DNA from: Loxodes magnus
Lineage: Eukaryota > Ciliophora > Karyorelictea > Loxodida > Loxodidae
Reading direction: 5' to 3'
NCBI GenBank assembly: GCA_946699065.1
Contig: CAMPDV010000945.1
Span: 78,622 to 142,621, forward strand
DNA length: 64,000 bases
Shown: piece after piece, positions 1-64,000 of the stretch
Numbering within the stretch: position 1 is the first letter of the stretch
Layout of the letters: every line of letters starts with the position of its first letter
Notes under the pieces: generated by a model
The model's input: the letters and a program-made list of their open reading frames with translations, nothing else
The model's database searches: none
What the model was told of the DNA's origin: nothing
Program-made: the position numbers and the translations under genes

Positions 1-2365
1 GTATTTTGCTACTCTTTATTACTATTAATATTATAATTTTAAGGAGATTCCTTTTTTTCTTGGAGATCAAAGCTAATTTAATCTTTTATTAATCAGAAGC
101 AAATACGCTGAAAACATCTCTTGATTTCCTAATTCTATTTTAGCTCCAGCTCTTTTTACTTAGATTGGGTCTTTCTAATATATTTAATTGCAAAACTATC
201 AGATGGACTATAGAATAAGAATCCTCTATCAATTTAGTTATTTTAAATAGTAAGATTAATCTTTCATCTCTTCTTTATTTTCTAAATATTTACTAATCTT
301 TATATTTTCTGTGGATTAGTGTTTCTATGTAGTAATTTGAATAATATCCATTTTATTTGATTTTCAAATGCTTAAAATTAACTCAAATTAAAAAAGTTAT
401 TAAGCTAGATTACATCTAAAGCAAATTTTTAGAGTAATATTAAAGTTAAGAGATAATTAAAGTTATTTAGTTGTATTACTATATATTTGAATAAAAAAGA
501 ATCTTAAAATTAAAGGAAGATCTTAGTTCTATAGAAATAATAATCACCAATCTAGTTTTAATATTTTAAGTTTTATTTTTGTGTTTGTTATTCTAAATTT
601 ATAGTATTTCTTATTTTTATTTAAGTTCTTTCTTATGAGTCAACCACATAAATAATTAGGCTTAACTTGTATATTCTATTAATCAATCTTATATCCAAAA
701 TTAAGACACTATTTAAATACTTAAGGTAAAGTAATTTATAATAGTTAGTTATATTAGTGATTATATCTATCATTATTTTATTTAATTATTCTAACTGTGT
801 ATCAAGCATAGTGTTTCATATATTTTATTTTAAAATCTTAAGTATCTTTATAATATTTTAAGATACATTTCAGCTAATGTAGTTCATTCAATTATTTTAA
901 TGAAACTGTAGTTTAATAAGTAAAAATAAATAATATGCTAATAAAATAAATAGTAATAATAGTGATATAAGATATCTATTAATTAAGATTAACTTAAGAA
1001 AGGAATATTTAATTTATTAGTCAATTCTAAAATACTAAGCTTCTTTATATTAGTTATTTAGCCTTAGTTAAATTACATATATAAGCTTACTAATGCTATT
1101 ATTTTTAGCTTTAATTTTATTATTAATTTCCTTTATTTAATTATAATACTTTATTATTTTAGCTATAGACATTTCCTTATAATTAAATGCATTTAGTAGT
1201 TATGGATTAGTTAGTGCTTCTTTTATCTATTATTTATAAATTTTATATTTTAAAGATTGTAAAAAACAATAATTTAAATATAGCTAACTTAAATATTTAT
1301 ATTCTGGCATTTATCTTTTTACATTTCTTCAGCTTTTGCAACATCCAAAGGTAAGTTTTATAATCCTAATTTAAACTTAAAATATCTAAAATAATTTTGT
1401 GAAATAATTGCTAAAAATCCCTCAGTCACTTTCTATCAGTTCATGCTAACAAAATTTTACTAGAGAAAATTAAAATTGGCTTTCTAGATTGATTTCATTT
1501 TAGTTGTCTTTATTTATGTCTTATTTCCTATATTTTTTCTTACATTAAATATCTATCTTTAAATTCTATTTTTATCTTTCTATTTATAGAACTGGGGGCT
1601 GTAGCTCATTTTATGGTCTTAAGTTATCTTAATTTATTTATTTTTGCTAATTTTTCAATTATTTAATGCATTTTTTTTTATGATGATTCCTCTGGATCTC
1701 TAATTAAAATTCAAAATGATTATAACACTTTTTATTTATTTAAACATCTTAGATTTTGCTTCTACCGAATATTTTTAGTGGTTTATACTTATTCTACTCA
1801 ATTAATTCTTTTTCCCTTTCAAATTAAAATAGCTTCCAATAGTTTCAGTGAATCCTTAAAGTCTTAATATTTTAACTTTCTAATATCTATTAATTTCTTT
1901 TAGCTTTATGACTTAAACTTTCTTTTTCCGAATAGTTTCTCAGTTAGTTTAGATGCAAATAAGATTTTAATTAGAATTTCTAAGATATTAAAACTTTGAT
2001 TACTCCCAATTAATGATTTTTAATTAAAGTGAAATAGGAAGTTTTGTTTAATTTAATTAAGATATATATTAAATTAAAGATATATTAATATTCTAATAAT
2101 AGAAATACTTTTAGTTTAATAGTCTACTAATTATTATCTTCCTTATTATTTAATAATATTAACTCTCTTTATCTTAACTTAAGTCTCATTATTATTATTT
2201 TAATAAACCCTTTATTTTTAAATAAGATTATAATATTATTTTGATTTAATAATTTATAGATAAAAGATTAAAATTTAAATAATATTTAGGAAACAATCAA
2301 GCAAATTAATAGTCTTATTTAAATAAATTAAATTATTGCAAAAATTATTAGATAAATCACTAACT
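1..2365. repeat. Long inverted-repeat arm, copy A (outer part only)
   Basis: This stretch matches, in reverse orientation, 49375 to about 53035, and its first 480 bases match 63530-64000 in direct orientation. The match was followed by eye through many landmarks (for example 1290-1560 against 50200-50530, and 1930-2280 against 49480-49850) and ends near 2365. It lacks both insertions found in the 49-54 kb copy, so it shows the empty state. In this orientation the outer end is at 2365 and the arm runs leftward out of the window, so most of its element lies outside. On the minus strand it carries the same start context (ATGGATATTATT) and the same frame as the other arms. Coordinates are approximate because divergence is roughly 10-20%. 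Confidence 0.85.
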
Positions 2366-2975
2366 AATTTATATTCATAAAAAAACATTAAATGCTAAAG
2401 GGCTTTATTACTTTAATTAATAACTTTAGTTATAGATAGTAAATAGTAGTATTATAGGTATGTTTAGAGTAATCATTTTAATAATTATAAATTTAACTAA
2501 AGCTACTACTTATTTAAATATAATAGCTATTAACATTAATTATCATAATAGATCATATTACATTAGATTAAGCTACTTATTTTATTTACTTTTAATCTAG
2601 TTTAACAAATCTTTTACCTAGTTTAATTTTTAAGCTGTTCTATTGTAAATAAAAGGTTAAGTGGCTCTTTAATTTACTGTCTCTTTAATTCGATCTTTAA
2701 AGAACATTTATAAATAATTAAAAGGTTTGATAATAACTCTATCTTAAGCTTTTGAAAGATTATATTTATTAGTTTCATTAGTTATAAAATCCAGGATAAA
2801 TTAACTTTTAATATTATTAGGAATTAAGCTATATTTAGTTAACCATTTTTTAAATAGTAACTTAAGTTCCTTTGCTTATATTAGCTTAGTTTACTTCAAT
2901 TATTAATTTCTATCTTTTGCCAAATATCTTATGTTGATTCTTATAAAATACTTAAGTTATTAATTTAAAGTTGTA
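2366..2975. other. AT-rich stretch without a recognisable gene
   Basis: This is the flank between the outer end of arm copy A and the kinase remnant. I see no motif-supported frame, no RNA gene and no clear repeat. Confidence 0.5.
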
Positions 2976-4026
2976 ATGATGATAGATGAATATCATATGA
3001 TTTTAACTTCAGAAAGTGCTGAAGTTAATCAAGGATCTTTTAGTATTTTCTTGACATTTGGTCGTTTGCTAGAGTTTAATACAAGCATTCTATTTATAAT
3101 AGCCTTTGAAATTTCGATCAAGTATTCTCCTAATGTAAAATCACTTTTGATAATCTAACTGTAAAGCTCTTTGCCGTTTTTCCTCTGAAAGAGATAAAAT
3201 CCATTAAAGCTGACAAAAATAAGTACTCTAATCGCTCAAATATATTCTTGTAAGCCGCTATGCTCTTTATCTCCAATTACTTAAGGTGACATATAACTAA
3301 AAGGGCATCAAAACATTTCTACCTTCTAACCAGGTGGAATTTTTGTTGAAAAGCCAAAGTTAATAAGTTTGACGCCTAACTAATAATCCGATTTATTGTT
3401 CTAAAGCAGAAAATTTCCTAGTTTAATATCTCTATGCGCAATGTTTAAATCATAGCAATAATCCAGAGCTTATAGCAGCTACTTAATTATCATTTTTGCG
3501 ATTTCTTCTGGAATCTGCGTTTAGTTTGTTTTTGAGAAATGTATACAATTCAGGTCCATCCATATATTTAGTTACCAGATTATTTGCTTATTTTAACTAA
3601 CTACCTCTTATAGCTTCGCTATGTTAGGATACCTTAGCTTTTGTAGTACTAAAATTTCTCATTTACTGATTTCATTCTATGTGTATCCATAAGCTTAAAC
3701 TTTTCATATACTTTTATAGCCACTTTTTGTTCACTGTACTTGTTTTTTCCATAAATCAGAGACGCATAAGCACCACGTCCAATTAATTTCCCTAGGCAGT
3801 AGTTATTTAGTGAGATTTTTCTCCCTGTAAAATTGCTGAAGGATTTAGAATCAGCTTATATAACTCATTTATCAGCTGGTTTTTCTTTCTCTACTTCATT
3901 GTTCTGAGCAAAATTTAACTGCCTCATATTGTATATTCCTGGATTATTTTTTCTTTTATTATCTTCTTCTAATTTTGAACAAAATACTTTGCTTAGATTT
4001 AATTTGTTGTATTTGATAGGAGACAT
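2976..4026 (-). pseudogene. Protein kinase, decayed or frame-broken
   Basis: Read on the minus strand from ATG at 4026, with a hydrophilic N-terminal region of about 75 residues and then a Ser/Thr-type kinase domain. Visible motifs in order are the glycine loop GRGAYASLIYG, VAIK with the ATP-anchoring lysine, YPNIAKL after helix C, the catalytic loop HRDIKLGN, NFG where DFG is normal, and SPQ in place of APE. The metal-binding aspartate of DFG is replaced by asparagine (AAC), so catalysis should be lost even if it is expressed. Three single-base frame changes are needed, two before and one after the YMDGPELYTF segment. TGA lies at the Trp of subdomain IX (YI-TGA-AI) and at the Trp of the C-lobe (DP-TGA-LTS). 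G-to-A changes are also seen at GGA to AGA. The kinase class is not clear. Confidence 0.85.
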
Positions 4027-5420
4027 TTTTGTTATTTATGGAATAAGAGAAGACCTGAAACTGGTATCAGAAGTAAAAGATGGAAATTAACGATGTAGAT
4101 TTCACTCTGAACCTAAGCGGCTGATGTTATTTTCTGCTTTCCTATGTAATTAGCTCTGAAAGCCTAGTTTATTGAATGTAATTTAAGGCAGCTGCTTGAT
4201 TTCCTCACTATTATTCTCTTCTTTGGCAGTCTATATTGGAGTAGCTCTTATTTCCTCTTAGCTTTCCTTTATACTCTCTAATATATTCTCAAAGTAATTA
4301 TATTCTACTTAACTTCTTTATACTTCTTCAGAATTCGTTAGAGACTTGTTTCCTTTTCATTATTTTTGGAATTTGATACTTCTGCTTCTTTGGTGATTTC
4401 ATTATATCTAAAAAAAGATGTTCAATTAAGTACTTAGCTAGGTTGCCTTGATAATTACAAAGGTATTTTTTAACTATGTACCAGATAAAGGGCGTTACTA
4501 AGCTTTTTGCCTCTGTTTGAAAATCTATTTGCTAGGTATAATTTACTATGGTTAAACGAGACAATCTTGTTGATATCTCAAAGATAATATTCTTTCCTCT
4601 TCACAGTGCTAGAATTAGACTTTTAAATAGCTACTAGAAATTAAGGAATTAAGTATACCTCTTCATTGAATTTTAAATTTTTCCCTACAGTTTATTTAAG
4701 AGCAGTCTTATTAGAAGGCAAGCTACTTCTAACTCCTATTCCGTTTCCATTATTTACAATAAATAATCTTTATGGTAGTAAGTTGTTGAACTGTCATAGC
4801 AGAGAGTTGTTTTATGTCTTATTTTTTTGAATGTGATAAGTAAATGATTCTAGAAATTAGAGTTGAATGTAGCTAATTATTTACTATTTTATCTCTAGTT
4901 GAATATTTAATTACCTAAATAGAAGAATTAAGCGATAGATGTAGATTTTATTTTCTAATTATTATAATTGCTCTTCAATTCCATTTTTTTAATAGATTTG
5001 TTTTTTATATTTAATATTGCATGAAAAATTAAGACTGTTGCATTAAGTGTATTTGTATTTTCTTTCTTTATTCTTGTATTGCTACTAGATACTAGATATA
5101 AAGGCTATCCTTCAAATTTATATCCTTCTTATTGCTAATTTTGCACTGTATTTGAATTCGTTTGCAAGCATTTAGTTTAAGAACTTGAATTTTCTATTTG
5201 AATATTCTACAGTTAATATTCAAATAAGTAATGCTTAATTAATAAGGCTATATAAATATAAGCTATATACATTGATCTCACTTTAACTTTATTTTCTATA
5301 TAAGATTTTATATTTAAGCTAAAACTATTTAGCTTCATTCTTTTACCCCTTTCCTGTCTTAAGCTTTTAACTGTACCTTATCACTAGAATTAATAATAAA
5401 AATAGAAAAAGAAAATAAGT
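4027..5420. other. No recognisable gene
   Basis: About 1.4 kb upstream of the kinase remnant. The composition is mixed, with some GC-richer patches near 4080-4200. I found no frame with a known motif on either strand, no tRNA and no tandem repeat. Confidence 0.4.
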
Positions 5421-6560
5421 GAATCTTAAGTCTAGAATATGGCTAAGTTTCATGCTTCTTTTAAAATCTACAGAGAAGCAATTTATCACCAAGAGTATGC
5501 TTAATTTAGGCTATTTGAATTCTCAGCATTTCTTCCTTGTCTTCCTACTTCGGATTCGAATTGTAGAAAGTATATCTGAACTTCAAATGATTCACTATTG
5601 ATTGATTAGACGAATTCATAAAAAACTAATATGAATTCTTTAGATATTCCTGACATCCTTTTCGCCAAAATAAATCTTTCTAGCTTTTATTTTATCTGAA
5701 CTGTTATATATTTTTCCTTGGTGATTAAGTTATTCTGGGACTCTTTATCAATTCATTGTAGTGATTGCCATTGTTTTTTCGAGTTCAATTTTCATCCTTT
5801 ACGTAAACTCTAAAAGTGCTTCTAGTTGAAAGATGCAAATTTTGGGGCTTGAACAAAGGGTTTTGCATGTCTTTTAGTAATTGTTGCTGTATATGGCATA
5901 GTCTACATATTCCCTTTTAACTAATAAATTTACTTATTTTGCTAAATTCTATTTCTATTTCTAATTTCAAAGAAATCTCTAATGCCAATCTCTTAAGCTA
6001 GCATATTAAGCATATCCACAGTCTTCAGAGTCCTAGATCTGTATTCAATTTTATCTACAGTCAGTCTCTTGATTCTAGAGACTGTGAATATTTATCGACT
6101 TTTAGGTTGATTCAACTACGAGTAAGTTATAAAAACTTCATTTGGTTATTTGCGTTAAAATTCCTAGTTTCAGTTTAAATACGATGGCTAAGAATTAACT
6201 AGTCTTTCTCGACATTTTTTTCTTAATTAAATGTTCATATAATTTGCTGTTTCCTAGCTATTCTTAAGGATTTTTTAGTAAACCCGAATCCTTTAGTGTT
6301 ATTAAGACAAACACTAAGGAAAAGTTCTAAAGTTCAGGTTCTATTAGTTAGAACGTTTCTAGATGAATGGTAAGAAATGTTTATAGGTTATTGATTTCTA
6401 ATTGCTTATGTTCTAATACATTTCTGTTCATTAAGGACTTTACTATTTTAATCTCATTCGTTTTTATAAATTTAAAAACGATTGAAATGGTAGATAGTAA
6501 TCTTTCTAGTGAATATAAAACACTCAGATTGGAAAATAAATTAAATGCCTGAGCAGGAAA
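5421..6560 (+). CDS. Doubtful coding region, possible membrane protein
   Basis: Two overlapping plus-strand frames stay open for several hundred bases when TAA/TAG are Gln and TGA is Trp. One begins near 5439 with MAKFHASFKIYREAIYHQEY and runs into hydrophobic segments (around 5700-5900). Another, in a different register, is most protein-like at 6367-6552, ending with a charged segment. Fewer in-frame TAA/TAG than the surroundings suggests real coding, but no family is recognised. Long open frames are expected by chance under this code, so this is a weak call. It could be one gene with a frame break, two genes, or spurious. Confidence 0.25.
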
Positions 6561-6689
6561 ATTGCATATATTAAATCCTCTTTATTACATTTATTGGTCC
6601 TTCTATATCAAATATTAATTGTAAATACTGTAATTAAACATTATAATAGCATTGGTAGTTCAATTCCTAGAGAGTAATAATTTGAGAGT

Positions 6690-7010
6690 CAGTTTAATGG
6701 ATGTATGCCGCCATTAAATGTTAGCCAATAATCTTGAGCAGAAATATGTCTGCAATGACGGATTGGACGCTAGGGTTCATGCTAGCGCAATCCTATATAG
6801 TCTAACTCAGCTACCTGCAGGATAGATTTGACTCCACAAGATAATCGTAGCTTTACCAGTGTACTTATCCACAAGGCATATGAAATATATAGGCTATGAT
6901 AGGTGTTCTATGGGGTACGGTCGAGTAACATCTTTCCCATACCAGACTAATACAGGGATAAGTGTAGTTACACAAAAGATATATTAGTAGTATTATCCAA
7001 AAATGGTTGG
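6690..7010. ncRNA. GC-richer, hairpin-rich block; candidate structured RNA
   Basis: This is an island of near-normal base composition in AT-rich DNA. It contains a series of short perfect stems: GCAGA/TCTGC at 6738-6753, GGATTG/CAATCC enclosing GCTAG/CTAGC at 6760-6793, TATGGG/CCCATA at 6909-6941, and GTGTA/TACAC at 6962-6973. The strand is unknown. I compared it from memory with U1, U2, U4, U5, SRP, RNase P and telomerase RNA landmarks and matched none. It ends close to the 3' side of the doubtful coding region and could be part of a mobile element. Confidence 0.4.
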
Positions 7011-7439
7011 TTTCCCCAAATTTGTATTGGAAATTTTCAGTTTAACTCATAAGGAAAATCTTTCAATACATTTATTGATGCTTCTATATGAATTATAAAT
7101 TACACACACATTTTCTTTATTATTTTATTTTTCCATATTACTTTTGGTATATTAAAAATCTAAGTATTCGTCAAAATTTAAAAAAAAATGTTTGATAAAG
7201 CATATTATAAAAAATCATGGAGTAATGTAGCAAAATTATGATAATTGTTTGATATTTATTGCTAATGTTTAAAAATTCAGAAATAAGGACTATAAAGATT
7301 TATAGTTCCGATTTAAAAATGGGAATTTTAATGAATCTAAACTTTTCGAATTTATAAAATTTCTTGGTTATTTTTAATGACTTTTAAATTTCATTTGTGA
7401 ATACAATAAAAGAAGACAGGGAAATTAAATGATAGATTT

Positions 7440-8083
7440 TGTTGCTATTTTTCCATTAAGTTAATAATAATAAACTATCATTAGATTTAAATGAAATTTA
7501 AAGAAATTTTTTGTTTCCATTATCTTCTCATAACCAAATTAAATTTCTGAACCAAATCTAGAAATGCAGACACCAAAAGAAAGAATTAATTCTGTTATAA
7601 GTTAAATTCACAAGGCAGAATTGAAAAGTTTTAGTACTTCATTATTCGTGCATTCCATAAAATCGCCAGAATATCTTAAATTTAACCCATAGCTTGTCCA
7701 TCCAAGGATAAATCCACTATCAAACAAAAAGATGACTAGTAAAAAGGTTCATAAAGACAATCGTTTATTGAACCATAGACATAGTAAATTAATCTATTGT
7801 AGAGCGTTGAGTATGAAAAATACGATAAACCAAGACCTTATTTTATTTGTCACATCTTCGTAATTTTCATAATCATTCCAATAATCAAAAGTTACAGTAA
7901 AGCACTTATAGTTATAAGAAAGAACTACGATACTTAGTATCTTGAAACAACATTCACAAGTATCAGTACAACTGAGAATATGATTTTAAGTACTTATAAT
8001 CAACTTATTGAAGGACGTTTATTAGTCTACTACTATTGGCTTTAAGCTTCTTCGTCAACAGAAGTCAATGGCTGAGAAGACAT
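7440..8083 (-). CDS. Probable multi-pass membrane protein, family unknown
   Basis: A minus-strand gene apparently starting at ATG 8083 (MSSQPLTSVDEEAQ...), with a polar Gln-rich N-terminus and then hydrophobic segments. The clearest part reads through VTFDYWNDYENYEDV, IRSWFIVFFILNAL, FLLVIFLFDSGFILGW and LITELILSFGVCI, which gives at least three likely membrane spans with Trp- and Cys-bearing loops. Five TGG Trp codons and two TGA codons fall in this frame. The start and the main part are in different registers, so a short intron or a frame break lies between about 7900 and 8030. The composition resembles a normal, macronucleus-destined gene more than the flanking elements do. No named family is recognised. 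Confidence 0.5.
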
Positions 8084-8089
8084 TTTGAT

Positions 8090-9580
8090 TATATTTATAA
8101 GAAATATAAAGATGTGAAGTTTATAATTAGTTATTTGAATATAAAATTGGTTAAGGAAATTTAGGAAATTAGTATTCTTTTTTATTTAAAAATATAAAAT
8201 GGATATCTGACTAATGCTTTATTAAAGCTATTAAACTAAATTTTTTGTACTTGAGATATTTTTATTTTTACAGTTCATTTTATATAATTTTGTTCTAGTA
8301 AATTTTGAATTTTGCCTTTAAATAGACCAATAATTTATGAGGAAACTATAGATAATTTTATTTATCAAAGCGTAAATAAAATGATGAAAGTCATCCTTGA
8401 GAATTTATTTATACTTAATGTCTAGCAATCATATTGAGTAATATTATTGAAAAATTTATATTTCTCATTATTATTTTGGTTGCTAGCATATGTTTCTAAA
8501 GGATTAATAACTTTGTTATGAGATAAAGATCTAGCAACCATATTAGAGCTATAAAATAGTTATTAGGCTTAGTTAACAACTAAATATTAATAAAGACTCC
8601 TTAGACTCCTATATCTGCAAATACACTAATCGATCGTTATCTTAAATAGCAACCAATCATCCAATTCTTCCATTTCAATCCCATATTAAAAAAAATCAAA
8701 ATTCCCTTAAACCACATACTATTATTTCTATCTTAACTAGATAACACTAAGAGAATTTTAAATATTACAATGCAGAGAGTTAATTAAAAATAAAGTAACT
8801 AAATCATAATTTAATATTAGAAAGTAAATCATAAGACTTTACTGCTATTACAATACTTAACTCTACTTTCTTATTAACTTTTCATTCTTTTAGCCATTCA
8901 ATCATATCTGAGAACATTAAGTAAGTATGATAATGAAAGTACCTTAACTATTAAAGGGTCATCAAGAAAGGGCTTTTTTACATTATCTCTTATTTGAAAC
9001 TTAAATAGACCAATTAACTCAAATAAATAGTCAAAAACTAAATTTTAGGGATAGAAATAATAGATTGATGAAAAGATATATTCTTAATTATTAATTATCT
9101 TCTTAAGCAGAGTGAATGCATAGGATAATGCAAGATTAATTCTAAGTTTAAGTATTAAAAAAGATACACAATTAAAAACACTGGAAATGATAAATATGAA
9201 TACTATAATGCAGAATTATAAATACTTTATAGACTTTTTTTATTATATAGTAAGATATTTTTCTGGTAGGAGTGAGGATGAGACTGAATAACTAAAAAAT
9301 CACAAAATTAAATTGATCTCTATTTTTATTATAATAATAATATCATTAATTAATAGAATGTCAAGCAACATTATAAGATCAATAAAGATATAAATGATAA
9401 ATATTAAAATATTTAGATAGCTCTACAATTTTGAAATAGTCTCTCGATTACCAACGTGCCGCCAAAATTTAGTTGAGGACTATTTGGATAAGCACTCATG
9501 GACGTGTAAAAGCTAATATTATGAAGTAATAAAAAGATCAAACTACAATAATTAAATTTTTTAAATATTCCCATAATTTG
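8090..9580. other. AT-rich stretch without a recognisable gene
   Basis: This lies between the membrane-protein gene and the rearranged LINE copy. I see a short near-repeat around 8425-8530 (TCTAGCAACCATATT-like sequence in both orientations) but no motif-supported frame. Confidence 0.4.
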
Positions 9581-10890
9581 TGTATGTAGGAAAAAGAAGT
9601 AAGGAGTTGCTGGATAAAAAAAATGGCATGGAGGAGCTTAACAACAGCCAGGAAAACTCTTGGATTCCTGAAATAATCACTCCCAATTCAAAAGCGGGCT
9701 TTTGATAGATAGTACATAAAATATCCATTCATAAAGAATAGAAGTTGTTAATTTAAATATATATCTAAAGCAAAATAAAAAAATTATTTTTTAAAATAGG
9801 AGATGTGCAAAAAGATGAAGTAATTAAGTAATTTCTCTAATATTTAAGACGAAAATACGAATAGTGCATTAAAATAATTAAACTGCTTCCTTGTAGAATT
9901 ATCAATATCTTTTCAATAATAATAATCAATCGAGAATTCGCCTAAATAAAAGAATGACAATAAAAGATGTAATCTAAACTCGCTGAAAAAAGAAAGTTTT
10001 AATAGTTTTAAGATATCATTAAGAATTATCAATTACATTGGAAATTCGATATAGGCACTTGTTTGAGTTAAGTAGAGTTGAATCTATAGCATTTTGGAGC
10101 AATAAAGCAGACAGATATACAAATTGTAAAATAAAAAACGTGAGTGAATGGAAATATATCTAAATAATTAGAGCTATGTAATGAAGAGAATTAAAAAAAT
10201 CTCAAGGGAATTAATTTTAGAAGGATGGATTACTAAAATCAGTCATCCAACTATTTTAAATATGAAGCATGCCAAATATCTGGACTCAAACAAAATAAAG
10301 CAGAAGGAATGAAGCTATAATAGACATAGTCAAAAAGGCCGAAAAATTTTAAATGCAAACTTTTCAATAAGTAAATAGAAAAGATGCTTCCTCTAAAAAT
10401 AGTGAGAATTTGGAAAATATAGAAGAAGGAAATAATGTGAAAGTAATGAGAAAATAGCATAATAATAAAAGGTAAATTTAAGCAATAAAAAGTAAGAATA
10501 AGTTCAATTTATATTGAACTTATTCACAGACAAATATTATCTTTTGGGAGCGCGAAAAGTCATTTAAATGAAAAGATATGAAAACATGGACTTTCTTAAG
10601 AAGATGCAAAACATGAAGTAAAACATAGTAGTAAAATAAGGTAGAAAAAGCAAGAATATAATGAAGAATAGAAATTTTTTAATAGAATAAAGATCGTTAC
10701 CAAGAATAGACACAAATAAAGTATAATGGCAAAAAAGAGAAAAATAGTTATGCAATTAAAAAACATGACACAATAGAAACCACAAACGCTAGAAGATTTT
10801 GGATTTTGTAACTCAAAATAAACTAGATCAAAAAAGAAGAAATCTAAAATAAAGAAATAATAAATTAGACATAAGCAAGCATGATATTTT
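9580..10890 (+). pseudogene. LINE ORF1-like region, degenerate
   Basis: Plus-strand frames read as Lys/Gln/Asn-rich protein directly upstream of a recognisable LINE endonuclease fragment (10890-11560), the position of ORF1 in the nearly complete LINE at 25-30 kb. Segments such as MEELNNSQENSWIPEIITPN (about 9632-9690) and a basic run from ATG 10569 are plausible coding, the latter resembling the basic tail of ORF1 in the intact copy. No zinc knuckle was found here. Identity as ORF1 rests on position and composition rather than on a conserved motif. Confidence 0.4.
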
Positions 10891-11560
10891 TAAATCAACT
10901 AAAATTAGGAACAGCAAACGTAAGAGGAATCAAGTCAAACAAAATAGAACTAAGTAAATTCTTGCAAGACAAAGAAATAGATTAAATAGCGATTTTAGAA
11001 ATTTTTTGTGAATAAATATCGAAATACCAAAGATCTTTGGTTATCAGGCAATAAAAAACAGGATAGATATACACAGTAAGGGAGTAACCTTCTATAAAAA
11101 GAGCAAATTATAAACAGAATAAAAGAATGAGATGCAGTTGGACTTAATCAAGCTGAAATCATTTAGAGAGGAAGAATAATTTGCTTGTGAGAGGATAATA
11201 GGATAGCAATAATAAATGCATACACGCCCACAAAACAGAGCTGGAATAGTTAAATCCTTTTTATGTGGAATTAAGACAATTTATACGCATGACAATTAAT
11301 CAAGGATTATAGACATTAATTCAAGTTGATTTTAATGCGCATATTCTGTAATTCTTACCTTATGAATTAAATCTAGCAGGATAGCAATTATCGGATTTAA
11401 TGAGAGAATTTAAACTCAAATGCAAAGATCCAATCCAAGATCCAACTTTCCTCGATACATAAAGAAAAATAAAATTAAAAATCTCTACTTTCTAACTGAT
11501 CAATTTGTTACTTTGTAAATAATTAGTACTAAATTTTACCAAAGAAGGGTTTATTTGCTT
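10890..11560 (+). pseudogene. LINE APE-type endonuclease fragment
   Basis: This aligns by eye with the N-terminal endonuclease of the LINE ORF2 at 25-30 kb. It starts with LGTANVRGIKSNKIELSKFL and continues through the IDQIAILEI segment, then IPKIFGYQAI, DIHSKGV, ELRQFIRMTINQGLQ, VDFNAHI (catalytic D and N of the GDFNAH motif, with G lost), and CKDPIQDPTFLDT. At least three frame changes and a small deletion are present, so it cannot encode an active enzyme. It stops abruptly near 11540-11560, where the following segment of the same ORF appears in inverted orientation. Confidence 0.85.
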
Positions 11561-12650
11561 AAATAGTCGAAGATCTATGATTTTTAGAATGTGATTAAAA
11601 TTGATTTCGACCTATTGTTCTTAGGATATTCTATGTTTCATTTTTTGAAACAGCACTATATAAGATTCTTTAAGTTGTTACGGTATTTTCTCTGAATGTA
11701 AAATTTTCTGTATTTTTTTTGCTGCTAAATTTAAAAGATTTTCACCACCTGCTTTTATTTAGTCTGATTTAGCAGCCTTTCATTTACTTAGTTTATTTAT
11801 ATAATTTATTATGTCTTTTATCTGAATCTTTATTTTAGTTTTATTTTTAAATTGATCTGGTAATCTGCTTTCACCTTTCTTGTATAGTTCTTTTCAGTAA
11901 TTTTATAAATTTCTAAATGTTTTCTTCGTTTAGTAGTATTCAGAAAGCATATTTTCTTTATTTGAACCACTTTTATATATTTTTAGTATCATTTAGGCTT
12001 CCTTGATTTCCCTTATCAAGAAAAATATTGAATTAATTTCTTCTGTTTTTTCTTTCTTAAATTCTGTATCTACTTCTTTCTTCTTGTCTCAATTTTATTT
12101 ACCGATCTATGTAAAAGTTTCCTTATCTTATCAACCTTTTAACCTGCTTCTCTTACTTTCTAAATTTTTTTTGTCTTATTGTTTCTATAGAGTATTTTAT
12201 TTTCTCATTGTGTATGCTATATATCCACATGTTTCTTAGATTCTTCCTTACTTTTTTTCCTATCATTTCTAATAGAAATGTTTGCTGTCTAGATTTAAAA
12301 AATCTTACATTCTATCTTTTCTGCTCATTTTTTTAATTTTTTATGAACTTTTTGTCGTTTTAATCCTTAGCCTTTTAAATTTTGCGTTTTACCTGCTTTT
12401 CACAATAGTATATATTTAATTACTGTTTACTATTAAATTTTATATAATTTTCTCTTTAGGGTATTTTAGATCAAGTTATTGATCAATTTTCTTGCTTACT
12501 TTCTATTTTTCACTTTTTTTATTCTATTTATTCTATTTTTTCTTTTTAGATATTAAATATTTGCTTCTTAATTGGAAATGCTTAAGATTTTTGAGACTAT
12601 TTTCTTAAACTTATTAAGTATTTATTTATAAATTAGATTATTCTTTTTAC
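11560..12650 (-). pseudogene. Inverted LINE segment: endonuclease-RT linker to start of RT
   Basis: On the minus strand this encodes the part of ORF2 that should follow the preceding fragment. FNIFLDKGNQGSLNDT and LLNEENIQKFIKL match FNIFLDKINKGNLNDT and LVNEEDIQHFK in the intact LINE, and KESYIVLFQK ... NHILKIIDLRLF matches the RT entry KESYIVLIHKKGSS ... NHILKIIDI. An aligned Trp-Phe-Lys codon is TGG here and TGA in the intact copy, while the Trp-like codon four or five residues further on is TGA in both. Frame breaks are present. The arrangement (forward 5' part, inverted next part) is what twin-primed LINE insertions produce. Confidence 0.8.
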
Positions 12651-13940
12651 TTTTTAACAAGTTTACCAAGAAAGAAACTATTTCTTAGGTGATTTTTATT
12701 GCAATTATTTAATAAAAAACTAAAAAATAGAAAAATAAGAAATAATAGGCTTTTAAGCGGATTTGGAAAAAGATCAAAATTAATTATAAATCACTTCTTA
12801 AAAAAGCTAAATTCAAAAAATGTAGAACTTTTATACTAATAATTGATACTTTGAGCGAAAGGTTTTTATCTAAAATTCTAGTAAATAAAATAAGATCCAA
12901 AATCTCGAGAAAAAGAAATAAAATCTTGCTAAAAGATTTAAGGTTTGCAGAACAAAAGTAAGTTGTTAAACTATTATCCTAAGCTAAAATAATAAAAAGT
13001 GTTATCAAGTAAATTTTTCAGTAATTTATGCAACATTGATAGAGCTAAAAAGAAATAGCAACTCCTTTTAAAAAGTAACAATTATCATTGATTTCCAAAA
13101 TTCAACATGCATTATAGAGATTTTAAGAAGTTAGAAAATAATAGAAATAAATTAACTAAATTTGAATGAAATAGTAATAAGAAATTAGATAGATAAATTA
13201 TTATATTTTATAGATTAAAAAGATAAATATAAAATTCTAAATATTCTGAATAATTGCATTTATGCATATATTATTTTTTAATCAAATTAATTACTAAAAA
13301 ACTTTTTTTATTTAATATTTAATAAAATAAAAGCTAAAAGTATTAAAAGGATGATTAAATAAAAGTAAAAATGTATAAATAAATAGCAGCTTCAAAATAA
13401 TATCTATGTATTATTTTACTTATCATTAAATAAGTTTGTAAAAATAAATAAAATTTTTCTTATAAAAAGGCTTTTTAATTAAAATAAAATAAACTAACAA
13501 TACAAAAAACAAAAGAAATTAGTATAAAAAGAATAAAAATTCAATTAGATAATTTTTGATGTAAATAAATAAGATCAAAGCACGTAGTACCATAATTGAA
13601 CGAACCATTAAATAAGATTTAAAAAGTTAAAAAATTCATTATGAAGTTATACACTATGCAGTGTTCTTTTTGAGACTTAAATGCTAATTATATGATTGGA
13701 ATAAAAACTCAAGAACTAAATCTTAGGCATTGTTCATTAAGAAGGCTATTTATATCTTTTTGTCTTTGTCTCCTCTGTCAGATCAAAAAAGTTTATAGTC
13801 TATCTCTTTGAATATTGGAAATTGCTGATACTCGATTTAAAACCATCGTCAGTTAAAGATTGCAATTTGATAAATTTTAACAAAATAGCTACAAAAAGAA
13901 CAATGATAAGTAAAAAAAATAAAAACATTTAGAAATTAGC
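12650..13940. other. AT-rich stretch, possibly remnant coding on the plus strand
   Basis: Plus-strand frames around 12730-12960 and 13065-13290 are Lys/Ile/Asn-rich and open (for example VTIIIDFQNSTCIIEIL), but carry no known motif. 13580-13900 is slightly GC-richer, with nothing recognised. This may be leftover of the rearranged LINE or an unrelated gene. Confidence 0.3.
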
Positions 13941-13944
13941 AAAA

Positions 13945-14672
13945 ATTAAATTTAAGTAAAACTGTTTTAATTTACTTAAAATTAAATTTAAGTAAAACTG
14001 ATTTTAATTTAATCAAAATTAAATTTAAGTAAAACTGATTTTAATTTAATCAAAATTAAATTTAAGTAAAACTTATTTTAATTTACTTAAAATTAAATTT
14101 AAGTAAAACTGATTTTAATTTAATCAAAATTAAATTTAAGTAAAACTGATTTTAATTTAATCAAAATTAAATTTAAGTAAAACTTATTTTAATTTACTTA
14201 AAATTAAATTTAAGTAAAACTGATTTTAATCGACTCAAAATTAATTTTAAGTAAAACTGATTTTAATTGACTCAAAATTAAATTTAAGTAAAACTTATTT
14301 TAATTTAATCAAAATTAAATTTAAGTAAAACTTATTTTAATTTACTTAAAATTAAATTTAAGTAAAACTGATTTTAATCGACTCAAAATTAATTTTAAGT
14401 AAAACTGATTTTAATTGACTCAAAATTAAATTTAAGTAAAACTGATTTTAATTTACTTAAAATTAAATTTAAGTAAAACTTATTTTAATTTAATCAAAAT
14501 TAAATTTAAGTAAAACTTATTTTAATTTACTTAAAATTAAATTTAAGTAAAACTGATTTTAATCGACTCAAAATTAATTTTAAGTAAAACTGATTTTAAT
14601 TGACTCAAAATTAAATTTAAGTAAAACTGATTTTAATTTACTTAAAATTAAATTTAAGTAAAACTGATTTTA
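13945..14672. repeat. 37-bp minisatellite, about 20 copies
   Basis: Tandem units of 37 bases, each with the core AAATTTAAGTAAAACTGATT (or ...CTTATT), followed by TTAATTTAATC, TTAATTTACTT, TTAATCGACTC or TTAATTGACTC. The four tail types recur in a partly regular order, which suggests higher-order duplication of several units together. Where the TTTACTT tail meets the next unit, TTTACTTAAA and TTTAAGTAAA form a perfect 10-bp inverted repeat with a 6-base loop, so many junctions can form hairpins. No coding frame is implied. Confidence 0.95.
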
Positions 14673-14699
14673 ATTTTAATTTTCTTACAAATATAAATA

Positions 14700-16290
14700 C
14701 AAAATTCATGGCTTGTATTTTTTGGAGATATTTCATCTCTTTTCCTACATCCTCTAGATTGTCCTTGACTCTAAATTCTAAAACTTCAAAATTTCTCAAC
14801 TCTTCTCCTTTATATGTATTTTATCCTTGATTTTTCTTTTGCCTAGATAGTTATTGGTATCTATTTTCTGTAATTTTCCGAATTTGTTGTATTATATATT
14901 TCTCTTTTTATTTTTATCTTATAAATTATTTTCTTTTTGTTCTACAGCTTCTTCTAGTAGTTTCAGAGCTTTTAATAATAATAGATAAAATTGTTTGGAG
15001 GTCTTCTTAGATTTTCACAAATTCCCTCTTTCCAACCAGAATAGTCTGGTGAATAAAATGAAAAGTTTATTGTTTCATTTATTTCTTGTCTTAAATCTTG
15101 TATTTCTATTCTCTCTCCATCTTTCATCTATCTACCTTGCTACTATTCTTTTTGCGCTTGTCTCTTTAATTTGATAAAAAGATCCTCTCTCAGTAATATG
15201 AATTCTTTCTTTCAGTCTCTTAACTCTCTAATTAAATTCATTCTTGAATACATAGAAATTTCTATACTATTTGTATTAGTGTCCTTTTTTCTTGTAGTAA
15301 TTAGCACTTTCTACTCTTCATTGTATTCTGATAAATTTTTGGTCTTTTTTCAATTTCCATTTGACAACCTTGCTAATTGTTTTAAAATTATTCTTAAATT
15401 TGATTTTGCCCCAATATCGCAATTGGTCATGGCTATTATGCACGTTCTGTTTATTTAATTAATTATGATTATGAGTTTAATTCCATTTATTATATTTACT
15501 AAGAGCAGTCAGTTTTAATATTTCAATAGGCATCCATTTCTCTTTTTATTTAATTAATCTATCTTCTACGTTTTCACGATTCTCTAAATATTTGATTTTA
15601 CTCCTTAAGCTTTTTAACCTCATTAAGCAAAATTTTTACAAATTCTGTAAATTATTCAATGCTATCAATCCTCATTAAGATTAATTAGAACTCTTAATAA
15701 AGTAATATTTCTAGCTTTTTTCTATAGTCGTGTTTTTGAGATGCTGTAATAATATCTTTTCATTTCTCATTTAGGTTTAAACCTGCAGTTTTTAACCTTC
15801 TATTATCATTGGTTTATTTCACTATTCCTTTAGTTTCATTTAACGCTGCAATTTTTGTTGATTTATTCTATTTTTTCTATCTTTTTACTCAGTTCTTTCT
15901 GCTTCTATTGCTATTTCTATTCTTGGTTGTTCTGTTCTTGTGAAATATTTCAGGAGACTTAAGTCATGAATCTTGATTCTTCCTCCTCTACTATTTCAAG
16001 TTTTTCAAAAATCTCTTATTTCTTTTTTTTTTAAACTTTTTCTGGAGATTCAGTTCCATTTTTATCAGCTAGCCATAGCTTATTTACTACTCTGTGGTGA
16101 AATTTGAGTTTCCCAAGCGTATAATAATTTTAGCCAATTTTCTAGGTTCTCTTCAGTGATGGAACTTTTGATCTATGGGGAACCTTTTAGGAACCCTTTC
16201 CCTGGTCCTAGTTTTTCTAAGATGTTATTAACTCCTGTTATCTTAATACCTTTAATTAACTTTTCAAAGCTCAAGCATTTAATTATTTAT
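14700..16290 (-). CDS. Unknown protein, possibly retroelement ORF1-like
   Basis: The minus strand is coding-like, with the best part at the N-terminal side (16290 down to about 15900). It reads LSFEKLIKGIKITGVNNILE, then KLGPGKGFLKGSPQI, ENLENWLKLLYAWETQISP, QKWNWISRKS and IKIHDLSLLKYFTRTEQPRI. In the piece from AMAS onward, Trp is written TGA, TGG, TGA. After a run of ten A (near 16022-16031) the frame is uncertain, and further down the sequence is Lys/Gln/Glu-rich, as in coiled coils. No family is recognised. Its place beside a minisatellite and a structured block, and among LINE pieces, suggests a mobile-element gene, but that is inference. Confidence 0.45.
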
Positions 16291-16321
16291 ACTCATAAAA
16301 AATAAAATAAATAAAATTGAT

Positions 16322-16715
16322 TATTGAGCGCGTAGCACCTCATTGGCGCGCAGCTCTTTCAATATTAATATTTAATATTAAGGAAAATGTTCTCATTGTT
16401 CTTGTTAAAATTCTAGAGGTCCGATGAGTTATGTCAGCTTCTCCAAATGGGGAATCTTCTTATCAAAATTTATTCTTAAATCTTGAGTCAAATGCTTCAG
16501 TCTTCTTGAATAAGGTCCAAATAAGAATTAGTTATTAAGTCGGTAATTAGAAGACTCGTCAGTCAAACTTTCATATTGCTAGAGAGTTTTCGGGGTAAGT
16601 TAGATATGTCTCAACGGAGCTTATCCACCCTTCCCCGTGGAGGCATCAAGTGCGAGATTACTCACAATACAGTATACACTGCACCAGATTACCTACTAAT
16701 TTGTCTGACGCGGCC
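16322..16715. ncRNA. Second GC-richer, hairpin-rich block
   Basis: This is another island of higher GC between two coding regions. Stems include GCGCG/CGCGC with flanking GAGC/GCTC at 16326-16356, TTCTCC/GGGGAA around 16438-16453, and AGTCTTCT/AGAAGACT at 16499-16556, with further GC-rich pairing around 16590-16650. A plus-strand frame is also open from about 16423 to 16730 and reads like protein (DELCQLLQMGNLLIKIY at its start), so it could instead be coding. No RNA family is recognised, and it has no obvious similarity to the block at 6690-7010. Confidence 0.35.
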
Positions 16716-16764
16716 GAAATCCATTTTATATAATATATAATAAATACGTAAAAATATTAAAACT

Positions 16765-17460
16765 GACATTTGAATTAATAAAGAAGAAGTTGATGCAAAA
16801 AAGATAAAAACAGTAAAAAGCTATTTATTCATATAATTTAATGAAGAGACTAAATATAACAGTAGAATAAATCAAGATATCAATCTAAAAGTGAGATCTA
16901 TACTCATTTAAAGCATATCACAAACAAAAAGCAAGCAATCTAAAATTTAGCAATAAAAGCTAATAGAACTGGGAGATAGGCATGAAAAAGTATAAGAAAA
17001 TTGGCAAAATGCAATTGAAAATCAAAAAATGACAAGCATAATAGCAGGAAATAGAGGATAAATAGACCTGGAACAAGATAATGTTCCTGCACAAAAAATT
17101 ATCTTAGTTAATTATGAAGAAATGCTATTTCTTGCATAAGCGAAAAACACCTTTATCAACAGTACTAATTTTTCTATAAAAGGTAGAGCTTATTGAGAAG
17201 AGAGATACTGATTAGAAAAGAAAATATCATAATATTTTAGGAAGATGTTCTGCTATCCCTAGAGAATTATATATAAGAAGAAATTGACACTTAATCGGGA
17301 ATTAGAACAGTAGAGAAGAGTAGATTGGAGAGTAGAGTAGTTCTATCACTGATAAAAATTGACTACTTGGAAATGGGTTGTAAATCCCAGAAAATGAGTA
17401 AACTTCTTACATTTAGCCTATTTTAATGTCAATATTCCTTTTATTAAAAAATTTAAATTT
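16765..17460 (+). CDS. Unknown protein, Trp-rich near its C-terminus
   Basis: A single plus-strand frame stays open for about 230 codons with protein-like composition. It begins NKEEVDAKKIKTVKSYLFIQ, has a central part with LVNYEEMLFLAQAKNTFIN, and a C-terminal part AYWEERYWLEKKISQYFRK followed by VDWRVEQFYHWQKLTTWKW. In that last part TGA and TGG are intermixed at Trp-like positions (AYW, RYW and YHW use TGA; DW, TW and KW use TGG). No ATG marks the N-terminus, and the frame may join the open frame through 16423-16730. No family is recognised. It is in frame throughout, without indels, which argues that it is a real gene rather than a relic. Confidence 0.5.
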
Positions 17461-18520
17461 ATTTATTTTAGAATTAACTAAAGTCTCTTTAATTAAGTAA
17501 AATACTTATTACTATATAGCTTGTCTAAGCTATAGAAGGTTATAGATCTAGTTATGATTATACCTTATATTGAGAAATAATTTTTATCTTATTATAAAAA
17601 TATAAACTATAAATGCTAGTATGAGCAAATGGACAAGAAATTTAATGTCTCTCAACTATTAAAGATATAAAATAAACTTTAGACTACTTGTTATAAATTC
17701 TAGTTACCTTATATATTTACCACTTTATGATTAAGTAAGTTAATATTTTACTTAATTAATCCTTTTGCTTTCGTTTTTCTTAGAAATCAATTAAGCTAAA
17801 TAAAATGGAAAATATCAAATTCTAGCAACCCAAAAATACTTGTTAACTATGAATCTAAGGCTTAGCTATGTTTAAAAGCAAAAAAAGGATACTGAAGAAG
17901 ATTATTTTATCTACTAAGATGTTTCTACAACTAGGATCACGAGATATAGTGCACTGATATTTCTACTCCTGAAATTGAATAAAAGCAAAGTCTAAATAAA
18001 ATGAGTTCTTACTAAAAAGAACTTAATAGCTATGATTTTTCGCTTTAAGACTTCTGCTTTCGATTAATTATACTAAATCACCATATATACTCTTATAAGA
18101 TATAAAGTTATTTCCTTAGAATTAGAATCTCTAAGTAAATAAGAGAATGATATTTACTTTTGTTTAAACCAGGAATTATAGAGTATGAACATGAGGTAAA
18201 TTAAGTGTAAGTAGATTTATTATAAAAGAAGAAACAGTTGATTGAACTAACATTGATACAGTCTTAGCTTAAACTAAAATGATCTAAATGCATCATTAAG
18301 CGTAATGAGATTTCTCCAAAATCTAGACTATTATGTATGCATGATTTTCTAAACTTAATATTTACATTTTCTAGTTAAGAATTTTAAATTGTAGGCTTAT
18401 TATTTTCTTAAATTAATTTAATATCTCAAATGTTTTAGATGACTAAGCTACTAATAATCTAAAGTTTGAAATATCAGAAAATTATGATATAATAATGAAA
18501 TTAAAATGTTCAACAGTGCC
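17460..18520. other. AT-rich stretch without a firm gene
   Basis: A short plus-strand frame starts at about 17805 (MENIKFQQPKNT) in a context like the ATG of the long inverted-repeat arms (AAAATGGAAAATAT against AAAATGGATAATAT). The similarity is short and may be chance. Nothing else is recognised. Confidence 0.3.
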
Positions 18521-19480
18521 AATCTGGACACCGTTTAAAATAAGTTGTTTTATCAGCAACATTTCTCATCATTCTTGACTTTCTAATGAAATTATCTTCA
18601 CTAAGGCCTTCTCAGTTTCTTTGATTTCTTGTTCTTATTATTTCAAAAGGTACTTCACATCATTTTCTTCTGTAAATATCTCCATGCTAGTTGCAATAGA
18701 GCCTCTAGTATTTTGCTTATTCTTTATGCCAAAATTTTTTCTTGAAATTCTAAAATTTTTAGCAATTCTTGTACAAATGTCACTTACTCTTACAGTAGTA
18801 GCATTTTAACCTTACTTATCTCATTGGTTTTCGATTTATAACCTCTTTTTATTCTATCTCCATCTAATTTGTCTAATTAGTTATGTTTGTACTAATATTG
18901 TTTTGCTTAATAAACTCCAACTCTTGTTTTTATACGATATTTCCAAGCCTTGCTGTTTCTTATCTATGTTCAGTTTAAATGTTCCAATATGCTTGGAGTT
19001 CCCTTTCTTAATTAATAATTCTAATCTCTAAGTTATCTTATCCAAGCAATAATAAGTTTCTTAGTTCTTAATTTTCCTACTTAAGCACTTTAATCTCTTC
19101 CTAGAGATTGGATATTTAAAATACTAACTGTTAAATATTGATTTCCTTTTTAATTATCTTTGATGGAAGTTCTTTTCCTGTTATTATATTAGATTCCTTT
19201 CTTTTTATTACTTTAGGAGGTGTTTATTATAGTTATTAGGTTCTTTATTAGTTTTGTAAGTGAGGAGAAGAAGACTCTTGATATTTTTTTTATGCCTGCT
19301 TTTTCTCTAGAGCTTTTTTCTCTTCTTTGCTCAAGAAAAAGCCGGGAACAAGATTTTAAGACTCCATTTTTTATGAAAATTATGATATTTAAACTTAAAA
19401 TTGCAATTATTACTTATCACATCCTACACTTTCTACCTAATAATTTATGCTTATAATGGCTTATGCTTTTAAACATTTCT
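18520..19480 (-). CDS. Unknown coiled-coil-like protein
   Basis: The minus strand is A-rich and reads as a Lys/Gln/Leu-rich protein with heptad-like stretches, for example RKGTPSILEHLNWTQIRN, then NQLDKLDGDRIKRGYKSK, and VQELLKILEFQEKILAQRIS continuing EALLQLAWRYLQKK. TAA and TAG occur often at Gln-like positions and TGA at Trp-like positions. There is no start or stop that I can defend, and no domain beyond the coiled-coil character. The plus-strand frames in the same interval are Phe/Leu/Ser-rich mirror images and are not believed. Confidence 0.35.
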
Positions 19481-22400
19481 ATACATAATTTATTTTATTT
19501 TGTAGTTTTAAATAAATTTAAGTTATAAGGAGCAAAAGTTGGTAAATTAAGAATCATTTTAAATAATTTGAGTTTAAATCTTACGTTATGCTTAACAAAA
19601 GAACTTTCTTGGTAATTACAATTTGTTTTTCACCTAATCTCCTTATATATTTTTGCTTTGATTGCTTAATAATTTAATATTTAATTTAGATTTTTTAGGA
19701 TTTTTCTTTATCATTTTTAAATTTCTATTCTTAAATCATTTTTAGTTCTTCATTTTAAAAATCAGCAAAAATTCAAAAAATTCAAAAAATTTCTATTTAT
19801 AAAGAATAGTTTTATAACTATAACGAAATTATCAAGATTTATTATATGTTTTAACTTAGACATAAAGATAGCCTAAGTTATTTACTCCAGGTTCTGTTAA
19901 CATTTCTATTAAAACTTTGGTTGCTTTTGATTTTACTCTATTAAGTTTATTGATATAGTTAACTCAAAATAGAAGCTTAAACTTATGAAAATGATTTAAT
20001 TTATCTAAATTATTTTAATTATACTTAATAGATTTAATTAATAAATATAATGATAACTATAACTCTAATTCTAATGCTTATATGTTTATAAATTCTAGCT
20101 CATAGAATATTCTTAGCTTCTATAAATCTAAGAATATAAATTTAAACTATTTTTATTAAATAATCTTCTAATTTACCTGCTTTAATCTAAAGAAAATTAT
20201 ATTATAATATTTCTACAAATCTAAAGTTTTTAAGTTATATGATTGCTTAAAAATATTGAAAAACTCCATTTGGCTAAATAAACATTCTATCTAAATAGAT
20301 GATTATGACTTTATTATGAAATTAGATTTTAATTCTTTTATTTTTAAGAATTTGGTCCATTTTTAATTTTTTTAGTTATTTCTGTTTTAAATATTTTGGT
20401 TCTGTTTTTTAAATTTAATTTCAAAGAGTAATTATTCATTCAAACCTTAAATTTTGCTTAATATCAGAAATAGAATAAAGATCAGAGTAAATTTCTTTTA
20501 AAATTTTCTTTCACTTCACCTAGAAATGAAGGAAATTTAAAAATGCTAGCTTATATAGGAGTATTTAAAGCTTAATATATATTATAGAATTATTATATTT
20601 AGTATTTAGATTCTAACTAAAATAGCTCACTAGATTAAACATTGATATATTAGATTAAAATTTTATAGAGTGAAAAAACTAAAATTATGCTTATATATTT
20701 ATATAATAAAGTTAACTCTACTCAACTTTATCGTATAATATTCATTTTCTTTCAAATACTTTCCTAATCATTTTCTATATTAAAGCTCTAAATAATCCTT
20801 ATTAATAAATCGCTACCATTTATTTCTTTTCTACCTAGCTTTTCATTCGTATTTATCACATTCATAAACAGATGTTTAATTTACCATCTGCATATTTAGC
20901 AAAACTTTAGTTAATAAACCTTTTAGTCTTTTTTTAAGAAAACAATTCAAGTAGATGTATCTAGAAACCAGAATACCTAACCCTCACAATTTTATCCAGA
21001 ATAAACTATCATAAATGTTTTTATAGTAAGCTAAATTATCTCAGATATCTAGCATAAGCCTAGGATATCTAGAGTCTTTTAGTTAAAGTAACTTAAAAAA
21101 TAGAGTTTGTTTCACTATTAAAAGTTTATATAATTTGAACTGCAAGATAAAATAGCTTACTAAGCAAACTCAAAGCTTTAATTAAATTTCAGCTTATAAA
21201 GTATTGAAAAAAGCTTTTATAGAAATAATTATCTTGGAATTTACTTAAATCATAAGGAAATTTTGTGATCTAATTTTTCCAAGATTGAGGCTATATTTAT
21301 TTAGATAAAAATGTTTAAAAAAAGAGTAACTTGAGATAAATTGATCGTATGCTACAAAGTGTTCATTCTATAAGATTAATAAAATAATACTTGATATAGT
21401 GAAGATTTGAAATGATAAAGAGGGGCAGCAATGCTTTTATCTTAGTGACTAAAATATTTTTTATTTTCTAAGATTTAAAATTTAATAATTTAAGCATAAA
21501 AGATAAAAAAGGAAATATAGCTTGATAAATATAATAGTGTTGATATAAATATATCTAATTTAAAATAAACTTCATTGATTACTTCACTTAAATCAGATTT
21601 ATTTCTTAATATATTATATCTTATTTATATATAAAGGATAAGTAGTTGTTAATAAATCTACCAAGTTATTATAGATTTATATACATTTGCTTACCTATTT
21701 ATTCTGATTATTTTGCTAGGTAATCCAAGATAATAAAAAAAGATTGATATTGAGTATTTGCCCTTCAAAATGAAATAAAACTAAAATAAATTGATTTTAC
21801 ATTTGGTAACTTTATATAGTTATTCTTAAAAGAAAAATGGAATTAACTAGACATAATTTATATAATTAAAGCATAAGAAGATTAAAAAATGTAAATTCTA
21901 AGTTTAAAGTGATATATGAATTATCATGCTTCTTCTTTAATTAATTATAGCTATTAATTTGCTATTTATAAACTATCTCAGATAATGATTCTTATATTTA
22001 TTATTTTTTATTAATCCTAGCTAGATAAATAGAATTTAGCTATTATTTTATTTAACTTTAAGAAATTAGTTATAAATACTTTCATAGGCTTCTCATTTAA
22101 TTTTTTAATTTCCTTATATCCTACTTAAAACATCATCAAACTTGTAATTAAAAACAAACTAAAAAACTTAAAATTTCTAAAGTGCAGTCATGAAGAGTAT
22201 TTAGGTTATAGATATTATTTTTTAATGCTAGTTATTTATTTAAATTAAAGTTCTAAACTAAGAAAAGTTAAAGATAAAGACACTATTTGTTAATTTTCTA
22301 AAATTCCTATATTTTTTTGTTTAATTGATTAAAACTAAATTAAAAGGTAATCCCTTAAACCTAAAATTTTAAATTATAATAACTTAAAGAATTAATTATG

Positions 22401-23338
22401 AATAGTTGTATGCTTCTTAACTTAAAGCAAAATACTAAAAATATATTTTATAGCTAAAGAGGTTAAAATTTATTATTCTAATAGCATAAAAAAGAGATAA
22501 GCTTATTATTTATTAATGATCGCTTAACTCAGTTTATTCAAAGTTATTTTTATGATAGAGCTGAAGTAAGCTTAATATGGTTAGAAAATAAAGCAACTTA
22601 ACAATAAAAATTTATTTAAGTAACCTTAATTTTTATAAATAATGATATGATATTTAATATCTAACTAATTATTATTCAGTCTTAATACATTTAGAATATA
22701 TTAAATTACATATAACCTAACCAACTAAATTCTTAAGTTCTTAAAAATAAAATTGTTTATTTAAAATTAAATCAACTTGCTATTAACTTCTAGCTAACTT
22801 TTACCTAATTTTATATTTTTCAAGCCATAAAATTAAAAAATATTTTATAATATTCTAATAAAAAAATCCTTAATAGTACTAGATTTTAGTCTAAGAGAAT
22901 TATAACTTAGATACCAAAATCCTCACATTAGATTATGAAATCAAATTAAAACTAAAAATTAACAATGAAATACCAAATTTATTTATCAACTTATTACTAA
23001 AAAGCATTGCTTTTTTATTTAAAATAAATCCTAATTTATTCTTTTTTTAAGAAAATGCAATTGAATACTTGTTGTAGGTATCCTATTATTATAATTTTCA
23101 TTTAAAGGAAAAAACAGAGATTGCTCAAATGGATATTTAAATTTATTGTTCAGAATTTTATTGATTAAGATATAGGAGGCATTCACTTATGTATTACAAA
23201 AGTTTTACATTATAACTCTTTTAAACTTTATGATATAAAGGTTAATATTTGTGAAAAAGTATTAGTAAGTCATATTTAGAATCTTACTATAAATTCAATT
23301 AATCAAGTTTAAATATTAATCAAATATAATCTTTTAAA
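19480..23338. other. Long AT-rich non-coding stretch
   Basis: Nearly 4 kb with no supported gene. Composition is uniform A/T with many short TTAAT-type words. No tandem array, no clear inverted-repeat pair and no RNA gene was seen. The best interpretation is non-coding germline DNA (internal eliminated or intergenic), but no excision boundary can be read from one sequence. Confidence 0.5.
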
Positions 23339-23411
23339 TCCACATTAGTCTAGCAGGTTAGGATATTCGGCTTTCACCCGAAAGACCCGGGTTCGAGTCC
23401 CGGATGTGGAA
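23339..23411 (+). tRNA. tRNA-Glu, anticodon TTC
   Basis: A complete cloverleaf. The acceptor stem TCCACAT pairs with ATGTGGA. The D arm lies around TAGTCTAGCAGGTTAGGATA. The anticodon stem TTCGG/CCGAA encloses loop CTTTCAC with anticodon TTC, and the T arm is CCGGG/CCCGG with loop TTCGAGT. There is no intron and no encoded CCA. A run of six T follows immediately (23412-23417), as expected for RNA polymerase III termination. The internal A and B boxes (including GGTTCGAGTCC) are intact. It reads GAA/GAG, so it says nothing about decoding of TAA, TAG or TGA. It stands alone, with several kb of AT-rich DNA on the left and 1.7 kb on the right. Confidence 0.97.
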
Positions 23412-25120
23412 TTTTTTATTTGATTTTTAATTTATTTGATGAAAGAATCAATAAAGTAAAAGTACCAATTTAGTTATTATTAAGATAAATATAAACAATT
23501 TTATTTACTTTAATAGTTCTTTTTTAATAAATAAGAAATTTAGTTTATCTAAATATTAAAAAATAGTATACAAAAAAGTTCTTTTCTCTAAGCTATTTCA
23601 AAAAGAATGAATTTTTTAGTTTCTAATTATGATATAAGTTATTAAATTGTTTATTAATTATTCAAATTGCTTAATTAAAAAATTGAGTTATATAGCTATA
23701 AATTATTAATACTTAAAATAAGCTTAATGATACATGTATTTAGATAAAATTTTATATTAGAAAGAGTAGTTTACTTATGCAGTTTTTAATTAATTTTTTA
23801 AATTTAAACTTTATTTATTAGATATTTATATAACTACATTTACCTGATAGCTTTTATGTATTAAAGTATAATTATATTAACATTCTAAATATTCAACTTT
23901 TAGCTTTGGTTAAAACTTTTCCAAAGTTCCTTCTATTAAAAATAATTTGTAAATAAGATATTGATACTATCTTATAAGAGATTATTGATTAAATGAAAGT
24001 GAATCTATACTCTTTTATAAGATATATCAATATCATATAATACTAAGCTTATTTTAGTAAAATAAAGCAAAAGTTTAATAATATTTCCCTAAAATTTAAA
24101 TTATATTTACATTCTAAAATAAAATTATAAGGTTAAATGATAAAGATAAAGTTGTTCTCTAATTTTTATAGTTAGTTCTTTTCATTTAAGCTTGCTAAAA
24201 TATATTAATATATTATTTAGATATAGATAGAATAGATTTCAGATTATTTATAGCTTATTTTTATAACATAATATTTAGAATATTTATCATTTTAATACTA
24301 ATTTTATATTTATATTAATTTATTTTCAGTCTTTTATAATGATAAAATTATAATAAAATTAATCTTATAATATTTTATAAGACATTTCAATAAACAGAGA
24401 AGCAAGTAATGGGATAGATATAATTATCCTATTTCTTTTACTTCATACATCTATTTAATTCTCAATTATCACCTTTTTATTTCTTTCCATCACTTCTTAT
24501 AAATAATAGTTTAAATATATCATCATTATTATTTATTATATAACTACATCTTATAAATATATCTAGAGTATTTAAGAATAAATTATAATTCTTCTATAAC
24601 TAATGCTTCTTTATTAAATATATATTTTCGGTTTCTAACTTTAAACTAAAAAAGTATCCAATTACTCTTTCTATTAACTTATAATCTTAATCGTTTATAA
24701 ATATAAATCTATTTAAAATGTATGAATAATTAAATTGGCTAAGAAATATTAATGTAGCAATCTATATTATATACAACTAATTATTTATGCTTAATTTACA
24801 TTTTATAATTCAAGTAAACACTTATTCAAAATAAATTAGCTTTGCTTTTCTACCTATTTCATTTTTAGTCTAGCCTTTAACACGTAAATATATAATAGAC
24901 ACGAAGTTTTCGTATTTTTGATGTGTTAACACATTTATAAATTTAAAGTTGTAAGAAAATAAAAGTTAATAAATGTTTAAGCTTCTACTCCTTATTGCTA
25001 TAATTGTAGAAGCTATTTAAGCAGAATATCTTAAGAATATGGAGTATAAATTCACCTACTATTAGTATTAATAATAGTTCTCTATTAATAGTTTTATTTT
25101 ATCTTATAAATTAATTAATT
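23412..25120. other. AT-rich non-coding stretch
   Basis: Between the tRNA gene and the 3' side of the LINE. No supported gene, array or RNA. Short repeated words such as ATTATTTAGATATAGATAGA are present but form no clear structure. Confidence 0.5.
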
Positions 25121-25329
25121 AAATTATCGTGGTACCACCTTTATTTGGATCACCACGGAAGTTAAAGAAACCAAATTTATATGTTAATAATAGGCTAGAA
25201 ATGATTCTAGCTTCATCTGGTCTCTTTGAATTTCTTGTGCTTCATCAAGTTCCTCTTCTAGCATATCTAATACCTACTAATTTGAGAGTTCAGGATCAAT
25301 TTCTTCTAAAAGATCTCTTTAGAGTAATT

Positions 25330-28300
25330 GAGCGTCAATTATTATTTATTAAATTTTTATCTTTTTGCTTGTTTATTTAATTACATTTCATCTGTATGTC
25401 TCTTTTTTGTATTTTTTAAGTTTTATTCTATCTATTTGTCAAATAAATTTCATTTTCTTTTTTCTACTTTTTATTTTTATTCATTGACTAGCTTTTTGAA
25501 TATTCAAGTGTGCTTACTTGACCCAGCTCTATAATCCTTACCTATTATTTTATTAAAAGGAAGGATTTTGTTTATATATCCCCGTCTTCTTTTTTCTAGT
25601 ATGCTTTTAATAAAATCTTTAATTCATGCATCTATTGAGCTTCTCTGATCTATTTGAAAAGACCGAATTCAATTTTCAAATTCAAAATTACCTCAAACTA
25701 TTTTGAATAAATTTAGTTTGGTCTACATAATATTTATTTAGGTTTAATTTTGTTCTATCGTATTTAATTTTTATTACAATTCTTCTCTTTCTTATTAATA
25801 TTATTCGCATATCTCAATTATATGGGCCTCATCATCTATCCCATTTCTGCACATATTACATATGTTATTTTCTATTAAATGCCTTACTTTCATTGTCTGT
25901 GCTGCACCGCTACATTTAGCTCTTAATCTGAATAGATAACAAATTTCTTATTTTCTATGCTTATTATATCTTAGGTAATTTGGAGGACCTTTTATAAAGG
26001 ATTCAAGTCATTGGCTTCTATAAATAAAGGTTGTTGTCATGTTTTCCATGCGAGTTAAAGCCTCTACTTTATTATGGAATTTTATAGCATCATTTATTAT
26101 TATTTTTATTTTTTAACCATTTCACTCGTCTTGCATTAAAATTTGATCGTTTAATCGTAGTTTTTCTAGCACTTTTTATGAGTAGATTTCAAATAAAAAG
26201 TTTTTTTATTTTGTGATTTAGCACATTCAACCATCCATAGTTGTTTCCTAGTTTAGGAGTAATTTTCGTCTGAACATCAGCATACGTTATCATAAATAGT
26301 ATTACATCTTAGTAAATTGTAATTCATTTTCAAGTATCTCGTTTTGAATACAGAATGGAGCATCTATTATTGCTCTAAGAGATCTTCGTTGAATTATTTC
26401 TAGTTTCTCTAGAATACTTTGTCCTATGAATTCTTCTATAAATGGAATGCATTCACTTCCATATCCAAAAATTTAGTTTACAAAGGCTTTTAGTATCATT
26501 TATGCATTATAGGCGGTGATACCTTTTTATATTGTGATCTTGTTTAAGATTCATGCTTGTGTTTTTTGACATTCAGAGATTCTAGATTCTAAGTGCTTTT
26601 CAAAAGATATTTCTTCCTGTAATAAATGTCCAATATATTTAAAAGTTTTCACCCTTTCTATTTGCATTCCATCTATATTTATTATTGTTTAGTTTTTTAT
26701 ACTATTTCCATTTCATAGTATTCATTTCGTTTTATCTGCTATTTACATTTTGTATTTTTTAGATCATGCTGTTAGAATATCACTTAGTTCTTGTATTTGT
26801 TCCGGTTGAACTATGCATGCTATATCATCCGTGTAAGCCAACGTACCACAATATCTTTGCCTTATACAGTATTCTGTTTCGAGTTCCATTGTTATTCCGA
26901 TCTATTTTTATCTTAATTCTTTTAAAAGTATATTTATTATAATATTAAAAAGATTAGGGGAGCATGTACATCCTTATTTAAAACCTTTCTCCGTTTCAAA
27001 CTTATCTGATATAAGATCATTTATTTTCAATTTGATGTCCTCTTCTCTATATATTTCTGCTAGTAATTTTATTAGTTTTTTTGGGACCTCGATTTCATTT
27101 AGGAAATGTCATATATCTGATCTTATTACAGAGTCTAATGCTTTCTTAATATCAATAAGTATTACTACTACTTCTGTGTTGCTTTAGTAGAGCCATTCTT
27201 ATATTGTCCTTATATTGAAGATTTGTTGGGCGCAAGATTTACTTGGTTTAAACCCATATTATAATTCATCATCCTGTCGTATTAAATATGAATTTAGTTA
27301 TTCAAATATTCATATGTCTATAATTTTTAAGATATGGTTAATAAGAGAAATGGGTCGATAATTCATTGGATCATTTGAGCTTCCTTTTTTGTGTATAAGT
27401 ACTATGTATGATTCTTTAATTTTTTTAGGAATAGTTCCTATCTCTAATATTTTTTTAACTAGTTAGGCAATTACCATTATCAATTACTTCCCTCCTGAGA
27501 TAATTGTACCTGTTTATATTTGGTCAGGCCCGGCTGCTTTTCATTGGGCTAGTTTTCTGATGCATTATTCTATATCAGTAATCTTGATTTCTATTGATTG
27601 CTAATTTTTGAATTAGTTTGGTAGATTGTTGTTTCCATTCTTATAAAGATTTTATCAGCTTATTTTGAAATGTTGAATGTCTTCTTCATTTACTAATGTT
27701 CATGGTGCTATTTTCCCTCTTTTAAATCATCTCCTTAATCCTTTTCATGTGTCATTAAGGTTCCCCTTATTGATTTTGTCGAGAAAAATATTGAATTAGT
27801 TTTTGCAGTCTTATTTCATATGTAATCTATATTTGAGCCTAAGTTCCTATCTTAGTTTAATTTCACGAATTGTTTCTAGCTCGCCTTGTCTTATTAATTG
27901 CTTTACTTTTTTTGCTTAGCTTTTGAATCTTTTCCTTGCTTACTTCGTTTCATCTGAGTAATAATGTTTTCTTGCTGTTTAGGTAGTGTGACCACATACT
28001 AAGACTGCGTTTTAATAGATTTTTTCTTATCATTTGACATAAAATTCTTCAGTGCTTAGATGTGAGAACCGATTTATGTCTGTTTCCTCAAACTATTTCT
28101 GAAATTTTTCTTAGACCAATTCTTGTTGGAGTTTTATAAATCAAATTCTCTTTTTCTACATATATTCACGACTTTTTTTAACTATTTGTAATATTAATCT
28201 TCCAGTTTGATGATCTCCTATTGTGCTGCGTTGGTAAAATTAAGTGTTAATGATATTGGGTGATATAAATGGATCTGTTAAGAAATAGTCAATTTTGAAT

Positions 28301-28886
28301 TTGCTTCTACCTTAAATTGTGATGTATGTTGGATCTTGTGTTGGGTCTTTGCATGTCAGATCAAATTCTTGCATAAAATTTAGTAAATGTTACCCAGCTA
28401 TATTTAGTTCATTTGGTAGAAATTATGGTATGTGAGCATTGAAATCACCCACTACTATTATTTGAAGTCCTAGACCGATTGCTGTGTGTACAAATTGTCG
28501 TAAACCGTCATAGAAAATATCCAGTTGTGCTTACTCTTAGGTTGTCGGAGCATAAATGTTTATTATTGCTAATCTGCTATCCAGATTTATACCTATTATA
28601 CGACTGCCCTGGTATAGTTCTATTTGGTTGAGACCCTCTATTTCTATTTCTTTTACTCTATCTAGTCATTTTTCTCTGATATAGAGTGCTACTCCTTTAC
28701 TATGATTTGTGTCTAACTTTATACACGCTCTGAATCCAAATAGTTGTGGCATATCTTCGAATTACGCTACATGTATTTCTTATAACGCCATAATATCTAT
28801 CATTTTTCTTCCATAAACTTTAGTAGTTAAGCTTTGTTTGATCTTATTCCTCTTATATTGGAGGTGCCTAAATTTATTCTTTTCAT
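25330..28886 (-). CDS. LINE ORF2: endonuclease-reverse transcriptase
   Basis: ORF2 nicks target DNA and copies element RNA at the nick. It begins at ATG 28886 (MKRINLGTSNIRGIRSNKAQ). The endonuclease shows IDIMALQEIHV, INIYAP, GDFNAHI (about 28438-28451), FKIDYFLTDPF and STIGDHQ. A basic linker follows, then the RT: KAAGPDQI, VLIHKKGS, NYRPISLINH, QYGFKPSKS, LIDIKKALDSV (motif A Asp), GFKQGCTCSP, and AYTDDIACI (catalytic DD with Thr for Ala, near 26824-26838). The C-terminal finger is CNMCRNGIDDEAHIIEIC. TAA encodes Gln in FKQG and QYGF. TGA stands at about 23 Trp-like codons, including the conserved Trp after motif C (TA-TGA-SKKY) and before KAAGPD; TGG appears once (EWLYQS). The C-terminus past 25600 is uncertain and may change frame. 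Confidence 0.93.
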
Positions 28887-30279
28887 TCTATTTGAGAAGA
28901 GTTATTTATTGAGTTTATTTGGGTATGGCTGATTTAATCTTAATCTTGTTCTATATTAGATTAGTCGCATGTGATATTGATTTTTGGTGCTATTACTTGT
29001 TCAACTTTTTGTAGGTTATTTTGTGAAATTATTTGTTAAGATTTAAATCCATAGTCTTCAAGGGTTTTATTCTTTTTTTAAATTCAAGTATATGTTTTCT
29101 GTCGAGATTATTACTGATTAGTTCTTTAGTTTCATCAGTGTTTTGGAGCTCAGCTTTGTTTTCTATGTGTTTTTTAAGTGAGATATTTCTTTTATCTTAC
29201 AACTTATGTTATTTATTCTTGTAGTTATATATCACTCTTCTTACCATTTTTCGTCGGCTTTAGAAGTTTGTCTTGCATTATAAAGCTTGTACTAGAAGCT
29301 CATGAGATTAGAAATAATTCCATTTTGTTTAAAATTAGGAATATTATTTTATTGATTATTGAGGAAATTACTTAGGATTCTCTTACATAACTTGTTCTTC
29401 TTTTTTAATTCCTATTTTTGCTTCTTCTTTCACATCCTGCAAAGAATTGCTACTTAGCTCAATCTACATCACATTGTTCTGAAGATTTTCTGCATCCTTT
29501 ATAATTGCTTAGATTGATTCCCTTCTTTTACACTGATATGTGCTATGTCCTACTGCTTAGCAGTTCTCGCATTTTCATATAGCTGAGTGATTTAGTCTAA
29601 CCGTCTTGTCCAGAATTTTTATTGAGTTTGGGATTTTCTAAGTGTCTTCTTGTCTTTCAAGTTGCAAGTATACAGTTATTTTGCCATTTAATCAGGTTGT
29701 ATTTTCGTAGGTATTAATGACCGTTTAGATAATTTTACCAAATTTTTTTAGCTGTACTTCCGTTTGGGCCGTTGTTAAGTCAATATCTAGGTTATAGTGT
29801 ACTGGGTAGTTTGAGTAGTTTTAATATTAGTCTATATTTCTTTTTTCAATTGGTATAACCAACGTCTTATATTTCAATTTAGTTTTTTATCCAAACTGTT
29901 CATATGCTTCTGAGTTTTTAAATGCTATAAGTACTATTCCTGTTTGTAGGACTTAAACCCTTGCAATGTTTTAATCGTAATTCTATTTCAGTTATTTAAA
30001 AATTTCTTGGATTACTTCATCTTATCCAATAATTTAATTATTTATGTTTTGATTGCCGTATGCCTGTTAAAGGTAGGAGTTAAAGTAGGCGACTCCTATT
30101 AATTTGGAGAAATTTTACTGAGCATTTCATGCACAGTTTGCAGATCCTATTGCTTATTCGTGCCTAATATTTGGACAATTTCTTCATATTCATTCTTTTG
30201 TACTGTTGCTAGAGCCGTTAGTTTTTTCCTATATTGTCTCTCGTTTTTTTTGGTTATAGATTTGTTGTTGTCTTTCCAT
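28886..30279 (-). CDS. LINE ORF1: nucleic-acid-binding protein with zinc knuckle
   Basis: Starts at ATG 30279 (MERQQQIYNQKKRETIQEKT) after a purine-rich leader. Domains in order are a Cys/His-containing segment near residue 40-65 (NCPNIRHEQ ... ANCAWNAQ), an RRM-like stretch near residue 130 (GIVLIAFKNSEAYEQFG), a long middle part, and a canonical CCHC knuckle near residue 240-255 (CENCQAVGHSTYQC; C-X2-C-X4-H-X4-C) at 29531-29575. A basic, Gln/Lys-rich tail follows. This is the expected RNA-binding protein that coats LINE RNA. Trp is TGA at five places (twice before the first Cys, in CA-TGA-NA, in TT-TGA-LN and just before the knuckle) and TGG once. No stop codon of any reading ends the frame before ORF2, so ORF1 and ORF2 overlap or are fused. 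Confidence 0.85.
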
Positions 30280-30479
30280 TCCTCCTTATAGTGTTTTACT
30301 TACTTCAGAAGTAATACTATTTTTTAGTGCTTTAGTACATTATAGTTTCCAGCGTATTTTTGGGGTGAGATGAGAAGGCTCCTTCATGTCTTTGGCTGTT
30401 CTTTATTATCTACTGCCGATTTGAGCGACATGCGAAGGCAGAGGATAGTTTTCAAATTACTAAGATCTATTTAAAAATA

Positions 30480-31640
30480 TATTAATTTAATATAATTCTA
30501 TAAAAATAATTATATTATAATATTTTCTTTATATTCATCTTTTATTCATATTATTATTATTTAACGTATATATACGTGGATTTTGTTTAAAAGGAAATTT
30601 TTTTTAAAAATTAATAATGTAATCTGAAATGTCCTAGACAGCTAAATGTCTTTAGTGTCAAGGAGATTTTAATGGGTAGATGTAAATCCCAATGTTGTTA
30701 CCTTGCTAACACAACATATGCTATACCTGCGTCCAGGATTAGTTTTACAAAAATTAGGCAATCAAATGCGTTTACTAAAATTGCTAAAAAGTTCATAAGG
30801 TTCATCCTATAAATTTACAATAAGACACTTAGTTACTCAAGAGTCTTGAACAAAAGAACCTCATGGACAATATAACGACGTTATAGAATCAATCGTCAAG
30901 AGTTCGTCAAGCATAAACTTTATTGTCCGAGGTCTACAGTCTTTTTACCTAGTAGTTAGTAAAGCACGTGAATACTTATTTGTTTAAGGAGAATATCAGC
31001 TTACAAAGACAGTTGGTTTAGCAGGATAAGTAAATCTAATAATAGTTGAGGTCTTTCAAAATCTAGAAATAGCTGATGGACAAAAAAGGGAGTAGCTAGT
31101 AGTAGATCATTATTTAAGACTTTCCATAAAGTGAGCAATAAGTTTCCAAATTGATAGCTGATGTTTAAAAGACCATCTAGAAGAGCAATCAGGTATCGGT
31201 TAAAGTTTTTGAGGAGCTAGACTCTTGCAAGTTTAATCTAGCTTAAGTGACATAGGAAAATAGTTACTTGAAGAATGAGATGTAAAACTTGAGTAGTTAA
31301 ATCTAAATTCAATAATAGCAGTTATCATCTATGCAAGTTCAGTTAAGCTAATAGTAACAAGTTAAGCCTTAGGTGATATAGCCTTAATAGATTCAATAAC
31401 CTCAAAATATCTCGGTTAAGCTTTAGGACATCTAGATAACTATAGTATCGCCAAACAATAGAACGGTATCGTTATCAGTAAAACAAGAGACAACTATCGG
31501 TTAGATAAAGCAATAGATCTAAGCTTAAACTGAGTTATTGCCTGCCGGTTTGAGTATCGTTAAGAATAAGGTTATCTTGGATGACGGTTAAACAGTAGCG
31601 AGTTAGAATATGTTGAATGGTGAGAGGTTGCAAATGGAAT
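30480..31640. other. GC-richer block of unknown nature
   Basis: From about 30620 the sequence is distinctly less AT-rich than its surroundings, up to 31640. It holds small palindromes (for example TATAACGACGTTATA near 30870), and the octamer ACAATAAA/TTTATTGT flanks part of it. From 31330 on, words such as GTTATC, CGGTTA and TAAGCTTTAGG recur. No reading frame with a known motif and no RNA family was recognised. It abuts the 5' end of the LINE on one side and the GTAAG(T) array on the other, and could be the unique start of that array's repeat family. Confidence 0.4.
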
Positions 31641-33130
31641 TTAGTAAGTTCAAATTTAATTTTCTTAAATAATAATATAGACAGTAAATGAATTTTATAA
31701 CTTTAATAAAGAGAAAGGTGAGTTTAAGATTTACTATATTTAAAAGGATGTAAGTCTTAAACAATAATAGGGAGTAAGTATTAAGTTATAATATTTAGAT
31801 GGTAAGTTAGTATTTAATAATTATTTAGCATGTAAGTTTCATTTCAAATGTTTCGCGATAAGATTGTAAGTATCGATGTTAATAAATTTCGTTTAAAGGG
31901 AGTAAGTTTCATTTTAATAATTATTACTTAATTTAGGTAAGTTTCATTTATAAAATTAACACTTAATATAGGTAAGTTTCATTTTAATAATTAACACTTA
32001 ATTTAGGTAAGTTTCATTTTAATAAGTATTACTTAATTTAGGTAAGTTTCATTTTAATAATTAACACTTAATATAGGTAAGTTAAATTTTAATAATTAAC
32101 ACTTAAGATCGTAAGTTTCATTTTAATAATTAACACTTAAGATTGTAAGTTTCATTTTAATAATTAACACTTAAGGATGTAAGTTAAAGTTTAAGGTGAA
32201 AATGAAGTTGGTAAGTTAAAGTTTAAGGAGAAAATGAAGCATGTAAGTTAAAGTTTAAGGTGAAAATGAAGTTGGTAAGTTAAAGTTTAAGGAGAAAATG
32301 AAGCATGTAAGTTAAAGTTTAAGGTGAAAATGAAGATTGTAAGTTAAAGTTTAAGGTGAAAATGAAGATGGTAAGTTAAAGTTTAAGGTGAAAATGAAGG
32401 GAGTAAGTTAAAGTTTAAGGTGAAAATGAAGATGGTAAGTTAAAGTTTAAGGTGAAAATGAAGCATGTAAGTTAAAGTTTAAGGTTACATTTAGAACGTA
32501 ATGTTCTATTTTAGGTTGTAAGTATTTTTTTATAGTTTATTTTTCAGATCGTAATGTGTTTAATATTGATTTAGGTAGTAAGTGTAATTTTATGGTTAAT
32601 ATAGAATGTAAGTAATTTTAGAATTATAAGGGGGTAATGAGGTCTTTTAAATAATTTTAAAGGATGTAAGGGATAATTCAATGTTATGTAGTGTTTTGAG
32701 AGTGAAGGACTTTACGAACAAATTAAAACTTTACTTAATTAAGAATTAAAAAATATTTATATTTATAAATATTATTTTCTTTTAAAGGTTAGGTAGTAAG
32801 TATATTTTATGTATTTATAAGTTTACTCTATAAGTTTACTCTATAAGTATATGTTTTTAAATAATAATAATAATTTATATAAGTTTATAATTATTAGATA
32901 ATTTCTAAGTAAGTATTTGGATATTATGTTATTATATATTTGTTTAAAATTGAGAAGTAGGGTTAACCTTAATGAGAGGTTGTTAAAGAGTAGTTTAGAG
33001 AGTTAGAGTAATAAATATTGTAAAATGACTGTGATGTGGGTGAGTATAGGTGTATAAAGTTCCTATTATTATTAAAAGTGTATATTTTAGTTTTTAAAAT
33101 TTAATTTATTTCTTAAGGTTTTAGTTGTAA
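31640..33130 (+). repeat. Array of repeats each headed by GTAAG(T)
   Basis: GTAAGT or GTAAG recurs more than 30 times on the plus strand, at spacings of about 30-60 bases. In the middle it forms two tandem arrays. The first, about 31926-32175, has a unit of about 35 bases (GTAAGTTTCATTTTAATAAT then TAACACTTAA...). The second, about 32176-32490, has ten units of 32 bases (GTAAGTTAAAGTTTAAGGTG then AAAATGAAG plus a variable triplet). The triplet before each GTAAG varies (ATG, TTG, CAT, ATT, GGA) while the rest is almost constant. Flanking parts have irregular spacing. The heading motif equals a consensus 5' splice site, but no downstream exons were found. Confidence 0.9.
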
Positions 33131-33689
33131 GTATACAATATGTAAATTATTTTGTTTGAATAATTTAAGTTTGAAGTATATTATATATTTAAGAATGTGA
33201 ATATTTAAGTAAAATTAATATAATAAGTTTTTATAATTTTAGTTTAAAATTTTGGGAGTATTAGGTATATAAAATTTTAAATTTTATTTTTTTTGTAAGT
33301 TACTTAATTTTTTTTTTTAGAAAAATTTTGAATTTTAAATTTATTTAAAATTTATGGATAGAATTTTTTTTAATTTTTTTTAGAATTAAGTATAAAATTT
33401 TTTTCAATTAATTGAGTTTGAATTTTTTTTAAGTTATTTAAGAATTTTTTTTTCGAAAATTTTTTAATTTTAGGTTTAATTTTTTTTAGATTTTGTTCTA
33501 TTAGAAAGTTTTTTTTTTTTCCAAGTAACGGGTTAAAAAGTAAAAAGAAAATTTTTTAAAGTGTCTGAGTATATTTTTTTTTAGTATTATGTTTTTTTAT
33601 TTTTTTTTAGTATAATGTTAATTTTTTTTAATTGTATTTGTTGATTTAAATATTTTTATTATTTGAATTTGTATTTTAAGTATCTAAAT

Positions 33690-34625
33690 TTGTAAAAATT
33701 TTATATTTGTTTTTTTGCTCAGCGTTTTGCACTACAGGAGATTTTTTGTGATGGACCAACCTTGCGTGAATTGGGATAATTTTTTGAATGGTAATAGGGG
33801 AAATTAAAAAAATTAAAGTGTATGATTGGTGATAAATTTTGAAAAAGGACTGAAAAATGAAAAATGAAAAATGAAAAATAAAAATGGATTTTAATTTAAA
33901 AAGTTTTTTCAAAAGGAAAAACGGAATAAAAGTTATTTTAGAGATTTTTTTTAGAAAAAGTTTTTAAATTTTTTTTTTTCAAATACAAAAAAAATTTTTT
34001 TCGAAAGAGAGATTAAAAATGGATTTTTTTAAATAAGCGATTAAAATTTCCGTAATTTTTTTTTGTTTTTAATTTCAATTTTTTTTTTAACAAGAACATT
34101 TTTTTTCGGATTTTTAAAATTAAAAAATTTTTAATTTTTTTGTCATAAATTCAAAAAGGATATAAGTTAAAAAAAGCAAAAATTTTATTTTTGTTTTTTT
34201 GCTCAGCGTTTTACACTGCAAGAGATTTTCGGGACGGAACAAACTTGCATGAATCGGGATAAAATTTTTGGAATGAGAATAAGGTTAATGTAAAAAGTAA
34301 AAAGGTATTTTTATTGATATTTTTTAATAAGAACTGAATAATGTGTAAATGATTTTTTTATTTAGATAGTTTTTCAAAAGGAAAAACGGAATAAAGTAAT
34401 TTTAGGACAAAAGTTGTAGAAAAAAGTTTTTATAAGCAGCTCAAATTTAAGAAAGGTCCAATTTTTTAATTTAATTTTTTTTTTTGGATTCAGTCTATTT
34501 TTTTTCAATACAAAGCTATTTTTTTCGGATTTATATAAAAAGCAAAGCTTAATTTTTTGGACTTAAATTCAAAAAGGATATAAGTTAAAAAAAAGCAAAA
34601 ATTTTTCGGGACGGAATAAATCTTT
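33690..34625. repeat. Imperfect direct duplication with a conserved GC-bearing core
   Basis: A block containing TTTTTTTGCTCAGCGTTTT, then GCACTACAGGAGATTTT and CTTGCGTGAATTGGGATAA, occurs at 33705-33785. It recurs with few changes at 34190-34270, about 480 bases later, and a shorter third piece (GGATATAAGTTAAAAAAA ... TTTTTCGGGACGGAATAAA) lies at 34577-34620. Between the cores the sequence is T-rich and diverged, so the core is conserved relative to its surroundings. Its nature is unknown. Confidence 0.75.
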
Positions 34626-37600
34626 TTCAAAAATTTTTATGTCTGCAAATATTTTTATCTAAGAAAATCATTTAAAATTTAAATTTTTTTTAGAAAAGAT
34701 GAAAAATAAAGATTTTTTTTTATCGTTTTAAATTTCTTACTTGTTTTTTTTTTAAATGCAATTTTTAGCATAATCATCTTCAAAATATCTAGAATGGTTT
34801 TCAATGAGTTTTAAATTTACATAAAATATATTTTGCTTACCTAATTTTAAAAAGAATTCGAATGAGAAATAATAATATTCTTAGATTTTTTATTTATTTT
34901 TTTTAAATAAATTAAGATCTAGTTTAAAAAAAATACATATTCTGTTTTTGAAAATAAAAAAAATAAAAATTTATAAATTTTAAAAGATTTAATAATTAAG
35001 TAAATAGAAAAAACTGTATCTGAAAAAGAAGTTAAAAACTAAAGCATAAAAAATCTGAACCTATCTAAAATAAAAATATTGCTCTTACTTAATTTAAATT
35101 GAAAATATTCAGAACTAAATACAAAAAGAACTTTATATCGAAAATAAAAAATAAAACAAAATTAGAATCTTAGTTGAAGTAAAAATAAAGACATTAGTTG
35201 TTATATATATAGCTATTTAAAAATAAGATTTTGTTAATCTTTAAAAACGCTTAGAAAATTTTAGATATAGTTACCTTAAAAAAATAGTTTTTAAATTCGT
35301 CATAAAAAAATTAACATTTAACTATAAACCACTAAGTTAAAGGTAAAAAATCAGAACGCCCTGAATTTAATTGAAATTTTTCATTAAAATATAATGTATC
35401 TTAATTAAATCTATTATATCTAATATATTATAAAACATCGTTAAAGATTTAAATTTACTTAATTCTCAAAACAAATAAATTACTTAATAAAATGTTCTAA
35501 ATTTCTTATAATGGACTTAGATGAGAGTAACATATTAAAAATCCTAAATGTAATAGAAACTATTGATTTAATCATAGTTTAAGCATAAAATTATTTTAAT
35601 TTAATTTTTATAAAAAATAATATATCTATTTTTGATAAAGGTAGATTAATAGAAGAAAATTAGTTCACAGTTAAATTCTCTAAGGTAAATATTTAATAAT
35701 CTTTTTATCTTTTAATCAAGATTCTTATGTACTAAATTTTTACAATTTAAATATTTGAGTGAAATATAAATTCCAATTTATTTATAAAAGTCTTACTCTA
35801 CTACTGTAATGTTTTAAAACTTAATAGAGACATATAATTAAAAAAATTAGCAAATAAAATCTTTAAATTCATTATAAAACTTTAACCTATAATTAAAAAA
35901 AAGGCAATCAATGAATATTCATAGGAAATTTTATTAACATTTAATTAATCAGAAGTACATTTTTTATAATAATCATTTATGTATTCTTTTTATCGAATAG
36001 TATTACAGAAATAGTAATAATGAAAACATAACCTCGAAAAGTATTTTCTCATATTAATTTTATAAATTTATTTAAAATAGCTATAAATAAATATTATTAA
36101 ATCATAAATAAAACATTTAATTAATACTATCTAAAATATTATTAAACTCTATTTAAATAAATTTAATAATAGTAATAACAAATAATATAAAAGAAGTCTC
36201 TAAATAAATAGTATATTAAAAATAATTTTCGGACCAAATTCATCAAAATTAAATGAAATTATAAAAAAAGAGTATTTAACAAAATTTCGATAAATTATTA
36301 AAAAATAAATTATATTTTGATCAGAATTTATAGAATTAATTTTAAGTAAAACTAAGATCAATTTTTATTTAAATCTATAACTTAAAATCTTAATCTAATT
36401 TAAAACTTCGTTTTAATATATAAACTAATTTAATAAAAAAAGAAAAAAATCTTTATTGCAAATAATAAGAATTAAATTATTCTAATTATTTAATAAACTG
36501 ATAATCGAAAATAATTTTCTTTATCTTAGATAAGATCAAATAAATTTCGCAAAAAAATTAGTATCTAAAATTTGTTGAAGAAGATAAAAAAAAGTAAATG
36601 AAAAAAAATAATTAGCAAAAAAATTACATAAATTTAATAAAATTTTCCTTTGCGTATGTACTTTTTTTTAAATTGTAATAAAATACTGCTATTTTTTCTA
36701 AAAGATTATTTTTGACATGCTCGTATCTTTAAAATTTTATAAATATTATTAAAACATTTTAATAATTTTTAAATTTTTTCTACATAGGTAAATTTTAGAC
36801 GTTCTGACCTCTGTCACTTTTTAGATATTATTAAAAATGTTTAAAATTAAAATAAATTTTTTTTCTGCTTTCTATTTATATAGTTTATCTAAAGATCAAT
36901 TTTAAATTAAAAAAATTATTACATCATAATTTTTCTTCTGAAATTAGTTTATAAATTATCAAACTTCTAAATTAATAAAGAAAATATCGACATCACGTAT
37001 ATTTTTTTTAATAATATCGAAAAGAAGCAATAAGAATTATTTATATATTATTTATTACTGAAAAGGAAATGAAAGTAAATCAAAGTTAAAAAAACTGTAA
37101 AAGCATACAAAATTATAAAATGCATATTTTTTTTTTATTGTAAAAAATTTAATAAAAAATTTACAAATTCTTGAGAAAGTAAGAATAGTTTGCTTTTAAG
37201 TTTATTTTTAAATTTTAGTATAAAGATAGCAGAATACTATTTTAGGGACATTTATTTATAAAATATTTTGATTGAGCCTTATTAGCTCATATTATTTATT
37301 TAAACTAGAAAATTCTTCTTGCTTAGTAAACAATAATATAAATGTATTCAAAGATATTCTATTTATAAGAGATATTAAATTTATTTAAGAAATTACATTT
37401 GAAGTAAACGCGGTACTTTTTTTTTCATGGAACAACTCTCAGTTTTTAAGGCACATTACAAATGACATAAATGTTTCACGAATGAAACCTTTATTAAAAT
37501 GGATATCTGTTAAACTTAAAATGAAGTTATAAAATTAATTATTTGAAAAATTCTCTTAGTAAAACTAAACATAGTTGAATTAGATAAATAGTAAAAGTGA

Positions 37601-37738
37601 TTTTTTGATTTGAGTACGGAGCATAAAAAAAAGTCTCAGCTTTTTATCATAAAAGAAACTCTTTTTAGTTAAAAACGTTCGAATAGGCAATCAATAGAAG
37701 ATAAAAAATTGCAATTTTTTTAATGTAATTTTAAATAA
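34625..37738. other. Extremely AT-rich desert
   Basis: About 3 kb dominated by runs of A and T, with almost no G or C. No supported frame, RNA gene or clear tandem repeat. It precedes the 935-bp satellite and shares its composition. Confidence 0.6.
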
Positions 37739-40497
37739 TTTAAAAAATTAAATTTATTTATAATAAATATTTTAGTTATTTTAATATCATTTAAGATTCT
37801 TATTTACACTTTATTTAAACTTAAAATGAGAAAAAGCATTTTTATCTTTGATAGTAACAAAAATTCTAATAGGTAATTCTTAATCTCTTTTTTCATCTTG
37901 AGAAATTAATAATTACAAATTTAGAAAAAAACTATTTTAAAAAATAAATGCTTCCTAATTTTTATTTGATATAAATGCAAAATTATTTTTATAAAATTTC
38001 TTGTATTTTGATAAATTATTTCTTCGAACTTTTAAATTAAAAAATACAGTAAATAAAATTAATGAATTACTTTTATTTAAATCCAATTAAAAGAGATTTT
38101 AAATAACTTAAATTCAAAGAATAAAAATTTTATTTTTTTAAACAAATAAATACATTATTTTCACAATATTTTTATGTAATAAAAAACATATTAATATTTA
38201 TAAATAATAAGAAAAGTATTTTTTAAACAAACAATTACAAATGTTTAACAAAATCTTAAATATGGAATAACAAAAAAGTTTATCTTAGTTTAATTATAAA
38301 TCTTTTTCCAATTTTTATAAAATTTGAAAAACATATTTAAAATGTGAAATTTTTTAAATTTAAAGAAAAATAATCATCATTTTAATTTTTATTAAATTAT
38401 TTTTAATGATTAAAGAAATCTTATTAAGCAATAATTATAAAAAATAAATTATAATTTATCACTAAGATAGAAAAATACTGAAAATTCAAAAAAGCATTTA
38501 AAAAAATTAAAAAAACATAAAAATTTATAGATAAAAATGTAAGAAAATATTGAAGGATGAATATTTTAACCTGAATATTCTTTAGTTATTTTAATAAAAT
38601 TTATAAGCAAAAGATATTTCATAAAATAATTATGAAGGTAACAAATAATTTAGAAAACATTAATTTAGTTAAATTTAAAAAATTAAATTTATTTATAATA
38701 AATATTTTAGTTATTTTAATATCATTTAAGATTCTTATTTACACTTTATTTAAACTTAAAATGAGAAAAAGCATTTTTATCTTTGATAGTAACAAAAATT
38801 CTAATAGGTAATTCTTAATCTCTTTTTTCATCTTGAGAAATTAATAATTACAAATTTAGAAAAAAACTATTTTAAAAAATAAATGCTTCCTAATTTTTAT
38901 TTGATATAAATGCAAAATTATTTTTATAAAATTTCTTGTATTTTGATAAATTATTTCTTCGAACTTTTAAATTAAAAAATACAGTAAATAAAATTAATGA
39001 ATTACTTTTATTTAAATCCAATTAAAAGAGATTTTAAATAACTTAAATTCAAAGAATAAAAATTTTATTTTTTTAAACAAATAAATACATTATTTTCACA
39101 ATATTTTTATGTAATAAAAAACATATTAATATTTATAAATAATAAGAAAAGTATTTTTTAAACAAACAATTACAAATGTTTAACAAAATCTTAAATATGG
39201 AATAACAAAAAAGTTTATCTTAGTTTAATTATAAATCTTTTTCCAATTTTTATAAAATTTGAAAAACATATTTAAAATGTGAAATTTTTTAAATTTAAAG
39301 AAAAATAATCATCATTTTAATTTTTATTAAATTATTTTTAATGATTAAAGAAATCTTATTAAGCAATAATTATAAAAAATAAATTATAATTTATCACTAA
39401 GATAGAAAAATACTGAAAATTCAAAAAAGCATTTAAAAAAATTAAAAAAACATAAAAATTTATAGATAAAAATGTAAGAAAATATTGAAGGATGAATATT
39501 TTAACCTGAATATTCTTTAGTTATTTTAATAAAATTTATAAGCAAAAGATATTTCATAAAATAATTATGAAGGTAACAAATAATTTAGAAAACATTAATT
39601 TAGTTAAATTTAAAAAATTAAATTTATTTATAATAAATATTTTAGTTATTTTAATATCATTTAAGATTCTTATTTACACTTTATTTAAACTTAAAATGAG
39701 AAAAAGCATTTTTATCTTTGATAGTAACAAAAATTCTAATAGGTAATTCTTAATCTCTTTTTTCATCTTGAGAAATTAATAATTACAAATTTAGAAAAAA
39801 ACTATTTTAAAAAATAAATGCTTCCTAATTTTTATTTGATATAAATGCAAAATTATTTTTATAAAATTTCTTGTATTTTGATAAATTATTTCTTCGAACT
39901 TTTAAATTAAAAAATACAGTAAATAAAATTAATGAATTACTTTTATTTAAATCCAATTAAAAGAGATTTTAAATAACTTAAATTCAAAGAATAAAAATTT
40001 TATTTTTTTAAACAAATAAATACATTATTTTCACAATATTTTTATGTAATAAAAAACATATTAATATTTATAAATAATAAGAAAAGTATTTTTTAAACAA
40101 ACAATTACAAATGTTTAACAAAATCTTAAATATGGAATAACAAAAAAGTTTATCTTAGTTTAATTATAAATCTTTTTCCAATTTTTATAAAATTTGAAAA
40201 ACATATTTAAAATGTGAAATTTTTTAAATTTAAAGAAAAATAATCATCATTTTAATTTTTATTAAATTATTTTTAATGATTAAAGAAATCTTATTAAGCA
40301 ATAATTATAAAAAATAAATTATAATTTATCACTAAGATAGAAAAATACTGAAAATTCAAAAAAGCATTTAAAAAAATTAAAAAAACATAAAAATTTATAG
40401 ATAAAAATGTAAGAAAATATTGAAGGATGAATATTTTAACCTGAATATTCTTTAGTTATTTTAATAAAATTTATAAGCAAAAGATATTTCATAAAAT
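37739..40497. repeat. 935-bp satellite, three tandem copies
   Basis: Copies at about 37739-38673, 38674-39608 and 39609-40497 (the last lacking its final ~46 bases). The phrase AAAAAATTAAATTTATTTAT starts at 37742, 38677 and 39612, giving a period of exactly 935. I saw no difference between copies in any compared line, so the array is either very young or homogenised, or was duplicated during assembly. The unit is extremely AT-rich and carries no believable gene. Such large-unit tandem DNA is typical of germline-limited or centromeric regions, but there is no direct evidence for a function here. Confidence 0.97.
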
Positions 40498-41760
40498 TAT
40501 TTTTACTTATTCGTAAATTTCTGGTTTAATGCCAATAATTATACATTTATGTCTTAATATTTAAATATTTAATATCTTATAGTTTATTATTATGCCTTAT
40601 TATTTAAACTTTTAATAGTGAATTAGAATTTTAAAATATTAATTTTAAAAAATCAAAATAATTTATTTTAATGATTAATATTTATTTTATAATTTTTAAG
40701 TTAAATGTGTGAATTTTTAATATAATTGTTTATCTATATATAAATTATTAATATGATAGAAGAATTAAATATAATCTTCTACCATTTATAATATTGAGGG
40801 ATTTTTTAGTTAAAATATGTTTTTAAATATGAGAAATAAAGTAATTTAATTTTCGTTAAATATTTTATTTAAGTATAATTTTCCGATTATTAACAATTTA
40901 ATAATAATAACTTTTTTAAATTTCTTTAACTGACAATGATAAAATAATTAATTTTGCATAATTATAATTATAATTAGTTTAATTAAATTTTTAGTTATAA
41001 ATTAAAAATTTATACTTAACTTTAAAATATAATAAAAGTTAGTTAAGATTATTATTATAATTACTTATATTATTTAGATCTAAAACTTATACATTAATTA
41101 ATTTTATAATTATTTATAATACTTTATTAATTTAATTTTATACAGTTATCTCTAAAGATTTGTTTACTATATTTACTTTTTAATTCACTAAATTATTGTT
41201 TTAATTATGGTAGTCATTAATTATCAAATGTGAACCTTTTTATTTTATAATCTAGTAATCAAATGCTTTTTGTTAACCAATTATTAAAAATTCATATCAA
41301 AATTATGAAAAGCTTCCTTTTTATTAATTTTCAATTGATACAAAGATAATTAATTCTACCTAAACATATAATTATTGAATAATTTTAGATTTTTGATATA
41401 GTGTTTTTAATATTAATATCTTACTATTATAAAGTATTATTTTAATTATATTTTGTTATCATTTAGAATTTTATATTATTAAAGTCATAAAGCTAATGTT
41501 TCGTTTGCTTTACTTAGAACTTCAATTCCTTTTAGATATTTCTTCCTTTATATTATCTATGTTTTATTAATTATAGTTAAATAAAGAGTTCTTTAAATGG
41601 CTTTATTAGCAATTTAATTAGTTTTTAGAATTTAAATTTTAATATGTATTTATAAAAATAAATGGTATAAATTAAAGCTATTTATTAATAATATTTACTT
41701 TAATAAAAGAGTTATTGTAAGAAACTGTTTATTTATATTTAAAATAAAATAATTTTAGAC
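40498..41760. other. AT-rich stretch without a gene
   Basis: This lies between the satellite and the end of the coiled-coil coding region. Nothing supported was seen. Confidence 0.5.
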
Positions 41761-41764
41761 ATCT

Positions 41765-42930
41765 ATAACTGCAAGAATTGCTTCCTTCAATGAGACTCTA
41801 ATAAATGTTTTTAATGTTTTTTAATAATAATCTTGATCTCATCAATTTTTAATTATTCTTGTTTCAGTTTCTCTTTTATGTCTTCCTTTTTTACTTTTTC
41901 CATTTCATATAAATCTAAACTTTTTGACAAGTGAAAACGATTTTTAAGGGTAAAAGGAGGTTTATAACTTTTTGTAGGAGTTGTATGTGGAATTTCTGAT
42001 CGGAAAAGGCAGGGATGGGAGGAGTAGGCAATGACAAGAGAAAACAATTTTTAGTTTTAAAATATTTCATCAAAATTAAGGTTTATTTATTGAAGTATGT
42101 TTCTTTTTTTCACACTTTTTAGATTTAGAATTTTAGAATTTTTTCAATTACATATTCAGATTTTTTTAATCTCTTTTTTAGTTATAATACTGTCTCAAAT
42201 CTCTTGCAGCTTACTTTCAGAATATTTTTTTAGCCCTTTATTTTTTTTATTGGCTTTATTTTCTGATTAGTTTTTTCATAAATTTTTCCGATTTTAAAAC
42301 TTTTAAGACATATAGCTTTTTTTGATTTTAAATTTTTCTCTTTGTTTTTTTAAGCGCTAATGAGTAAGTACTTCTTTTCTTTAAAGTAATTAATTTATTT
42401 TTTTGAGTATTAACTTTTTTTATATTTTAAATCGATTTCACTCTTCCTTCGTGACTACTGAAATAACTTTTATTTAAATACATTTTAGGGTTTTACTTCT
42501 ATTTCTTCTTCGTTTTTTTTTAATCTTTCTCTGTTCATTTAAGTGTTTATCTTTTTTATTAAATCCTTTATCGCAGAAACTTTTTCTCTTTATTTTCTCA
42601 GTTGCCTTTTTTTCCTCCTTATTCTTATTCTTATGTTATTTTTCTTTTTCTTTTGTACTTATTTGATCATAGAATTTTTTGCAGTTTCTTCACTCAGATT
42701 TCTTTCGAATCACGAAAGTTCATTTCTTCACTTTTTTTTTGTTTTATCTTCTTTTTCTTTTACTTATTTTTTTTATAGAATGTTACTTTCTGCGCTTGTC
42801 TAGATTCTTTTTAGTTTTTCCAGTCTATTTTTTTGATCTTTTTGTTTTTTAGCTAGTTTTTTTTTTCGGAATTTTTTATTATGTTTTTTAAATTTTTTTC
42901 ATGATGGTCTTAGTTCTCTTTCTCAAGTCA
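41765..42930 (-). CDS. Lys/Glu-rich coiled-coil region, probably C-terminal part of the NACHT gene
   Basis: The minus strand continues coding-like downstream of the NACHT frame. A charged segment follows an acidic/basic helix (VINHQAEVRKLRKDNEKRMV), a Lys-rich stretch comes next, then a frame beginning MNRERLKKNEEEIEVKPQNV (near 42540), and finally TPTKSYKPPFTLKNRF with LSKSLDLYEMEKVKKEDIKE, ending near 41765. Gln is often TAA or TAG; TGA occurs at Trp-like places (ESH-TGA-RKQF). Several frame changes at A runs are needed, so it may be one gene with the NACHT part, or a separate gene starting near 42540. No domain beyond coiled coil is recognised. Confidence 0.5.
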
Positions 42931-45560
42931 TAAGATCAATTTTATTCCTTCCACTAGGCTGAGTTTTACCATTCGCTTCTCATTATCCTTTCTCAGTTTC
43001 CTAACCTCTGCTTGGTGGTTTATCACTATTTAATCAGCCACTCCAAGCTCATCTGGCTAGAATTTTTAATTTCGGACACACATATGCCCGATAGATCCAA
43101 AGATGTAAATTAGTAATTCATCCGATTCAATATCGTTATACTATTAGTTGCCACTATTTATAAAGAAACATTAGTACTGGACATTCTCACTATCTCCAAT
43201 ATATTTTATTACACACTTGAATTATTATTTGCAGAATTTGAATTATAAATCTCTCCCACAAACTATAGTATCTCCAGATTGTCCACTATCAAAAATTTGT
43301 TTATATTGTGAACCTCTATTGCTTATGCCTTAGCGGATGAAACTAAATCTATAATATTTTTTGCCACATAGTAATCTCTTATCAATGCATGAATAAACTC
43401 AAACCTCTTTTTATTATTCTATTCCTTTGTCTATATCAAACGCCCTATATGGTTTTAATCGTCCGTAAACTACTCTATCCACTTTTGATTCACTTCATCA
43501 AAGCTTGATATCTCCACCGAACCCTGTAACATCTCCCATGCCGCATTCACTTAGATAGTTTCAAACAACTTTATTTACTAGTTGAGCACCTTACTTTTTA
43601 AACCCTGATTTTACAATTTTTCTTAGGTTCTTTTGTTTCACTAAACTATGAAAATCTCATATATTCTAGACTTTTAAACTACTTAACCACTTTTTAAATA
43701 ATCTAATATCTCTTCCTCACTCAAACAAATATATAGCAGAAAGGGATTACTGATAATTTCATCAGACCAGGTATTCTCTATATTAATGCCATCATCTCTT
43801 ATATTTAAGATGCTTCCACTTGACTTGCACTTTATTATTACTGGTTCTTCTTAACTAGGACTTTTTCTATATATTTTTCTATCTAGCGATATCGAATGGC
43901 TTTATATACAGTTCCTATAACTCTTATAATTAAACTCTTTCGCTACTGTATGGTGAAAAATAATGTTGGTAATTTTTTCTTTTAATACATAATTTACCCT
44001 ACATGTTATTATATATTTTGCCTGAGGATACTTTTGCTTTAATTTATTACTACTTATAATAGCCTTGCATTCTCCCAACTCATCATACGCGTCAAATAAG
44101 AACAGAATCTTTCTAAATTTCAATGTCTCATTTCTTTCTATTTAATAATTATCTAAAGCAGATTCTATTAATTTGTTTTCGAATGCTTTTATAGTTGGGA
44201 GATACACATATATGGATAAGTATTCATGTTTCTAGTCTAGATATTTTAAGGCTAAAATCTTCAGGAACAAGGACTTTCCAGAACCGGAATCTCCCAGAAG
44301 TAATAATCCTGTCTTAGTATCGTTTTCTAAAAATTTCAAAATTTCAAGGTCAAGATCATCCTCAGCTTATGAATTAGGATTAGGAGCGCAAAGTAAGCTT
44401 ACGTAATATTCTTGCTTCTCCGAAACCTCTTCTTTTAAAGTCCTTATCATATTTTAATATATACTACTGCTAATGCCCTTAAATGCCAACCAATTCTCTT
44501 CTATTGTTTAAGTAAATAAAACAAAATGCTCTGGATCCATTAATAATTCTAGAATTATCTAACGCTCTTTTACATTCTTGCTTAAGTTCTCTTTTTTTAA
44601 CTTAAATATTCTTTCCTTATAAGTGCAAGCTATTTGGTTCTTTTCTAAAGTCAATTCCAAAAATGTCTTCATTGCATAGTACCTTATCTACTAATTCTGT
44701 ACTAGCTTACGGGTTTTTTATCATGTGTTATAGAAGATAGCATGCTCTAAATCTTAAGTCTATTTTTCTTTCAAAACAATATCTCAAAATTGGTAAAAAA
44801 TTTATTTTGAGTATTGTCTAAATAAATCACATGCAAGAGCATCTAAGACTCGTAATCTAATAATCTTTTTATAGTTGAGCTTCTAATTTACCCAACCTTT
44901 TCCTCATAAGAAAAACTCCTTTATAATAGAGATCGCTTCTGACCCTATAACTCCAACTTCAAACGTCAAGGCAATTATTCATTAAGCAACTTTTAAAATT
45001 TTACATAGAATTCCAAAATATTCGGTTTCTTTGCTATCTGGAATATTCTCCAGAATCATCAAACTAAATCTTAAGTACAAATCTGGTTCTGGACCTCCAA
45101 TCCTATTTTTATTTTTATTTACTAACTTTAAGCTATCATTTATTTTTAAAATGAGCTCTTCTTTTGTTTTTTCATTTATAAAGGAGTTTTACTCGTTCTT
45201 CTAAAGCAACACAGCCAATAACTCAGGAAGATTTCGTACAAGCTACTCCTTCAAGAGCTAAGACCATCCTTCAGCATACTTATGGGAAATAATTTCAATG
45301 AATTGATTTATAAGAACTAATGGATCATTGATATTGGCAAACTTATTCTTTTGAATTGTTTGAATTCCTTGTAGAACTTTAACCATCTTTTATTCATTCA
45401 AGCCTTCTTTTAAGAGCTACAATCCTTCTTGATAATCTTTTGTTCCTTATTACCAAAAATTTGTTCATTTTCTTGATATTTCTAACTTTTATCATTGCTT
45501 AACCCTTATTTTGATACTGGCTAATTACTCTACTTATCTTTATTTTTTTAATCTTTAAAT
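42930..45560 (-). CDS. NACHT-type STAND NTPase with helical-repeat N-terminus
   Basis: One minus-strand frame is continuous for over 2.5 kb. The N-terminal third is helical and Leu-rich (LQLLKEGLNEQKMVKVLQGI, LVLINQFIEIISHKYAEGW, LYLRFSLMILENIPDS), like HEAT/ARM repeats. The NTPase follows: Walker A GDSGSGKSLFLKIL (44267-44300), Walker B KILFLFDAYDELG (about 44085-44115) and a sensor-like YIITCRVNYV, then a winged-helix-like part with NPFLLYICLSEEEIL and FEFIHALIRDYYVAKNI, which resembles the NACHT-associated FxHxxxxEYxxA motif. STAND proteins act as ATP-switched sensors. About eight Trp codons are TGG and at least five in-frame TGA sit at Trp-like positions (KVAQ-TGA-II, EFFL-TGA-GKGW, FYQF-TGA-DIV). 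The Walker motifs are intact. Its ligand and partner are unknown. Confidence 0.85.
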
Positions 45561-46076
45561 TTTTTATCCTGAGAACCACAACAATCTCAACTTTTAGCTT
45601 CATTCTTTTCTAAATATTTAGCTTATCTCTTTTATTAGAAATAAGCTTAATTTTTTAATCTATAAGATTCATTTAATTATTCTAGCACTTTGTAATTACA
45701 TGTCTTTTTGAATCAGCAAAATAAGAAATGTTTTGAAGGAAGTTATAATATTCAAATTGTTGAGATTACTATAAAGAGATCTCTATCTAATTATTTGGAA
45801 CTTGTTCATCTTATGAATCTAGGAAAGTTTAACTCTCTTTATGATTCTTGTATTCATATTCATTCATTTAATTACTTGAAGTTTAGCGTTCATCCCTTTC
45901 TAGTGTCTTTTGATGATTATTAATCGTCTTCATAAAGAAAGGAGAGCCAAATCGGATTAAAAGAACATGTGACTTTAAGAATTCATTTTTCTAGCTTTAT
46001 TACTGAAAGCCTTGATAGTTTCTCAGAACTTAACTGAAAAGATAGCAATTCGAATTGCAAATTGCAGTAAACATTT
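45560..46076 (-). CDS. Probable N-terminal part of the NACHT gene, polar and Gln-rich
   Basis: Upstream of the NACHT frame the minus strand remains coding-like in neighbouring registers. One runs from about 45720 to 45440, with KVLEQLNESYRLKNQAYFQQ and KDQKNKDKQSNQPVSKQGLS. Another further out has NQMNEYEYKNHKESQTFLD and begins at ATG 46076. The many TAA/TAG codons at Gln-like positions and the hydrophilic composition suit a ciliate N-terminal tail. Two frame changes would be required, through short introns or indels. An open plus-strand frame of 71 codons (45708-45923) covers the same DNA and is the alternative. Confidence 0.35.
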
Positions 46077-46079
46077 TAT

Positions 46080-47360
46080 TATTTTAAAGACTAAATTCTC
46101 TTAAATACCTTAAATTATATAAAACATTAAATACAATCAATTAATATTAGCTTTATCATCTTTAACTGTAAAAGCTAATTGTCTAAATAATTAATAATTA
46201 AATCATTTTATACTCTAACTCTATAAACCTAAAACTAATTAAAGTCAGCTAGTTTTAAATTAAGTCTATTAAATAGATTTAATTCTTAAATATAGAAAAA
46301 AGAAAAAGAATCTAATGAATCACAATTAAAAAGCTAATAAGTAGATAAATAGCAAAGTATCAAATTGAAAAACAGCTAATTTATACGTGGTAAGCATTAA
46401 ATTTATTAATTTAATAGGCTTTGCTGATAGCATCTTATTTGATATCCAAGTAACTTATAAAATAGCCAGATATTTACTTATTTTTGACATAGCTTAAAAT
46501 AAATCTAATAATTAAGTCTAAAATCTTTTATTTTCTATTTTACTGAGAGTATTTTAAGTTTCTAACTGAAAAATATAATTAAGATATTAATTGTAATACT
46601 AATTGAAGAAATTCTACATAATTAAAAATAAATAGTTCGTTTCAAAACAAATTCTTCCCTAAAAAAGAAAAATCTAAAGAAGACAGTCTTTTAATAAGCT
46701 CAAAAAATAGATTTAAACTAAAAAAGCTTTTTATTAGTTAAAGAAGGAAAATGATTACTATTCAATATATTATTTTCACTAAAATTTCTTAATCATAAAA
46801 ATTAAATAAATAAGCAAAAGAAGCTTATTATTCTTATTAAGAAAGCTTTTAAATAAAGTTTTAATAATAGTAGAATCATATATCTAATAGCATAAAACAT
46901 AATAATTTCTATAATTAAGGTAATAATAATTAAGATTATATATTATATTTAATAAAAAGTAAAGCATAAGATAAAAGAAAAACTTATTTTAACTAGTTAA
47001 CTTTATTTAAATTATATTAGTTGTATTATCTAATTTCTACTATTCAGATACTCACTATATTTAGCAATTATAATAAAATGTCTTAATGAACTAAAGAAAA
47101 ATTAAGTTTCTAATTATTTTAATAAATCTATTTGAAACTAAAATTAAGACAAGCTCTAATAACTATAAAAAGACTAGATTATATAATAAGAATAAAATAA
47201 AGCTAAAAAATTATTAATCAAAAATGTAATAATTTATCTGAATTAATTATAAGCCTTTAGCTTTAACTTAGTTACATGTCTTTAAGATTTTAAGTCTAAG
47301 AATTATCTTTATTTATAAGGTATTTTAGTAGATAAAATTAAGGCTAAATTTTTAATAATG
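46080..47360. other. AT-rich stretch without a gene
   Basis: No motif-supported frame, array or RNA gene. Composition is as in other intergenic parts. Confidence 0.5.
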
Positions 47361-47364
47361 CTAG

Positions 47365-47994
47365 ATGTTGCTGTTAGAAAATAAAATTGTAGTTAGTTAA
47401 AATTATTCAGGATAAGCTAGCAGGACTAATATGATTAAAAACTAGATGATAATCTTAATTCCTAAAATCTAATAAAATGAGGAATTCATTAAATCGACCA
47501 AAATAAATTATACCTAAAAAATTAAAGAAAAGTAAAAACTATTTAAGTTAAAGCCGAAATTTGAGAAGGCAATTCTGAAGAAATTTCCTTCAAAAGCTGA
47601 GAAGTTATATGAAGAAACTAATTAATAATTAAATTTTAGGAAAGATAAATAGCATAGAATTAAAAGATTACATGAGAGGGACAAAAATAACGAAAATAAT
47701 AATTTAGAGATAATTAAATTACTACAAAATTAAAAGAATACATAAATCTATTGAAAAGTTATTCTGTGTAATTTTCAGCTAGATATCAGCACTAAAAGAA
47801 GAAAGAAATTTTAAATGCTGAATATTAACATGACTATGAATAGAAAACTAGAAAAAAAGGCTGAAAAACCTCAAAATCAAGTAATACAAGTTTAAAATGA
47901 GTAGAATTAGGATTCATTATATTACTGTAGAAATTCACAGAAAATAAATTAGCACAGGAATTAGCTCTATTTGCGACTTCTAAAGAAATTATGA
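47365..47994 (+). CDS. Small unknown basic protein
   Basis: A plus-strand frame of about 209 codons from ATG 47365 (MLLLENKIVVSQNY) to a TGA at 47992-47994, with another TGA two codons later. The centre is rich in Lys and Glu (KPKFEKAILKKFPSKAEKLY, HRIKRLHERDKNNENNNLEI), followed by LDISTKRRKKFQMLNINMTM and a Gln-rich tail. One internal TGA (IY-TGA-KVIL) sits at a Trp-like place, yet the frame ends at TGA, so TGA would serve both roles or the frame is broken. No family is recognised. An ATG at 47431 in the same frame is an equally good start. It lies about 1.4 kb outside the long-inverted-repeat element. Confidence 0.4.
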
Positions 47995-49374
47995 TAATTT
48001 TGAGTGTGTTTCTTTGGTTTATTTAAGCCTTTAGCGTTTTTCAAACCTAAATTTTAATTTAATTTTTCCTTTTTTTATCAAAAAGCTAATTATGCATTTC
48101 TTTAATTCTTAAGTACTTCCCTTTCCAATTTGTACATTCTCATAGTTCTTCTATTTCTTAACATTGTAAGTTTTACATTAAAAATCCCAACAGTTGAAGA
48201 AATATAATATCTTAAGAGTCTTAAGATATTAATATTTGTGAGCCAATGAAGACTAAATTATATTAATAGGTAATTATCTTCCAGTACCTATAGATATTTA
48301 TTTACTTACTTAAAATTTTGACAATTCAGTTTTCTCTGATTTATTATAAACTTTAATCTCTTTATTAAAACTTTCTTAAATTGATGGATTCATTATTTTT
48401 ACTATCTTAGCATTTAAGATTCTTATAGCTTTATGCTTCTAATCTTTCTAAATTTATAAATACTTACTCTTTTATTATTTGAAGAATCATGCTATATAGA
48501 TTGTCTTTCGTCTTTTTTATACATTATATTGTTCCATCTTTCATAAATTTTATTCTTCATTTTAGCTCTAATAGGATATTTCAATAGGAATGTTTAGTTG
48601 TATATGTAAATATTCAGGCTAAATTCTTTTTGGAAAATAAAGTCTTCAAATATCTATTTCCTGCTTACTTGAAAAGCTTAAACCACCTCATTAAATTTTT
48701 AATAAATTAAGATTTCACTGTAATGAAGGTTACTTATGAACTCTTTTCACAAGCTCTATTTTAATAAATAGACACTTACATTTTTTAAATTTTTTAATTA
48801 AATTTATTAAAAAAGGAAAAGCTGAACCTTAACTTACTAAAGCAAGGTAAATAATTATCTTCTTAATAAAAATTACTAAACTATCTTATTAGCTGTAGAG
48901 AATAAATGTTATTATAAGAGAGCTATAGAATCAGTTAAGTCTTCTATTTTTTGTGATATTATATTAAAAAGCAAGTTGTGACAGTTAGTATATAAGATTG
49001 AAAAAAGAGATTTAGTTCTTAATAGAATAATATAAACATTAGAAGTAGCAAGTGAAGATTAAGATAAGAACACTTTAATACCCTTAATATGTACATTTAT
49101 AACCTAATTGAAAAGAAACTTAAAGGCATAAATTTCAAGCTCCTCTTAGGATTCTTTGCATGGTATCATGCTGAAAATCGAACCTTAAAAATAACAGAAA
49201 TTAATTTGAAAGTTTTAAATTAAATTCAAGGATTTTATAATTGTGAAATCTCAATAGGCCGGAATATCAAGAACTCAAAAATTAAAAATAACTAAAAGGG
49301 AGTAGAAGTGGAAAAAGGAAAAGTTTAAGATCATAATATAGATATGAAATAATGTCTTAAGCTTACAAGTTAAA
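47995..49374. other. AT-rich stretch without a gene
   Basis: This runs up to the outer end of the left arm at 49375. Nothing supported was seen. Confidence 0.45.
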
Positions 49375-50567
49375 TTTGATTTATCTAATAATTTTTAATT
49401 TATTGAATTATTTAGAATAAGATCATTAGCTTGCTTGATTATCTTTCAAACATTATTTAAATTTAAATCTTCTAACCATAAACATTAGATTCAAATAATA
49501 GTATCATCTTAATATAAATAAGGGTTTATTAAAATAATAATAATGAGACTCAAGTTTAGATAAAGAGAGTTAGTATAATTTAAGGATAAGGAAAATAATA
49601 ATTAGTAGACTATTAAACTAAAAGTACTTCTATTAATTAATATATTAATATATCTTCAATTTAATATACATCTTAATTAAATTAAAGAAAACTTCTTATT
49701 TCACTTTAATTTAAAAAAATTAACTGGGAACAATCAAAGTTTGAATCCCTTAGAAATTTTAATTAACATATTATCTGCGTCTAAACTAACTGAGAAGCTA
49801 TTCCAAAATTAGAATTGGCGACTTAGCTTATTAAATAAGAGTGATTATGATAATTTGTAAATAAGAAAGTTTAAGTCATAAATCTAAAAAAAATTAATAG
49901 ATATTACAAAATTAAAATCTTAAGACTTTAAGGATTTACTGAAGCCATTGAAACTATTTTTATTTGAAAGAGAAAAAATATTAATTGGGCAGAATAAGTA
50001 TAAAGCACTATAAAATATTCGCTGAAAGTAAATTTAAGAAGTATAAAATAAGCAAGAAGAAAGTATTATAATATGATTAAATTTCATTTAGAGATTCAGA
50101 AAAATCTTCACAAAAAGAAAGGAATGCCTCATTAAATAATTTGCAAAAATGACAAAAAATAGATATAGAAAAATAATTTAAGACCATAAAAATGAGCTAC
50201 AGCTTTCAATTCTATAAATGGAAAGAGAAAAATATAATTTAAAGAAAGATATTTAATGTAATAAAAAATATAGGAAATAAGACAATTAAAATTAAATCAA
50301 TCTAGAAAGCCAATTTTAATTTTCTCTAGTAAAATTCTGTTAGCATGTACTGATAGGAAATGACTGAGGGATTTTTATCAACTATTTCACAAAATTATTT
50401 AAGATATCTTAAGTTTAAATTAGGATTATAAAACTTACCTTTGGATCTTGCAAAAACTGAAGAAATTTAAAAAGATAAATGCCAGAATATAAAGTTTAAA
50501 TTTAACTATATTTAAGTTATTATTCTTATCAATCTTTAAAATTTAAACTTTATAAATAATAAATAAA

Positions 50568-51466
50568 TTATATAAAATGGTAGAAGGATTCAAGAAAGGC
50601 TTTTATACAACCTCCTAAAAAGGGGAGAGAAAGTAAGAACCCTCGTCTCTGACTGACGCGTCTTCTTCCTAGAAATAATCCTCTTCTCAAAACCTTCAAG
50701 AATAATAGACTCAACTAGGAACTTCAAGATCAGCTTAAAAGATGGGATGAAAGCGCCAAAAGGCTACCTCGATGACACCAACTGAAGAGGAAGGACCTAT
50801 AAAGGTGCTGGAGACGCAAGAAGCAGCAGCCGTGCGAGAGTTTGCGATGCCACAGTTCCAGGAAGAACAGGCATAAATTTTAGTCGCATTCTCTGACCTG
50901 AAGGAGGAAGTAAAGAAGCTACGATTAGAGAATAGAGCTCTAAAAAATCAAGTTACTGAGCTCAAGGAATGGAAAGAAAGCTTCTGGGAAGTCTACGATC
51001 GAGAGCAAAACACTTTCTTCAGGGAAATGGGATTGCTACAGCAGAGAACAACTGTGCTTGAAGAGAACAACAAGTAGCAACAGTAGACAATTCAAGATCC
51101 AATGGACATAGAAGGAGCTATTAATTTACCGAGGAATCCAGACAAGAAATGAATTAGGAACAAACCAATATGTTTTGTATGCAAACAAACTGGACATAAA
51201 TATAGACAATGTTAGAAATTGAGATTAATTAAATAATAGTACTGGAATAGAAAATAATAAGAAAAATAATAGTACTAATATTAGGATAAGATTAGACGAG
51301 AATTCTGTAACTAATTTTATCCGTCAGGAGGTCAAATCTACAAACCGAAGTGGTATACAATCTAAGGCGACTGAAGAAAGAGTCCTGAAGGGAGCTGGTT
51401 CCAGCCAGGTTATCAAACTGGTCCTGTGAACACGAGGTTGAAAGTCCTCCAAGTTCACTAAACTCC
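50568..51466 (+). mobile_element. Insertion 1: about 900-bp GC-richer retroelement-like segment
   Basis: Absent from arm copy A at the matching place (about 1219-1258). It is bracketed by AATTTAAACTTTATAAATAA-type sequence: on the left at 50539-50567, and on the right at 51467-51509, where the copy is interrupted by extra T-rich bases. These look like target-site duplications of about 28 bases. The segment is strikingly GC-richer than the arm and carries a Gag-like frame. Its right end can fold as GTGAAC...GTTCAC near 51426-51458. It lacks any polymerase, so it is either truncated or a non-autonomous unit moved by another element. Confidence 0.75.
50772..51466 (+). CDS. Gag-like protein: coiled coil plus CCHC zinc knuckle
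   Basis: Starts at ATG 50772 (MTPTEEEGPIKVLETQEAAA). Residues about 35-115 form a strong coiled coil (LKEEVKKLRLENRALKNQVT, then ELKEWKESFWEVYD). A retroviral-type zinc knuckle follows, CFVCKQTGHKYRQC (C-X2-C-X4-H-X4-C, at about 51170-51212), and then a Gln/Tyr-rich basic tail. This order matches Gag or ORF1 RNA-packaging proteins of retroelements. TAA/TAG are Gln throughout. TGA occurs just before the knuckle (KK-TGA-IRNKP) and once after it. No terminal stop is seen before the right-hand direct repeat. A frame immediately upstream (LNQELQDQLKRWDESAKRLP) is also protein-like, so the true N-terminus may lie further left. Confidence 0.75.
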
Positions 51467-51567
51467 AATTTAAACTTTTTAATTTTAATTTAATAAATAA
51501 TAAATAAAAGAAGCACTAAATAATTTATAACTACTAAATGCATTTAATTATAAGGAAATGCCTATAA

Positions 51568-51875
51568 TTAAAAAGATGGTGGGAGCTGAGATTGACCTTC
51601 TGAATCATACTTTCTGGTTTTATGGCTAGGAACAAGTTCCTTTCCTGTCGCTGAGAAAGTCCCTGGTCAAAGTCAACCTTTGCAAGGGAACGCCTTCCTC
51701 TTGATTATCCACTCCTGGTAGGGGCTTGAAGACTGGCTGCCCATAGCGATGGAGCTCCCTGGCAGCTGCTTTTCGAAAGCAACAGGATATCCCCGTTATC
51801 CCATGAAGGGAGTGTTGGGGTCGTTAAACTGCAAGAAGTTGCAGTCCAAAAACTCTTTTAGTTTAAAATTAAATA
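51568..51875. mobile_element. Insertion 2: about 310-bp GC-rich segment
   Basis: A second extra segment relative to arm copy A (matching point about 1165-1195). It is bracketed by direct repeats AATTATAAGGAAATGCCTATA at 51546-51566 and TAATTATAAGGAAATGTCTA at 51876-51895. It is the most GC-rich part of the window. A plus-strand frame from ATG 51576 (MVGAEIDLLNHTFWFYGQEQ) stays open except for TGA codons, but no family is recognised. Near its right end CTGCAA/TTGCAG can pair. Size and duplications suit a SINE-like or internally deleted retroelement insertion; a tRNA-like head was looked for and not found. Confidence 0.65.
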
Positions 51876-52680
51876 TAATTATAAGGAAATGTCTATAGCT
51901 AAAATAATAAAGTATTATAACTAAATAAAAGAAATTAATAATAAAATTAAAGTTAAAAATAATAGCATTAGTAAGCTTATATATGTAATTTAACTAAGGC
52001 TTAATAACTAATATTAAGAAGCTTATTATTTTAAAATTAACTAATAAATTAAATATTCCTTTCTTAAGTTAATATAATCAGAAGATATTTTATATTACTA
52101 TTATCACTATTTATTTATTAAACCACATTTCCATTAAAATAATTGAATGAACTACATTAGCTGATAACTATCTTAAAATATTAGAAAGATACTAAAGATT
52201 TTAAAATAAAATATATGAAACACTATGCTTGATACACAGCTAGAATAATTAAATAAAATAATGATAGATATAATCACTAATATAACTAATAATTATAAGT
52301 TTATTACCTATAGTATTTAAATAGTGTCTTAATTTCGGATGTAAGGTTGATTAATAGAATATACAAGTTAAGCCTTAATTATTTATTTGGTTGGATCTTA
52401 AGAAAGAATTTAAATAAAAATAAGAAATACTTATAAATTTAGAATAACAAACTCAAAAATAAAACTTAGAATATTAAAACCTAACTGGAGATTATTATTT
52501 CTATAGAGCTAAGATTTTCCTCTAACTTTAAGATTCTTTTTTATTTAAATATATTGATATATTTAAATAACTTTAATTATCTCTTAACTTTAATTCTACT
52601 CTAAAAATTTGTTTTAGATGTAATCTAGCTTAATAACTTTTTTAATTCTAGTTAATTTGAAAATTTGAAAATCAAATAAA

Positions 52681-54657
52681 ATGGATAATATTCAAATTAC
52701 AACATAGAAACACTAATCCACAGAAAAAGTAAAGACTAGTTACCATTTAGAAAATAAAGAAGAGACGAAAGATTAATTTTTCTATTTAAAATAACTAAAT
52801 TGATAGAAGATTCTTATTCTAAATCCCATCTGATACTCATACTCTGAAAAATACTAATCTATGTTAAAGAGCTAAAGCTAAAATAGAATTAGGAAATCTA
52901 GAGACGTCTTCAGTGTATTTTTTTCTAATTAATCAAAGATTAAGTTAGCTTTGATCTCCAAGAAAAAAAAGCATCTCCTTAAAAGCATAATATTTATAGT
53001 ATTAAAGACTAGGAAAGCAATAGATTGGAACTATCTTTCGATCAAAAAATACTTAAAGGCAAAAGGTGATAAGACCTAAAAATTTTAATAAGAGTAGAAT
53101 TAGTTTAATGACTTTAAGATGAGTTAATTTAAGCAGACATTGGAATATGCCTAAAATTTTATCAAATATGATGATTTTTTTAGAAGAGTCTGAATTATAT
53201 AACAATTAAAATTCTGAAAAGCACTAAGACTTCCTGTTGATACTAAATTAAATTGAATCACATTAAGTTCATAAAAAAGTAGAGTTTATGCATATCTTAT
53301 AGCAAATAAAGAATACTGTAAGTATTATTTATTTAGATGCTACAAAATATCTATTTATTCTAGAACTTGCCAAGCTTTTTGATCTTAAAAGTTCAAGAGG
53401 CTTAGTTCTATAGCAAGCTGAAAAAAACAGAAGCTATTCAATCTAAAAAGCAATTATGAGCTTAAAAATGGATTCTAAGAGATAATTTATAGCTTGGCAA
53501 CAAAATTTGAAGTATATTAAAAGAGATATTAGAAAAAATTTATTTCCTTTTAAAAAATCGACTTCCAATATTTTTATTTCCTCACTAGTAGGTTTGTAAT
53601 TTTTAGCATAATATATAAATAGTTATAATTAATAAAGTAGAGAAAAATAAGCAAAGTAATAAAGTAGTAGCACTCGACATTAAAAGTTCAAAGAAAAAGT
53701 GAAGCTTATAAGTTTCTTAGTCAATTCTTAAGAATTAAAAAAAACAGATTCATGGTGCTGAGTGCGAGGGATAGAATTGATAAGTTTTAATTACTTTAGA
53801 ACATTTGCCGAATGTAAATAGTCCCTTTATAAGTAGGAAGAAGAAAGCTTTGTTGTTTCTTTAATAAACTAAGAAACATCTGGATTATTAATTTAGCATA
53901 AAAAATAAAATTTCCTTGAATAAATATTGAATAGTCAGTAGCTTTAAAAAACACCCGAAGATTAAATTAAATTAAATTGGAGCTTTTAGCATTCAAACTC
54001 AAACGTGCGCTAATTTTATGCAAGTTAATTCTAAGAAATTTTGATTGACATTCCTTAGAAATAAAAGTACAAAAAAAGAAAGCAATTGATTAGACTCTGA
54101 ATAATTTAGTAGAGCTTGAGAGCTTATATATTAAAATATATCTGAAATTTTACTCAAAAATGACATAAATAACGAAAAATTTCACTAAGAGGAAAGTGTA
54201 TGGTTTCTAGCATATCCTGATAGAAAATCTAAACAAGTGCTCAGTTAACTATAAGAATATTATAGCATTATAAATGATGAAAATTAGGACAAATTTAATA
54301 AAGGCTGCAGAAAAAACTACTTATCAAAAAATTAGAAACGACAAATTGAGAGATTTTTAAATGACTCCAACTAAAATAGAGACTTAATTACTAGGAGTGG
54401 AAAAAAATTAGCCACTAACTTTATAAAATATTTGAAGAACTCAAGAAGATTAGTAGTCATTAAATCCAATCAAAAGCGTAAAAAAAATCCTATGAAATAA
54501 TAAAATCATATTATCCTGGCGCTTCGGTTTTTATAGGGAACTCAGGGATACTTTAGAAAAGTTTTTCAAGAAATTAACGAAGCATATTATTTAATCAAAT
54601 AGATCTTATCAAATATTTTGATTATTTCAGCCTAGCTTAAATTAAATCAAGGGCTGA
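52681..54657 (+). CDS. Arm-encoded protein(s), function unknown
   Basis: All three arm copies preserve an ATG (52681 here; near 352 and 63867 on the minus strand) followed by an Ile/Thr/Gln-rich start. Further in, a frame conserved between arms reads RIRKSRDVFSVF, then KIKLALISKKK and LKSIIFIV, then a helical part with QTLEYAQNFIKYDDF. The right arm has RIRKSRDVFSVFASDQQKIK and QTLKYAQNFFKLEDV at the same points. Conservation of amino acids across diverged arms suggests a once functional gene. The register differs between arms near the start and is ambiguous toward 54657, where two frames are equally open. No domain is recognised. Confidence 0.45.
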
Positions 54658-55555
54658 AAATTGCAAAATTAGTTTATTATTTTGATTGGATAAAGCAAAA
54701 GTTTACAAAAGAAATAATAATCATACCAAAATTTTTAAAAATAATTTTTAAAGTTGCTTGAGAACTTCTCAAAAGATTAATTGAAAGCAATTTTTTGCTT
54801 TTGCTAACATTTAGAATTAATTCCTGGATAAATTAATACGAGTATATCAAAACAAATAATAAAATCTTGATTAGCTATAAATGATAAATGAATAATTCTA
54901 TCTTTGCTGATTATTTAAGCTAAATTATTATATAATTTTAAATTATAGACTGATTGAGTTGCCAATTATTCAAATTATCTTCAAAACTAAATCTATATGG
55001 CTTATTAATAATGCTTCTTCTTAATTATACTTATAACAACATTACAGTTCATCATTTACTAGTCTCTATTTATTATACATATTTATTCCTTATTTAAATC
55101 ATTACTTCCTAACTAACCATAGTCAAACTAACCTTAACACTTCTATTTCATTTTCTCAAATTCAGTTACCTACTATTATTACTACCTTTTTAATCTCTTT
55201 TCAAATTATAAAAAGAAGCTTATTTTATGCTAATTTTAAAAGAAAATATCATAAACATATGAAAAGATTCAACTCTATGATTAACTTTATTGTATAGCAA
55301 ACGCTTATTATTAAGATTTAGCATATAACGGACTCTTGTTGCATAATCTATATATAAGAACTAGTTAAAAAGAGGTAAATTACAAGGGAATATTTATCAA
55401 AAATGCTTTTGCTTTACTTACTAGAAGATTTCAGGTTGGTCTAAGAAAATAACTGGAGAGCTAACCATTTAGAAATTAGGAATTTTACTTCAAAACTAGT
55501 GCTAATAAAATAGAAATCAAGAAATTTGGAAAATCTTAAAACCTTTAATAAGCGT
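54658..55555. other. AT-rich inner region, left end
   Basis: The first part of the inner region after the left arm. Open frames exist, but none has a motif. Confidence 0.35.
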
Positions 55556-55560
55556 TTATT

Positions 55561-56470
55561 GGCTGCATTTATCTGATAAAGTGTAGAAATTTCAGTATTC
55601 ATTCTGGCTTTTCATTTCCTAATAATAGGAAATCAATCTTTTGCATTCTAACCACTAATAAAATTATCAAGTATATTTATAGGCTGAGTTTTGAATGCAT
55701 TAAGCTTTTTCGCAAATCTAAATTTATTTCTTGGAATAGCTTAAATTTATTTTAGCTGAATTTTTTCAAAAATGATTACGATAATCCAAAATTTAAGCCT
55801 CTTTTATTATTTCCTTCAAGAACTCTTTACTATTAAAACTTTATGTTACAGCTATTTTACCTAAAAGCTTTCTTACTAAATATGGCTCTTTATCTAAGCT
55901 TTTTAATCTTTATTCCAGCTAGGATTTTTAAAAAAGAAAAAGATAATTCAGTAGTGCTAATGTCAAAATTTCTCTTTGCTTATAAAATTCTTCTACCATA
56001 CTTAATGACAGATAATAGTCAATCAAATCTAGCTAATTTTATAAATCAGCAGGCAGAAGTCTTATTATAAAATGTAGAGCTGAATGAACAAGTTTACTGG
56101 TAATTTTTAACTTCTAATGCATCTAGTTTTGTTAAATGGACTATTTCTTCTCTTTTTGTTATGAAGCTAAAATATTTTCTATTATTTGGTGAATTCACTA
56201 ATCACTGATTTCTTCAATGCGATTTCTTCTACCCAGTTGCATTGTTAGAAACTTACTTCACGATAGGATAAGCAAAGCGACATTTAGAGTAGTGTTGTTT
56301 CAAGACAGCGACCTCTTTCTATGTCTTCTACGTCTCTTTACACGCCAGATAAAAATCAAACTCAACAGAGTCTTCTTTCCCTGCTGGTCATGCCAAGCTC
56401 GTCTCCTTGGTTGGTTGAGACACTTTAAATTCTTGTATATTCTTACTAATAAATCTAAGCTAAAATAATC
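55561..56470 (+). CDS. Unknown inner-region protein
   Basis: A single plus-strand frame from about 55561 to 56470 is open and protein-like. It runs GCIYLIKCRNFSIHSGFSF, then MLQLFYLKAFLLNMALYLSF with IFIPARIFKKEKDN, then NQQAEVLLQNVELNEQVYWQ, DFFYPVALLETYFTIGQAKR, and STESSFPAGHAKLVSLVG. The last resembles the FPSGHA core of PAP2 phosphatases, but the other two motifs of that family are not visible, so I do not assign it. TGA occurs at NH-TGA-FLQ and VG-TGA-DTL, both Trp-like. A competing frame, open at 56217-56468 without any stop, covers the same DNA. Confidence 0.35.
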
Positions 56471-56519
56471 AAAGCTCTTAATGCTTCTTAGTATTCTAAA
56501 ATATTTGGAACTTCTATCA

Positions 56520-58780
56520 AAGTACCTAAAAGAGCTAGCAGTTGATCATATATTAGATTTTTATTATTAGATTGAGTCAATTCAAATTTCTTTAAGAGCT
56601 TAAATATTTCCAATTTAAAGTAGTAATTAGCAAGAATACCTTTGATCACTTTATAGCATATTCGTTACAGAAAGACTAAATTTTCTCTAAACTTCATCTT
56701 TAAGTAAAAATTTAGAAACTTCTAGCGTAAGCTGAGATTATTCCTTTTTAGTTACCAAACTTCTACATTAATTAGAAACCATTTTAGCTTACCTAAACTT
56801 ACTATTATATATTTAGACTGTTTTAAAATTAATTAGAATCTTTCTTTATCCAAAATCCTTATTGTAAAGAATTCTTTTATAAGAAAATAATTTTCCATTT
56901 TATTTGGAATAAGAGAAACAAAGCAACAGTTAATCAAAGACTTGAGAAACTTAAAATGAAGATACTTGTTTATTAATTCTATTGCTATTTCCGTTTCTAT
57001 TCTGTAGCATGACATATCACTTTTTTATTTCAGAAGAAAAAATCCCAGATAACTCTTGTCCAAAGCTTTTAGAGTCTAGAAATCTATTAATTCTAATGAT
57101 TTAATCTTCTCTTCTCTTGCGCTTCTAAGCATTTACCAAGTATTTGATATATCTGTATAAAGATTTTTTTAGGCTTAAGTTGATATTTCAATTTATTTAG
57201 TTACAATTAAAAAATTAGCTTTAATTTTTAGTAGCGTTTTGCTTAATACCTTCACTAATAGTCATTAAATTAATAAATTAAAAAAGTAGATACATAGTAA
57301 ATAATTTGAACACATTGAGTTAAGAATTTTAAATAGATTTAGCATATATAGATATATAATACTACCTATAACTAAACACAGTACCTAACTAATTATATTA
57401 TTACTTCATTCCTTAATATCTTTATACATACACCCTTCTTATTACATTATTATATACTACTATATTCCAAATTACAATCTATCATAAACTTAAGATTAAC
57501 ACATCTTTATTATACTGCTCTCATTATCATCTAGAATCTTACCAATACATTATAAATCTCTAAGTCTTCAAAATGACATCTATTAAAATATTAAAAGGTA
57601 TAGATAGTTTAATTATTGTAAGCTTACTATTATGAAGCTATTATTTTGCTTATTTACATTTCTTTCTAAAATTAAGATTTCTATTTGTGCTTCTTAGTTT
57701 AACTTATATCATTAAGATTTATACCTCTTCGTAGTATAGAGAGATTAGCTACTAAGGTAACTCTTAACTGTATATCGTAGTGATAGAATGTCTTAGTGAA
57801 AATTTATTCTAGAAAGAAAGTTGCTAAGTTTTAGGTAAAAACTATCTTAATATAATGAGGTAATTAAAAAGAAGTAGAAGAAACGTGTCATTTCTTTAGA
57901 TCTATCATTACGTTATAAGGATAATAAATTCTAGTATGAATATTCCTTGAACTTAAAGTAAATATTTATTACGGATACTGAAAATAAGACTATGCTAAAG
58001 TGATCTTAAATATAATGCGTAATAATTTAACTGGAGTTTCTAAAGAAATACAGACTAATTACTAAAACATAGTAATCCACATAATGTCTTTATAAAGCAT
58101 ACAATTATTTCTAATTCAAATTAGTAAATTATCATTTTCTTGATAGAACAGTCCATATTTTATAAGCTGCTTCCTTTTTTGCCACTACTTTATTAATGTA
58201 AGATGATGCTTAAATACATGAGTGAGGAAACTACTAAATATTCATTACCGAGGAATAAAAAATGATTAAATAAACAGATTAAATATTTATTCTTGTTAAA
58301 GAACTAGGCCATTTTAAAACTTAATAGAGAGATCTCAAAAATGATAAACACTAGACACTTTATTACTTTAAAGTACGACATCTTTACTCAGAAGGACATT
58401 ATCCCTTTAAATATCAATTTTTATACTTATTAACATTCAATCTAAATTCACTTATAATAAGATAAGAAAGTGTAGCATTAAATAATATTCACTGAACTTT
58501 ATAAATCCTACACTTTAAAAAGTTTATCGAATCATTTTTTCAAAAATCAGATTGTCTTTATAAAGTTTATTTTTTCAGATGATTGATATGAGACCTTAAA
58601 ATAAAAATAAACTAATATAAAGTTATAATAATTTTCTAAGGAATAAAGCTTCTTAAGTAACTACTACATTAGGAAAAATAGGAAAAGAAATTATGTATTT
58701 TTAATAGGACACATTTGCAAAACTAGTCAATTTAGAATTAACTTTATATTAATCCAAAACGAACATTATCATCTTAAAAG
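56520..58780. other. Inner region without a firm gene
   Basis: AT-rich. A minus-strand frame at 56833-57015 (MSCYRIETEIAIELINKY...) is open but unsupported. No arrays or RNA genes seen. Confidence 0.35.
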
Positions 58781-60495
58781 TTTAAAAAATTGAGTAAAAG
58801 TTTAGAAGATCTTTATAAGACTCTGGAACTGAGGAAAAGATAAATCAGTACTCATAGAAAAGAAAGGATGAAATACACAAGCTGAGCAAATAAATTAACA
58901 TCTTAAAACGTAAAAAATAAAGGTTTGTACAAATTATCTAGGACTAAATTCTTTACATCATTTCAATAAAGTACACTTCTTAAAAGATCTTCTTAAAATG
59001 GAATTCCACTTATAGGATTTTTGCCACGACAAGAACCTCCGAGTGGCCTTTATAAGTTAAAAAATATTAAAAATATTTAGAATGCTAAATAAATGTAAAT
59101 AAAACCTTTTAATTGCTAGAAAAATGCGATTCTAATTAACGATGAATTTAGAGAAAAGAATAAATTCTAAAAAGCAAAACGCAGAAATTATGAGGAGAAC
59201 TCTGAACTATATATCAATAATACGCTGCATTGATACTAAACTGAATATTGAATCAAATGATGACTCAAATTCTTTTAAGAGCTGATTAATGAAGCTGAAA
59301 ATAATAGAGATATATGATTAACAAGACTCCGAAAATTATTTTTTTCTAGCTGTAAAAGAGGAGTGATGATATACCAGCCCATATTACAAATATTTCAAGT
59401 GCAAATTATAGAAAATTTTCCCTATTCTAAAGCAGAAAGAGCAATCTTTAATAATATTGCAAAGCTTTCTAAGTCCTTAGAAGAAGAACTAATTTACTCA
59501 AAATTTGCTTTACAAATAGAAAGAAAATTTTCAGGAAAATAAATAGATTATTTTAGGATTATAATAACATTTTTTGATCGTACTACTAAAGAATGTAATC
59601 TTGCGCATTCTCTTCTTAAGGTAACAAGTAGCAAATCAAAGTAATTCAAAATAAGACCTTAATAAATTAAAAGTCTTACAATAGCGAAACAATTGAAGAA
59701 TTAGGAAAAAACAAACTAACTTAGAAAGAACATTTAAAGTAATCCTCTACAAATATCTTCAACTTATCCTTAGTAGGAACTAACTAATCATAAGCAAGAA
59801 AAAGAGATTTACTAAAAGAATGCCATCAGAATAGGAGAATCCGTAATTACTCTTTATAAAATCAGGGTAACTGTAAAAGCTAATCTTGGCGAGCTTTAAT
59901 AGCAAGCATAAACCATTCAAACTTTGAATAATTATTTTAGACTTAATCAAATAAGATTCTTTTAGGAAGAAAATAATATAAAAGGTTATAATCAACTCCA
60001 ATAGATTTCTCTTAATACGACATGCAACTAGATTCAGATACTATTGAGATCTTTAGTGACTAATTAGTAATTTAAAACATTATAGCCTATTTTAAACTAG
60101 GCTATTAGTAAACTTGAACGAGGTCTTGCTTATGGGATACTTAAGAAAGTGAAATTTATCGTAGCAGCTAAGTATAGTGTAAAGAGTATTTTAAATGTCT
60201 AGAAGAAAAAGAAGGTAGCTTGTCTAATAATAAGATTTTCCAAACTATCTTTTGTGCTGTGAAAATGATAAAGTACAAGGAAGCGGGGAGATGATTAGAG
60301 ATTTGCTGAAGTAAATCTAATACTCTTAAAGAAACAGAAGCACTTCAAGAAATGGCTATTTGTATTCTACAAAGTAGCTAAATAAATCTAGCATTGAAAT
60401 TTCTTCAGATAAACGAAAAAATTAAATATTACATTAGAGACGACCTAAAGAGTAAACTTTCTTTATTTTTCTTATTTTTCTTATTCATTTTATGA
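58780..60495 (+). CDS. Unknown helical inner-region protein, possibly TPR-like C-terminus
   Basis: This is the best gene of the inner region. The last ~310 codons are in one frame (about 59560-60495), including ARKRDLLKECHQNRRIRNYS, SQSWRALIASINHSNFEQLF, and from an internal ATG at 60022 MQLDSDTIEIFSDQLVIQNI with IAYFKLGYQQT, then IFCAVKMIKYKEAGRWLEIC and EALQEMAICILQSSQINLAL. The helix-pair pattern with an AYFKLGY turn suggests TPR-like repeats. The frame closes at TGA 60493-60495 after a hydrophobic end, yet contains three earlier TGA (QT-TGA-TRS, GR-TGA-LEIC-TGA-SK). Upstream, 58780-59560 is coding-like in two other registers (RTLNYISIIRCIDTKLNIES; FNNIAKLSKSLEEELIYSKF), so two frame changes are needed. 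Confidence 0.5.
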
Positions 60496-61369
60496 AATCG
60501 ATTAAAGATATTCTCCAACTAAAATGGTTAAACATGAAAAGACACTATAATAAAATAAGTTTAGAGGATTCGAAGTGACTTTCTTCAACTAAATTCGTAT
60601 CAAAAGTATCTTATGTCGTTACACCTTAACTGTGAAGATTCTTTAATATTTGATTTAAATTTAATAGTCTTTGTCTCATTATTGAATTATATTACTAAGT
60701 AATCTTTCTAACTTTAATATCTTCGATATTAACCCTTCATCTAGTTAAGTATTTTAACTTGTCCTATAGTTAGATTTCATTCTCACAATAAAATAATTCG
60801 TTATCATTTAACTGTCATTAATACATAATAAAATAAGTAAATCACTTTAAATAAAAGGGTCTAAGCGACGCTTTATATATTTAGGACTGACTTTACATCA
60901 TTAATTTCTCTATTATACTCTTAAATAATTAAAAATTATTGTATTTATAAAATAGACACTTTAGTATATTAAAACCTATTTTCAATGAAGATATCTTTAA
61001 TTTATCTTAGTATTATTAATATCCATCTTGTATATGTTTAATAATAATCTACTTATTTAAAAAGCCTTAGAAAGTTATCTTTCATATATTAGCATTTATT
61101 AACTTAATGGCTTCTATTATATATAATTAAATTAACTCTTATCTTATTAACATTTACAGCTTGTAGATTTATGATCATTATTTATAGATATTCATTATCA
61201 ATATTTTGCTTACCAAGTAATTATAGAGCTGTTTTAATAAATTGATATCATCTTTAAACAAAATATTACTTCTCTAACTTCTTCAATTGCTAGTCTAAAA
61301 AATCAATATACTATCATCTAAATTGAAATACCCTAAGGTATTAAGACTATCAAATTAACTACCTTAGAA
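60496..61369. other. AT-rich stretch without a gene
   Basis: Lies between the helical protein and the kinase fragment. Nothing supported was seen. Confidence 0.4.
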
Positions 61370-61600
61370 TTTTCTTTCAGATTCGATAGAAGGTTGTAAA
61401 TATAATATATAATGAGTAGAGGGGCATATTTATTAATATATTCTGCTATTGATACTAAAACTGGTAAATATGCAGCAATTTAGATACTAAAAGTTTTTAA
61501 ACACAAGATACATGCTAAAAAGCTCTTAAAAGTAGAAAGATATAAAGATTTCTTAAGCATAGAAACATATTAGTACTGTTCTGATATTAATCTAAAGACA
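61370..61600 (+). pseudogene. Protein-kinase N-lobe fragment
   Basis: The plus strand reads YIMSRGAYLLIYSAIDTKTG then KYAAIQILKVFKHKIHAKK, and after a frame change RFLKHRNILVLF. This follows the kinase N-lobe order: glycine loop (GRGAYGxVYSAID-like, with the first Gly as Ser), the strand-3 VAIK motif, and helix C to strand 4 (LxHxNIxxL). The pattern is closest to CMGC/MAPK-type kinases. The essential strand-3 lysine is TAG (Gln here), the first glycine is lost and the frame is broken, so it cannot be active. No catalytic loop follows. It sits just inside the right arm, and is not the same kinase as the remnant at 2976-4026. Confidence 0.75.
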
Positions 61601-61869
61601 AGGAAATAGCAGATATATATATTCAATTTTTAGCTAAATTAGTGAGTATAGATAAAGCTGATTATTAATCATGATAAATAGCCAATAATTGATTATTATA
61701 ATTTGATATTCTCGTGATGTTATCAAAAGGAATTAATCCTAAAGTTTTAAAGCAAAAAGATGTTCTAAAGCAAACTTTCAAAATTTTATTTAAGAATTTT
61801 GGCATGATTATTATATTTTTTAAAGCTTTTATTTTATTCAATTAAAATGATAAACTTAATTTTATATTC

Positions 61870-64000
61870 TTCAACCCTTGATTAATTTAAGTTATGGCTT
61901 AAATTAAATCAAGGTATTTTTTAAGGTCTATTAAATTAAGTGACTATATCTCCTTATTTTTTTTAAGAACTTTTTAAAAAATATCCCTGAGTTCTCTTGG
62001 GTAACTAGGCACTAATAATTAAAAAATCTTATTGTTTCATTTGATTTGTTTTTTACTCTTGCTTATTATATTTATTTATTTCTAATCTTCTTGAATCCTC
62101 CAAATACTTTTAGGAGTTAGTGGCTAATTTTTTTCAATTCCTAATAATTTATTCTTTATTTTAGTTACAGCCATTTAAAAATCGCTAAAACAGTTTATTA
62201 TCATTTTTTTGCTTAAATTTAGCAAATTTTTCTACAATCTTTATTTTGTACTAGTTGGCACGCTTCGACCTAGCCAGAATATTCTTATAGTAAACTGAGT
62301 ATTTTATTTAGATCTTTTATCAAGATATATTAGGAACTATATACTTTTCTCTTACTGAAATTTTGTAGCCATTTATGTCTTTTTCGAATATAGTTTCAGA
62401 TATCTTTTATCAGAAAAACTCCAAACCCAATTAAGTAATTTAAAGTAATTTTCTACAATTTTTCTTAATTTTATTTCTCAAGAATCTGAAATCAAAGCTT
62501 CTAAGAGTTACATAAACTTAACGTTCATTTAAGTTTGAATGCTAAAAGTTCCAATTCAGTCTACTTTAATTTTTGGGTACACAATTAGAGCTACTGATTA
62601 CTCAATATTATTTGGGAGAAGTTTCTTTTTTATGCTAAATAAATAATCCAGATGCTTCTAAAGTTTATTTAGGAAACTACAGTGTCTTCTTCATATTTAT
62701 ATAAGGACTACTTTCAGTCGATAAATGTTCTAAAGTAATCAATCTAACTTTATAAAAACTATCGCTATTATTCCTAGAACTCAGTTCTATGAATCTGCTT
62801 TTTTAATTCTTCAGAATTGACTAAGAAACTTATGATTTTCACTTAAGCTTATAATTTTCCTTTCAAGCATTACTATCTCTAGTACTTGCTAAGCTTTCTC
62901 TACTTTATTATTTAGAGCTAGACTCTATATATTATCTTACGAATTTCGAAATTAATTGTGAGGAATTAAGAACACTTGAAGTCGAGCTTGTTAAAAGAAA
63001 AAGCTTCATTTCTAATATCTATTTATAGGTACTTAAAATTTAGCTGCCAAGTAATAATTATCTTTAGAATTTGCTTTAAAGCTCATAATTGCTTTTTAGA
63101 TTGTATAGCTGCTATTTTTTTCAGCTTGCTATTGAACTAAGTCATTTGAACTTTTAAGATCTAAAAGCTTGGCATGTTCTATAATGAAAAGGGATTTTTC
63201 TAGCGTCTAAATAAATAATACTTACAGTATTCTTTTGTTATAAGATATGCATTAACTCTAATTTTTAAGAACTAAATGCGACTCAGTTTAATTTAGTATT
63301 TGCGAGAAACCTTAGTGGTTTTCTAAATATTGACTGTTAACAAAAATTCAGATTCTTCCTAAAACATCTTCAAGTTTGAAAAAATTTTGGGCATATTTCA
63401 ATGTTTACTAAGATTAGCCCATCTTTAAGTCTCGGAACTAATTCTACTCTGATTAGAATCTTCAGATCTTATCATTTTTTGCCTTTACTTATTTTTGGAT
63501 TGAAATATAGTTCCAGAATTAATGTCTTTTGCTACTCTTTATTACTATAAATATTATACTTTTAAGGAGATTACTTTTTTTCTTGGAGATCAAAGGTAAT
63601 TTAATCTTTTATTAATCAGAAGCAAATACGCTGAAGACATCTCTTGATTTCCTAATTCTATTTTAGCTCCAGCTCTTTTTACTTAGATTGGATCTTTCTA
63701 GTAATTTTAATTGCAAAATTATCAGATGGACTATAGAATAAGAATCCTCTATTAATTTAATTATTTTAAATAGTAAGATTAATCTTTCATCTCTTCTTTA
63801 TTTTCTAACTTTCCTTTTTGATATAGACTAGTTGTTCTATGTTGTAGTTTGAATATATTATCCATTTTATTCGATTTTCGAATTTTCAAATTAACTATAA
63901 TTAAAAAAGTTATTAAGCTAGATTACATTTAAAGCAAATTTTTAGAGTAATATTAAAGTTAAGAGATAATTAAAGTTATTTAGTTGTATTACTATATATT
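61870..64000. repeat. Right inverted-repeat arm (copy A'', truncated by window end)
   Basis: Inverted relative to 52700-54657, and direct relative to 1-480 for its last 470 bases. It carries neither insertion in the part visible. On the minus strand it encodes the same conserved arm protein (KSRDVFSVFASDQQKIKL). At its inner edge, 61876-61914, CCTTGATTAATTTAAG and CTTAAATTAAATCAAGG form a near-perfect palindrome. Confidence 0.88.

Follow-up and report, generated by a model that had tools for sequence, protein, structure and literature searches.

A genetic code in which UAA and UAG specify glutamine, and in which UGA serves both as tryptophan codon and as terminal stop, has been described for the karyorelicts Loxodes and Parduczia (NCBI table 27; PMC4967479, PMC11441545), and the host genes of Loxodes magnus tested here follow the same assignments. 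PMC11441545 treats both this code and the LINEs of Loxodes, and it names UGA as the sole stop codon of L. magnus. The published L. magnus LINEs, likened to ours by domain content, carry RVT_1 and Exo_endo_phos_2 in one element, as does the LINE studied here. The code of Condylostoma magnum (table 28) also employs all three former stop codons in sense, as is the case here. The ambiguous nuclear code of karyorelicts is reportedly also treated by Seah 2022.

The window (the whole stretch of 64,000 nucleotides that was analysed) is almost certainly macronuclear DNA of Loxodes magnus that obeys the karyorelict code of table 27, with its LINE following the code of the host. According to this reading, UAA and UAG would stand for glutamine and UGA would be tryptophan within genes and a stop near mRNA ends (NCBI table 27), while the LINE would be an ordinary non-LTR retrotransposon of the L. 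magnus genome that uses the host's code. The features of the LINE are as follows.

25334..30411, minus strand: open frame of the LINE (UAR as glutamine, UGA as tryptophan), with 28 TGA, 3 TGG, 87 TAA and 15 TAG codons.
29530..29571, minus strand: CENCQAVGHSTYQC, read off the translation, a putative CCHC zinc knuckle.
28207..28569, minus strand: endonuclease domain Exo_endo_phos_2 (Pfam, E = 6.3e-9, with X at every stop codon).
26626..27396, minus strand: reverse transcriptase domain RVT_1 (Pfam, E = 1.8e-22, all stop codons being entered as X).
27193..27195, minus strand: TGG codon of the window LINE; the seven diverged copies aligned there hold 5 TGA and 2 TGG.
26764..26766, minus strand: TGA after reverse transcriptase motif C (TA-TGA-SKKY); eight diverged copies hold 7 TGG and 1 TGA.
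25184..25186, minus strand: TAA after ...LESFLAYY, candidate terminator, kept in 28 of 28 loci.
25106..25340, minus strand: the LINE's C-terminal portion and 3' end, with a TTAA-rich tail near 25106.

The phase of the open frame is set by base 30450 (minus strand) and remains unbroken across the homologous domains; the frame also takes in the putative zinc knuckle and a C-terminal Cys motif. An APE-type endonuclease and a reverse transcriptase in one protein mark the element as a non-LTR retrotransposon, and the reverse transcriptase matched LINE-1 ORF2p (E = 3.2e-15) and also R2 chains in the PDB. The 3' end lies at about 25106, as compared with position 25330 where the sequence-only reading of this DNA had placed its bound; a hairpin at this end scored no better than shuffled sequences (z = -0.40). 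In the window copy the C-terminal segment has left the reverse transcriptase frame via a small frameshift, and other copies are open there. Copies of the LINE are numerous in the assembly (7672 first-look candidates, 102 of which were scored). For subfamilies A' and B, the coordinates of the two parts place the C-terminal part in the reverse transcriptase frame at three of eight places (C1110, C3199, C1601); at the other five (C890 twice, C469, C374, C820) they place it out of this frame.

That UGA is tryptophan in this LINE, as the sequence-only reading had proposed together with UAR as glutamine under a code of the Parduczia (karyorelict) type, is correct, and both the diverged LINE copies and the host kinases agree with it; this is the known karyorelict code and not a new one. 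Its count of 28 TGA and 2 TGG codons within 25330..30279 matches ours, the third TGG (30351) lying outside this interval, and its estimate of a tryptophan share near 1.7% compares with a measured 1.83% of 1692 codons, or 0.18% when TGA is left out. Within subfamily A, 242 of 246 cells retain TGA across 28 loci, one of which is the copy in the window (L045); this set excludes two of 30 loci (L053, L070) that are identical to others in the reverse transcriptase stretch, and its members share about ten flanks and are consequently not independent. Eight more diverged copies from the same genome (46-63% identity), which stem from about three subfamilies and are likewise not independent, hold TGA or TGG in 58 of 65 cells at nine TGA columns (47 TGA, 11 TGG, 5 Glu, 1 TAG and 1 Tyr). 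In the comparison with 49 outside homologues (61 aligned rows), tryptophan is enriched 4.4-fold at TGA columns, more than any other residue, even though it accounts for 22 of 371 residues and isoleucine is commoner with 59. The TGA following motif C does occupy a tryptophan-like position, with TGG in seven of the eight diverged copies. By contrast, the TGA preceding KAAGPD had been overstated as a classic tryptophan position: Gly, Asn or Lys predominate there among outside homologues; the codon is kept in all eight diverged copies of the same genome. A preference of the LINE for UGA over UGG found no support, because the TGA share of its TGR codons (28/31) fits the A-ending share of its other two-fold codons (482/590; P = 0.16) and because host kinases mostly use TGA as well.

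For UAA and UAG, glutamine is the meaning found, in line with table 27. The TAA in FKQGC, which had been read as glutamine, aligns with a Gln of human L1 ORF2p, and TAA columns are enriched 3.8-fold in Gln among the outside homologues; TAG by itself gives a weak signal there, with Glu the most enriched residue in six columns. At TAR columns the eight diverged copies hold TAR in 34 and CAR in 25 of 134 cells, lysine being the commonest single residue (27), and at CAR columns 29 of 120 cells are TAA.

Host genes display the same double use of UGA. The sequence-only reading had proposed tabulating the residues opposite TGA in conserved single-copy genes; the invariant tryptophan of the kinase motif DVWSLGC carries TGA at 588 of 640 TGR sites genome-wide (reversed control, 0); these sites include repeated copies, and among the first 100 TGR places listed, 65 were in the TGA list. 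A kinase segment also lies in the window itself.

3029..3673, minus strand: protein kinase segment (Pfam Pkinase, E = 7.1e-30).

Aligned to MARK4 with X at TGA, its TGA at 3238 is opposite the Trp of the DIWSLG motif and the one at 3031 opposite the Trp of KDKW; a third, at 3310, is opposite Cys. Pfam scans of some of the frames elsewhere in the window returned few families.

With UGA a tryptophan codon inside LINE copies and kinases, L. magnus departs from table 6 (Tetrahymena, Paramecium), in which UGA is a stop only. Absent from the sequence-only reading was the fact that UGA doubles as the stop codon in the same genome: it ends histone H4 at nine of nine TRR sites (UAR at none), actin at 10 of 10 fetched loci, which are near-identical and belong to 96 matches in all, and eRF1 in both cases found. 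One actin-end pattern proved too loose (3257 matches against 493 in the control) and was discarded. From published work we infer a position rule for Loxodes, by which termination at UGA would be set by closeness to the mRNA 3' end.

A search for tRNA-Trp(UCA) had been proposed as well, and one sequence pattern, which would miss UCA tRNAs whose stem differs, found none; tRNA-Trp(CCA) genes with a 27A.43C mismatch were found instead. These genes occur in arrays, and the copies read, from the C67 array, have a 4-bp anticodon stem with positions 27 and 43 unpaired, while two single tRNA-Trp(CCA) genes on C110 have the full 5-bp stem. A first tRNA-Trp pattern gave one match against one control match, that is, chance. 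In the genome search with RF00005, 63 of 42,786 candidates were scored, and the 30 loci read centred on tRNA-Lys. As published work suggests, the tRNA-Trp(CCA) with the 4-bp stem may be the one that reads UGA in Loxodes. The sequence-only reading had stated that conserved genes with TGG as their only tryptophan codon, TGA ends and a lack of tRNA-Trp(UCA) would speak against it. TGA ends exist, eRF1 has only TGG at its tryptophan positions and the one UCA pattern came up empty, but the assignment of UGA to tryptophan stands overall.

The LINE subfamily A itself lacks the terminal UGA seen in H4, actin and eRF1. In its 3'-end alignment (29 rows representing 28 loci, since 'ref' and L045 denote one locus), the UAA following LESFLAYY sits 77 bases ahead of the element end in 28 loci with about ten flanks. 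Since no in-frame UGA follows between this UAA and the element end in 27 of the 28 loci, where the former stops are UAA, the codon at 25184..25186 is a candidate terminator. In the sister subfamily A', UGA occupies this position in four of six copies and a second UGA follows five codons on in all six; these copies share one flank and are probably duplicates of one insertion. A UAA that is glutamine elsewhere in the frame and terminates subfamily A near the mRNA end would be a position-dependent stop in a karyorelict whose genes end in UGA; we regard this as rather unlikely, as many subfamily A loci are duplicates with shared flanks; many of them are also frameshifted. Translation might instead continue past the UAA and beyond the element; in 17 of 28 loci the flanking sequence offers an in-frame UGA after 29 to 73 codons. 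Termination at UAA, unlike the code itself, may be new.

The same UAA, as the only former stop on offer near the 3' end of subfamily A, would also suit a code of the Condylostoma type, in which UAA and UAG terminate host genes too, as would the depletion of UAA before the stop-UGAs of L. magnus transcripts reported in PMC11441545. Yet all nine H4 ends found are UGA, no UAR end was seen in the three families H4, actin and eRF1, and the sole stop named in that paper is UGA, so that table 28 is a very improbable description of this genome. Still harder to sustain is the view that the LINE has decayed into a pseudogene in a genome with a Tetrahymena-type code, its TGAs being ordinary stop mutations. 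Frameshifts are indeed present in many copies (the C-terminal part is in the reverse transcriptase frame in 10 of 28 subfamily A loci, three being left unassigned by the motif), and in the window's subfamily the coding frames have no excess of synonymous changes, an uninformative comparison in which a control frame does have one (13/24, P = 0.007). We nevertheless reject it, because TGA is kept and swapped with TGG across copies of 46-63% identity; host kinases, moreover, carry TGA at an invariant tryptophan. A Euplotes-like reading of UGA as cysteine has next to no probability, for although in 7 of 84 cells the window copy has a Cys codon opposite a TGA of the diverged copies and one kinase TGA aligns with Cys, the window's TGA columns hold 11 TGG and no Cys among 65 cells of diverged copies, Cys is enriched merely 1.5-fold in outside homologues as against 4.4-fold for Trp, and TGA stands at the DVW sites of kinases.

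Collectively, a rare genetic code proved recoverable from one mobile element in raw sequence, and kinases, H4, actin, eRF1 and tRNA-Trp provide gene-level confirmation from the same genome that repeats published karyorelict results. Should the LINE subfamily really end at UAA, this would be relevant to the retention or loss of single stop codons in ambiguous codes.

Set against the known systems, L. magnus resembles Condylostoma in its tRNA-Trp(CCA) with a 4-bp anticodon stem and in that no tRNA-Trp(UCA) was found (for Condylostoma: PMC4967479, PMC13092985). It differs in the ends of its host genes, which in Condylostoma include UAA and UAG, whereas H4 of L. magnus ends in UGA in 9/9 cases. 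From table 27 the tested host genes do not differ at all; the LINE subfamily A, devoid of a terminal UGA, is what table 27 does not predict.

The minus-strand frame of the LINE (in the phase of base 30450) stays open between about 30411 and 25334 if no codon is taken as a stop, and it contains 28 TGA, 3 TGG, 87 TAA and 15 TAG codons. This count confirms the approximately 28 TGA and 2 TGG codons of the sequence-only reading, with the third TGG lying beyond the limits 25330..30279 considered there. The predicted product, searched with an X at each stop codon so that codon meaning was not presupposed, matched the Pfam families RVT_1 (E 1.8e-22), Exo_endo_phos_2 (6.3e-9) and Exo_endo_phos (5.1e-7), as well as PDB entries for LINE-1 and R2 proteins. 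TGA accounts for 28 of the 31 TGR codons, a share that fits that of A-ending codons among the other two-fold codons of the LINE (482/590; P = 0.16); a special preference for TGA is thus unnecessary. The window contains these further features:

3029..3673, minus strand: protein kinase segment (Pfam E 7.1e-30), with 3 TGA
11253-11465, plus strand: weak Exo_endo_phos_2 match (E 0.0022, under the curated cut-off) that may mark a second fragment of a LINE
13942-14676, 31902-32485 and 37893-40488: repeat regions, with tandem repeats (periods 37 and 35/32 bases) plus units of about 935 bases (unit length given by the spacing of equal open frames)
23339-23411, plus strand: tRNA-Glu (TTC) gene, the sole tRNA found in the window
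32-34 kb: strong GC skew (0.655)
43905-44303, minus strand: match resembling a NACHT / STAND NTPase (E 2.3e-5, slightly under the curated cut-off)

When the L. magnus assembly itself (G000; 705,730,643 bases in 7843 contigs) was searched with the reverse transcriptase (RT) stretch, 102 of 7672 first-look candidates were scored. TGA was retained in 242 of 246 cells across 28 distinct loci of the window LINE's own subfamily A, window copy included, although these loci are not independent and have about ten flanks among them. The subfamily A loci (L045-L074) were grouped by common flanks, the sharing of which indicates that insertions were copied along with their surroundings, or else that apparent alleles are involved. 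Eight diverged copies (46-63% identity), from about three subfamilies and hence not providing independent cells, have only 24-28% of codons equal to those of the window copy (62% in one of them). Opposite the nine TGA columns of the window, these copies carry 47 TGA, 11 TGG, 5 Glu, 1 TAG and 1 Tyr, and opposite its single TGG column 5 TGA and 2 TGG. Viewed in reverse, the TGA codons of the diverged copies face, in the window copy, TGA 47 times, Cys 7, Glu 6, TGG 5, Ser 5 and others 14 times. Since TGA and TGG are exchanged in both directions, they act like synonyms across the LINE copies.

A column comparison with 49 outside homologues (61 aligned rows) places Trp first among all residues enriched at TGA columns (4.4-fold); it makes up only 22 of the 371 residues there, and Ile is commoner. 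The Trp site proposed before KAAGPD finds no counterpart in the outside homologues. As to the claim that TAA and TAG both encode Gln, TAA columns are enriched 3.8-fold for Gln, much like CAA columns (3.6-fold); the TAG columns, just six in number, are by themselves not Gln-like.

Host genes use UGA in two ways. Compared with MARK4, two TGA codons of the kinase segment face Trp (motifs DIWSLG and KDKW) and one faces Cys. A search of the whole genome for the kinase motif DVWSLGC with TGR gave 640 sites (reversed control, 0), with TGA in 588; these sites contain repeated copies, and among the first 100 places listed TGA is found at 65. UGA also serves as the stop codon of histone H4, actin and eRF1. 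The H4 C-terminus followed by TRR was found at nine sites, all with TGA, and TGA ends all ten actin loci examined (near-identical; 96 matches altogether). Of three matches to the eRF1 family (L001 to L003), the two genes read, the near-identical L002 and L003, end in TGA and use TGG for their Trp codons. In both, the region of TASNIKS, the motif of other eukaryotes, is strongly changed and reads HGRAQNIKS.

The LINE itself might end differently. Of 30 loci, 14 lose their homology to the window at 25106-25108 and five lose it at 25087-25096; in the remaining 11, window copy included, it reaches the end of the compared stretch because groups of loci have flanking sequence in common. Many loci therefore duplicate one insertion, and the element boundary near 25106 rests on the about ten distinct flanks left. 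The last segment of the window copy is out of the RT frame through a small frameshift common to three loci of its flank group, and other subfamily A copies are open through the C-terminal part (...LLEEID...LESFLAYY-TAA). Translation of subfamily A may stop at this UAA or may continue by read-through into tail and flank. The TAA (window 25184-25186, minus strand) is conserved at 28/28 loci, and in-frame TGA is absent between it and the element end in 27 of them. At 17/28 loci the flank supplies an in-frame TGA, 29 to 73 codons downstream; L054 has one at codon 24, on the element-flank junction, and none occurs inside the flank stretch examined at 10/28. Between RT and C-terminus, 10/28 loci preserve the net frame, and subfamily A polymorphism carries no selection signal; both speak against a firm claim, and we consider a terminator function of UAA here improbable. 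Among the loci compared here (L045-L074 and L089-L097), the sister subfamilies read end in UGA, unlike subfamily A. All six copies of subfamily A' finish with ...NLNQ-TGA and have, at the position of the TAA, an earlier TGA (four) or TTA (two); with one flank in common, they may represent a single insertion. Both subfamily B copies read finish with ...LLEEIDMY-TGA, in differing flanks.

A tRNA-Trp pattern with anticodon YCA gave 126 matches genome-wide (control, 0); 98 of the 100 matches listed have the same sequence over the pattern and lie in tandem arrays on two contigs:

C67:482321-491201: tRNA-Trp(CCA) tandem array, spacing about 187 bases
C148:155462-168941: tRNA-Trp(CCA) tandem array, spacing about 241 bases

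The C67 copies read are tRNA-Trp(CCA) with 27A opposite 43C, leaving an anticodon stem of 4 bp; two single tRNA-Trp genes on contig C110 have 27-43 paired. The tRNA-Trp(UCA) that had been suggested as a check did not emerge: a UCA-only version of the same pattern, which is stem-specific and would overlook any tRNA-Trp(UCA) whose stem differs, gave 0 matches. Gene dosage of the arrays may aid UGA decoding, but tRNA-Lys is likewise arranged in arrays in this genome. In the parts of two reports that concern this tRNA, a tRNA-Trp(CCA) with a 4-bp stem decodes UGA in Blastocrithidia and Condylostoma reporter systems, and such a tRNA is reported for Loxodes (PMC13092985; PMC12005148).

The relevant portions of the publication on the 706 Mbp L. 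magnus macronuclear assembly describe table 27 with UGA as sole stop, short 3' UTRs, depletion of UAA and UGA ahead of the stop, about 2,700 copies of RVT_1 and two families of LINEs, 5-6 kb long (PMC11441545). With code and LINEs in print for this species, and the same code described, in the pertinent section, for Parduczia (Swart 2016; PMC4967479), the finding that TGA encodes Trp is correct and already known, a re-derivation of established facts.
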